In this document: piece by piece, positions 1-42,957 of the stretch
How positions within the stretch are numbered: position 1 is the stretch's first letter
How the letters are laid out: the number at the start of each line of letters is the position of its first letter
Virus record (IMG/VR): IMGVR_UViG_3300009636_000014
Location: 1-42,957 of that record
Length of the DNA stretch: 42,957 bases
Source: a virus
Direction: 5' to 3' (one strand)
Position numbers and translations under genes: made by a program
The notes under the pieces: generated by a model
The model's input: the letters and a program-made list of their open reading frames with translations, nothing else
Databases searched by the model: none
What the model was told of the DNA's origin: nothing

Positions 1-570
1 ATACAGTTCATCTGCAAACAATCCTAATAATATAGGTGAATGTGATTGGTCGTCAAAATATAATTCTGTAGGATTATTGGTTAAAATGGCTTTTTTGGAG
101 TTATGAATTGGTTGGTTCACTTCTTCTATAGGTTTTACCTGCCTTCCAAATTCATCATCCCAATCATCTTCAGGATATTCATTCCATTGTTTTGCTCCTA
201 TTTTTTTGAAAAAAACATAACCATTTGGGTCACGAGGCATCATTACCAAAAAGTCAAAACGTGGTTTTAATATTTTGCCAAGTCTGTCTATAAGTTCTTT
301 TCCTATTCCCATTCGTCTATAAACGGGATTAACGAAAACGGCAATATAAGCTAACCATCTTCGTTTATTAGCTTTGGAAAGGTTGCGTGAATCCATATGA
401 ACGGACCAACCCACAGGAATTTCTCCATCATAAGCGATAACGATAGTCTTTGGAAGATGCTTAACGAGAGGTTCGATCATTCCACCATGAATACCCAATG
501 TCAACTGAAAAAGTTGTCGTCGGGTATCAATATCTACAAATGATAAATTTCCCTCTTTGTATGTAATCAT
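1..570 (-). CDS. GNAT-family N-acetyltransferase (3' end outside window)
   Basis: Translating the minus strand from the ATG at 570-568 gives 190 open codons running off the left edge. Residues about 85-112 read AYIAVFVNP-YRRMGIGKELIDRL, which is GNAT motif A with the acetyl-CoA pyrophosphate-binding R/Q-x-x-G-x-G (RRMGIG). A later FFKKIGAKQW segment fits the motif B end of the fold. Such enzymes move an acetyl group from acetyl-CoA to a small-molecule amine or a protein amine; the substrate cannot be told. The start lies 3 nt after the lysozyme stop, so the two are probably co-translated. Unlike its two upstream partners it lacks the MIKLK-type N-terminal tag and begins MITYKEGNL. The family call is good; the function is open. 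Confidence 0.8.
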   Translation of the reverse strand, partial: MITYKEGNLSFVDIDTRRQLFQLTLGIHGGMIEPLVKHLPKTIVIAYDGEIPVGWSVHMDSRNLSKANKRRWLAYIAVFVNPVYRRMGIGKELIDRLGKILKPRFDFLVMMPRDPNGYVFFKKIGAKQWNEYPEDDWDDEFGRQVKPIEEVNQPIHNSKKAILTNNPTELYFDDQSHSPILLGLFADELY

Positions 571-573
571 AAT

Positions 574-1134
574 TTATGATAGAAATCTGTTAAAAAATGC
601 TTTATTTCTACCAATCAATTCCTTTCCAGCAAAATTTCTAACGTATTCTCTTTTAACCACATCCCAATTATTTCTCAATACCGCATCTACAAATTTTGGA
701 AATTTGTCAAGGCCACCCAAATTGAAGGAAAAATCTATCAACATTTCTTCTTGTTTTTTAGATAACATTATATCCACTTTATAGGTTGTTTTAATATAAT
801 CGTGGACTCGATGTTTTGCTATATACAGGTCATGATTGAGTAGTTTTTCAGCTGTATTTTGGTGAATACCATGTCTAAAGTTGATAATTTCAGCAGGGTC
901 TAGTTTGTGGCCGTAAGCTATGTGCCACCCCGATTCATCTTTATAGGGAAACCATAAATGTTTCTGTTTATCAAATCCTGCACCAATTGAATTTTCAACC
1001 ATTCGCATATATTCCACAAAGTCAGGAGAAAATTCCTGCTGTTGAATGCTGGCGGCTGGCGGTGGCAATGCCGGCGTTTGTGGCGGTAGTGCTTCTATCA
1101 TAAGTTCCTCAAGAATGTTGTTTAGTTTGATCAT
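574..1134 (-). CDS. T4/GH24-type lysozyme with N-terminal tag
   Basis: 186 residues. After the tag (MIKLNNILEE) and a Pro/Ala-rich linker (residues about 17-30), the catalytic region shows EYMRMVEN, then PYKDESGWHIAYGHKL. This matches the Glu / Asp-x-x-G / IxxGH arrangement of T4 lysozyme (E11, D20, T26 in T4). Such muramidases cleave the MurNAc-GlcNAc bond of peptidoglycan. The Thr of TIGxGH appears replaced by His (HIAYGH), with a loop one residue shorter. The tag and linker are unusual for a free endolysin and suggest a virion-carried enzyme, or one attached to another particle component. The start codon overlaps the stop of the preceding gene (ATGA). The rest of the fold is present (a KKQEEMLIDFSFNLGG helix). 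Confidence 0.75.
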   Translation of the reverse strand: MIKLNNILEELMIEALPPQTPALPPPAASIQQQEFSPDFVEYMRMVENSIGAGFDKQKHLWFPYKDESGWHIAYGHKLDPAEIINFRHGIHQNTAEKLLNHDLYIAKHRVHDYIKTTYKVDIMLSKKQEEMLIDFSFNLGGLDKFPKFVDAVLRNNWDVVKREYVRNFAGKELIGRNKAFFNRFLS

Positions 1135-1577
1135 ACATTCACATAGTCAAAATGTCTATCAGAAAAGTTGATGATTTTGTTCAAAAGGTGCGTAGCATCT
1201 CTGCTTCTTGCATCACGTTTATACACAGCTACTCCCTTATATCCTCTTTTTTTCAATTCTTCCAATGTTTTTTGAAATATTGCTCTTCCAAATCCCAACT
1301 TGGGTTCAGCAACATCAGCATAATATGTAATCAAATAACCTTCAAGTTGGCCTATGTTTTTCTTTGATAATACCATGCCTCCAAAAAATTCTTTATTGCC
1401 ATCGAACAACCCATAACCCATCCCCGCAAACACACCGCTCAGCGGATTGTTATATCCTTCTACGTACATTCTTACAAAAAATCTGTCTGTATCTTCTTTA
1501 ACATCCCATCGTATTTTGGATTGGTCAAATTTTTTAAAATGCTCTATTTCCGATATTATGTTCTTTAGCTTAATCAC
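1131..1577 (-). CDS. GNAT-like acetyltransferase with N-terminal MIKLK tag
   Basis: 148 residues from a GTG start (VIKLKNIISEIEHF). The C-terminal half has a GNAT-like acetyl-CoA loop, EPKLGFGRAIFQKTLEELKKRG, followed by the expected beta strand (YKGVAVYKRDA). The N-terminal strands (RFFVRMYVEGY, KEFFGGMVL) are compatible with the fold but divergent. The first ten residues are a copy of the tag shared by many genes in this window and end in I-S-E. It heads the leftward transcription unit: a TATTTAT box lies 5 nt upstream of the GTG, and the lysozyme follows with a 4-nt overlap. The acetyl acceptor is unknown. The match to the family is weaker than for its neighbour at 1-570. Confidence 0.6.
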   Translation of the reverse strand: MIKLKNIISEIEHFKKFDQSKIRWDVKEDTDRFFVRMYVEGYNNPLSGVFAGMGYGLFDGNKEFFGGMVLSKKNIGQLEGYLITYYADVAEPKLGFGRAIFQKTLEELKKRGYKGVAVYKRDARSRDATHLLNKIINFSDRHFDYVNV

Positions 1578-1582
1578 ACATA

Positions 1583-1589
1583 ATAAATA
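1583..1589 (-). promoter_or_regulatory. TATTTAT box, leftward promoter candidate
   Basis: On the minus strand CTATTTATTATGT precedes the GTG start at 1577 by 5 nt. A second related box, CATTTATAGG (1609-1600, minus strand), lies further upstream. The same heptamer precedes most apparent transcription units in the window. It may be a late-promoter core; at this spacing the transcript would be nearly leaderless. Confidence 0.4.
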
Positions 1590-1647
1590 GGTGAAAAAGT
1601 CCTATAAATGTATTATGTGAAAATCAATTCTTTGGATGAAATATTCA

Positions 1648-1655
1648 TATTTATA
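1648..1655 (+). promoter_or_regulatory. TATTTATA box, rightward promoter candidate
   Basis: TATTTATA lies 20 nt upstream of the neck-protein start at 1676, in the only divergent intergenic region of the window (1578-1675). It probably starts the rightward virion-gene transcription unit. The assignment rests on recurrence of the motif and its position only. Confidence 0.45.
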
Positions 1656-1675
1656 GGTGTATGTGATGATTTTAT

Positions 1676-2872
1676 ATGAATGATGCCATAACACAACCTA
1701 TAACAAATTCAACAACGCTTGTTGACCAAAAGCGAATCAGATGGCCCGGTTCAGGCTCATTACCTGTAGTTACCCCTTTTGCTTTTTATGATAACGACTC
1801 TGTGTTTCAAACCGAGGCCTATTCTGCGGCTAGTTGGGCTGCAAAAGCACTTGGTTATCCCGTAGTGGATATTGAGTTGCTTGATGTCATATTTTATGCT
1901 CGTTTTGAAGAAGCGGTTAATGAATATGCCGCACAAGTCAATCAGATAAACATTCAAAATTATTTGTTGACTTTTCAAGGTCAAAATGTTTCCGAATTGG
2001 GAAATTTGACGGGTCAAGCAGTCATGGGTACTTCCCTGCCTTATGTAATAGAATTAGCCAAAGAATATGGTAGAGAAGTGGGTGTGGGCGGTTATGCTGA
2101 TTGGAAAAAGGGATTCATTGTTACCCAACCAATGAAACAGGAATACGATTTACAGGAGTTGTGGGCCGATAAGGTTGAAAATTGTAATAGAATGGAAGTC
2201 ATGCGGATTTTTCATGATTTCCCACCAGCCTTTGCTCGTATTTACGACCCGTTCTCAATGACAGGAATGAGTTATTCCAACGTGTTGAACGAACTTGGAT
2301 TTGGTGCATATTCCCCTGCTGTTCAATTTTTAATGACGCCGATTTTTGAAGATTTACTTCGTGGTCAAGCAATTCAATTCAACGACATGGTTCGTAAATC
2401 AGCGTATTCATTTGAGTTGGTGAACAATAAACTAAGATTATTTCCAATTCCAACCTATGGCTTCAAGGTCTATTTTCATTACATGCTTCGTAAAGATAGA
2501 ACCAAGGGAGAATTAGCTCCATCGGGTAGTGTAGCCGATTATGCTAATATTCCCTATAATAACATTGTTTATAGCACGGTCAATTCAGTTGGTAAACAAT
2601 GGATCAGAAAATACTTTTTAGCTTTGTGTAAAGAATCCTTGGGGGCTGTAAGACAGAAATATCAGACCGTTCCCATTCCGGGTGGGGATGTCACTATGGA
2701 TGGTGCAGAATTAAGAAATGAAGCTCAACAGGAAAAAACCGATTTGATTACGCAACTTAGGGAAACTTTGACAGCCACAAGTCAAAAACAATTGATAGAA
2801 AATCAAGCTTTGCAAGCTGAACAGATGCAGGAATCTTTGAAACGGGTACCGTTATTCATCTATGTTGGATAA
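1676..2872 (+). CDS. Neck protein, T4 gp13-like (head completion)
   Basis: 398 residues, soluble, first gene of the rightward virion block. The segment about residues 58-90 (KALGYPVVDIELLDVIFYARF followed by EEAVNEYAAQVNQ) resembles the helical neck/connector proteins of T4-like phages. The position supports gp13: a gp14-like gene, a gp15-like gene, sheath and tube follow in the T4 order 13-14-15-18-19. Neck proteins close the portal after DNA packaging and join head to tail. The C-terminal 60 residues are helical and Gln/Glu-rich (EQMQESLKRV). I assign it by order and general character rather than a diagnostic motif, so another head-tail connector is possible. Confidence 0.5.
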   Translation: MNDAITQPITNSTTLVDQKRIRWPGSGSLPVVTPFAFYDNDSVFQTEAYSAASWAAKALGYPVVDIELLDVIFYARFEEAVNEYAAQVNQINIQNYLLTFQGQNVSELGNLTGQAVMGTSLPYVIELAKEYGREVGVGGYADWKKGFIVTQPMKQEYDLQELWADKVENCNRMEVMRIFHDFPPAFARIYDPFSMTGMSYSNVLNELGFGAYSPAVQFLMTPIFEDLLRGQAIQFNDMVRKSAYSFELVNNKLRLFPIPTYGFKVYFHYMLRKDRTKGELAPSGSVADYANIPYNNIVYSTVNSVGKQWIRKYFLALCKESLGAVRQKYQTVPIPGGDVTMDGAELRNEAQQEKTDLITQLRETLTATSQKQLIENQALQAEQMQESLKRVPLFIYVG

Positions 2873-2877
2873 TTAAT

Positions 2878-3921
2878 ATGAAAAGAAAACCTACAAAACA
2901 AGAAGAACGACAATTTTTAAAAACTATAAAAGATGGTTTTTTGATAGGTATAAAATCATTACTAGAACGCCCGATGTATAAAAATATTGATTTCACACAA
3001 ACATTAAAAGATGCTAAAAAAAGAGGAGAAATTAGTATAAATAAAAATGGTGTAATTTTATATCATTGGGATCCAACGACACATGTTGGCGATATTCCTT
3101 CCGGTGTATATGATGCTAATGTTATTAATAATCCTCATTCAAAAAATGAAATGGTAAAAAAATCACAACTAAAACCAGTTATAAAAGAAGTTCTGAAAGA
3201 ATTGTATCGTCAAAGAAGTCGTGCTTCTAGTACTTATGATGATTATGAAACCGAATTTGAAGCGTTGGTCATACCCGGCCTTTCCACGGAAAATGACACG
3301 GTAAAAGTGTCTATAAGTATTGGTTACAACGCGGACGCCGGAGAACCCGCCCGAGGCATGTTTGGGCCACCCGAATATTCTTCGCCCGGCGAGGGACCTT
3401 CTGTGGAAATCGTTGATTCTTGGCCGACAAGTGTGAGAATACAGGATAAATCAGGCAAGGAAACTGAATATGACCCTAATAAATTGACTAAAGAACAACA
3501 AATCATTATTAAAAAAGCCATAGACGACCATGTGAGTCAGAATGATGAAAAAATCACTGATATGATTCTTGATACACTTGATTTTGATTCGGGAAGTTAT
3601 GAGCCTGATTTTAATGATGTTGATGAACGTGTCGGTGAAGTTGTTAGTCCGAAATATGTTGAAAGCCGTTCATTAAGATTTGCTGGCACACGTATGATAA
3701 AGTATTTGACGGCCATCGGTGTGACCACCATAGAAAAATGGAATATTCACGAGCACGACGCAAAAACAATCAGGCTTCAAGTATATTTTAAATTACTAAA
3801 AAGCCGTGAAATAAGAAAACTTTTAAGTTTTGCTGGAACATATCGTAGTGAAATGCGAATGTATGCGTATAAAGATTTAGTTGGTATGGATTTTACAATC
3901 AACAAGGAAAACATCCAATAA
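2878..3921 (+). CDS. Unknown protein with internal LIKE-type tag
   Basis: 347 residues; no known family recognised. It has a basic N-terminal region (MKRKPTKQEERQF), a segment GVILYHWDP at about 58-66, then KSQLKPVIKEVLKELYRQRS at about 96-115. That last segment has the same pattern as the N-terminal tags elsewhere (I-K-E and L-K-E ends), but here it separates two parts of the protein. An acidic middle (about 120-260) follows, and the C-terminus is mixed alpha/beta with basic patches. It sits between two neck genes and follows the first by 5 nt, so it is expressed with them. An accessory virion or packaged protein is an inference from the tag and the location. Confidence 0.55.
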   Translation: MKRKPTKQEERQFLKTIKDGFLIGIKSLLERPMYKNIDFTQTLKDAKKRGEISINKNGVILYHWDPTTHVGDIPSGVYDANVINNPHSKNEMVKKSQLKPVIKEVLKELYRQRSRASSTYDDYETEFEALVIPGLSTENDTVKVSISIGYNADAGEPARGMFGPPEYSSPGEGPSVEIVDSWPTSVRIQDKSGKETEYDPNKLTKEQQIIIKKAIDDHVSQNDEKITDMILDTLDFDSGSYEPDFNDVDERVGEVVSPKYVESRSLRFAGTRMIKYLTAIGVTTIEKWNIHEHDAKTIRLQVYFKLLKSREIRKLLSFAGTYRSEMRMYAYKDLVGMDFTINKENIQ

Positions 3922-3922
3922 T

Positions 3923-4153
3923 ATGAAAACAAAACTATTCGAAAATATAAATGGCAATCAATTCAAACTGTCCGAAGACGGTGATGAGACTGATATGAAT
4001 AAGCCAGAAGAAAAACGGGAAGTTCAAATCGGCAAGGAAATTGAAAGATTAGTAAGAGCAATTAATGTTCCTGACAAAACGGTGGAAAATGATAATCTTA
4101 ATAAGATTCTTGAATTAGCTATTGAGTTGGTCAAAATGCATAGCAAACAATAA
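3923..4153 (+). CDS. Small acidic helical protein, unknown
   Basis: 76 residues from the ATG at 3923, directly after the preceding stop (TAATATG); upstream in-frame starts would overlap the previous gene. The protein is charged and mostly helical (EIERLVRAINVP, NLNKILELAIELVKM). It begins MKTKLFENINGN, which is not the MIKLK tag. It lies between two neck genes and ends 1 nt before the gp14-like start. No function can be assigned; a small chaperone or adaptor is possible. Confidence 0.55.
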   Translation: MKTKLFENINGNQFKLSEDGDETDMNKPEEKREVQIGKEIERLVRAINVPDKTVENDNLNKILELAIELVKMHSKQ

Positions 4154-4154
4154 T

Positions 4155-4628
4155 ATGGGATTACTAGGCAGATTTTTTTCGGAAAGAGACTTGAAGTTCA
4201 TCGCTTCGGTAAACGGTGAATTGATGGGGGACATCATTCAAACCGAAGTGTTCATCTATAAACTGTGTGCGGAACAAACCAAAGTCAATGTGTATGGTGA
4301 ATCCGACCCACAATCGGGTAAAATATTTTATCCGGGAGTTGAATGCACTTGTCTCATTGACCGCGCAGATATTGATACGACCTATGACCAATTTGGTTCG
4401 GATAGAAGTCAAACAGTGGTATTCAAATTTAGGGAAGATAACCTTAAACTTGTCAATTTGTATCCTGAAGTCGGTGATATAATTCAATTTAACAACCGCT
4501 ATCATGAAATTGATAATGTGGTTCAGGAACAATTCCTTGGTGGCGTGCCGGATAAAAGTTTTAGCATAATTACCAATACTCATTATGCTCGTCTAAGTAA
4601 GTTGTCATTGGTCAAGAGACAGGTATAA
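4155..4628 (+). CDS. Neck protein, T4 gp14-like
   Basis: 157 residues starting MGLLGRFFSERDLKF at 4155, one base after the previous stop. The sequence has MGDIIQTEVFIYKLCAEQTK, a region with LIDRADIDTTYDQFGSDR, and PEVGDIIQFNNRYHEIDNV near the end. A strand-rich core with a late GDxIxFxxxxxEIxxV segment resembles gp14-type neck proteins of T4-like phages, though this one is shorter. gp14 joins gp13 to stabilise the filled head before tail attachment. Gene order (after gp13-like, before gp15-like) supports the call. A different head-tail joining protein would also fit. Confidence 0.45.
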   Translation: MGLLGRFFSERDLKFIASVNGELMGDIIQTEVFIYKLCAEQTKVNVYGESDPQSGKIFYPGVECTCLIDRADIDTTYDQFGSDRSQTVVFKFREDNLKLVNLYPEVGDIIQFNNRYHEIDNVVQEQFLGGVPDKSFSIITNTHYARLSKLSLVKRQV

Positions 4629-4631
4629 TAA

Positions 4632-4961
4632 ATGATTAAATTAAAACCATTACTGTTGGAAGAAGAGACACCGCAACAAAGTTGGAAAGTTCCGAGAGGA
4701 ACTCCTGATGATGTTATAAATGTGTTGCATGCTATCATTGCAGAAATTATTGCAAACAGTAAGGAATTTACCAATCACGTATCATTACAGCATATATACA
4801 AGAACAAGAAAATAGGAAGAGTGTGGATTGTATCGAACAAACTCAGGCCAGCCGATAGTTTGGTATATCATGAATGGACATCCAAGTGGTATGCAGGCCC
4901 GACAGGAAATACACCTTTGTCACCACAACAATTGGAAACAATTATTAAAAAGTGGATATAA
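4632..4961 (+). CDS. Tagged small protein, WxxP-VIxVLH family, copy 1
   Basis: 109 residues. It starts with the tag MIKLKPLLLEEE, then a domain of about 95 residues: WKVPRGTPDDVINVLHAIIAE near the start, VWIVSNK in the middle, and LSPQQLETIIKKWI at the end. Three neighbours repeat this pattern (4961, the C-terminal part of 5311, and 6002), so this is a tandem gene family. I recognise no known family. The start follows the neck gene stop by 3 nt and the stop TAA overlaps the next ATG, so translation is coupled. The domain may be a small all-helical/beta adaptor or inhibitor; the function is unknown. Confidence 0.65.
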   Translation: MIKLKPLLLEEETPQQSWKVPRGTPDDVINVLHAIIAEIIANSKEFTNHVSLQHIYKNKKIGRVWIVSNKLRPADSLVYHEWTSKWYAGPTGNTPLSPQQLETIIKKWI

Positions 4962-5314
4962 TGATTAAATTAAAGTCATTGTTAAATGAGATAATGTATA
5001 GCAGTATATGGAAAACACCGGGAAATATACCTTCTGCCGTAATCAATGTGTTGCATAAAGTTATAGCTGTAATTCTTAGAAGAAATAAAGAAATTAATCT
5101 TGATGATTATGTCCGAGTACACAATTTATCAGGAGATAATTGGATAATAGAAAATTTAAAAAAGAAATATATTGTATTGTCATACACAGAAAAAAAGAAT
5201 GTATGGTGGATATATGGCCCCGATGCCCTTATGAAGAAAACAGGTGAAGTAGTCAAAGGAAAAAGAATAAATTCAAGACAGCTCAATCAAATAATAAAAC
5301 GTTGGATATCATGA
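4961..5314 (+). CDS. Tagged small protein, WxxP-VIxVLH family, copy 2
   Basis: 117 residues from the ATG at 4961, which overlaps the previous stop. The tag is MIKLKSLLNEI (L-N-E). The domain then repeats the family pattern: IWKTPGNIPSAVINVLHKVI, a central NWIIENL strand, VWWIYGP, and the C-terminal NSRQLNQIIKRWIS. It is more basic and more diverged in the middle than copy 1, so the duplication is not recent. It overlaps the next gene by 4 nt (ATGA). Unknown function; the relationship to its neighbours is clear by eye. Confidence 0.65.
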   Translation: MIKLKSLLNEIMYSSIWKTPGNIPSAVINVLHKVIAVILRRNKEINLDDYVRVHNLSGDNWIIENLKKKYIVLSYTEKKNVWWIYGPDALMKKTGEVVKGKRINSRQLNQIIKRWIS

Positions 5315-6000
5315 TTAAATTAAAACAATTATTGCTTTGTGAAGAAATTGATGAAGACGACCTTCTGATAATTTCCACGAATCAAAATGTGTCCGTAAGT
5401 TATAAACCTGTCGGAGAATTTAGGGCTTCTACCGTTAGCATAGATAATACGGGCAGAGGATTTTGGTGGGTATCAAGGTCGTTGGTTGGCAATGAAAAAT
5501 TGAGAGGACAAGGCATCGGTTCAACTTTATTAAAAAGGGCTGTTCAAGAAGTGTTAAAACATGAACCAAGGGCTAGAATAGTTGTTGAACCGAGTGGAAC
5601 TTATGGAAGTAATGAACAACGACAACTTAATTTTTATAGAAAAAACGGATTCATAGATGTGTCCAATCAGAAAGGTGTATTAATATATAATAATCCAAAA
5701 CTGAGTGCTGATGAACTTCATAAAAAATTATTGGAAAGTAAACCGGAAACGTTTTATTGGAAATCCCCAAAAGACGCTCCTGCTGAAGTAATTAAAGTAA
5801 TACATATCATTATTGAACAATTGAGGAAAAAGAAAATAAATCCGGATGGTTATTTTACTATTTATAAAGAAACACATCCTGTTATTGGACTTTGTTGGGT
5901 TATAGAACAAATAAATGACCCCAAAGGTGGTTTAGTATATAGTGTAAGAGAAAAGAAATGGTTTCCATTTGAAGGCAGTGGATTCGAACCAAAAACGTAA
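5311..6000 (+). CDS. Tagged GNAT acetyltransferase fused to WxxP-VIxVLH domain, copy 3
   Basis: 229 residues from the ATG at 5311. Three parts: tag MIKLKQLLLCEE (1-12); a clear GNAT domain (about 15-140) with motif A LRGQGIGSTLLKRA and motif B-like QLNFYRKNGF; then the tandem-family domain (about 148-229) with FYWKSPKDAPAEVIKVIHII and CWVIEQI. The family domain is shorter than in the other copies and lacks the terminal QLxxIIKxW helix, ending FEGSGFEPKT, so it may be truncated. The fusion suggests that the small domain works with, or directs, an effector enzyme. Acetyl-CoA binding is well supported by motif; the acceptor is unknown. Confidence 0.75.
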   Translation: MIKLKQLLLCEEIDEDDLLIISTNQNVSVSYKPVGEFRASTVSIDNTGRGFWWVSRSLVGNEKLRGQGIGSTLLKRAVQEVLKHEPRARIVVEPSGTYGSNEQRQLNFYRKNGFIDVSNQKGVLIYNNPKLSADELHKKLLESKPETFYWKSPKDAPAEVIKVIHIIIEQLRKKKINPDGYFTIYKETHPVIGLCWVIEQINDPKGGLVYSVREKKWFPFEGSGFEPKT

Positions 6001-6001
6001 T

Positions 6002-6424
6002 GTGATTAAATTAAAACAATTATTAGCTGAAGTTGACAACATTGAATACCCTCCGGGATGGGTAATGTTCGGAGATAACGAACATCTTCCGCAAATGCCG
6101 GATGAAGTAAGAAAAGTTCTATATGCTATTTACGAAGAATTAAAAAAAAGCGGTATAGGAAATCCAAGAGCATTGATTAAGGTAATGTTTACAGGCGAGG
6201 ACGGAAACAGGTGGTGGATATACACAAACCCTAAATGGTCAAAAATACCAGTAGAAAATAGAATGGCATTGATGTATTACGATGAAGAACCTGACGAAGA
6301 ATTTACAGGTTGGTATATGGGAGAAGGGGGTGGATTGGGAGGAAGTGGACCGTTAGGAAAATTGAATCAGAAACAACTAGAATATTGTATTAAAAATTGG
6401 AGAAAACTTTCTATAGGACGATAA
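6002..6424 (+). CDS. Tagged small protein, WxxP-VIxVLH family, copy 4
   Basis: 140 residues from the GTG at 6002 (VIKLKQLLAEVDN). The first 20 nucleotides after the GTG are nearly identical to those after the ATG at 5311, which decides this start. The domain is the most divergent and longest of the family: MPDEVRKVLYAIYEELKK for the first helix, RWWIYTNP for the central strand, a Gly-rich acidic loop (EPDEEFTGWYMGEGGG) and the terminal LNQKQLEYCIKNWRKL helix. It ends 1 nt before the gp15-like gene. Function unknown. Confidence 0.6.
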   Translation: MIKLKQLLAEVDNIEYPPGWVMFGDNEHLPQMPDEVRKVLYAIYEELKKSGIGNPRALIKVMFTGEDGNRWWIYTNPKWSKIPVENRMALMYYDEEPDEEFTGWYMGEGGGLGGSGPLGKLNQKQLEYCIKNWRKLSIGR

Positions 6425-6425
6425 T

Positions 6426-7586
6426 ATGGCATGGACAGGCGACCCAAATAATCCAGTACCAAACATTGGAAATGCAAAATCCGATGTCAGCCAAAAACTT
6501 GCGCAGGATTCAGATGTTCTCAGTGAGAAACTTCATGATATTAACCGTGCTAAACAGGTGCGTCGTGATACGGACAAACAAAAAGACAATACGGTTACTT
6601 TGATTGATATTGATAATGCTGTATTGGCCCAATTACAAAAGTTTCAACTGACCGTCAAAGGTACATCAGAAATTAAGGTTCCCATTTATTACGCAAGTCC
6701 TGAAAAATGGAAATCAATACAGTATGATGGTGTCATTCGTGATTACAATGGTAAAATGATTTTACCTGCTTTGGTATTTCAAAGGACTACCTCTGAAAAA
6801 GACACAGCCATGATGATGTTTAATCGTTATTTGACTTATCCTGTAATGAGAATCTATTCTGAAAAAAATCGTTATACTCCATTTGCAGCTCTTGTAGGTC
6901 AAAATGTTCCTGTTCATGAAGTTTATGACATTATAATGCCTGACCACATGGTATTCACTTATCATTTTATTGTTTGGACAGAATACATTGAACAAATGAA
7001 TACCATCATTGAACGCATCAACTTTGAAACTGAGGATTATTGGGGAGACTTAAGAGGATTAAGATTCAGAACAAAGATAGATTCATTTTCTCACACATCA
7101 GAACTGCAAGTGGACCAAGACCGAATAGTAAAAACGGAATTTGATTTATTGGTCAATGGTTATCTATTGCCTGATGTTATTGACAGATTTCAAGGCAGAA
7201 GAGACACCACACAAAAATGGTTTACTCCAAAGAAAGTTGTCATGGGAATGGAAGTTGTTGGAACAGATTTCAAGATGCGGTCTTTAAACAAAGATAAAAA
7301 TAAATGGAGAAATCAAAAGTATCCAAATTTACAGAAAGACGTTGTTATAAATTCTCCGCCTACTGATTGGGAAGGCGATGTATCCATTGAATTATTGAGT
7401 AATCTTAAATTGGTTGTAAATGTTTCCTCCAATAAAGTTATACCTTCGCCGGGAATTCAATATGAAGCCGTTCCATCCTCTCCCAATAGTCCCGGTGTAG
7501 AAGGAAACATGGCATATGATAATAATTATTTGTATGTTTATACAAAAGGTGTGTGGAAAAGAATGCCCTTGGATTTGTTCGGATAA
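6426..7586 (+). CDS. Tail-completion/terminator protein, T4 gp15-like candidate
   Basis: 386 residues. Residues about 72-92 (QKFQLTVKGTSEIKVPIYYASPEKW) followed by LPALVFQRTT resemble the N-terminal domain of gp15-type tail terminators, where an IKVPI-Y strand precedes the subunit interface. The middle has TYHFIVWTEYIEQMNTIIE. The C-terminal 70 residues look like an add-on, with a P-S-P-rich stretch and YDNNYLYVYTKGVWKRMPL, a small beta domain common at the end of phage virion proteins. gp15 caps the finished tail and stabilises the sheath. It lies after the neck genes and before the sheath, as in T4. The call rests on order plus moderate sequence resemblance. Confidence 0.4.
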   Translation: MAWTGDPNNPVPNIGNAKSDVSQKLAQDSDVLSEKLHDINRAKQVRRDTDKQKDNTVTLIDIDNAVLAQLQKFQLTVKGTSEIKVPIYYASPEKWKSIQYDGVIRDYNGKMILPALVFQRTTSEKDTAMMMFNRYLTYPVMRIYSEKNRYTPFAALVGQNVPVHEVYDIIMPDHMVFTYHFIVWTEYIEQMNTIIERINFETEDYWGDLRGLRFRTKIDSFSHTSELQVDQDRIVKTEFDLLVNGYLLPDVIDRFQGRRDTTQKWFTPKKVVMGMEVVGTDFKMRSLNKDKNKWRNQKYPNLQKDVVINSPPTDWEGDVSIELLSNLKLVVNVSSNKVIPSPGIQYEAVPSSPNSPGVEGNMAYDNNYLYVYTKGVWKRMPLDLFG

Positions 7587-7597
7587 TTATTTATTTT

Positions 7598-8878
7598 ATG
7601 ATTTACAATCCTAATGACGTATTAATAACTCAAAGAAATTCCACAAGTTCCTCATTTGTTGAACAGGTTCTTTCCTCTTCGGCAAACTCTGTGGTATTAT
7701 TTGATTCAACCGCACATTTGATATCTTTATCAACTCAAAGTTTTTTAGCAAATAGTTTAAAAAGTCTTACATCACATTATATTCCAAAATGGGAAACAAG
7801 TTCTTTGGTAAATTCTAGGATTACTGACGATGGAACCGATTTAACTATTACTGTGGGCGACGGTTCCGGTAGTGGAGTTATTCGACTGAATAATAATGGC
7901 GGAAACGGAATATATTTGGATAATGATTCTCTTATTTCGATAGGTGGAGATGCAGCGGTAAACATAAATTCAACTAATATAGTAAGTGTATTTGCAGGCA
8001 GCGCATCGTTCAGCAGCCCAAACAATATAGCATTAGGAAGTCCAATAATAAACATGTATGGTGCTGTTGTTGTACAAGAAAACTTTGATCAATCATCTGA
8101 TGCATTACAGATTCAAGATAATAATTCAAATGTATTATCCAGAATTGATATTAATGGAAATATAAGTTGTTCCAATGCTTATACTACCGCAAGTTATGCA
8201 GTAAGTGCAAGCGTTTTATCTCCATCATTTATTAATGTTCCAAATGGGGTTGCTGGATTGGACTCAAATGATAATCTATCAGGTGTTGTTATTCCATTAC
8301 AAGACACACAACAAAACCTTGGTGGTATAGTGCCAGCAAGTGGCCAATTTGTTTATGCTATTGATACTAAAGCTTCTTTTATAGGCGACGGAACAAGTTC
8401 CATTGCTCCAACTTTTGTAAGTCAATCAATAACTAATTTAGCCCCGTTGACACGATTTAGTCCTTTAAGCGGAAGTGGTGTTGACGGATTAGGAAAGGTA
8501 GGCATTGCTTCTTCGTTCAGCTATTCTTGGCCTGTTATGTTTCAAAATGGTGTAGGGTCGTTTGTATTATATCAACTTCCAAACGATGCAACTATTAAAA
8601 CTATGTTAGCAAAAATTACTACATTTGTATGGGAAGGTGAAGATGCTTATGACGAATTACATATTGATACTATTGGAGCATATTGGGCAGGCACTTGGAT
8701 ATATTCCAGTTCGTCAAGGCATATATCATCTTCAGCTGCAAACAATACGTATAATTACACGGCTTCATTTAATACGTTAACCCGTCAATTACTTATAAAT
8801 TATAATAATGCAACAAGTTGGGCATCTCCAGCAATAATAAAGCTGGAAGTGGATATAAGTAATAATACAAGTCCATAA
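7598..8878 (+). CDS. Tail fibre / adhesin protein
   Basis: 426 residues from the ATG at 7598 (MIYNPNDVLITQRNST); upstream in-frame starts lie inside the previous gene. The N-terminus is related to those of the fibre proteins at 10134, 13796 and 15260 (N-x-V-x-x-x-R-N/D pattern, then a hydrophobic strand). The body is Ser/Thr/Asn/Gly-rich, with beta-helix-like stretches (GVIRLNNNGGNGIYLDN, LQIQDNNSNVLSRIDINGN) and a short TASYAVSASVLS segment of the repeat type that fills the 10134 protein. The C-terminus is a beta-rich head with aromatic strands. It is probably part of a host-binding fibre. A TATTTAT box lies only 3 nt before the start. Confidence 0.7.
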   Translation: MIYNPNDVLITQRNSTSSSFVEQVLSSSANSVVLFDSTAHLISLSTQSFLANSLKSLTSHYIPKWETSSLVNSRITDDGTDLTITVGDGSGSGVIRLNNNGGNGIYLDNDSLISIGGDAAVNINSTNIVSVFAGSASFSSPNNIALGSPIINMYGAVVVQENFDQSSDALQIQDNNSNVLSRIDINGNISCSNAYTTASYAVSASVLSPSFINVPNGVAGLDSNDNLSGVVIPLQDTQQNLGGIVPASGQFVYAIDTKASFIGDGTSSIAPTFVSQSITNLAPLTRFSPLSGSGVDGLGKVGIASSFSYSWPVMFQNGVGSFVLYQLPNDATIKTMLAKITTFVWEGEDAYDELHIDTIGAYWAGTWIYSSSSRHISSSAANNTYNYTASFNTLTRQLLINYNNATSWASPAIIKLEVDISNNTSP

Positions 8879-8881
8879 ATT

Positions 8882-10081
8882 ATGAGCATAAAAATAATTT
8901 CTCCACAATTATCTTCGTCTTTGATTGCTGAATCGGTTAAAGAAGATTTTGGTCTTGCCGCAACGCCAGTAACAACTTTATCGGGGTCAACATCCAGTTC
9001 ATTATCCAAAAGTTTGGATGTTATTTATAATGTTGTCAATACACCCAAAAGCACCACCACCGCAACACTGAATATTAATGTTCCATTCGGTGCCACATAT
9101 ACGGCATCTTACAATAATTTAACACCATCTATCGCTAATTTCACCGCATCAACGCAAACGTATGGTTATATCACTGATGGCACAGCAAGTATAAATGTGA
9201 TGGTGGGAAATAGAACCAAAAACATTCAGTCACTAATATCACAAAAATTAAACACAACCGTTGCATTGTTTTCTTCGTATGTGACCAATTCTTTGGCATA
9301 TAACATTTATTTTTCAGGGAGTGCAAGTATATCAGGATTGGCACTAAATCCAACCACACAAAACATTTACTCATCAACAAACGATACTACTTTTACTTAT
9401 GTAAGGAATACTGCTTCGTGGGTCAGTGGTATTAATCAAACGTGTGTTCCGGTTTATTCCAATACTTCAGGCCAAGTATATAATGGTATGTTGGTAACGC
9501 CTGATATATTGATATGTGCCAATCACGCACCACATAGTACCGGTGATATACTATATTTTCTTGACAACAATAATACCACAATAAGTAAATCCATTATTGG
9601 AACTTCAAACATTGTTGGATCAGATATATTAGTGGCAAGATTTAGTTCGAGTTTATCTAGTAGTATAAAACCAGCAAGAATACTTCCAAGTTCATCCTAT
9701 CAAGGGCACTTAGTTAATTTATCAACGCAGGCACAACTAGCAACCCAAGTTCCGTGTGTGTGGTTTGACCAATATAGAAAAATAAGGATTGCCTGTATAA
9801 ACACGATGCAACTTCCTACATCATTCGTCTATTTTTCACCGCCATCAGGCAGTAGTCCGTTTTTTCCGTGGTATGTTACACCTATCGGTGGAGACAGTGG
9901 TGCGCCCCTATTTTTTATTATTAATAATGAATTGATAGCCATAGGTGCATTATTTACGCCTGCTAATTTACCGGGTATTTCAAGTTTTACATCCCAAATA
10001 AATTCCACTATAATAGCGTTGGGAAGTACCAGCAGTTTAGTTACCATGAGTTTGTCTGCATTTCCAACCTATTCACAATAA
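8882..10081 (+). CDS. Fibre protein with C-terminal trypsin-like serine protease domain
   Basis: 399 residues. The first about 190 are Ser/Thr-rich fibre-like sequence. The C-terminal half has the three landmarks of a chymotrypsin-fold (clan PA, S1-type) protease in the right order: LVTPDILICANHAPH with His215 (compare TAAHC), VGSDILVARF with Asp248 (compare DIAL), and PIGGDSGAPLFF with Ser339 in GDSGAP. The spacings (33 and 91 residues) are near the family's usual values. The expected substrate is protein: either cell-surface protein during adsorption or the fibre itself (autoprocessing). No signal peptide is visible. It lies among fibre genes and is separated from the previous one by 3 nt. 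The triad is seen directly; activity is inferred. Confidence 0.7.
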   Translation: MSIKIISPQLSSSLIAESVKEDFGLAATPVTTLSGSTSSSLSKSLDVIYNVVNTPKSTTTATLNINVPFGATYTASYNNLTPSIANFTASTQTYGYITDGTASINVMVGNRTKNIQSLISQKLNTTVALFSSYVTNSLAYNIYFSGSASISGLALNPTTQNIYSSTNDTTFTYVRNTASWVSGINQTCVPVYSNTSGQVYNGMLVTPDILICANHAPHSTGDILYFLDNNNTTISKSIIGTSNIVGSDILVARFSSSLSSSIKPARILPSSSYQGHLVNLSTQAQLATQVPCVWFDQYRKIRIACINTMQLPTSFVYFSPPSGSSPFFPWYVTPIGGDSGAPLFFIINNELIAIGALFTPANLPGISSFTSQINSTIIALGSTSSLVTMSLSAFPTYSQ

Positions 10082-10101
10082 ACATAATTTAGGTTTTCGT
10101 A

Positions 10102-10108
10102 TATTTAT
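10102..10108 (+). promoter_or_regulatory. TATTTAT box before repeat-fibre gene
   Basis: GTATATTTATTGGG lies in the 52-nt gap after the protease-fibre gene. The box ends 25 nt before the ATG at 10134, and AAGG (10124-10127) offers a weak ribosome-binding site. It probably starts a new transcript for the repeat-fibre cluster. Confidence 0.4.
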
Positions 10109-10133
10109 TGGGTAACAATGATAAGGTAAATAC

Positions 10134-12680
10134 ATGCCGATTTCAAACACTAATCCAAGTTCAAATGAAGTTGTAATGATACAACGTGACCCCACGAATA
10201 GTGTTTATCAAGAGGCACACATTTCAGGTTCGGGTTTAATCATTCATATCAATCCTAGTGGCAGTCTTGATGCAGATACTTCTGCGTCGTTTTTTGCAAT
10301 CTATCCTGTACCAACCGCGAGTTATTCAGGAACTTCAAGTTACACCATCACGTCTTCCTATGCAATAAATGGTGGTACAAACTTGATCACAGCTTCAACG
10401 TATCCAATTACAGCAAGTTACTCCATTACAGCTTCGTTTGCAATGAATGGTGGCGGTGGAGCTAACGGGTCTGCTTCATGGGCAAGTTCGTCGTTTTTTG
10501 CAACTTCTGCTTCCTATGCAGGAACAGCAAGTCTATTATTGGGGTCAATTTTTAGTGCAATTTATGCAACATCAGCTTCATGGGCAAGTTCATCAGTAAG
10601 TGCAAGTTATTTACTTAATATATCAAATTCGATATCTGCTTTAACAGCGAGTTATGCCATAACTGCTTCTTATGCAATAAGCGCGTCTTATGTTCCAACT
10701 GCTTCTTATGCAATTACCACATCATTTTACAATGGAACTGCTTCTTATGCACTTAGTGCATCATATGTTTTATCGGCTAGTTGGGCAATGACTGCCTCAT
10801 TTTATAACGGAACTGCGTCATATGTAATAAGTGCAAGTTACGCGCCATCTTCGAGTGTAGCTGTAACTTCATCATATACTCCAACGGCATCATATGCTAT
10901 AAGTGCATCATATGCTATAACCGCAAGTAGAGCAATAAGTGCATCGGTTGCCCAAACAGCTAGTTTTACAGTAAGTTCATCGTATGCCAATAGTTCATCG
11001 TATGCTATGTCATCTAGTTGGGCAATTACTGCTTCATATTATAATGGAACAGCTTCTTATGTATTAAGTGCATCATATGCGCCAACAGCTAGTTTGTCTG
11101 TAACCGCGTCATATGTTGTATCATCCAGTTGGGCTATAAGTGCATCGTATGTTCCGACTTCAAGTTGGGCCATTACCGCATCGTATTACAATGGAACAGC
11201 TTCTTATGTATTAAGTGCATCTTATGCACCTACTGCAAGTGTTGCCGTGACTGCTTCATATGTCCCAACCGCATCTTATGTGGTCAGTGCATCATTCGTT
11301 CCAACCGCAAGTTGGGCAATGACTGCATCTTTTTACAATGGCACAGCATCTTATGTAATTAGTGCAAGTTACGCACCAACAGCAAGTTTAGCAGTTAGTA
11401 CATCTTTTGCACCGACTACAAGTTTTGCAATTACTGCATCGTTTGCACCTACGTCGAGTTGGGCCATTTCTTCGTCATATTCTATCAGTTCATCACACGC
11501 CATTACTGCAAGTTATGCGGTAACGTCTGCCTATTGTTCAGGAACATCATCCATAGCTATTACTGCATCGTATGTTCCGACTTCAAGTTTTGCAATCACT
11601 GCATCATATTATAACGGCACCGCGTCCTATGTTTCTACTGCATCGTATGTTCCAACTGCAAGCTGGGCGTTGACTGCATCGTATGTCCCTACAGCTAGTT
11701 GGGCAATCACTGCATCGTATGTTCCAACAGCAAGTACCGCAGTTACGGCTTCTTATGTTCCTACTGCAAGTTGGGCAATCACTGCCTCATTTTATAACGG
11801 AACCGCGTCATATGTATTAAGTTCAAGTTACGCACCGACAGCAAGTATGGCTATAAGTGCATCATATATTTTCACTTCCTCCTATGCAATCACTGCCTCC
11901 TACGTTCCAACTGCAAGTTGGGCAATGACGGCATCATATGCACCAACATCATCATATGCTTTATCAGCAAGTTATAGCATAACATCGAGTTGGGCCATCA
12001 CTTCATCATATGTTCCAACAGCAAGTTGGGCAATGACAGCATCATATGCTAACACTTCATCATACGCTATAACATCAAGTTTAGTGCTTACCGCATCGTA
12101 TTACAATGGAACTGCATCATATGTGGTAACTGCATCCTACGCACCCACAGCAAGTTGGGCCATCACTGCGTCATATTATAGTGGAACAGCTTCGTATGTA
12201 TTAAGTTCAAGTTATGCACCAAGTGCATCATATGCAATCAGCGCATCAGCAGCTAGTTTATCGTTATACATAATTTCTGCATCATATGCTCTGACTTCAT
12301 CTTGGTCGCCGGGGTCTAACGCATCTGTGAGTTCATCTTGGGCAAGCGCATCCATTAGTTCAAGTTACGCTCTGACTTCCTCTTGGTCACCGGGTTCTCA
12401 AGCCTCCATAAGTGCATCTTGGGCATCAAGTTCAATGGGAGCAGATTTTGCGGTTTTAGCTGCCACAGCTATGACAGCATCATACACGTTATTTATAACA
12501 TCATCATTTATATCAACATCATACGCTTCTTCGTCAACATTTGCTTCGTCTTCATTAGCCGCAGATATATCGGAACTATCTGTATTTGCTGTGAGTTCAA
12601 GCTATACAGTTACAGCTAGTTTTGCTCAAAACGCCGCAGGTGGGGCATCAAGTATATTGGCCGTTCAAATTTTCAGTTAA
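10134..12680 (+). CDS. Hexapeptide-repeat tail fibre protein (ASYxxT repeats)
   Basis: 848 residues. The N-terminal about 55 residues (SNTNPSSNEVVMIQRDPTNS) form a putative attachment domain related to other fibre genes here. Residues about 60-830 are dominated by a six-residue unit [TS]-A-S-[YWF]-[AV]-x. Every 30-60 residues a seven-residue variant with YNGT or YSGT interrupts the array (about ten times), giving a higher-order period. The C-terminus is short (SSILAVQIFS). A regular aromatic-Ser-Ala hexad suggests an extended beta-structured shaft, but the fold is not certain. Similar ASY-rich proteins occur in environmental phages. It precedes small fibre-associated genes and may be the long tail fibre shaft. 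Confidence 0.75.
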   Translation: MPISNTNPSSNEVVMIQRDPTNSVYQEAHISGSGLIIHINPSGSLDADTSASFFAIYPVPTASYSGTSSYTITSSYAINGGTNLITASTYPITASYSITASFAMNGGGGANGSASWASSSFFATSASYAGTASLLLGSIFSAIYATSASWASSSVSASYLLNISNSISALTASYAITASYAISASYVPTASYAITTSFYNGTASYALSASYVLSASWAMTASFYNGTASYVISASYAPSSSVAVTSSYTPTASYAISASYAITASRAISASVAQTASFTVSSSYANSSSYAMSSSWAITASYYNGTASYVLSASYAPTASLSVTASYVVSSSWAISASYVPTSSWAITASYYNGTASYVLSASYAPTASVAVTASYVPTASYVVSASFVPTASWAMTASFYNGTASYVISASYAPTASLAVSTSFAPTTSFAITASFAPTSSWAISSSYSISSSHAITASYAVTSAYCSGTSSIAITASYVPTSSFAITASYYNGTASYVSTASYVPTASWALTASYVPTASWAITASYVPTASTAVTASYVPTASWAITASFYNGTASYVLSSSYAPTASMAISASYIFTSSYAITASYVPTASWAMTASYAPTSSYALSASYSITSSWAITSSYVPTASWAMTASYANTSSYAITSSLVLTASYYNGTASYVVTASYAPTASWAITASYYSGTASYVLSSSYAPSASYAISASAASLSLYIISASYALTSSWSPGSNASVSSSWASASISSSYALTSSWSPGSQASISASWASSSMGADFAVLAATAMTASYTLFITSSFISTSYASSSTFASSSLAADISELSVFAVSSSYTVTASFAQNAAGGASSILAVQIFS
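10305..12640 (+). repeat. 18-bp coding repeat array (ASYxxT hexads)
   Basis: The array encodes well over 100 copies of a six-codon unit. Amino acids are strongly conserved but codons are not: Ser in the ASY core is written both as AGT and as TCN, and Ala as GCA, GCT, GCG or GCC. Longer local near-repeats surround the YNGT units, such as the about 60-nt blocks near 11040 and 11180. Confidence 0.85.
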
Positions 12681-12697
12681 ATACCTATATATCACAT

Positions 12698-13054
12698 ATG
12701 GCTACATATTCTAAATTACTTTTAAGTGGGTCTGTTAATGGACAACAAATAAAAATAACCACCGCATCGGGTTCAGGATATACGCCCCTGCATACGGCTG
12801 TGAGTGGAACCGGGTCTTTGGATGAAATATGGTTATATGCTTATAATGATGCTACCGCAAGTGTATTAACAAGTATCCTGTGGGGTTCTACGACTGAACC
12901 TGATGCTGTAGTTCGATTTACCTTACCATCCAAAGTTGGAAGAACATTGGTTGTTGATGGAAAATTACTTCAAAATTCACTTACAGTATCGGCTTACGCG
13001 TCGGTTGCAAATGTTATAATGTTCGATGGATTTGTAAATAACATTGGACCTTAA
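12698..13054 (+). CDS. Small conserved fibre-region structural protein
   Basis: 118 residues (MATYSKLLLSGSVNGQQIKI), beta-rich and compact: an N-terminal GSxNGxxIKI strand pair, LDEIWLYAYND, VRFTLPSKVGRTLVVDG and a C-terminal NVIMFDGFVNNI. This is a recurrent small phage virion protein type, usually found beside fibre or tail genes, but its exact role is not known to me. Candidates are a trimerisation, decoration or fibre-tip protein. It follows the repeat-fibre gene by 17 nt, with a CTATATAT sequence 7 nt before its start. Confidence 0.5.
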   Translation: MATYSKLLLSGSVNGQQIKITTASGSGYTPLHTAVSGTGSLDEIWLYAYNDATASVLTSILWGSTTEPDAVVRFTLPSKVGRTLVVDGKLLQNSLTVSAYASVANVIMFDGFVNNIGP

Positions 13055-13055
13055 T

Positions 13056-13790
13056 ATGAGTATCCACACGTTACATAAAGGCGGAAGAAGATATTCTTTG
13101 AATGATTATTCTACAGGGACCTCTTTGCTTCCATCTGATATAAACGGATTGGTTTATTGGTTTAAAGGAAATGACATTTCAGGAAGCCAAGGTACTCATA
13201 TTAGTAATTGGCCTGCTGCCTATGGTACCACAATACTAACACAAAGCTTGGTCTCTGCACAACCACAATTAGATTTTACTTATTTTGGCGGGCTTCCATC
13301 TGTAAAATTTGATGGTTCACAACAATATTTTAATTTCAGTTCTACATTTAGTGCTGGTAATACTTTTACCATGATGTTTTTTATAACTCAACCAACTACG
13401 GCTTCACTACAACTATATGCATCTACAGCAGCTAATTATCAAGTAAGAATTGGAAATAATATGTGGACGTATGATACTTCAAATTCTACTTTTTCAACTA
13501 ATAATCTTAATTCACCAATGACAAATAGTTCAAAAATGATTACTGCTGTAAAACCCACGATAACCACCATAAATTGGTATGATAGTACAACTTCTATCGG
13601 TGGGGGTGGGTGTCGTTCGATGTCATGGTTTTATCTTTGCCACCCTTTTGGTAGTGATACCGGCACTTGGTTTAACGGCGCTATTGCTGAGGTACTAATA
13701 TGGAGTACTAATTTAACATTTTCACAACTAACCCAATTACATGATAATTACTTTAAGATAAAGTATGCATCGGACTTAACATTTACATAA
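13056..13790 (+). CDS. LamG/concanavalin-like virion protein (carbohydrate binding?)
   Basis: 244 residues from the ATG at 13056 (MSIHTLHKGGRRY), one base after the previous stop. From residue about 29 the sequence has the shape of a LamG/ConA-like jellyroll: GLVYWFKGNDISG, then GLPSVKFDGSQQYFNF, an alternating-strand core, and a terminal FNGAIAEVLIWSTNLTFSQL, where AEVLIW-x(n)-S-x-x-Q-L is typical of the last strand and helix of these domains. Such domains bind glycans or proteins and are common in tail fibres and tailspikes. The N-terminal basic leader differs from the other fibre proteins. A receptor-binding role is likely but not proven. Confidence 0.6.
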   Translation: MSIHTLHKGGRRYSLNDYSTGTSLLPSDINGLVYWFKGNDISGSQGTHISNWPAAYGTTILTQSLVSAQPQLDFTYFGGLPSVKFDGSQQYFNFSSTFSAGNTFTMMFFITQPTTASLQLYASTAANYQVRIGNNMWTYDTSNSTFSTNNLNSPMTNSSKMITAVKPTITTINWYDSTTSIGGGGCRSMSWFYLCHPFGSDTGTWFNGAIAEVLIWSTNLTFSQLTQLHDNYFKIKYASDLTFT

Positions 13791-13795
13791 ATATT

Positions 13796-14365
13796 ATGGC
13801 TTTAGTTTATTACCCAAAAAGCTCAATAATGTATCGCAGAGATACACAAAATACCAACGGTCTTTATGAAGAATTAGTATTGAATTGCTCTCCGGATGTT
13901 GTATTATATTTTGACACGTCATCTGTATCAAGTGTTCTTTCTGCATCAGTCTTAATAATCGGTGTGTCATCAAGTTATGCATCAACATCTAGTGTTGCGT
14001 TAAACGCCTTAAATGCTGCTTCCGCAGGTAATTCATCTTCTTATTCAACAATTTTTACAAGTTCAACAAATTGGATTACGGCAAGTTTTTCAGGGTCACA
14101 AACTCAATGGGTTAACATAACCCAATCAGGAAGTTACAATTTTACCGCATCCAACATTCCACCAGCAGGAAACAGTCAAAGTGCTGATGTTCTTGTTTAT
14201 ATCAATAATACCGCTACACAAACATCTTCCTTGGTATTTCCTTCGTCTTGGATTAATGTTGCTTCAACTTGGCCAACATATATATCTGCTAGTAAAAATG
14301 CAGTGGTATGGTTGAAGGGATTTGATAATAATACAATTATAGGCACTTGTAATATTCAGTTATAA
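13796..14365 (+). CDS. Fibre-associated protein sharing N-terminal domain with 15260 gene
   Basis: 189 residues. The first about 65 (MALVYYPKSSIMYRRDTQNT, then a strand ending VVLYFDTSSV) match the N-terminus of the 482-residue protein at 15260 (MAILYYP, R-x-T, ILNNNPSTVFYFGTGS). A Ser-rich SSSYASTSS segment follows, then a small beta domain at about 100-189 with WITASFSGSQTQWVNI and VVWLKGFDNN. Two genes with the same N-terminal module and different C-terminal domains suggest a common docking site on the tail and exchangeable ends. It lies 5 nt after the LamG-like gene. Confidence 0.6.
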   Translation: MALVYYPKSSIMYRRDTQNTNGLYEELVLNCSPDVVLYFDTSSVSSVLSASVLIIGVSSSYASTSSVALNALNAASAGNSSSYSTIFTSSTNWITASFSGSQTQWVNITQSGSYNFTASNIPPAGNSQSADVLVYINNTATQTSSLVFPSSWINVASTWPTYISASKNAVVWLKGFDNNTIIGTCNIQL

Positions 14366-14368
14366 TTT

Positions 14369-15250
14369 ATGAATCCAATGTTTTCACAACAAATTGTAGC
14401 AGGTAATGTTAGTCCTGTAGTAGTTGATTGGGTGAATAGAGTTCAGAAAAACGGTGGAGCAAAACCAAGTCAAAATACCATTGTGGCGGTTAATGATTTT
14501 TATCATAACATAGCTTCAACTACCATTTTGGGAAAAGTAAAGTCATTAAATTGTTATGTTCCAGATAATGTGATTGCGGCTATAACACCGTTAATCAATA
14601 CCGTTGGACGCGACCCTTGGTTAAATAACAATAATCAATTTGTTGCAGCAGATTTAACTATTAATGGATTGAAAGGGAATGGTAGTGACCAATTTAATAC
14701 ATCAGTTGTGAAATTTTTAGATACGGGAGTTTCGGGGTCAAATTATTCGAATGATAATACTGCTGGTCTTACTGTATATGCTTACACCACGGGCCTAAGT
14801 GCCGACGCTGGAACATATGAAGCTGGTTATACAAACGATGATGGAAGTGATGGAGCTTCTATATCATTTCATGATAATAATGCTAATATTTTTCGTTTTT
14901 GGGCATTTAATCTTAATAATGGGGGTTGTTTATTTAGTTCTACGGGTAGTGGTTATTTGTCAGGAAATCGTATTTCTTCAACGGATATGAGAATGTATTT
15001 CGCCAATGCATCCATTGCACACTCACAAGTGGCAATAAATACTGGTCTAAATACAGGAGCAAGAGCCGCACATAATATATTTGTTCATGCTGTATATCAC
15101 TGGAATGCTGGTGGTTTGGTTACATTCGGTGCCTCTCCATCCAGACTATCATTTGCGGCAATTCATGATGGTTTAACATCAAATGAATCAGGTCAATTTT
15201 TCAGTTTTATTCAAGCATATCGTCAACAAATTGGTGGAGGTTGGGTATAA
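14369..15250 (+). CDS. Fibre-region virion protein, unknown (conserved phage type)
   Basis: 293 residues. The N-terminal about 60 are helical (VVDWVNRVQKNGGAKPSQNT), followed by KVKSLNCYVPDNVIAAITPL and GLKGNGSDQFNTS. The rest is strand-rich with a FRFWAFNLNN core and ends in the helix GQFFSFIQAYRQQIGGGW. I have seen this arrangement in many tailed phage fibre clusters, but no function is established. A jellyroll-like adhesion domain in the C-terminal part is possible. It lies between the two genes with the shared YYP N-terminus. Confidence 0.5.
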   Translation: MNPMFSQQIVAGNVSPVVVDWVNRVQKNGGAKPSQNTIVAVNDFYHNIASTTILGKVKSLNCYVPDNVIAAITPLINTVGRDPWLNNNNQFVAADLTINGLKGNGSDQFNTSVVKFLDTGVSGSNYSNDNTAGLTVYAYTTGLSADAGTYEAGYTNDDGSDGASISFHDNNANIFRFWAFNLNNGGCLFSSTGSGYLSGNRISSTDMRMYFANASIAHSQVAINTGLNTGARAAHNIFVHAVYHWNAGGLVTFGASPSRLSFAAIHDGLTSNESGQFFSFIQAYRQQIGGGWV

Positions 15251-15259
15251 TTATACGTT

Positions 15260-16708
15260 ATGGCAATACTTTATTATCCAGCAGGAAATTTTTTGGGAGC
15301 AAGAAACACGGCTAATCCGGGGTTTGAACAAATTATTTTGAATAATAATCCCAGTACAGTATTTTATTTTGGAACGGGTTCAGGAATAAATGCCGTTACT
15401 GCATCAATGATGTTAATTACATCATCATATTCTACCACTTCATCTTGGACATTTGCATCAATCTCATCTTCGTATGCGAATTCTGCTTCTTTTGCAAATC
15501 AATCAATTAGTTCAAGTTATGCTAGAAGTGCCTCGTGGGCACCGGGGACAACATCAAGTTCTTACAATTATCAAACAGGTTCATATACGTTACAAAATGG
15601 AGATTTAGGAACAAATGTTGTGGTAAATTCTTCTTCATTTTCCATAATAACAATTCCATCAGGATTATCTTCTTCATTTAACTGTAAATTTTATCAAAGT
15701 GGTTCAGGAAGAATAGTTTTCACAGGGTCATTAGGAGTAAACATAAGAAGCGTAAACAACGTATTTTCATCCGCCGGGCAGCACTCAACCGTTAATCTTT
15801 ATATAGGTAAAAGCGGAGAATATATCCTAGAGGGAGATTTGGGTGACTTTAACGCACAGTTAGTTGGATGGGAAGATTTTTCATCATTAACTCCCGGCAA
15901 CTACACTAATACGGGGTCAGGATTAATTTTTACAACTGCCTCATTATGGCAATCATCGTGTATTACAGGCTCATTTTTTGTTGGTAGCGGGTCAGGATTT
16001 CATCTCAGTTCTAATAAATTGGCAACTTCACAATCCATAAATTATGTTCAATTTACAAGTTCCAATGTTTACTTTGGTAAAATGTTAAATGGAAATAATT
16101 ACAATGTGGTTAGAATTGGGGCATTAGGTGCTATGCCGGGAGGAACAACAACAGGTGGAGTAAATTCTTCTATGTTTCTTGGTTTACAACCGTGGACAAG
16201 TAGTACCAATCAATACATAATATACATACAAAACTTTACATTTTACAATGCTCCTGCACCTGATGCGTGTTATGTTCCTAATACATCAACGGGATATAAT
16301 GGTGGTAGAAATGTTAATGGGTCGTTTTCAGATAGTACACCTAAAACATTGGGTGGAGTTGTAACGCCGTCTTATATGGGTATGCCTATATTTGTTTCAC
16401 CAAGAGCAGGATTTATAGGTATGCAATTTAACAAGACAACGGGTAGTCTTTGGTCAATAATAGCATATCAAGGATATACTGATTTTGATTATACATATGA
16501 AGATTTAAGAATATGGTTGGAAACAGGTAGAATGAATAAGCCATTTTCAAGAGCTGTCCAGCCGGGCGTTTATACTACTACTATTTCAGAATCTTTTGGC
16601 CTTTTGGATACAGCTACGTTTAATTGGGCAACTAATCCCGGCGGAACCGATGCAAATACAAAACCAATGACATTTTATGCTTTTGGTGCAAGTAATTGTA
16701 TATATTAA
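15260..16708 (+). CDS. Tail fibre / adhesin with YYP N-terminal docking domain
   Basis: 482 residues. N-terminal docking-type domain (MAILYYPAGNFLGARNT, FEQIILNNNPSTVFYFGTGS), then a short Ser/Ala/Tyr repeat stretch (SSYSTTSSWTFASISSSYAN). A predicted beta domain at about 110-190 (LQNGDLGTNVVVNSSS) resembles the small sandwich common in fibres. From about 205 a larger domain begins (WEDFSSLTPGNYTN) with a carbohydrate-binding-like character and ends FNWATNPGGTDANTKPMTFY. It is the last gene of the fibre cluster; a 48-nt gap follows. It is probably a receptor-binding protein, and the domain plan parallels that of 13796. Confidence 0.65.
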   Translation: MAILYYPAGNFLGARNTANPGFEQIILNNNPSTVFYFGTGSGINAVTASMMLITSSYSTTSSWTFASISSSYANSASFANQSISSSYARSASWAPGTTSSSYNYQTGSYTLQNGDLGTNVVVNSSSFSIITIPSGLSSSFNCKFYQSGSGRIVFTGSLGVNIRSVNNVFSSAGQHSTVNLYIGKSGEYILEGDLGDFNAQLVGWEDFSSLTPGNYTNTGSGLIFTTASLWQSSCITGSFFVGSGSGFHLSSNKLATSQSINYVQFTSSNVYFGKMLNGNNYNVVRIGALGAMPGGTTTGGVNSSMFLGLQPWTSSTNQYIIYIQNFTFYNAPAPDACYVPNTSTGYNGGRNVNGSFSDSTPKTLGGVVTPSYMGMPIFVSPRAGFIGMQFNKTTGSLWSIIAYQGYTDFDYTYEDLRIWLETGRMNKPFSRAVQPGVYTTTISESFGLLDTATFNWATNPGGTDANTKPMTFYAFGASNCIY

Positions 16709-16756
16709 ATTTTTAATTTTATAAAAAAATATGTATTAAGTATAAGGTAAAAAGTT

Positions 16757-17050
16757 ATGAGTGAAAAAATCAAAATGACAGACGGTGAACTCGCAGAAGT
16801 TAAAATGTTACAAGAAAAGTTTCAGCACAAGATTTTTCAAATTGGGCAACTGACCATTCAAAAAATGGAAACCGCATCCACTATGAAACATCTTTCTGAA
16901 CAGGAAATAAAATTGGAAGATGAATGGAATACGCTTAAAAAAATGGAGAACGAACTGATAGAAAAACTGTTGTCAAAATACGGTGAAGGCTCGTTGGATA
17001 TGAGAGAAGGCACGTTTATTTCCGAGAAAAAGCCTTCGGTGACTTCTTAA
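16757..17050 (+). CDS. Small coiled-coil protein upstream of sheath
   Basis: 97 residues, highly charged and helical from residue 8 to about 75 (LAEVKMLQEKFQHKIFQIGQ; MENELIEKLLSKYGEG), then a short tail with GSLDMREGTFIS. This shape (long coiled coil followed by KYGxGxxDxxxGxF) recurs in T4-like environmental phages next to tail genes. A scaffolding, chaperone or virion role is plausible but unproven. AAGG at 16745-16748 is a weak ribosome-binding site. Confidence 0.55.
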   Translation: MSEKIKMTDGELAEVKMLQEKFQHKIFQIGQLTIQKMETASTMKHLSEQEIKLEDEWNTLKKMENELIEKLLSKYGEGSLDMREGTFISEKKPSVTS

Positions 17051-17103
17051 GAAAAATTGCGTTTTCAAAAACACAAATAATACACGTTTCAAAAAATTGA
17101 CAA

Positions 17104-17111
17104 TATTTATA
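17104..17111 (+). promoter_or_regulatory. Probable strong late promoter for sheath gene
   Basis: TTGACAATATTTATATT contains the TATTTATA box. The tail-tube gene has the almost identical TTGACACTATTTATATT at 27311-27327. These two genes need the most copies of product and both end in strong terminators. The box ends 45 nt before the sheath ATG. Confidence 0.55.
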
Positions 17112-17126
17112 TTTAGGTCATTTAAG

Positions 17127-17150
17127 ATGACTACAAACCAAAAGAAATAA
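17127..17150 (+). other. Seven-codon leader reading frame before sheath
   Basis: The sheath leader contains ATG ACT ACA AAC CAA AAG AAA TAA, a minimal reading frame (MTTNQKK) ending 6 nt before the sheath ATG. It could keep ribosomes on the leader or be a chance ATG. Confidence 0.2.
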
Positions 17151-17156
17151 GAGAAT

Positions 17157-20100
17157 ATGCCAATACAAGAAGGTGGTACATTTAGCCCGGACAGAAACGT
17201 TGTGTCGCCCGGCGTTTTCACAAGAGAAAATAATCTGTCAGGTATAGCAGCGGGCGTTGCTAACATCGGTGGTGCAGTTGTGGCTCCATTTGCCCAAGGT
17301 CCAGCCTATTCACCAATAATTCTGACAGACGTGAATACATTAGCGAACATGTTTGGTAATCCCGACGGTGTTTATTATGGTCCCTACACCGCAGCTCAAT
17401 ATTTACAAGAACAGGGAATCGTAACGATTTGCAGAGTCGGTGGGTTGACAGGTTATCAGCAAAATTACCCATTTGCCCTATGGGCAGTAAAAGGTGAATG
17501 GAATGAAAATGAATCCGAAGGCGCTTTGAATAGTGCCGAATCATTTGTATATTTTTCAGGTAGTGTTACCAATCCAACGTATTCTTATGCTGAATCCATC
17601 ACTTTCGTAAACACCAATTACAGTTCTTCCGCGACAAAAGTATTCAATATTGGTGGTGGTACTTCGGCTACACAATCAATATCAAGCTCATTTACCCAAA
17701 GTGTATTAACCATTAATAATCCAACCGTCACAATTACTTTTGCTGCCGGCGCAGCCGATGATACGGCTTTGAATCCGAATTCGACCAGCGGTAGTATTTT
17801 GTATTATGGACAAACAATTTCATTGGGAACAGCCAATGTAATTTACGCAAGTGCAAGTTTATCCACAGTTTTGACTTCTTCGACGATAGTTACTTCACCG
17901 TCGTCTTCGACAGTTTATATCAATTATGGTGTCAATACATCATCATTTTCATCATCAATAGCTAATGGAACATTTTCCGCTTCGATTATCAATCCTTCAT
18001 CGGTATTTTTCCCGTTGGGAAGTTATCCTTGGGGTGGTTATGAAGCAGGTGTTGCAACCACTTTGGAATTTATCAGTTCCTCTTTGACGGTAAACTTGGG
18101 AACTTGTGGTTTTCCAACTATCAATTTAAGTGGTGTCATTACAGGTACTTTTGGTAATTTCAATGGCACATTCACAAGTCAAGCTTCAACCTTTAATCCG
18201 TGTATCCTGCCAAACGGCGCATGGACGGGAAGTGGTGACATGAGATTACTTGCTGTATTAGCAGACACCGAAGCAGGCGGCATTCAAAATCTTGTCGCTC
18301 CGGGTTTCTATGGTTCCACATTAAGTATGACGAACCCGATTACCGGTAGTGGTGTCAATGTTATTCCACTTAATTACAGTCTGACATTAAAGAACAGTAA
18401 TAGTTCGACACCTTACGGAATTTATCAATTTTCATTAAATAGTGAAGACCCAAGTTACATTACCAATGTTTTTGGTCATGTTCCTACAGTGGGTAATCCA
18501 GCCAAACAAGTTGCTGGTCAAAAGATTGAGGCAGCATATCTATATTCAATTTATGAGGATACTATTGCTGAAGTTGTTGATGAACGCGATCTTTGGATGA
18601 TTGTCGGCGCAGCCCTTCCATCAGGTTCGTTGGCAGGCGCGCCGATGAATTTCACCGACCAATATTCATTTGCTCCATCAACGGGTGATAGTGCATTTTC
18701 AATTCAAGAGGCGGTCACTCCTTGGGTACTTTCCCAAGCCATTGCTTCCTACAATAGTGGTTCAGCTCCACACAGATTTGAATTGTTCAAAATCCACACC
18801 ATTGCTGATGGAACTTATACAAATACTCAATTTAAAGTTCAAATTAGTAATGTGAAGTTGGCGGGTACGGTTGCAGGTAGTGATTGGGGTTCATTTACCC
18901 TTACACTTCGCAAATACAGTGATACTGATAAGCGTCCTGTCATTGTTGAACAATACAATAATTTGAACCTTAATCCTGACGACCCGAACTATATTGCTCG
19001 TATAATTGGTGACATGTATAGTTACATCAATTTTAATGGCAAAGTTATAGAGTTCGGAACCTATCAGAATAATAGTAAAAATATCAGGGTGGAAATGACG
19101 ACTAACACTTATCCTGTGTCGGCTCTTCCTTATGGATTTGAAGCGTATGTCACACCAACAAACGGTGCCATGAGTTATTGGACGCCAACAATGAAATACA
19201 CCAAGGCATCAGTTTATGGGTTGAATCCGGGCAAGTATCCATCAGGCATCACCTTTAACGATGCTCCTACAGGTGCAGATGCTGAATTGTTCAGTTTGTA
19301 TCCACAAACAGGTTATCCAACCGTAACAGGAGTTGGCGCGGCGGAGAATAATGCACAATACATGGCTCCAATTCCATCATTTAATACGAGTGGTGTAACT
19401 TACTTGAGTACGGGAAGAAACACCATATTTGCTTTGGATTTGGATTATGAAGTATATGGTGTAAGCACCGGTTCCTTCCTTCCAAGCGGTAGCAATGCTA
19501 TTCCTGTAATATATGACCCTGTAAATGAACCAACCTATGTCAAAATGAGAAACTTTGTATTCGGTTTCCAAGGTGGTTTTGATGGTCAAAGTCCAGCCAT
19601 TCCAATCAATGTCGGTGGTGATATCATTGCCGGTAACACTCAAGGTTTGGATTGCACAACCGTCAATTCTGCAGGTTCAATTGGATATAATCAAGCTATT
19701 ACAGCCCTCAGTAACGCTGACCAATATGACATTAATCTTATTGTGACTCCGGGTATTATCTACGAAGAACACCCATATGTCACCAACTTGGTTGTTGACA
19801 TGTGTGAGGCTCGTGGGGATTGTTTTTATATTACAGATTTTTATGTGGATGAAGGCAATCCATCTAACAGTCAGATTACTCAGGTTGTTGGTTATGCAGC
19901 TGAATTTGATACAAGTTATGCTGCAACCTATTATCCTTGGGTTAAAATCCTTGATACTTACAACAATTTGATTGTCACCGTTCCACCATCTGTGGTGTTG
20001 CCGGCAGTTTATGCCAATAACGACAAGGTGGCGGCCGAGTGGTTCGCGCCAGCCGGTCTAAACCGTGGTGGTATTCCAATCGCTACTCAGGTAACGGACA

Positions 20101-20543
20101 GAACTACACACGAAGACCGTGACGCGTTGTATGAAGGTAAAGTCAATCCTATTGCATCATTTCCGGGTTCCGGCATAGTGGTGTGGGGACAAAAGACATT
20201 GCAAAATGCCAACAATGCTACAAACAGAATCAACGTTCGCAGATTGTTGATTAACATCAAGAAATTTTTTGCTTCAACTTCACTTTATTTGGATTTTGAA
20301 CAGAATGTGGCTTCTACCCGCAACAAGTTCTTGAGCATTGTAAATCCATATTTGGAATCAGTGCAACAAAGGTCGGGTCTATACGCCTTCTTTGTCAAGA
20401 TGGACGATACGAATAACACACCTGATATTATCGATCAGAATATACTTTATGGGCAGATTTATTTGCAGCCAACCAAGACGGCGGAATTTATCATCCTTGA
20501 TTTCAATATTCTGCCAACGGGTGCAAGTTTCCCTAACGCATAA
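17157..20543 (+). CDS. Tail sheath protein, T4 gp18-like
   Basis: 1128 residues, much longer than T4 gp18 (659). The N-terminus NVVSPGVFTRENNLSGIAAG, the repeated A-P-F-A-Q-G-P/YSPIILTD pattern, and the C-terminal region (INVRRLLINIKKFFASTSLY; then LDFEQN, VMPL-like strands and AEFIILDFNI at the end) are typical of contractile tail sheaths. The extra length is mainly a Ser/Thr-rich beta insertion at about 120-370, with more in the middle, probably surface-exposed. Sheath subunits polymerise around the tube and contract on infection. It has its own promoter-like box upstream and a terminator downstream, consistent with high expression. Confidence 0.93.
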   Translation: MPIQEGGTFSPDRNVVSPGVFTRENNLSGIAAGVANIGGAVVAPFAQGPAYSPIILTDVNTLANMFGNPDGVYYGPYTAAQYLQEQGIVTICRVGGLTGYQQNYPFALWAVKGEWNENESEGALNSAESFVYFSGSVTNPTYSYAESITFVNTNYSSSATKVFNIGGGTSATQSISSSFTQSVLTINNPTVTITFAAGAADDTALNPNSTSGSILYYGQTISLGTANVIYASASLSTVLTSSTIVTSPSSSTVYINYGVNTSSFSSSIANGTFSASIINPSSVFFPLGSYPWGGYEAGVATTLEFISSSLTVNLGTCGFPTINLSGVITGTFGNFNGTFTSQASTFNPCILPNGAWTGSGDMRLLAVLADTEAGGIQNLVAPGFYGSTLSMTNPITGSGVNVIPLNYSLTLKNSNSSTPYGIYQFSLNSEDPSYITNVFGHVPTVGNPAKQVAGQKIEAAYLYSIYEDTIAEVVDERDLWMIVGAALPSGSLAGAPMNFTDQYSFAPSTGDSAFSIQEAVTPWVLSQAIASYNSGSAPHRFELFKIHTIADGTYTNTQFKVQISNVKLAGTVAGSDWGSFTLTLRKYSDTDKRPVIVEQYNNLNLNPDDPNYIARIIGDMYSYINFNGKVIEFGTYQNNSKNIRVEMTTNTYPVSALPYGFEAYVTPTNGAMSYWTPTMKYTKASVYGLNPGKYPSGITFNDAPTGADAELFSLYPQTGYPTVTGVGAAENNAQYMAPIPSFNTSGVTYLSTGRNTIFALDLDYEVYGVSTGSFLPSGSNAIPVIYDPVNEPTYVKMRNFVFGFQGGFDGQSPAIPINVGGDIIAGNTQGLDCTTVNSAGSIGYNQAITALSNADQYDINLIVTPGIIYEEHPYVTNLVVDMCEARGDCFYITDFYVDEGNPSNSQITQVVGYAAEFDTSYAATYYPWVKILDTYNNLIVTVPPSVVLPAVYANNDKVAAEWFAPAGLNRGGIPIATQVTDRTTHEDRDALYEGKVNPIASFPGSGIVVWGQKTLQNANNATNRINVRRLLINIKKFFASTSLYLDFEQNVASTRNKFLSIVNPYLESVQQRSGLYAFFVKMDDTNNTPDIIDQNILYGQIYLQPTKTAEFIILDFNILPTGASFPNA

Positions 20544-20562
20544 CGTTAATCATTAAAAACAG

Positions 20563-20596
20563 AAAATCCCCAATCCGCAAGGTTTGGGGATTTTTT
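20563..20596 (+). terminator. Rho-independent terminator after sheath
   Basis: AAATCCCCAA (20564-20573) pairs with TTGGGGATTT (20584-20593). Inside the stem, CC-GCAA-GG forms a GNRA-capped inner helix, and a T-rich run follows. Confidence 0.9.
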
Positions 20597-20610
20597 ACTT
20601 AACAAATGTC

Positions 20611-20617
20611 TATTTAT
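20611..20617 (+). promoter_or_regulatory. TATTTAT box, close to start codon
   Basis: TCTATTTATTATTAATATG: the box ends 7 nt before the ATG at 20625, just after the sheath terminator. A new transcript must begin here. The short spacing implies a very short or absent 5' leader. Confidence 0.45.
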
Positions 20618-20624
20618 TATTAAT

Positions 20625-21197
20625 ATGAACCCTGATACCAATTTGCCCCACTCGACACCACCAAAAAGGGGCGGTGTGAGATTAAACGTTAGAGGGGCGG
20701 GAGCATTAATTTTAGCCAAGGACACAGGTAGATTGCTATTTGCTTTTCGTATTGCTGACCGCCATACACGACCACATCTTGTATGGAATTTGTGGGGTGG
20801 ACCAGTAGAATCGAATGAAAATCCCGAAACGAGTGTAGTGCGATGGTCAAAAATTCAAACAGGTTATAAAGGGCAATTTGCTGATGTAATACCATTATAC
20901 ACATTTTTCAATAACCAAACAAATTTTAGATACCATAATTATTTGTTAATTGTAGAAAATGAATTTTGGCCAAGTTTAGACAGAAAGTTAACGGAAGACT
21001 ATAAATGGGTCGAATATGGAAAGTGGCCGGACCCCCTTTATCCAACAGTCAGTGCCTTACTTCGTGAAAAAGGGCCTGAAATTATAAAAATAATTGAAAA
21101 GAATGCCATCAGGGAAAGTCTCTTATTAAAGGGTAACATAATTAAACTAAAAGATATTATAAAAAATATGATTTTGAGTGAGAAAGTGATTTATTAA
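20625..21197 (+). CDS. Nudix-fold protein with lost catalytic box, C-terminal tag
   Basis: 190 residues. The Nudix fold is recognisable: GAGALILAKDTGRLLFAFR opens the domain and WGGPVESNENPE-TSVVRWSKIQTGY occupies the Nudix box position (residues 59-81). The canonical G-x5-E-x7-REUxEExGU is kept only at Gly59/60, Glu65, Arg73 and Gly80; the metal-binding glutamates of REUxEE are replaced (R73-WSKIQ). Hydrolysis of a nucleoside diphosphate is therefore unlikely, and ligand binding is more probable. Near the C-terminus is IIKLKDIIKNMILSE, a copy of the tag that is N-terminal in other genes. A close paralogue follows at 21199. Confidence 0.65.
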   Translation: MNPDTNLPHSTPPKRGGVRLNVRGAGALILAKDTGRLLFAFRIADRHTRPHLVWNLWGGPVESNENPETSVVRWSKIQTGYKGQFADVIPLYTFFNNQTNFRYHNYLLIVENEFWPSLDRKLTEDYKWVEYGKWPDPLYPTVSALLREKGPEIIKIIEKNAIRESLLLKGNIIKLKDIIKNMILSEKVIY

Positions 21198-21198
21198 T

Positions 21199-21771
21199 AT
21201 GGATTTTCTTGATACCAAACCGCGTTCAAATTTGCCAAGTTCTAGTCCGCCAAGACGACTAAATGTGAGAAGGAACATCAGAGGGTCAGGCGCTTTAATA
21301 TTGGCAAAAGACACAGGCCAATTATTATTTGCTCTTCGGGCTAGCCGATACGTTGGTCCTGAAAGACCGCGTGAATGGAATTTATGGGGTGGAAGATTGT
21401 ATCTTCATGAAAGCCCTGAAATGGGTGTAATTAGAAATGCAAAAGAACAAACAGGTTATAAAGGAAATTTTGAAGACGTAACACAACTGTATTCATTTAT
21501 AAGCCTTTATACAAATTTTAGATATTATACTTATTTGTTGACGGTGGAAAATGAATTTACACCAACCATAGATAGAAAATTGATAGACCATTATCAGTGG
21601 GTGGAATATGGAGATTTTCCATCGCCCCTTCATCCCGCCGTTAAAACGTTACTTGACAGAGCAGGTCACAAAATAAAAAATATAATCGATAAAATTTTTC
21701 TTAAAGAAAGTCTTGCAGACGGCACCCCTCATTCAATTAAATTAAAAAACCTAATAAAAGACTTGTGGTAA
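21199..21771 (+). CDS. Nudix-fold protein with degenerate box, paralogue of 20625
   Basis: 190 residues, similar to the preceding protein along its whole length (NLPSSSPPRR; GSGALILAKDTGQLLFALR; WVEYGDFPSPLHP). The Nudix box region 65-87 (GRLYLHESPE-MGVIRNAKEQTGY) keeps Gly65, Glu71, Arg79, Glu83 and Gly86, but RE becomes RN and the second Glu of EE becomes Gln84. That loses most of the metal site. The C-terminus ends SIKLKNLIKDLW, a tag copy without the final Glu. The start is one base after the preceding stop. Either weak catalysis or binding only is possible. Confidence 0.65.
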   Translation: MDFLDTKPRSNLPSSSPPRRLNVRRNIRGSGALILAKDTGQLLFALRASRYVGPERPREWNLWGGRLYLHESPEMGVIRNAKEQTGYKGNFEDVTQLYSFISLYTNFRYYTYLLTVENEFTPTIDRKLIDHYQWVEYGDFPSPLHPAVKTLLDRAGHKIKNIIDKIFLKESLADGTPHSIKLKNLIKDLW

Positions 21772-21786
21772 TAAGAACCGTAGGAT

Positions 21787-22119
21787 ATGATTAAATTAAA
21801 AGACATGATACCCAAGAAGTATTTTTATCATATTACTCCAAAGAAAAATATTCCGAGTATGAAGATACATGGTATAGTTCCCAAACCCGACAAACCTGCT
21901 CCGTTTTGCAGTAAAGAAATTTGTCTGTTTGACAATAAAACCACGATGGAAGATGCTTTGATGAATTGGTTGGGTGATAAATTTGATGAAACCGAACCCT
22001 TGGTTTGCCTTACCATAAATGCTGCAGGACTAAAAATATATCCATCTGATGTGGGTTACGAATTTAGAACATTGGAACCCATACCGTGGAAAAACGTCGT
22101 AAAGATTGAGGATATATGA
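21787..22119 (+). CDS. Small tagged protein, ADP-ribosyltransferase-fold (DarT/KptA-like) candidate
   Basis: 110 residues. Tag-like start MIKLKDMIPKK, but without the (L/I)-x-E ending. Then YFYHITPKKNIPSMKIHGIVP (His15), a pattern typical of small ADP-ribosyltransferase-fold proteins related to KptA/Tpt1 and DarT, where YH-x-T binds NAD. Further on are ICLFDNKTTMEDALMNWLGD and GYEFRTLEPIPWKNVVKI, also in the expected order. The family includes enzymes that ADP-ribosylate nucleic acids and others of unknown activity. The final 4 nt overlap the next start (ATGA), so it is coupled to the three-domain gene at 22116. Confidence 0.45.
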   Translation: MIKLKDMIPKKYFYHITPKKNIPSMKIHGIVPKPDKPAPFCSKEICLFDNKTTMEDALMNWLGDKFDETEPLVCLTINAAGLKIYPSDVGYEFRTLEPIPWKNVVKIEDI

Positions 22120-23792
22120 TTAAACTGAAAAATCTTATAGGAGAATCCAAACCAAAAAACCCAAGAGTTGGTAAATGTTATGAACTTTCAGGCAGATATG
22201 TTTTGGAGCACCCCAAAGCCATTCTTGTTCATGGCAGATTAATCAATCCTTTTAAACGGGGACTTACAGAACTCGACCATGCATGGGTTGAAGTGGGCGA
22301 TGAAATTTTTGACCCCGTAATGGATATAATTTGGCCAAAAAATGTCTATGAAGATTTTTTTCATGCTAAACCAAACAAAAAATATTCTTTTATAGAGGTT
22401 GTAAAAATAGTGGATAGGGCGGAAAATTGGGGGCCTTGGGAAAACATAAATTTGACAGAAAATGAATCAGACGAAGAACATGCGGATGCATTGAGAAAAA
22501 CGGGATTTTGGGGAAAAGCAGGAGCTGGGGCGTTAATCATGGCAAGAACCACGGGCAGGCTTCTGCTTCAATTAAGGGGCGACTACGTTGAACAACCCAA
22601 TACATGGGGAGGTTGGGGCGGTGCAATTGATGCCGGTCTTTCACCTGAGTCGGCAATGCAAAAGGAAATTGAACAGGAAACAGGATTGAAAAGCAGTCAG
22701 ATAAGGGAAATCATACCGCTTTATATTTTCAGGCACCCAAGCGGATTTAGATATTATAATTTTTTGGTGACGGTTGATGATGAATTCATACCACGACCAA
22801 GCCCAACCAACGAATGGGAAATCAGCGGTTTTCGCTGGGTGAAATATGGCCAATGGCCTTCCCCATTACATTTTGGTTTACAGATTTTACTTCAACGTTC
22901 AGGCAAAAAAATAAGAAAGATTATTGATAAAAATTCCGAGGGCGGAAGGTTGGTCGAGGCAATTGACAAAGCTCACGAAAAGGCTGCGTTGGCCGCCATC
23001 CGATATGTGTGGCGTTTAATGCCTAGAGCGGAAAGATTTTACGAATATGATTTTTCCCTGTGGATGAGTAACGACGAACCCACACAAAAATTTGTATTAA
23101 GACTTGCTCAAATTCTTTATCCCAACGACCCCGATGCGTTTTACACCTTTTTTAACAAAGACATCATTCCCACATTGGAAAAATTGGAAGCGGTCAGGAC
23201 TAAAAGGATTGGTAAAAAAATAGGCGATGACCCATTATTTTTGTTAAAATTAGCTGTTAAAAACAAAACTTGGGAAGGGGCAAAACAATCATTGATGAGC
23301 ATATCGCCGGCTGCAACGTGGGCATACAAAGGTGGCAGAATCACCAATGAAGAGGCTGAAAACATGTTTGACCGGCTTTACAAAATCGCATTGGGCCAAA
23401 CCATGTATGATGAAAGATATTTAAAATATTCGCCTCAATTGTCAACTTTGTCCGTGGACCACAACAACCCAACTGAAACCGTGTTTATTCAACATCTTGC
23501 AGGTCATTCTGCACAAAAATTCCCTGATAAAGTTAAAGTACATCGTGGTACAAATTCTCCCTTGGCCAAAATACGACCGGGCGATTTTGTTTCCTTTGAC
23601 AAGGATTATGCAAGAACCTACACCAAAAGTAGATACGGTACGGTTCATCAGGAAGTTTTACCATCAAAAGATTTAAGAGTTTACAAAATGGAACCGGAAA
23701 GGGATGAATTGATTTATTGGCCTGAAGGGCATCAAATCAAGCAGGTTACAAACGTTCCCACCTTCAGGGACTTTTGGGGCAAATGGCGATAA
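22116..23792 (+). CDS. Tagged multidomain effector: Cys-hydrolase-like + Nudix + ADP-ribosyltransferase-like
   Basis: 558 residues. Tag MIKLKNLIGE (1-10, I-G-E). Domain 1 (about 15-110) has Cys21, the HAW motif with His55, and Asp66 in FDP, a Cys-His-Asp order like papain/transglutaminase-fold hydrolases. Domain 2 (about 135-280) is a Nudix fold. Its box at 168-191 (GGAIDAGLSPE-SAMQKEIEQETGL) keeps Glu184 and Glu188, but Leu175, Lys183 and Gln187 replace consensus residues. Domain 3 (about 290-558) is helical, then ends like an ADP-ribosyltransferase: VHRGT (Arg477), GDFVSFDKDYARTY (Ser493) and ERDELIYWPEG (Glu531), an R-S-E order. T4 Alt, a packaged ADP-ribosyltransferase, is the functional parallel. 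Domain calls 1 and 3 are by motif only. Confidence 0.6.
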   Translation: MIKLKNLIGESKPKNPRVGKCYELSGRYVLEHPKAILVHGRLINPFKRGLTELDHAWVEVGDEIFDPVMDIIWPKNVYEDFFHAKPNKKYSFIEVVKIVDRAENWGPWENINLTENESDEEHADALRKTGFWGKAGAGALIMARTTGRLLLQLRGDYVEQPNTWGGWGGAIDAGLSPESAMQKEIEQETGLKSSQIREIIPLYIFRHPSGFRYYNFLVTVDDEFIPRPSPTNEWEISGFRWVKYGQWPSPLHFGLQILLQRSGKKIRKIIDKNSEGGRLVEAIDKAHEKAALAAIRYVWRLMPRAERFYEYDFSLWMSNDEPTQKFVLRLAQILYPNDPDAFYTFFNKDIIPTLEKLEAVRTKRIGKKIGDDPLFLLKLAVKNKTWEGAKQSLMSISPAATWAYKGGRITNEEAENMFDRLYKIALGQTMYDERYLKYSPQLSTLSVDHNNPTETVFIQHLAGHSAQKFPDKVKVHRGTNSPLAKIRPGDFVSFDKDYARTYTKSRYGTVHQEVLPSKDLRVYKMEPERDELIYWPEGHQIKQVTNVPTFRDFWGKWR

Positions 23793-23944
23793 TTTTATCC
23801 TTGACGAATTTTCCGTACAATGTACATTTATAGTACTTCTAAAAAGTACCCAATAACACTGTATAACTTATAAAGCAGTACAAGTGTATCAACGATTTGA
23901 TGAGTGTCAAGTTGTTTTAATGTTTAACTTATATTTATATTAAT
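23793..23944 (+). promoter_or_regulatory. Intergenic region with clustered GTAC sites and TATTTATA box
   Basis: The longest gap between + strand genes (152 nt). Five GTAC sites lie at 23815-23881, including the palindrome GTACAATGTAC (23815-23825) and the inverted repeat GTACTT-CTAAA-AAGTAC (23833-23849), which could form a small hairpin or bind a dimeric regulator. A TATTTATA box (23932-23939) ends 5 nt before the next ATG. A TTGACG hexamer at 23801 could be a -35 element. Confidence 0.4.
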
Positions 23945-24442
23945 ATGGAAAATTATAATAGAACGGTATATGTGGATATGGATGGAGTGTTGGCTGATTT
24001 TGAAGGTGGATTCTATAAACTTTCAGGAATTGACGTGAGAAACGTCTCGGACCCGGAGATGTGGGCAAAAATTGAAGCCTATGGAAAGGCCAAATTTTTT
24101 GCAGAATTGGAGTGGATGGATGGCGGGAAAGAAATATGGCAATTCGTCGCTAACAATTTTCTCAACGCAAAAATTTTAAGTGCTTTGGGGAAATCGGATA
24201 AAATAGATAAACAAACTACGCAAGGAAAATTGATGTGGTTGCGCCATAATATTCCTTCCTTACAATTGGAGGATATAATTTTGGTTGATAATAAACATAA
24301 AAAACGTCACTATTCCAAACCCGGAGACATAATTATAGATGATACAGAGATAGTGATACAGGGATGGATTAAGAAGGGTGGCATCGGCATCCTTCATAAG
24401 ACTGCTTCTGACACCATTGCTCAATTGAAGCAATATGTATAA
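23945..24442 (+). CDS. 5'(3')-deoxyribonucleotidase-like HAD phosphatase
   Basis: 165 residues. The N-terminal YVDMDGVLADFEGGF carries the HAD motif I D-x-D (Asp11, Asp13) in the form typical of NT5C-type 5'(3')-deoxyribonucleotidases. Later IPSLQLEDIILVDNKHKKRH and DIIIDDTE provide the conserved Lys region and the DD of motif IV. The length fits the family (about 160-190). These enzymes dephosphorylate (deoxy)nucleoside monophosphates in the cytoplasm and could adjust dNMP pools during infection. It has no tag. The gene starts a new transcript after the GTAC-rich gap. Confidence 0.8.
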   Translation: MENYNRTVYVDMDGVLADFEGGFYKLSGIDVRNVSDPEMWAKIEAYGKAKFFAELEWMDGGKEIWQFVANNFLNAKILSALGKSDKIDKQTTQGKLMWLRHNIPSLQLEDIILVDNKHKKRHYSKPGDIIIDDTEIVIQGWIKKGGIGILHKTASDTIAQLKQYV

Positions 24443-24457
24443 ACATTATTGAATGGT

Positions 24458-24901
24458 ATGGAAAAGAATAGATTAATAGAACAAGAGAAATTAAAAGACC
24501 TTGTTAAAAAAGTGTGGCAAAAAGTAAAGAAGGGGAAAGAGGGTGAGATTGAAGATCCAAACCAACTAAAATTGGATTTGCCCTCGGATGTTAGTCAGAA
24601 AAAAATACAACCGATGATACCGGGGTTAACATTTAAAGAAAAACGGAAAAAATACCTTTCTGATTTTTCAAAACCGCCGTTCTTCACCAATACAAGAAAG
24701 TGGCTGGATGCTAATTTTGAGGGGAACATTTATGTTGGTCCCGATTTAACCAAGTATGGATTTATGTTAAGTGGCTATCAAAAAATAAAGCCTTGGGAAA
24801 AGGTTAAATATCCATATTTGTTTGTGACGGAATTGGAAGATCAAATGCGAAGTTGGAATTTTGCCATGGCAAAAAAACTCGGCCTGACCGGTGAGGATTA
24901 A
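24458..24901 (+). CDS. Tagged basic protein, unknown
   Basis: 147 residues from the ATG at 24458; a TTG three codons earlier is possible but less likely. It starts MEKNRLIEQEKLKDLVKKVW, a charged amphipathic helix with L-I-E that resembles the tag family loosely. A Lys/Glu-rich linker follows, then a domain from about 60 with PMIPGLTFKEKRKKYLSDFS and WLDANFEGNIYVGPDLT. No family recognised. It precedes the tag-fusion protein at 24903 with one base between stop and start. Confidence 0.5.
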   Translation: MEKNRLIEQEKLKDLVKKVWQKVKKGKEGEIEDPNQLKLDLPSDVSQKKIQPMIPGLTFKEKRKKYLSDFSKPPFFTNTRKWLDANFEGNIYVGPDLTKYGFMLSGYQKIKPWEKVKYPYLFVTELEDQMRSWNFAMAKKLGLTGED

Positions 24902-24902
24902 G

Positions 24903-26162
24903 ATGAATGTTGCCCTACTCCAACAAATAGTGGATGAAGTCGTCAAGGAAGAAATGTTTAAAACATCTGAGTTGCAGGGACCATATACTGTTCATGTCAA
25001 GAAAGGCAGGTTAGCCGGTCAAACTGTAATGGCTAATAAACATAAAGTCACAGGTGTCTATTATTATCTTAATCCGGACACAGGTACCGACGAACCGATT
25101 GGAACTGAAAACGATTTGAATGTTCAAAAGCAACAGGATGAAGGCGTGGGTTATGTTTACGCAAAAGACAGAGAAAAAGACCCCAAATCCATCCCCGGCG
25201 AACATTGGCGCATTAAATTTCAAAGCTCTAGTGACTTAAAAAAGCACGGTCATACGGAAAAATCAAAAGTGGATGAAGCCTCGGTTTCCAAAAAAGATAT
25301 AAAAGGTGTTATAAAAGAACTTGTTGATGAAATGTGGGCCGACATAGGAACTGTTGTATCGGGTGGTGATGAAACTTTGCCGGATGATGAAAAAACATTG
25401 AAACCCACGGGTAGAGTGACAGAGCCGGGTGCAGATGAAAATTTGGTAAATTTGTATAGAAATGGCGGAGGCAAGACATCCATAGAGGCTCTTCCATCGG
25501 TTGGTGGGGCCATGTCTGAAAGACGGAATGAAGGAAAAACTATGAAGAAAGAAACATTGATAAACCTTATTCATGAAGTAATTCAAGAAGTAAGATACGA
25601 AGATCCAGCATATAGAGAACAACAAGAATTATTGGCCATGAGGAGAATACAATCATATGCTCATTGGGGAAAGATCCATGCATTAAAGCATCCCAACGAA
25701 GTTGTGGGTTTATTTGAAAAAATTGCACAGGAAGTAGATGGATTGGTACAAGCCCATGAGAAGGGAAAAGAAGTTTCTCCATCAAATGTTCATGAAAGGG
25801 TTGTGAATGATGTCGCTGGATATCAAAACCCAAAAATAATAAACCTAATGAAGAAAATTCAGTCTTATGCTCAGTGGGGAGTAACTAATGCTCGTGATAA
25901 CAAGCCAAAAAGCAAGGCTAAAATTGACTCGGCCTTCAAAGGTCTTATTTTGGATATAAATAATTTGATGCAAGCACACGCAAGGGGAATGTTTTCATTG
26001 GACAAAAATGGATTGAGGTCATTAAAAGTGATGGAAGCATATGCTCATTGGGGAAATAATAATCCTCAAAAGCAGCCAAATGAAATTGTTGCAATATTTC
26101 AAAGAATTTTCAAAGAAATTAATAAATTGATTCAGGCATACAAACCATCAGTTAGCCTATAA
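24903..26162 (+). CDS. Protein with three tag-like helices and triple SYAHWG repeat
   Basis: 419 residues from the ATG at 24903, one base after the previous stop; an earlier GTG would overlap that gene. Tag-like helices lie at the N-terminus (MNVALLQQIVDEVVKEE), at about 124-140 (KKDIKGVIKELVDEMW) and at 214-230 (MKKETLINLIHEVIQEV). Between the first two is a small basic beta domain (GPYTVHVKKGRLAGQ); between the second and third is an acidic linker. The C-terminal 175 residues contain three copies of a helical unit beginning [IM]-x-[SA]-Y-A-[HQ]-W-G and ending EI-x-x-L-[MIV]-Q-A-[HY], near 247-290, 318-360 and 376-419. No known family recognised. The plan looks like three tagged proteins joined in frame. 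Confidence 0.6.
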   Translation: MNVALLQQIVDEVVKEEMFKTSELQGPYTVHVKKGRLAGQTVMANKHKVTGVYYYLNPDTGTDEPIGTENDLNVQKQQDEGVGYVYAKDREKDPKSIPGEHWRIKFQSSSDLKKHGHTEKSKVDEASVSKKDIKGVIKELVDEMWADIGTVVSGGDETLPDDEKTLKPTGRVTEPGADENLVNLYRNGGGKTSIEALPSVGGAMSERRNEGKTMKKETLINLIHEVIQEVRYEDPAYREQQELLAMRRIQSYAHWGKIHALKHPNEVVGLFEKIAQEVDGLVQAHEKGKEVSPSNVHERVVNDVAGYQNPKIINLMKKIQSYAQWGVTNARDNKPKSKAKIDSAFKGLILDINNLMQAHARGMFSLDKNGLRSLKVMEAYAHWGNNNPQKQPNEIVAIFQRIFKEINKLIQAYKPSVSL

Positions 26163-27299
26163 ATGAGTAACATTGTAACAAAACTTCGCATTTACAATAA
26201 AACTTTGGACCCCAGCCTTTGGAACAAAAAGACCTTAAAGCCCGAAGTTAGGGAAGCCTTGTTAAAAGTGGCTGAGGATTTCTATAATTCCACCGATTTG
26301 AATGGTGATATTCATAATGTTTTGTTTTTGGGTTCATCCGCCAATTACAATTGGACTCCCACAAGCGACATAGATGTGCATATCGTTATAGACATTGCTG
26401 CAGAAAAAATCAATGAGGAATATGCTAGAAAATTTATGGATGGCTTGGCGTTCAAATGGAATACCGAACATGATATTGAGGTAAAAGGTCATCCTGTTGA
26501 AGTCTATCTTCAAGACATACGGGAGCCAAACAGCACCCCACAACAAGCAAGGCCGGGAGCCTCAATTTATTCATTGTATGAGGGCAAATGGCTGTTAGCA
26601 CCCAACCCACAAAATATTAAATTGGATTCTGATAAAATTCGAAAAAAATTTCAACTCATAAAGAGAAAAATTGACACCTTGATTAAAACCGAAGATGTCG
26701 AACGGTTAAAATCGTTGATGAAATCTATAAGAAACTATCGCAATACAGGATTGGCTAAAGGTGGAGAATTCAGTGTTGAGAACATTGTGTTCAAGGCTTT
26801 GCGACATAGTGGCGACCTTAAAAAAATGAAGGATACCATCAACAATATTTATGATAGAAAATTGAGTTTGCCTGAGGAAGGCCATGTTCTTGCCTACAAG
26901 AAAACAAAACCATTAAATGAACAATTAGGAAAACCATTTCTTGTTGTCGGTGTAATTACTGACGATTTGAATGTAAAAAGTGCGGTAGATTATACAGGAA
27001 ATTCGATGGACCATGTAAAGATGACGAATACGTGGGATGTTTTAAAAGATATTAGATGGAGATATAAATCTAAAACTAACACGATATATTGGATGCCTCA
27101 CGAATCGGAACCAACGACAAGCCAAAGAGAGGAAGTCATAGCCCATCTTCGTAGTAAATACAAAGTTATAAATCCGAGAGAAACGTTTGATGCAGGTAAA
27201 TATGCTTTTGATGCTCATACTATAGATGAATTTATAAATGAAATAGTTGACGATTGTGGCGGTATTTCTAATTTGTTCTTTTTTGCCAAAAAAGTGTAA
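26163..27299 (+). CDS. Nucleotidyltransferase (pol-beta superfamily)
   Basis: 378 residues; the ATG directly follows the previous stop. Residues 57-72 read GSSANYNWTPTSDIDVH, the G-S-x(n)-S-D-x-D motif of DNA polymerase beta-type nucleotidyltransferases (Asp69, Asp71), with a third acidic candidate in VEVYLQDI downstream. A helical region follows (about 160-230). The C-terminal about 130 residues (FLVVGVITDDLNVKSAVDY) form a separate alpha/beta part. Family members adenylate or uridylylate RNAs, proteins or antibiotics; MNT-type toxins/antitoxins also belong here. The substrate is unknown. Similar proteins occur in T4-like phages. It sits just before the tail-tube promoter. Confidence 0.7.
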   Translation: MSNIVTKLRIYNKTLDPSLWNKKTLKPEVREALLKVAEDFYNSTDLNGDIHNVLFLGSSANYNWTPTSDIDVHIVIDIAAEKINEEYARKFMDGLAFKWNTEHDIEVKGHPVEVYLQDIREPNSTPQQARPGASIYSLYEGKWLLAPNPQNIKLDSDKIRKKFQLIKRKIDTLIKTEDVERLKSLMKSIRNYRNTGLAKGGEFSVENIVFKALRHSGDLKKMKDTINNIYDRKLSLPEEGHVLAYKKTKPLNEQLGKPFLVVGVITDDLNVKSAVDYTGNSMDHVKMTNTWDVLKDIRWRYKSKTNTIYWMPHESEPTTSQREEVIAHLRSKYKVINPRETFDAGKYAFDAHTIDEFINEIVDDCGGISNLFFFAKKV

Positions 27300-27317
27300 A
27301 AAAGCACAAATTGACAC

Positions 27318-27325
27318 TATTTATA
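27318..27325 (+). promoter_or_regulatory. Probable strong late promoter for tube gene
   Basis: TTGACACTATTTATATT matches the sequence upstream of the sheath gene except for one base. The box ends 30 nt before the tube ATG, and AAGGAT (27342-27347) gives a weak ribosome-binding site. Confidence 0.55.
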
Positions 27326-27355
27326 TTCAACATCACAAAATAAGGATGATTTTTT

Positions 27356-27847
27356 ATGGCAGACCTATTAAACAGCAACGAAATTTTTTGGACGGCATAT
27401 GAACCAAAAACTCAAAACCGTTTCATTTTGTATATTGATGGTATTCCTTCCTTCTTGTTAAGAAAGACGGATAGACCACACATAGTACAAGAACGAAAAG
27501 CATTAGACCACATCAACCTTCAAAGATACTACAAGGGCAAGTCCATTTGGCAGGAAGTCACAATGGAATTGTATGATGCTATCGTTCCATCAGGCGCTCA
27601 AGCAGTAATGGAATGGATTCGTCTGTCACACGAATCTGTGACAGGTCGTGATGGTTATCAAGATTTTTACAAGAAAAACATCACCGTCAATGTTCTTGGT
27701 CCTGTGGGTGACAAAGTAGAAGAATGGACACTTGTGGGAGCTTGGGTATCAGACGGAACATTTAACGCAGTTGATTGGACTAATACGGGTGACCCATTAG
27801 CAGTTAATATCACAGTTAGCTACGATTACGCGATTTTACAGTATTAA
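27356..27847 (+). CDS. Tail tube protein, T4 gp19-like
   Basis: 163 residues, the same length as T4 gp19. The sequence shows the expected pattern: FILYIDGIPSFLLRKTDRP, a central loop with the YKGKSIWQEVTMELYD strand, AVMEWIRLSHESVTGRDGY and a C-terminal GDPLAVNITVSYDYAILQY. Subunits stack as hexameric rings to form the inner tube through which DNA passes. The gene stands alone between a promoter-like box and a strong terminator, which suits a very abundant product. Separation from the sheath gene by 6.8 kb of accessory genes is unusual, since 18 and 19 are adjacent in T4. Confidence 0.92.
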   Translation: MADLLNSNEIFWTAYEPKTQNRFILYIDGIPSFLLRKTDRPHIVQERKALDHINLQRYYKGKSIWQEVTMELYDAIVPSGAQAVMEWIRLSHESVTGRDGYQDFYKKNITVNVLGPVGDKVEEWTLVGAWVSDGTFNAVDWTNTGDPLAVNITVSYDYAILQY

Positions 27848-27889
27848 TCATACTTATCGAATTACCTCGAATCATTCTTATTTAACTTC

Positions 27890-27918
27890 AACCCCAATCG
27901 AGAGAGATTGGGGTTTTT
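27890..27918 (+). terminator. Rho-independent terminator after tail tube
   Basis: AACCCCAATC (27890-27899) pairs perfectly with GATTGGGGTT (27906-27915) around a GAGAGA loop and is followed by TTT. Confidence 0.92.
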
Positions 27919-27941
27919 GTTTGTTACAAGAAATTTATCAA

Positions 27942-27948
27942 TATTTAT
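27942..27948 (+). promoter_or_regulatory. TATTTAT box close to start codon
   Basis: AATATTTATGATTATG: the box ends 4 nt before the ATG at 27953, immediately after the tube terminator, so a new transcript is required here. Confidence 0.4.
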
Positions 27949-27952
27949 GATT

Positions 27953-28624
27953 ATGAAGAAATCCGACCTGAAACGGTTGATAAAGGAAATTTTGTTGGAA
28001 ATGGGTGATGAAACCACCGACCCAAATGTGACCGGTCATTCTGGTTTCAAACCATTGAAAATGGAATACCGACCATATAAATGTTCCGTATGTGGAAATG
28101 TACAATCTCTTAACACAACTCATTTGGGACCGGTTTTAGCTTATTGTGATAAATGCTCGTGGAAAAGGGATTTTGCAGGAAAGGAACATTCGCATTACAT
28201 TCCCGCTTTAGGGTCGCACACTTATAGAATTTTTACATACGCCCCCTCTGTCGATGAAGATTTTACCTTGGGTTACAGCCACGGTATAGTTATTGATGAC
28301 CCCACATTCTTGACCCGTGACCCATTAAACGACCCTGAAATGACAGGCAAAATAGATGAAGAAAAATATAGGTTCGATGATTTTCATTGGTTAGCTAACA
28401 TGGCTGGATTTCACAAACCCACCGACGTATATTACGGAACGGTGTTAATTGGAACCATTGAATCAACTCCAAGAGGGGATGGCTATGTAGTTATTTCTGT
28501 TCAGGGACCGAAAGGAACTACACCCATAAAACCCTCGAAGCAAAATCATTTTAAGACAAAAAACGATGCAGCCAAGGTTTTACATCAAACATGGAAATTA
28601 TTAAGACATGATGCTCAAGGTTAA
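27953..28624 (+). CDS. Tagged zinc-ribbon protein, unknown
   Basis: 223 residues from the ATG at 27953; the ATG at 27947 is two codons upstream and overlaps the TATTTAT box, so I prefer the second. The N-terminus MKKSDLKRLIKEILLEMGDE is a clear tag of the LIKE type (I-K-E, L-L-E). Residues about 40-75 carry two Cys pairs (YKCSVCGN and AYCDKCSW), a zinc ribbon. The C-terminal 130 residues are alpha/beta, with DEEKYRFDDFHWLANMAGF and a final helix. A nucleic-acid or protein-binding packaged effector is a reasonable inference; no family is recognised. Confidence 0.55.
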   Translation: MKKSDLKRLIKEILLEMGDETTDPNVTGHSGFKPLKMEYRPYKCSVCGNVQSLNTTHLGPVLAYCDKCSWKRDFAGKEHSHYIPALGSHTYRIFTYAPSVDEDFTLGYSHGIVIDDPTFLTRDPLNDPEMTGKIDEEKYRFDDFHWLANMAGFHKPTDVYYGTVLIGTIESTPRGDGYVVISVQGPKGTTPIKPSKQNHFKTKNDAAKVLHQTWKLLRHDAQG

Positions 28625-28631
28625 TATTTAT
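28625..28631 (+). promoter_or_regulatory. TATTTAT box close to start codon
   Basis: TAATATTTATTGATATATG: the box starts at the last bases of the previous gene's stop region and ends 6 nt before the ATG at 28638. Confidence 0.35.
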
Positions 28632-28637
28632 TGATAT

Positions 28638-29864
28638 ATGAAGAAAATAGGTATCTATCCGGGAAATTTTCAGCCGGCAACACAAGCACATTTAAGAGTT
28701 TATAAACAATTAAGAGCCATCGTGGGCCCTGATAGTTTTGTAGCCATCACTGACAGGGAACCCACCCCGGATGCACCATTGAATTTCGGTGACAAGGAAC
28801 AAATTTGGGTCAGACATGGAGTACCGGGCAGTTATATAGTAAAAGTAGCAACCCTTCCAATAGACCATGTGGAAAAAGCGTCGGAATGGAGGCCCACCGA
28901 AGTTTTTAACAATTTTTCAGGTGAACATACGGTGGAGATTTGTGTTTTGAATGAGCAGGAAGCAGGGTTATTTTCTAAAAGAAAAGGATACGTTCAACCC
29001 CAAAGTGGAATGACAGCCGGCACACTTAAAGAAGTTCAGAACATTTTTAGAGAATTGGCTGATTCAGAAAAAGACCGTCAATCGGTAAAGCCGGAAGCCG
29101 ACAAAGTAATGTGGATAAAGCCCGATGGTACTCCTCAATATTTTCAACCATATCGAGGAAATGAATATAATTTGAGACCTTTCAAAGAACATGCTTACGT
29201 TGTGATATTGGATGATTCAAGAATTGACGGTAAACCAATCTCAACAGCCAATATTCGTAGTGTGCTGGGTTCTTCAAAATACGGAGATAAATCGAAAAAG
29301 AAATTTTTTAGGTGGGTGTTTGGCTGGTTTGACATCGGTTTGTACCAATTGGTGTCAGCTAAGTTTAAAATGGCTCATCAAGTTGCATCGCCGGAAAATA
29401 CCCCACTACCACCGATTGCAACAAATGTTGATAATAATAATTCCGGTCCAGCCACCGCATATCCACAGTCGGTTTCTAATTCCCGTGTTTACAATCCCCA
29501 AAGAAAATTGGAGGAATTGGTTTACGAAATTCTTGGAGAAATAATGGATGAAGATTATTCTACCACCATCAACGACCCATCTTCGTCTTCCACCGATGGC
29601 AATCTGACAGGAGGTATGGATGGTAAATCCCAAGAAAGTCCTGCACAGCAGAAAGCCAATGCAGCGAAAACAAAACAGTCTTTAGTTCAAAAGAAACAAA
29701 AAGCGGAAAGAGATTTAAAAGGATTACAAACCGATTTGAAATGGAAACAATCGGATGTTTTAAGAAAAAGAAAAGATGAACTTCCGGGTAAGAGAAAAGA
29801 ACTTGACACTTTAAACAAGCAAATAGCTGCATCTTCGTCGGCTAATAATACTGCGGTGGTCTAA
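28638..29864 (+). CDS. NMNAT/cytidylyltransferase-like protein with coiled-coil tail
   Basis: 408 residues. The N-terminal IGIYPGNFQPATQAHLRVYK is the nucleotide-binding loop of the HxGH nucleotidyltransferase superfamily (NMN adenylyltransferase, FAD synthase and relatives), but the HxGH motif reads TQAH (15-18), with the first His lost. The second signature, ISTANIRS at 201-208, matches the family's ISxTxxR. A linker then contains a tag-like helix (KLEELVYEILGEIMDEDY, about 294-311), and the C-terminal about 85 residues are a Lys/Glu-rich coiled coil. The canonical reaction would be adenylyl transfer to NMN, giving NAD. Activity is doubtful given the altered motif. Similar proteins are seen in large phages. 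Confidence 0.6.
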   Translation: MKKIGIYPGNFQPATQAHLRVYKQLRAIVGPDSFVAITDREPTPDAPLNFGDKEQIWVRHGVPGSYIVKVATLPIDHVEKASEWRPTEVFNNFSGEHTVEICVLNEQEAGLFSKRKGYVQPQSGMTAGTLKEVQNIFRELADSEKDRQSVKPEADKVMWIKPDGTPQYFQPYRGNEYNLRPFKEHAYVVILDDSRIDGKPISTANIRSVLGSSKYGDKSKKKFFRWVFGWFDIGLYQLVSAKFKMAHQVASPENTPLPPIATNVDNNNSGPATAYPQSVSNSRVYNPQRKLEELVYEILGEIMDEDYSTTINDPSSSSTDGNLTGGMDGKSQESPAQQKANAAKTKQSLVQKKQKAERDLKGLQTDLKWKQSDVLRKRKDELPGKRKELDTLNKQIAASSSANNTAVV

Positions 29865-29868
29865 AATA

Positions 29869-30201
29869 ATGTTATTGCTCCTTTTAATCATAGTTGGCAT
29901 TTTGTTAGAATTAATAATTCTAATGGTGGGTGTCTGTTTTATTCTAAAATATTTTTCTAAAATAAAACCAATTACTTCTAATAATAATCTGACATCAGAT
30001 ACCATACGTGATGGTATCAAGTCGGCGGTTCAAGAAATTGTTTATGAAAAATCCCCACACGAAAAAAAGACAGGAATTCCAAGTTACATATATAGCACTT
30101 TGCAGCACGATGAACCTGTTCAATCCGATGGCGATTTAATTCCATATAATTTGACAGAAAAAGAAAAGACCACGCTGAAAATGTTTTACAATAACGATTA
30201 A
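29869..30201 (+). CDS. Small protein with N-terminal membrane anchor
   Basis: 110 residues. Residues 1-27 are almost purely hydrophobic (LLLLLIIVGILLELIILMVG), a single transmembrane helix or uncleaved signal anchor, followed by a basic YFSKIKP stop-transfer segment. The remainder is soluble and polar, ending KEKTTLKMFYNND, with a VQEIVYE segment resembling the tag pattern. A spanin, holin regulator or membrane-bound host-interaction protein would fit; nothing decides between them. It starts 4 nt after the previous gene. Confidence 0.5.
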   Translation: MLLLLLIIVGILLELIILMVGVCFILKYFSKIKPITSNNNLTSDTIRDGIKSAVQEIVYEKSPHEKKTGIPSYIYSTLQHDEPVQSDGDLIPYNLTEKEKTTLKMFYNND

Positions 30202-30259
30202 AAAAGTCTGAAAAAATCGATATTCGCCTATATATTCTTTTGAAAGGCAAAATTTAGTT

Positions 30260-31123
30260 ATGTCAGATAATAATCAAACCATCCCAATAAGGCGTCAAAC
30301 AATCAATGTTCCCGACTTTGTTACAAAGGCTGCTACCGATATTCCACAGCCAAAAGAGAGTAAATATCCTACAGAAATCATTCCTCTTCCAACCAAAGGC
30401 TGGTTTTATCCGGAAGGACATCCGTTGTCAACCGGAGAAATAGAAATCAAACAAATGTCCGCCAAGGAAGAAGACCTTTTGGCAAATCAAGAACTTATTA
30501 GAAAAGGCAAGGTTTTGGATAAATTAATAGAATCTGTGATTGTCAATAAAGCAATAAAAATTGATGATATTTTGATTCCTGATTCCAATGCTATTTTTAT
30601 TGCTATGCGAAGGCTTGCATATGGTGACGAATATGAAGTCTTGGTTGATTGCCCCAAATGTTCAGTGCAAAACAAGGTAAATATCAACCTTTCAGAACTT
30701 TCATACAAATCTTTTAATTTTGATGAACACCCCAAAGGTCAGAATAATTTTACATTTAAATTGCCTAGTTCGGGCATCACAGTGACCTATAAGTTGATGA
30801 GTAAGACCGATGAACAATCGATAGACGTTGAATTAGCTCAACTAAGAAAAATTTCCAAAGATAATACCGGAGAACTTACCACCCGTTTAAAATACACACT
30901 CACTTCCATCGACGGTAATACTGACAGGGTTAATATTAGAAAATTTGTGGAGGAAAGAATGGTTGCCAAAGACAGTTTGGCACTTAGAAAGCACATGCGA
31001 GAATATAATCCCGATGTGGATATGACTTTTGATTTTAAATGTTCTGAATGTGACTGTGAAAGGAGATTAGATATGCGCCCGTTAATGGGTTCCTCCTTTC
31101 TATTCCCTGACTCTAACTCCTGA
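30260..31123 (+). CDS. Baseplate hub assembly protein, T4 gp26-like
   Basis: 287 residues. The segment EIIPLPTKGWFYPEGHPLSTG followed by IEIKQMSAKEEDLLANQ is characteristic of gp26-type baseplate hub proteins of T4-like phages. A zinc site is likely: CPKC at 131-134 and CSEC at 261-264. In T4 the order is 26-51-27-28-29, with gp26 and gp51 acting during hub assembly just before the tape measure gene 29. Here too a short gp51-like frame and the tape measure follow. AAAGG at 30241-30245 offers a ribosome-binding site. Only the last few residues (SSFLFPDSNS) look non-native, which supports a frameshift into the next frame. Confidence 0.75.
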   Translation: MSDNNQTIPIRRQTINVPDFVTKAATDIPQPKESKYPTEIIPLPTKGWFYPEGHPLSTGEIEIKQMSAKEEDLLANQELIRKGKVLDKLIESVIVNKAIKIDDILIPDSNAIFIAMRRLAYGDEYEVLVDCPKCSVQNKVNINLSELSYKSFNFDEHPKGQNNFTFKLPSSGITVTYKLMSKTDEQSIDVELAQLRKISKDNTGELTTRLKYTLTSIDGNTDRVNIRKFVEERMVAKDSLALRKHMREYNPDVDMTFDFKCSECDCERRLDMRPLMGSSFLFPDSNS

Positions 31124-31349
31124 AGATAAAGTAAGGATTCATCAAGAAATTTTTCAATTGGTGTATAACAGTCATGGTGGTTTTACCCACGATGAGGTTT
31201 ATACCATGCCCATATTCCTTAGATATTTCTATTTGAAAATGTTGATTGACCAAAAAGAAAAAGAGGCAAATGAAGCGAAAAATCAAGAATCTGATATGAC
31301 GCCAAAACCAAAAACGGTGGCTCGACCAAATATCAAGAAACCTACATAA
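31086..31349 (+). CDS. gp51-like frame, probably reached by +1 frameshift from gp26-like gene
   Basis: This frame is open from 31086, overlapping the end of the gp26-like gene by 38 nt, and encodes LTPEDKVRIHQEIFQLVYN, then GGFTHDEVYTMPIFLRYFYLKM and a charged tail. The segment with GF-x-x-DEVY-x-MP-x-x-LR-x-FY resembles gp51-type proteins. There is no ATG before the conserved part; the first candidate, TTG at 31158, would remove it. Both features point to +1 frameshifting within CCTCCTTTCTATTCCCTGA (31092-31110) rather than a separate start, as known for the paired tail chaperones of other phages. The frameshift itself is inference. Confidence 0.55.
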   Translation, partial: WVPPFYSLTLTPEDKVRIHQEIFQLVYNSHGGFTHDEVYTMPIFLRYFYLKMLIDQKEKEANEAKNQESDMTPKPKTVARPNIKKPT

Positions 31350-31366
31350 TTCTTTTAGTTTTCCAC

Positions 31367-31374
31367 TATTTATA
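31367..31374 (+). promoter_or_regulatory. TATTTATA box before tape measure
   Basis: CCACTATTTATATGT, the same ACTATTTATAT core as before the tube gene, ends 26 nt before the ATG at 31401. Confidence 0.5.
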
Positions 31375-31400
31375 TGTAATAACGCCCAACGTGTATTCAT

Positions 31401-33881
31401 ATGCCTGAACCAAGAAAATCAAAACAAGAATTAAAAGAGGAAGCACAATTTCTTGAAAGTCTTGATAGTCGATACAGGGAAATGCTTAAACTTCAAGGTA
31501 AGGAGTTACAAGCGGAAAAAAGCCTTTTAGCTATGCAGAAGGCCCGATTGGAGGCAAAAAAGGAGGGGATGGATGCCAAAGAATATGAGATTAAATTGAA
31601 TATTCTTAATACCGAAGAGAAAATTTTAGGCCGAGGCAAAGCAAAAAGGGAAAATGTGGTTAAATTGCTTCAAGAACATGAAAGTCTTAGCAAGAGTCAG
31701 GATAAATTTTTAAAATCTCAGAAAAAATCTATAGAATTGGAAGAAATATTGGACACGTTGGGTCTTGGTAGATTGAACAGATTTGTTGGGTTATTAAAAG
31801 GAATGGGTACAGCTGAAGCGTTGGCTAAAGTAGCCTTCATCGGAACGCTTATTTACATTGCTAGGTTGGCTTATAATTTTCAACAAATAGATAAAGCGGC
31901 TGGAGGATTCAGAAAAACGATGGGTATAATAAGGGCTGATTCCGGAAGATTGGAAAAAATAGTCAGAGATGTTAATTACAATTTTGCTCACATCGGGGCC
32001 ACCGCAGAAGATGTTTATAAGTCGGTTTTGGCTGTGACGGCGACATTAGGAAGTTCCAATGCAGTCACAACTAAGATGTTGGAAACAATGACGTTGTTAT
32101 CGGCTCAGCTTGGAGTAGCTGAATCCACGTCCGCTGAATTTTTAAGAGTTATGGGCCAAGTATCAAGGAATACGATGGATTCCCAAACCAACATGGCTTT
32201 ATTTACTGCTAAATTGTCGGCAGCAGCAGGAACAAATTTGAATGAAGTCATGGGAGATATTGCTTCTGCATCTAAAACTGGATATCAATTTTTGAGTAGG
32301 GACCCACTGGCTCTTGCCAAGGCTGCAGTCGAGGCGAAAAAAATGGGCACGAATTTGGAATCGGCCACCCACACTGCATCTTCTTTGTTAAACTTTACCG
32401 AAAGTGTAAAGAATGAAATGGAGGCCAGCGTTCTTGTTGGAAAATCCATAAATCTTCAAAAGGCTCGTGAATTAGCTTATCACCGAGACATAAGAGGGTT
32501 GAATGCTGAAATTTTGAATGTAATGAAGCAGACAAATTTTGAAAATCTCGACCCGTTCCAGCAAGACGCAGTAGCAAGGGCGTTGGGAAAATCGGCAGAT
32601 GAATTGGCAAAAATGGCTCAAGCAGATAGGGAAATGAATGCCATGCGAAACAGTAAGGACAAATCAATAAAAGCTGAAGTTGCCGCCTACGATAAATTGG
32701 TCAATTCCAACAGGTCTATGGCTGATGCCACTGCAAAGGACTACAAAGCAAAATTAATGGCTTTGTCCAACGCGGAATCATTAAAAACCATTACTCTTGC
32801 TATTCATGCTATTGTTCAAAAAGGATTGTATCCTCTTTTACCGGTTATTGCTGGAATTTTAAAGGGCATAGGATGGACATTAGATTTTATAAATAATGGA
32901 ATGGGAATGTGGGCAGGTTGGTTGGGACCAATCATAGACATCTTGGATGATATCGCCATATGGTTCTTTACCATAAAGAAACCACAACTTTTAATAGGAC
33001 TTGGAAACTTGATGCAGAACGTATTTGGGGTACCTTTAAAGCTAATTGAAGAAACCGTGCCCAAGGCTAGAGAATTTCTTCAATTGTTTGAGGGTCTTGG
33101 CAAAGGCGGGGGAATGTTTGCAAAATTATTTGGAGGATTAACTAAAATACCAGCCTTATTTAAAACAGTAAGTTCATCGTTTTCCATATTTGGTAAGGTT
33201 TTCGGATTTTTAAAACCGTTTTTGGGTTTTGGTGCAGCTTTGGGAAAATGGATAACTCCCATTGGTTGGATTATAACTGCGGTTATGTTTCTTGTAAATT
33301 TATTCAAACGCTTGTCGGGCATAGGAGCGGCCTTTCATAAAGGTATTTTACAGGGAATATGGTTTGGGATAAAAGCCATTGGTCTTGCCCTTTATGACAC
33401 ACTCATTTCTCCGTTTGTCGAAGTATGGAAATGGTTGAAGAAAACGTTTTTTGGCAGTTCTCCATCCCAATTGGGATTGTTGATTGTTAAAGGAATACAA
33501 GCTGTCGGGTCAATGTTAATCCATATGTTGCTGGCTCCATACATATCCGCATGGAAGTTGATTAAAAAGATTCCTTTCATATCACATTTGTTTGGGGGTA
33601 AAAATATAGCTGGAGCGATTACTCCGGAGGCCAAGGCTACCATGAATGTGACAAAGAATAAGCCGGAAGTAGATGTCAAAAAATCATCTGACGCACTATC
33701 CAACACAGTCGATAACATGCATGATGAACTTGCAAAGAGAATTTCAGCCATTGTTGATGCAATCAATGGTTTGAGAGATGATATGAAAAATGGGAAATTA
33801 ACAGCAAATGTTTACATCGATTCACAAAAGTTGGATGCATTGATGGGCAGAAGATTAGCCTATACAGGTCAACTAACATAA
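31401..33881 (+). CDS. Tail tape measure protein (T4 gp29 position)
   Basis: 826 residues. The N-terminal about 120 are a charged coiled coil (KQELKEEAQFLESLDSRYRE). A helical tape-measure-like region follows (about 150-460: MGIIRADSGRLEKIVRDVNY, AAAGTNLNEVMGDIASASK). Then come several hydrophobic helices (about 470-720; LYPLLPVIAGILKGIGWTLDF, WITPIGWIITAVMFLVNLF) and a short C-terminal helix with a conserved NVYIDSQKLDALMGRRLA ending, common in tape measure proteins. It sets tail length and leaves the tail during DNA injection. It follows gp26/gp51 as gp29 does in T4 (with 27 and 28 not recognised here). Confidence 0.8.
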   Translation: MPEPRKSKQELKEEAQFLESLDSRYREMLKLQGKELQAEKSLLAMQKARLEAKKEGMDAKEYEIKLNILNTEEKILGRGKAKRENVVKLLQEHESLSKSQDKFLKSQKKSIELEEILDTLGLGRLNRFVGLLKGMGTAEALAKVAFIGTLIYIARLAYNFQQIDKAAGGFRKTMGIIRADSGRLEKIVRDVNYNFAHIGATAEDVYKSVLAVTATLGSSNAVTTKMLETMTLLSAQLGVAESTSAEFLRVMGQVSRNTMDSQTNMALFTAKLSAAAGTNLNEVMGDIASASKTGYQFLSRDPLALAKAAVEAKKMGTNLESATHTASSLLNFTESVKNEMEASVLVGKSINLQKARELAYHRDIRGLNAEILNVMKQTNFENLDPFQQDAVARALGKSADELAKMAQADREMNAMRNSKDKSIKAEVAAYDKLVNSNRSMADATAKDYKAKLMALSNAESLKTITLAIHAIVQKGLYPLLPVIAGILKGIGWTLDFINNGMGMWAGWLGPIIDILDDIAIWFFTIKKPQLLIGLGNLMQNVFGVPLKLIEETVPKAREFLQLFEGLGKGGGMFAKLFGGLTKIPALFKTVSSSFSIFGKVFGFLKPFLGFGAALGKWITPIGWIITAVMFLVNLFKRLSGIGAAFHKGILQGIWFGIKAIGLALYDTLISPFVEVWKWLKKTFFGSSPSQLGLLIVKGIQAVGSMLIHMLLAPYISAWKLIKKIPFISHLFGGKNIAGAITPEAKATMNVTKNKPEVDVKKSSDALSNTVDNMHDELAKRISAIVDAINGLRDDMKNGKLTANVYIDSQKLDALMGRRLAYTGQLT

Positions 33882-33896
33882 CATACTTATTAACAT

Positions 33897-36290
33897 ATGC
33901 CAATTGCAACAACATCAGTGATTAAACTTTCAAATTTTCCGCCAACGCTTCCGCACATACCGTTGAATTATCCTTCCGGCCCGGCTCCCGGAAAATTGGA
34001 ATTGATTTTAAATGCGAACAGCACCTATTTGTATCATGAGTTTAGTCCATACACCAATTACAAGGATAGTGTTTTGGCGAGCGTGCTTTCCGATAGACAA
34101 CCATTTTTATACACTTACATCGACCAATATCAAAACGGTTTATTTAATAAATTACCTCAATCTGTTCAATCGTTGGGTTCAATTGTAGGAATAACTCCCG
34201 ACACAGTAAATGATGTTGTTAGAGTTTCCAATTTTATCATATCAACGTGGGGCGTTCAATTTTTAGTAACTCAAGCGGCTATTCAACGGTTGGCTCCATT
34301 TGATGAAACAAGGATTTACAATCCACTGTCGCCTGTTCTTGCCACGGTTTATCCGTTGACTTTGGGGTTGGGAGACATGCCGATTAGACATATTGAAGGC
34401 GGTCTTTTGGGTCTTGCGAATTCAGTAACTTCAATTGTTGGTATTAATTTGGAAAGTGGATTTCAAACACCTGCCAGTACTGTCGGCAGTGCAGCGTTGC
34501 CGACAATTAATACAGGTCAAGGTAAAGGGTTGATTCGTGGCTCTGATGCCGCTAAGGGTGCGGCATCATTCCAATCAAAATGGCAACCGGCAAAGTCAAC
34601 AAACGGGTCGATATTAAGTTCAGCATTGAATAATTTTGCAAGTTCCGTTCAAAGTTCATTTAAGGCATTTTTTGGAAGTGCCCCAAAAGCAAAAGGTATT
34701 TTCAGGTCGGATGAAGAAGGCTATAAAATCATGTCGTTGGGTTTTGCAAATCTGTATCAACCTTGGTTTGCATCCGCCACCGACCAAGTGGATAAAATAA
34801 ATACTTATGGTATGCCACCCACCCCAAACAAAACCACGTTTGGAATCGTTGGTTCCCCACTCGGCACGGGCAATGCACAGACCGTATTTATAAAACAAAA
34901 ACTTATATCGCTTCCTGATAGATTTGTATATGTTCCGACTACGGATGGAATCGCTGGCTATGTTATTGGTACTAAAACAACAGGCTATGGTGCTGGTGAT
35001 AAATATACGGATGTTATAGGCAGACAACCTCAAAGTAATGTGGATGGGTTGACTAATTCTGACGTAACATTACAGTATAGTTATTACATACAAGAATCTA
35101 ATAATTACCCCACTAAACTTTCAGACCCGCAATCGTCCGGTGTGGCAGAAATTGAAAAACAACTACAGAGTGTTATTAATGATATAAATGCGGCACCCAC
35201 ATATAAAGTGTTTACAAACAATTGGTCTTATCTGTTGCCCTATGGAAGTGATGCTAGATATGTTGGGTATGATAATTGGACAAGTAGAAAAGCAGCCGCA
35301 GATTTTGGAAAAGCGATAATTGGAAAAATAGGTACTGGAGAAGAGTACAATGCTGCTGCATCTGGCCCCACAAACAATGATACCACTATACCAAAAACAA
35401 TTGATGTATATGGTTCAAAGACAAACAATTTAAGAATGGCTACAACATTTATGTCTGACGGTATTAATATGTTGACGGTATTGGATTCGTCTCGGAATAC
35501 GCCTGACAATGATTTGTTCAATGCTGTTTATCCTAATTGGGTTGAATGGAAGCCATACAATGATGATTTGATCGCGTTCTTTTTTTATGATGTGGTAAAT
35601 GACAAGTATATTCCATTTCGTGCCACCGTAAAAGGTATCTCGGAAGGTAACACTGCGTTTTGGGATGAGCTTCGTTTCATAGGAAGAGCAGACCAATTAT
35701 ATTCATATAATGGATTTAGTAGAACACTTTCTTTTACTTTTAATGTTGTAATTAATAGTGTTAGTGAATTGTTACCATCGTGGGAGAAAATCAATTATAT
35801 TGCAAGTGCGGTCAAACCATCGAACTATACATCAGGTCAGGTTATAAATCAAGCTTTCAATAGATTTATTGTTCCGCCTATGTTTATGATAACCATAGGC
35901 GATTTGTATAAATTTCAGCCGATGGTCATTACATCAATAAATGTTAATATTCCTGATGATGCTTCGTGGGAAACATTGAATGAAAATAATTCAATATTAG
36001 GTTGGAGTTATTTGAATGGCTTGGTTACTTCTCCAAATTTGGGCAAAAATTATGGTCAACTTCCGAGGGAAGTTGAAGTTGCTGTCACTTGCAACTTACT
36101 TGAAAAGGAACGTGCGATTGTTGGCGGTTCTCATTTTGGTCATGGACCAAGAGTTGATAATTGGGAAAATTTGAATGTTGATAGTCGATTCTCGACCGGC
36201 AGTGCAAATATTCCATATTTGCCTGTTCCAACAACATTGCATAAGAATTTCGTGGTATGGAATAATCCCGGAAGTTCTTTAAAGGCTTAA
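33897..36290 (+). CDS. Large baseplate/tail-tube-associated structural protein
   Basis: 797 residues, directly after the tape measure and before a LysM-type baseplate protein. The N-terminal about 190 residues are hydrophobic and helical (TYLYHEFSPYTNYKDSVLAS; VSNFIISTWGVQFLVTQAAI). The C-terminal third (about 500-740) has a compact alpha/beta domain with WVEWKPYNDDLIAFFFYD, RATVKGISEGNTAFWDELRF and YLNGLVTSPNLGKNYG. DNDLIAFFF-x(n)-FRATV-x-GI-S is a pattern I associate with T4-like baseplate proteins of the gp48/gp54 region or their functional replacements. I cannot assign a single T4 homologue. Confidence 0.5.
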   Translation: MPIATTSVIKLSNFPPTLPHIPLNYPSGPAPGKLELILNANSTYLYHEFSPYTNYKDSVLASVLSDRQPFLYTYIDQYQNGLFNKLPQSVQSLGSIVGITPDTVNDVVRVSNFIISTWGVQFLVTQAAIQRLAPFDETRIYNPLSPVLATVYPLTLGLGDMPIRHIEGGLLGLANSVTSIVGINLESGFQTPASTVGSAALPTINTGQGKGLIRGSDAAKGAASFQSKWQPAKSTNGSILSSALNNFASSVQSSFKAFFGSAPKAKGIFRSDEEGYKIMSLGFANLYQPWFASATDQVDKINTYGMPPTPNKTTFGIVGSPLGTGNAQTVFIKQKLISLPDRFVYVPTTDGIAGYVIGTKTTGYGAGDKYTDVIGRQPQSNVDGLTNSDVTLQYSYYIQESNNYPTKLSDPQSSGVAEIEKQLQSVINDINAAPTYKVFTNNWSYLLPYGSDARYVGYDNWTSRKAAADFGKAIIGKIGTGEEYNAAASGPTNNDTTIPKTIDVYGSKTNNLRMATTFMSDGINMLTVLDSSRNTPDNDLFNAVYPNWVEWKPYNDDLIAFFFYDVVNDKYIPFRATVKGISEGNTAFWDELRFIGRADQLYSYNGFSRTLSFTFNVVINSVSELLPSWEKINYIASAVKPSNYTSGQVINQAFNRFIVPPMFMITIGDLYKFQPMVITSINVNIPDDASWETLNENNSILGWSYLNGLVTSPNLGKNYGQLPREVEVAVTCNLLEKERAIVGGSHFGHGPRVDNWENLNVDSRFSTGSANIPYLPVPTTLHKNFVVWNNPGSSLKA

Positions 36291-36293
36291 TTT

Positions 36294-36599
36294 ATGAAAA
36301 GATATGATTCAACCGCAACAATACCAAGATGGGATGGTAAAAAAGTATATGTTACAACCCAATACCCTATTGTCGAGCCACAGGATAGTGATGCAATAGT
36401 CATATCCAATGATGCAGATTATTTGGATAATCTTGCTTACAAATACTATAATGACCCTACGTTGTGGTGGGTTATAGCCTTGGTTAACAATCTTGGCAAG
36501 GGAAGAATGAGTGTTCCACCCGGTCGCCAATTGCGTATTCCAACAAATATCAATGATATTTTAGTACAATTTAATACCTTGAATTACAATTCACAATAA
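36294..36599 (+). CDS. LysM-like baseplate wedge protein (gp53-like)
   Basis: 101 residues. Residues 42-85 read DNLAYKYYNDPTLWWVIALV followed by NNLGKGRMSVPPGRQLRIP, a LysM domain in the form typical of phage baseplate proteins (gp53 family and relatives): a D-x-L-A-Y-K-Y-Y-x-D helix, the W-W-x-I-A helix and a PG-x-x-L-x-IP closing strand. In T4 gp53 closes the wedge ring; elsewhere LysM proteins link hub and wedge. It begins 3 nt after the previous stop and ends 3 nt before the next start. Confidence 0.75.
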   Translation: MKRYDSTATIPRWDGKKVYVTTQYPIVEPQDSDAIVISNDADYLDNLAYKYYNDPTLWWVIALVNNLGKGRMSVPPGRQLRIPTNINDILVQFNTLNYNSQ

Positions 36600-36602
36600 G
36601 TT

Positions 36603-39278
36603 ATGCCAGCTCCTATAATACCGTGGCAACCTTCGAACATACCGATTGAGCTTCAAACTGAATTAAACAGAAGAAAAATCAATCGAAGTTTCAAATATGT
36701 TCAAAACCAACAAGCAAGTTGGGATGCGGAAACCGGCGATTGGAAAGAATATCGCGGCCCGATGGTTTCTTGGATACGTTTTTGTTCCAATGGTGCGGGT
36801 CATCCGCTTGTAACAGGTTCTTATGGAGAAAACAAGGAACGATTTGTATTATATAGTGGCAAAGGATTTTATCAAAGTTATGGTTTTCAACCCCCAACAT
36901 CCGCACCCGGTTCCAAGTATCAGGTGATTGGATATACTCCCGGCGATTATGAAAATGCTGATTTTGGTGAACCCCACACCATTGAAAATTCTTTGATACA
37001 ACCGTCTGATGAACCCGTAAATTATCCGATTCATGTACCACCACCTGAAATTTCAAGAATGGAAGTCACCGTTCAAAAGGAACTTTTTCGTCGCGCGCAG
37101 ATTGAATGGGTTTGCTTTTCTTGGAAACAACTCGTTTATATGACGCCCTATTTTCTTGTTCCGGGCATAACCTGCATGGTGGAATGGGGATGGAATCTTT
37201 ATAATATTCAGTCTTTGGTAAATCTTGGGGACAAACAATTAATGAGACAATTATGGGATAACGCCTATCCTCTTTATACCAATAACATTCTTAAATCCAA
37301 CGGTAATTACGATGTGGTTTATGGTATGATTACCAATTTCAATTGGAGTATTGAAGGTAATAAAATACTTTGCACAACGGAAATCACTTCCAAAGACCGA
37401 TTGTATTCGGGTATAGCCAAGGATTATGGCCTGTCTGTGGAAAGTTCCACGGATAAAACCAAAAACGGTATCTTTCAATCACTTAAAGATTTTATAGATT
37501 ACAGAGATACTTTAAAAAATTTGAGATCCCTTGCAACCGTGGCTCCCGTTGTAAGTACAGACCTTCTATCAAGAAACAACAAAGACCCGAATAATGGCAT
37601 ATGGTATGATATTTTGAATCCTTTGTTAAAAAAAGGAACGGTGGAACAACAGGCCATGAGAGCGCCATATATTTTTGGTGTTTTTTCAGGCAGGCCATCC
37701 GATGCTTATGACCAAAAAGGTACCGAAATGTTTGGTAGTCCTAAAAATGGGGATTTTGATTTTGGTATAAAGGACAAGGACGATGCTAGTAACTTTTGGA
37801 TTAATATGGGCTTGGTGACTTCAATTTTAAATTATTTTTCTGCTTTGGATAGTGGCGGTAAAAATGGTAACAACATGTTTGAAGTTGATATTCAAAATTG
37901 TGTAATAGGCGGGCATCCAAACTTGGTTTCTTGTGACCCAAGAGTATTAATTCCAAATTATAAAGCGCCAAAATTTTTGTATGGTATTCCGGGATTGGTG
38001 GATAATGTGGGTGGTCTAGCCTATAATCCCAATCCCAAGAATCCATATTCTTATCAAGTGGTAAACCCCACTCCTTTGACAAATGCTAGTTCCATTCAAG
38101 ACCAAAAATTAGCCGAAGTATGTATGCAACCCGGTAAAAATTGTTATCGTGACAATTTGGACCCTATTATTAATTACAATAGGTATCGTTGGGCTAAAAT
38201 AGCCAATAATGTATTTCAAAAGTCGCCCGTAGCTTACTATAGTTTTCCATCTAAAGAGAATTCAATAACGTTGCCTGTAAGTCTTAGAGGGTTGAACGGC
38301 AACGTATTGGAGAAAGACACATCAGGATTACTTTCCAACGTCTATATTTCCTTTGGTATGTTTAAAGAAGCCATTGAAAACGAATCCAACGCGTCATACA
38401 CGGACATATATAATCATATTTTACAGGTTTTAATGAGTGCATCAGATGGCTTTTGGGATTTAATATTAGTTGATGTTGATGGAGTTCTTACAATAACGGA
38501 CAAAAAATTTGTAGGAAGCCGTGACACAATAAATGACCGTGTATATTCTTTTGATTATTATGACGCAGACAGTATTATCAAAGCTATAAAATTCAGACCG
38601 GTATTGTCTGACGCACAAGCCACAAGAACCATTTATGGGGAAGTCAATAATAAAAATTCCAAATATAAATACTTGGATAAGAATGATGTTTTGGATTACA
38701 GGTTTCGTGATGCAGTAATTGGCACTGTGGAAGATAAAACCCAAGGAGACAAACAGGGAGATTTGGATAAAAGGCAAACGGCACAAGGACAACAAATGGA
38801 TTTGTTAAGTAATGTTCAGAAAATCAATTATCAAAATGATGATGGGTCGCTGCAAATGTCATTAAGTCCATTCAGACAAAATTCCATTCCACCACCAAAT
38901 ACGCCTAGTGACATGCCTGAGGTCGTTAAATTGGTGCTACCGGACCCACAACTTCTTAGATTGTTGATAAACGATGGTGATTTTGACAATAATCCTAGAT
39001 ATTGTGCAGTTCAGCCGGGTATTATTATCGAACTTACGTTGCAAGGTATAGGCGGCTTGAGAACATTTCAATATTTTACCGTAAGAAATCTTCCGGAGCC
39101 ATATAGTGACCGAAATATCATTTTTCGCATAACCGATGTTATTCATACCCTTGAAGCAGGCAATTGGGAAACCACCATCAGAGCCCAGCCTTCTCCCTTG
39201 CGTAGCTTTATCAAGAGCAGGCTTAAAGGCCCTTATACCAATACCACCAATGGGTGGTTGCCTGACCCGCCAAATTAA
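36603..39278 (+). CDS. Large baseplate protein (hub-like candidate)
   Basis: 891 residues. The N-terminal half has MEVTVQKELFRRAQIEWVCF, MTPYFLVPGITCMVEWGWNLY and VVYGMITNFNWSIEGNKILC, the last resembling the beta-barrel strands of gp27-type hub domains. The C-terminal quarter includes DADSIIKAIKFRP (typical after a hub barrel), a linker rich in Asp/Gln (about 690-760) and PGIIIELTLQGIGGLRTFQYF, then FRITDVIHTLEAGNWETTIR. The last motif (H-x-I-x-x-G-x-W-x-T-x-I) is typical of baseplate hub proteins. No lysozyme or peptidase signature is seen. It ends the virion block before the polymerase. Confidence 0.55.
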   Translation: MPAPIIPWQPSNIPIELQTELNRRKINRSFKYVQNQQASWDAETGDWKEYRGPMVSWIRFCSNGAGHPLVTGSYGENKERFVLYSGKGFYQSYGFQPPTSAPGSKYQVIGYTPGDYENADFGEPHTIENSLIQPSDEPVNYPIHVPPPEISRMEVTVQKELFRRAQIEWVCFSWKQLVYMTPYFLVPGITCMVEWGWNLYNIQSLVNLGDKQLMRQLWDNAYPLYTNNILKSNGNYDVVYGMITNFNWSIEGNKILCTTEITSKDRLYSGIAKDYGLSVESSTDKTKNGIFQSLKDFIDYRDTLKNLRSLATVAPVVSTDLLSRNNKDPNNGIWYDILNPLLKKGTVEQQAMRAPYIFGVFSGRPSDAYDQKGTEMFGSPKNGDFDFGIKDKDDASNFWINMGLVTSILNYFSALDSGGKNGNNMFEVDIQNCVIGGHPNLVSCDPRVLIPNYKAPKFLYGIPGLVDNVGGLAYNPNPKNPYSYQVVNPTPLTNASSIQDQKLAEVCMQPGKNCYRDNLDPIINYNRYRWAKIANNVFQKSPVAYYSFPSKENSITLPVSLRGLNGNVLEKDTSGLLSNVYISFGMFKEAIENESNASYTDIYNHILQVLMSASDGFWDLILVDVDGVLTITDKKFVGSRDTINDRVYSFDYYDADSIIKAIKFRPVLSDAQATRTIYGEVNNKNSKYKYLDKNDVLDYRFRDAVIGTVEDKTQGDKQGDLDKRQTAQGQQMDLLSNVQKINYQNDDGSLQMSLSPFRQNSIPPPNTPSDMPEVVKLVLPDPQLLRLLINDGDFDNNPRYCAVQPGIIIELTLQGIGGLRTFQYFTVRNLPEPYSDRNIIFRITDVIHTLEAGNWETTIRAQPSPLRSFIKSRLKGPYTNTTNGWLPDPPN

Positions 39279-39312
39279 AAACGGATTGACATTTTGCTGT
39301 TGAACTCTTATC

Positions 39313-40665
39313 ATGTCCAACATGGTTAATAATTATAAAGATTTAATAAAAAAACTTCGTCACATTCCAATTGTTTTATGGGCAATTCCTTCCGATGAAT
39401 TCCTTCATCCATGTGCTACCGATGTTTCTGCGGTCTTTATAAAAGAGTTGGTTGATGGTGACACCTATTGTGTATCGTTTAATCATCCTGATTTGCCGCC
39501 CATTGTAGATAAAAAAACATTTATTAACGATTTGAATGAAGTTCATGATGGTGGAAGAAAATGGGTATTTGATAAAAAATCTTTCATGCAACTTTTGCCG
39601 GTTGAAAGACTGTTGGATTTTGATTTGTTAATCCATCTTCAAAAGGGACGAATAATAGACAAACAATCCCTTGAAACCCCAGCACATCAGTTTATTTATA
39701 GAACTAAACGGGAATGTGGTGATTTAAACAAGGTTGTTCCTTTATTGAAACACAAGGAAGTGTTTGAAAAAATGTGTGCCGAAGTCTTTGACGCGGATAC
39801 AAATATTTTGGAAGAAGGTTATGAAAAAGAAAATGAAATCATTATAGAGACCTTGGCAAAGTTGGAGGCAAACGGTATTTATGTCAACGAAAATGATTTT
39901 GCAAAGCATTTCAATGCAAAAATACAACCCAATGGATTAGTTTACAGTAAATATAATGTTTATACCAGTACAGGCAGGCCAAGTAATCACTTTGATGGTG
40001 TAAATTATGCGGCTTTGAATAAAGAGGATGGTTCGCGGTCGTGTTTTGTTTCTCGTTATGGTGATGACGGTATGATGGTATTGATTGATTATTCGGCTTT
40101 TCATCCGAGAATTATTTGCCACATCACGCATTTCCCTATGGATATCAATGAGGATATCTACAAATATTTGGGAGAAATGTATTTTCAGAGAAAGGTTACG
40201 GAATATGACATGGCTGAGATCAAAAGTATAACCATGCGACAATTGTATGGCGGGGTTGAACAAAAGTATGAGACCATCAAGTATTTCAGTAATTTGAAAG
40301 AATTTATAAATATTCATTGGGAAAAGTTCAAAAAGGATGGATTTACATTTACACCATTGTTTAGAAGAATTATCACTGATAAACATTTGAAGGAAGCTAA
40401 TCCTGCAAAATTATTCAATTATCTTCTTCAAGCTACGGAAACTGAAATTGCTTTGTCGGCGGTCAAGGTGGTAAATGAATATCTTGAAACCAAAAAAACA
40501 AAAGCAGTATTATACACTTACGATTCCTTGTTGTTTGATTTTTATAAAGGTGATGGACAAACCGTTCTAACCGACATCATGGAAATAATGACCATGTGTA
40601 AGAGGTTTCCGATTAAAGTGTATAAAGGTGAGTCGTATAATTCGATGGTTCAAATCTACCCTTAA
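39313..40665 (+). CDS. Family A DNA polymerase (exonuclease domain absent or degraded)
   Basis: 450 residues. Polymerase motifs in order: YTSTGRPSNHFDGVNYAALN (template/fingers-palm segment); motif A LIDYSAFHPRII with Asp259 (compare DYSQIELR); motif B EIKSITMRQLYGG (compare R-x3-K-x6-YG); motif C LYTYDSLLFDF with Asp404 (compare VHDE, here YDS). The N-terminal about 170 residues cover where a 3'-5' exonuclease would be but show no clear DxE / exonuclease triad; only PSDEFLHP is acidic. It is shorter than E. coli Pol I Klenow (about 600). A separate exonuclease gene elsewhere would parallel Rhodothermus phage RM378, whose polymerase is split. It has a TTGACA hexamer at 39286. Confidence 0.8.
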   Translation: MSNMVNNYKDLIKKLRHIPIVLWAIPSDEFLHPCATDVSAVFIKELVDGDTYCVSFNHPDLPPIVDKKTFINDLNEVHDGGRKWVFDKKSFMQLLPVERLLDFDLLIHLQKGRIIDKQSLETPAHQFIYRTKRECGDLNKVVPLLKHKEVFEKMCAEVFDADTNILEEGYEKENEIIIETLAKLEANGIYVNENDFAKHFNAKIQPNGLVYSKYNVYTSTGRPSNHFDGVNYAALNKEDGSRSCFVSRYGDDGMMVLIDYSAFHPRIICHITHFPMDINEDIYKYLGEMYFQRKVTEYDMAEIKSITMRQLYGGVEQKYETIKYFSNLKEFINIHWEKFKKDGFTFTPLFRRIITDKHLKEANPAKLFNYLLQATETEIALSAVKVVNEYLETKKTKAVLYTYDSLLFDFYKGDGQTVLTDIMEIMTMCKRFPIKVYKGESYNSMVQIYP

Positions 40666-40683
40666 TTTTGGGATTTTTAATAA

Positions 40684-40691
40684 TATTTATA
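40684..40691 (+). promoter_or_regulatory. TATTTATA box close to start codon
   Basis: AATATTTATAGTTGTG: the box ends 3 nt before the GTG at 40695, after the polymerase stop at 40665. Confidence 0.4.
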
Positions 40692-40694
40692 GTT

Positions 40695-41138
40695 GTGACA
40701 AAGAATGATTTACGGCATCTTATTAAAGAAGTAATAAATGAAGTCTTGCAAGAAAATATAGACTTACGCAAAAGTTGGGTCGTATTGCATGATATGGGTC
40801 ATGGATGGTATCCGCAAATGGAAGGTGCAGGAAAACTTTATTTATATTCGCCTATCTTAAATAAAAGAAGCGTACATTTTTCTATTTTTTTAAAAGGAAA
40901 ATTTAAATATTTTATTTTTCCTTCTGAGGATGATGCTATAAGAGCAAAAGACTTATTTAGAAGAATTTTCAACAGTTATGGTGGATCATGGCCAACGGTT
41001 CAATGGTCAATAGGACCAGCGTATAATTATTTGGGTGGTGCTTATCATAAGGATGATAGACAATATTCTAACATGGATTTTTTATTAGGATATGAAGATG
41101 ATGATGACGATGATGCAGATAAATGGAAAAGAGGATAA
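40695..41138 (+). CDS. Tagged small protein with acidic C-terminus, unknown
   Basis: 147 residues from the GTG at 40695 (VTKNDLRHLIKEVINEVLQEN). This start is chosen because it places the LIKE-type tag at the N-terminus, just as in the 27953 gene. After the tag is an alpha/beta domain: KSWVVLHDMGHGW, VHFSIFLKGKFKYFIFPSED, DAIRAKDLFRRIF and a Gly/Trp-rich segment (GGSWPTVQWSIGPAYNYLGG). It ends in a poly-acidic stretch (EDDDDDDADK). No family recognised. Confidence 0.55.
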   Translation: MTKNDLRHLIKEVINEVLQENIDLRKSWVVLHDMGHGWYPQMEGAGKLYLYSPILNKRSVHFSIFLKGKFKYFIFPSEDDAIRAKDLFRRIFNSYGGSWPTVQWSIGPAYNYLGGAYHKDDRQYSNMDFLLGYEDDDDDDADKWKRG

Positions 41139-41160
41139 CTCTAAAAGTCAATAAAAATTT

Positions 41161-41859
41161 ATGAACAAAAAATTCCTTGAAAAAATTCTCACTGAGGTTT
41201 CATTAGACCATCGGGTGAAAGATGGCATGTTCAATATTGAAGAAAATGACCATATGGAGGCTTTGCGTGATTATCTCACCAAAAAGGGTATTGATGAAGA
41301 AGAAGTTAGAAGGTTTTCCAACAAGGTATTGGAAGGAAAATATCCTGAACGCCAAGCTTATAATACAAAGGGTATTTTGGTTACGTTTCCCACTCCGGAG
41401 TATAAAGCTGATGCTATAAAACGAGGCACTCATTTTGAGGAAGACCCGACGAAAAAAGCTTCAAATATTTTTTCCGAACCAACCGCACCTTCACCAGCAC
41501 CGGATAAGAAACCCGCTGCGGAACCGGAACAAAAATCAAAGACCGAGCCAAAAACCAATCTTCCTGTTTCCCAAGCCGCGCCGCCTTCAGCCGATGCAAC
41601 TGCAACGGAAAAACCAGTTCAAGCTAAAACCACCGCTGCCCCTCAACAGACACCCGCAGCTACGTCAGCGGCTGAACCTATCAAGGAACCCGATGAATTA
41701 CCTTTACCGCCTCCAAAATCTCCGGCAGAAAAAGAAGCAGACAAAAATGCCATCAAAACAATGTTGAAAGGTGATGATTATATGTTGGATGAAGTTGTCC
41801 AATATATTATGTTTAACGCGCCACCTTATATGTTGAATAAGATTAAGAAATTATTATGA
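41161..41859 (+). CDS. Tagged protein with conserved small domain and Pro/Ala-rich linker
   Basis: 232 residues. The N-terminal MNKKFLEKILTEVSLD is tag-like (L-T-E). Residues about 20-98 form a compact domain with EENDHMEALRDYLTKKG, then EGKYPERQAYNTKGILVTFP and PEYKADAIKRGTHFEEDP. It looks strongly constrained, but I cannot name it. Residues 100-195 are a disordered Pro/Ala/Lys/Glu linker, and the last 35 residues a helix pair (DEVVQYIMFNAPPYMLNKIK). Its stop overlaps the next start (ATGA). It may be an adaptor or packaged protein; function unknown. Confidence 0.55.
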   Translation: MNKKFLEKILTEVSLDHRVKDGMFNIEENDHMEALRDYLTKKGIDEEEVRRFSNKVLEGKYPERQAYNTKGILVTFPTPEYKADAIKRGTHFEEDPTKKASNIFSEPTAPSPAPDKKPAAEPEQKSKTEPKTNLPVSQAAPPSADATATEKPVQAKTTAAPQQTPAATSAAEPIKEPDELPLPPPKSPAEKEADKNAIKTMLKGDDYMLDEVVQYIMFNAPPYMLNKIKKLL

Positions 41860-42251
41860 ACGACAAGAGACAGTTGTTATGTACTTTCTCTTTAGCGACA
41901 TCATTCAAATCAACCATAGAAGAAATCAAAAAATTTTACACGGTTTACAATAACTGTTTTTTTGTTTTCTCCAATGTTAATGTTCCTAAAGAAGTTTTCG
42001 TCACATACAACATATTAAGTCAAGACAAGGAGTTTCCAAAATTTCCAAATACTATTTCCATTCATCGAAAAAAGCAAACCAATACGCTCTATACTCTGAA
42101 TGCTATGAATCAAATTATCAAGGATGAAAATGGCGGTGTCTTTGATAAAAACTTTTCGGTAAATTGGAATCTTTATACAAATGCTTTAATTATTACAGGC
42201 ACGCCTGCAATCAGAATAATTCCCATCAAACTTTTGGAAATAGTGAATTGA
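41856..42251 (+). CDS. Conserved small protein upstream of SSB, unknown
   Basis: 131 residues. An alpha/beta protein with FKSTIEEIKKFYTVYNNCFF, FVTYNILSQDKEF, a basic core TISIHRKKQTNTLYTLNAMN and a final LYTNALIITGTPAIRIIPIK strand pair. It resembles uncharacterised proteins of T4-like environmental phages, but I cannot assign a T4 gene. Its position just before the gp32-type gene and its basic core make a nucleic-acid or replication/transcription role plausible (in T4, genes 33 and 59 lie near 32). This is inference. Confidence 0.5.
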   Translation: MNDKRQLLCTFSLATSFKSTIEEIKKFYTVYNNCFFVFSNVNVPKEVFVTYNILSQDKEFPKFPNTISIHRKKQTNTLYTLNAMNQIIKDENGGVFDKNFSVNWNLYTNALIITGTPAIRIIPIKLLEIVN

Positions 42252-42252
42252 T

Positions 42253-42288
42253 AAAAACGCAAAAAAATAAAAACTTTTTGCGCTTTTT
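42253..42288 (+). terminator. Rho-independent terminator before SSB gene
   Basis: CGCAAAAA (42258-42265) pairs with TTTTTGCG (42275-42282). The flanking AAAAA and TTTTT extend the stem after one mismatch, and a T run follows. It could work in both directions. Confidence 0.75.
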
Positions 42289-42349
42289 ATATGTTGATTT
42301 TTAAGTTTTTCTAGCGTATCTTTCATACTTATTAGTAACAAGACAAGAC

Positions 42350-42399
42350 TTAACAAATATAGTTAACGATTGACTTTTAGCTAATTAAACTAATTAAAC
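42350..42399 (+). promoter_or_regulatory. SSB leader: hairpin and tandem TAATTAAAC repeats
   Basis: The SSB leader holds a small hairpin (TTAAC 42350-42354 / GTTAA 42362-42366), a TTGACT hexamer (42370-42375) and a perfect 9-bp tandem repeat TAATTAAAC (42382-42399), 13 nt before the ATG. T4 gp32 represses its own mRNA by binding AU-rich unstructured repeats next to a folded element in the leader. This arrangement could serve the same purpose. The TTGACT plus TAATTA at 17-nt spacing could instead be a promoter. Confidence 0.4.
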
Positions 42400-42412
42400 G
42401 AAAGATATAATT

Positions 42413-42957
42413 ATGGCACTTAACATGGATAAAGTTCGCAATAAACTAGCGTCATTCGACAAGACGAAAAAGGGCGGCAAAAAACTCACCGAAGAACAAC
42501 AAGAACGAGTCGAAAAAATCAAAAAATACATTTGGAAGCCTGAACCGGGCAAACAAGTAGTTCGAATTGTTCCTTATCAATATACGCCTGATTTCCCATT
42601 TATTGAATTGAAATGGCACTATGATTTCAATGGCGATAAAATAAGTTATCTAAGCCCTGCCAGCGTTAACCAACCCGACCCAATTGTGGAGTTGGCAAAC
42701 CGACTTGAAAAAGTCAAGGAAACTTGGCTCAAGGGTAGAAAAATGCAACCCAAACTAAGAACCTATGTTCCCATTGTCGTTCGAGGCAAAGAGGAAGAGG
42801 GTGTCAAGTTTTGGGGATTCGGCGCACGTGTCTGTGAACAATTGATGGCAGCCATCAATGAACCTGATTACGGTGACATTACGGATTTGAACAACGGATA
42901 TGACATCACGGTTGATTTCAAAACTGCGGAAGAATTGAAAGCAGATTTCCCTGACAC
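42413..42957 (+). CDS. Single-strand DNA-binding protein, T4 gp32-like (3' end outside window)
   Basis: 181 codons visible before the edge, starting MALNMDKVRNKLASFDK. A basic N-terminal region rich in Lys is followed by KYIWKPEPGKQVVRIVPYQ, PFIELKWHYDF and YLSPASVNQPDPIVELANRL, the order seen in gp32 OB-fold cores (P-G-K-x-x-V-R-I-x-P). Further on are GVKFWGFGARVCEQLMAAIN and YDITVDFKT. gp32-type proteins coat single-stranded DNA during replication, recombination and repair. The zinc-binding residues cannot be aligned with confidence in the visible part. It has its own leader after a terminator. Confidence 0.85.
   Translation, partial: MALNMDKVRNKLASFDKTKKGGKKLTEEQQERVEKIKKYIWKPEPGKQVVRIVPYQYTPDFPFIELKWHYDFNGDKISYLSPASVNQPDPIVELANRLEKVKETWLKGRKMQPKLRTYVPIVVRGKEEEGVKFWGFGARVCEQLMAAINEPDYGDITDLNNGYDITVDFKTAEELKADFPD

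Follow-up and report, generated by a model that had tools for sequence, protein, structure and literature searches.

The phage tail enzymes described to date mostly cut glycans or peptidoglycan. A gene in the viral DNA analyzed here (a stretch of 42,957 nucleotides, referred to as the window) raises the question of whether a tail may also carry an active protease and, if so, whether this protease would cut a protein of the host surface or a protein of the virion itself. The sequence-only reading of this gene had proposed a tail-fibre protein with an intact trypsin-like catalytic triad behind a fibre-type N-terminal half, acting either on a host-surface protein or in self-maturation of the fibre. 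Translation bore out the triad, as the open reading frame (ORF) is intact and the motifs ICANHAPH, SDILVARF, and GGDSGAPL place His215, Asp248, and Ser339 in this order in a protein of 399 amino acids (Table 1). The ordered motif goes beyond chance, since none of 20,000 protein shuffles reproduced the H..D..GDSGxP pattern and GDSGxP occurs in a single segment among all six-frame segments of the window. A second IMG/VR contig encodes a protein that is 100% identical, and it agrees with the window at 13,850 of 13,915 bases.

Table 1. Features of the protease gene, its product, and its surroundings in the window
Feature	Position	Strand	Description
Protease CDS (P0001)	8882..10081	+	Intact ORF, 399 aa; Ig-like domain and trypsin-like protease
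Ig-like (Big_2-type) beta-sandwich	8951..9280	+	Residues ~24-133; AF2 strands E24-E133
Helical/extended linker	9281..9427	+	Residues ~134-182; AF2 helices H138-150 and H157-160
Trypsin-like (chymotrypsin-fold) domain	9428..10078	+	Residues ~183-399; AF2 pLDDT mostly >95
Catalytic His215 codon	9524..9526	+	His in 189/189 covered rows; pairs with the catalytic His of 1fn8
Catalytic Asp248 codon	9623..9625	+	Asp in 193/193 covered rows; pairs with the catalytic Asp of 1fn8
Asp338-Ser339 (GDSG)	9893..9898	+	S339 in 196/196 covered rows; D338 in 195/196
gp15-like tail terminator	6426-7586		Weak match
Fibre-like gene	7598..8878	+	N-terminal motif common with other cassette genes; candidate carrier of the protease
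Remaining fibre-cassette genes	10134..16708	+	Between the gp15-like tail terminator and the tail sheath gene
Tail sheath gene	17157-20543	+	PHROG sheath match

Structure prediction strongly supports the assignment as a trypsin-like protease. With a 100-sequence alignment of the family, AlphaFold2 predicted a chymotrypsin-like fold with a mean pLDDT of 90.8 and a pTM of 0.81; with the single sequence, the pLDDT was 30.5. The best PDB matches found by Foldseek were chymotrypsin and trypsin (E value of ∼1e-7, probability of 1.0), with moderate TM-scores by target of 0.5 to 0.6. The best folds being chymotrypsin-like, neither a beta-helix nor another glycan-active fold was found for this protein. 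A profile of the family matched the Fusarium trypsin 1fn8 (E value of 6.5e-4, columns 193 to 371) and, column by column, put the His, Asp, and Ser residues on the catalytic columns of that enzyme; Asp338-Ser339 corresponds to Asp194-Ser195 of chymotrypsin. Searches of the PDB by phmmer with the protein alone and with a two-sequence profile found no protease, and the window protein itself had no significant match to the Pfam trypsin family, which was matched by 9 of 100 members at E values of up to 1 (best, 7.3e-5). Together, the prediction and the conservation described below make a trypsin-like fold with a complete triad well supported. Like trypsin and chymotrypsin (MEROPS clan PA, family S1; PF00089), the window protein combines a predicted double-barrel fold with the His-Asp-Ser order and GDSGxP. 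Unlike them, it is too diverged for a Pfam match, does not contain the I-V-G-G activation motif of S1A zymogens, and is fused to an Ig-like domain and encoded in a phage tail module. Among viral proteins, A0A6J7XEP5 from an uncultured Caudovirales phage was the best full-length fold match (E value of 4.8e-21, 22% identity); it is uncharacterized, with no function assigned.

The N-terminal half turned out not to be of the fibre type, as had been supposed. It is predicted to form an Ig-like beta-sandwich, and its sequence gave a weak Big-like match in the Pfam search; with this part, the family profile also finds the Big_2-type repeats of PDB entries 9ifo/9pt5, and 12 members of the 100-member set match Pfam Big_2. 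The protein contains no fibrous repeats. It also does not contain the N-terminal motif that is common to the cassette genes at 7598-8878, 13796-14365, and 15260-16708 (and weakly to that at 10134-12680), so that "tail-module protein" is a better name for it than fibre; it is an Ig-like domain joined to a protease and not itself a fibre. The linker between the two domains holds a near-invariant YVRN motif, with Arg at position 175 in 156 of 164 covered rows and Asn at position 176 in 159 of 164. Big_2, Big-like, and PKD modules are found at the N termini of members. One member (L006:1319-3523, minus strand) has a long insertion near its C terminus, which by our own reading is LamG/lectin-type in appearance.

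The family to which this protein belongs is large. The first homologue scans, run before a DNA motif was used, returned only the near-identical contig or nothing. Scanning IMG/VR with a degenerate DNA motif for GDSGxPxFxIxN yielded 67 stretches, nearly all of them homologues (L021, L024, L032, L037, and L058 were chance matches), and a second scan yielded 172 stretches that encode relatives; 80 of these were retained. Relatives are present on well over 100 IMG/VR contigs and at 42 loci in a scan of GTDB bacterial genomes; plasmids gave no match. The phage collection contained one homologue, in the Manatee Spring podovirus (MW202510.1), which is 27 to 28% identical and keeps all three residues. 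MT835675.1 was rejected as a homologue, as its match is confined to 127 residues at the N terminus of a PKD-containing query segment taken from L050 and does not include the protease. Pfam and PHROGs gave nothing above threshold for the window protein and no significant match for representative members, and no NCBIfam family was common to more than three members; a family absent from these resources as searched is now given a concrete annotation. Three loci (L049, L013, and L034) and contigs identical to them carry the protease gene twice, in diverged copies, and in L049 and L013, a fibre-like gene lies between the two copies.

Conservation was counted over 197 aligned domains, with each column scored where it was covered, and each residue of the triad was present in every covered row (Table 1). 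Four columns of the 100-sequence alignment are invariant: H215, D248, D338, and S339. The search patterns fixed much of the GDSGxP context around Ser339 and forced neither His215 nor Asp248; because these two residues were absent from all search patterns, their conservation is independent evidence. The relatives are under purifying selection, with a median dN/dS of 0.22 in 78 comparisons of close pairs, which are not independent of each other because many involve near-identical contigs.

In the window, the protease gene starts 3 nucleotides (nt) past the end of the upstream fibre-like gene on the same strand (for the latter, we chose the ATG at 7598; the mechanical ORF begins at 7553). The N-terminal motif of the fibre-cassette genes is a candidate docking module. 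Nearly all of the 848-amino-acid cassette protein encoded at 10134-12680 (plus strand) consists of degenerate TASYA/SSYA-type repeats, and the tail sheath protein is unusually long (1,128 amino acids), with the PHROG sheath matches in its second half. Elsewhere in the window, one end of about a dozen ORFs bears a short peptide that is nearly identical among them. It is MIKLKxLLxE-like where it stands at the start and IKLKxIIK-like where it stands at the end, or else LKRLIKE-like; the ORFs include those at 574-1134 and 1131-1577 (both on the minus strand), 4632, 4952, 5302, 5969, 20625-21771, 21787, 22116, 27908, and 40668. Their cargo comprises lysozyme, GNAT acetyltransferases, and NUDIX proteins, and the peptides resemble those by which internal head proteins are targeted to the capsid in phages of the T4 type.

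The surroundings of the relatives, which come mostly from short contigs, are similar: 102 of 113 adjacent genes lie on the protease strand, the upstream fibre-like gene often overlaps or abuts the protease gene, as in the window, and the neighbours match PHROGs for tail-fibre, tail-spike, tail-assembly, and virion structural proteins. Upstream of the homologue in Anabaena lutea FACHB-196 are a gene for a major head protein and an abutting tail-fibre gene, and in Luteolibacter pohnpeiensis, a tail-fibre gene lies two genes upstream; both regions look like prophages. The homologue in MW202510.1 adjoins a gene annotated as rhamnogalacturonan lyase. When the neighbours at 75 non-redundant loci were clustered, no virion partner common to most loci emerged; the largest common cluster was present at 18 of the 75, and its members are diverse fibres of the repeat type, whose genes often overlap or abut that of the protease. 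The gene neighbourhood thus points to a tail location for the protease, and of the name "tail-fibre protein," the tail part is supported by the fibre and tail gene clusters here and in the relatives, whereas the fibre part is not.

The more distant matches in bacterial genomes are proteins of ∼250 to 300 amino acids, almost all from Verrucomicrobiota, and several have a lipobox-like signal. These stand-alone proteins (L169 to L192) have a homologous catalytic domain with the triad but differ from the phage proteins in their length, their signal, and their position in a clade of their own. In a tree whose bootstrap is not fully settled, whose root is arbitrary, and some of whose branches are long, 19 of them fall into a single, fully supported group. 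These proteins look like exported lipoproteins.

What such a protein would do in the phage can be explained in several ways. The protease could serve self-maturation by cutting itself, for example between Arg175 and Asn176, or by cutting a neighbouring fibre during assembly, with no host substrate involved. The near-invariant Arg175-Asn176 lies between the Ig-like and catalytic domains, 40 residues ahead of the catalytic His and at about the position of the activated N terminus of chymotrypsin; the invariant Asp338 is the counterpart of the chymotrypsin residue that pairs with the freed N terminus, and the protease gene adjoins a fibre-like gene, all of which would fit such processing. We speculate that Arg175 is either cleaved or uses its side chain in place of the N-terminal amino group, and the latter would require no cleavage. 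Against self-maturation, no common virion substrate is visible, since the fibres encoded nearby vary from phage to phage and there is no partner that most loci have in common, and the Verrucomicrobiota relatives are stand-alone and lipoprotein-like. We therefore consider self-maturation unlikely as the function of this protein.

The gene could instead be an accessory gene derived from a host, with a product that is absent from the virion and works within the infected cell or outside it. Related genes do occur in Verrucomicrobiota genomes, and a trypsin-like serine protease without a tail assignment has been listed in an alphaproteobacterial phage cluster (PMC10783043), but the window protein has no evident signal peptide (its N terminus is MSIKIISPQ), its gene shares the strand of the tail operon in which it lies and is separated from the preceding gene by 3 nt, and the relatives adjoin structural genes, which makes this origin improbable. 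A trypsin fold might also be used for binding or docking only, as in UmbA of the Streptomyces umbrella toxins, structures of which (8w20) are among the Foldseek matches. UmbA shares the trypsin fold, there as part of a particle that attaches to bacterial surfaces, and its trypsin-like domain leaves the partner that it binds uncut (PMC11062931). The triad of UmbA is incomplete, however, and activity was not detected (PMC11062931), whereas every covered member of the family described here has the triad; because the triad is universal, we set a binding-only pseudo-enzyme aside as highly improbable.

We favour an active trypsin-like protease on the virion tail that cuts a protein of the host surface, and we put the probability of this reading at about 0.6. 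The protein would be a catalytically competent serine protease of the trypsin/chymotrypsin fold that has an Ig-like domain at its N terminus. It most likely belongs to the tail module of a T4-related myovirus and would sit at or close to the tip of the fibre whose gene lies directly upstream. During adsorption, it would cut a host-surface protein, such as an adhesin, a surface layer, a sheath, or an exposed outer-membrane protein, and thereby play for protein the role that tail depolymerases play for glycans. We infer the presence in the virion, the carriage by the upstream fibre, the enzyme activity, and the host-surface substrate. Between the two functions left side by side in the sequence-only reading, the indirect evidence lies with attack on the host surface, since no virion partner is common to most loci, since the relatives combine this domain with Ig, PKD, and lectin-like modules, and since the cellular relatives appear to be exported lipoproteins.

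Such a protein would share with the phage tail depolymerases its place as a tail-module enzyme that clears the host surface, and the genes lie in the same kind of cassette; those enzymes are glycan hydrolases or lyases, whereas this one would cut protein and has a predicted chymotrypsin fold instead of a beta-helix. Serine protease activity is also linked to phage fibres in the Peptidase S74 intramolecular chaperone, an autoprotease at the C terminus that uses a Ser-Lys dyad, but no S74 match was among the families listed for the window protein or the other members.

In the open-access literature, we found no description of a trypsin-like tail protease. It is tempting, although somewhat short of an even chance in our estimate, to see in this family a widespread and undescribed class of phages with an active trypsin-like tail protease directed against a host-surface protein, with the exported lipoprotein proteases of Verrucomicrobiota as a sister family. 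That every sufficiently complete member keeps the triad suggests that many phages have a tail protease. The family can be tested in cultured carriers with the gene in phage-like regions, such as L. pohnpeiensis and A. lutea. So broad a family of tail-module proteases may mean that many environmental phages face a protein barrier or expose their receptors by proteolysis, and if this is true, proteolytic tails would stand as a general counterpart to the glycan depolymerases already known.
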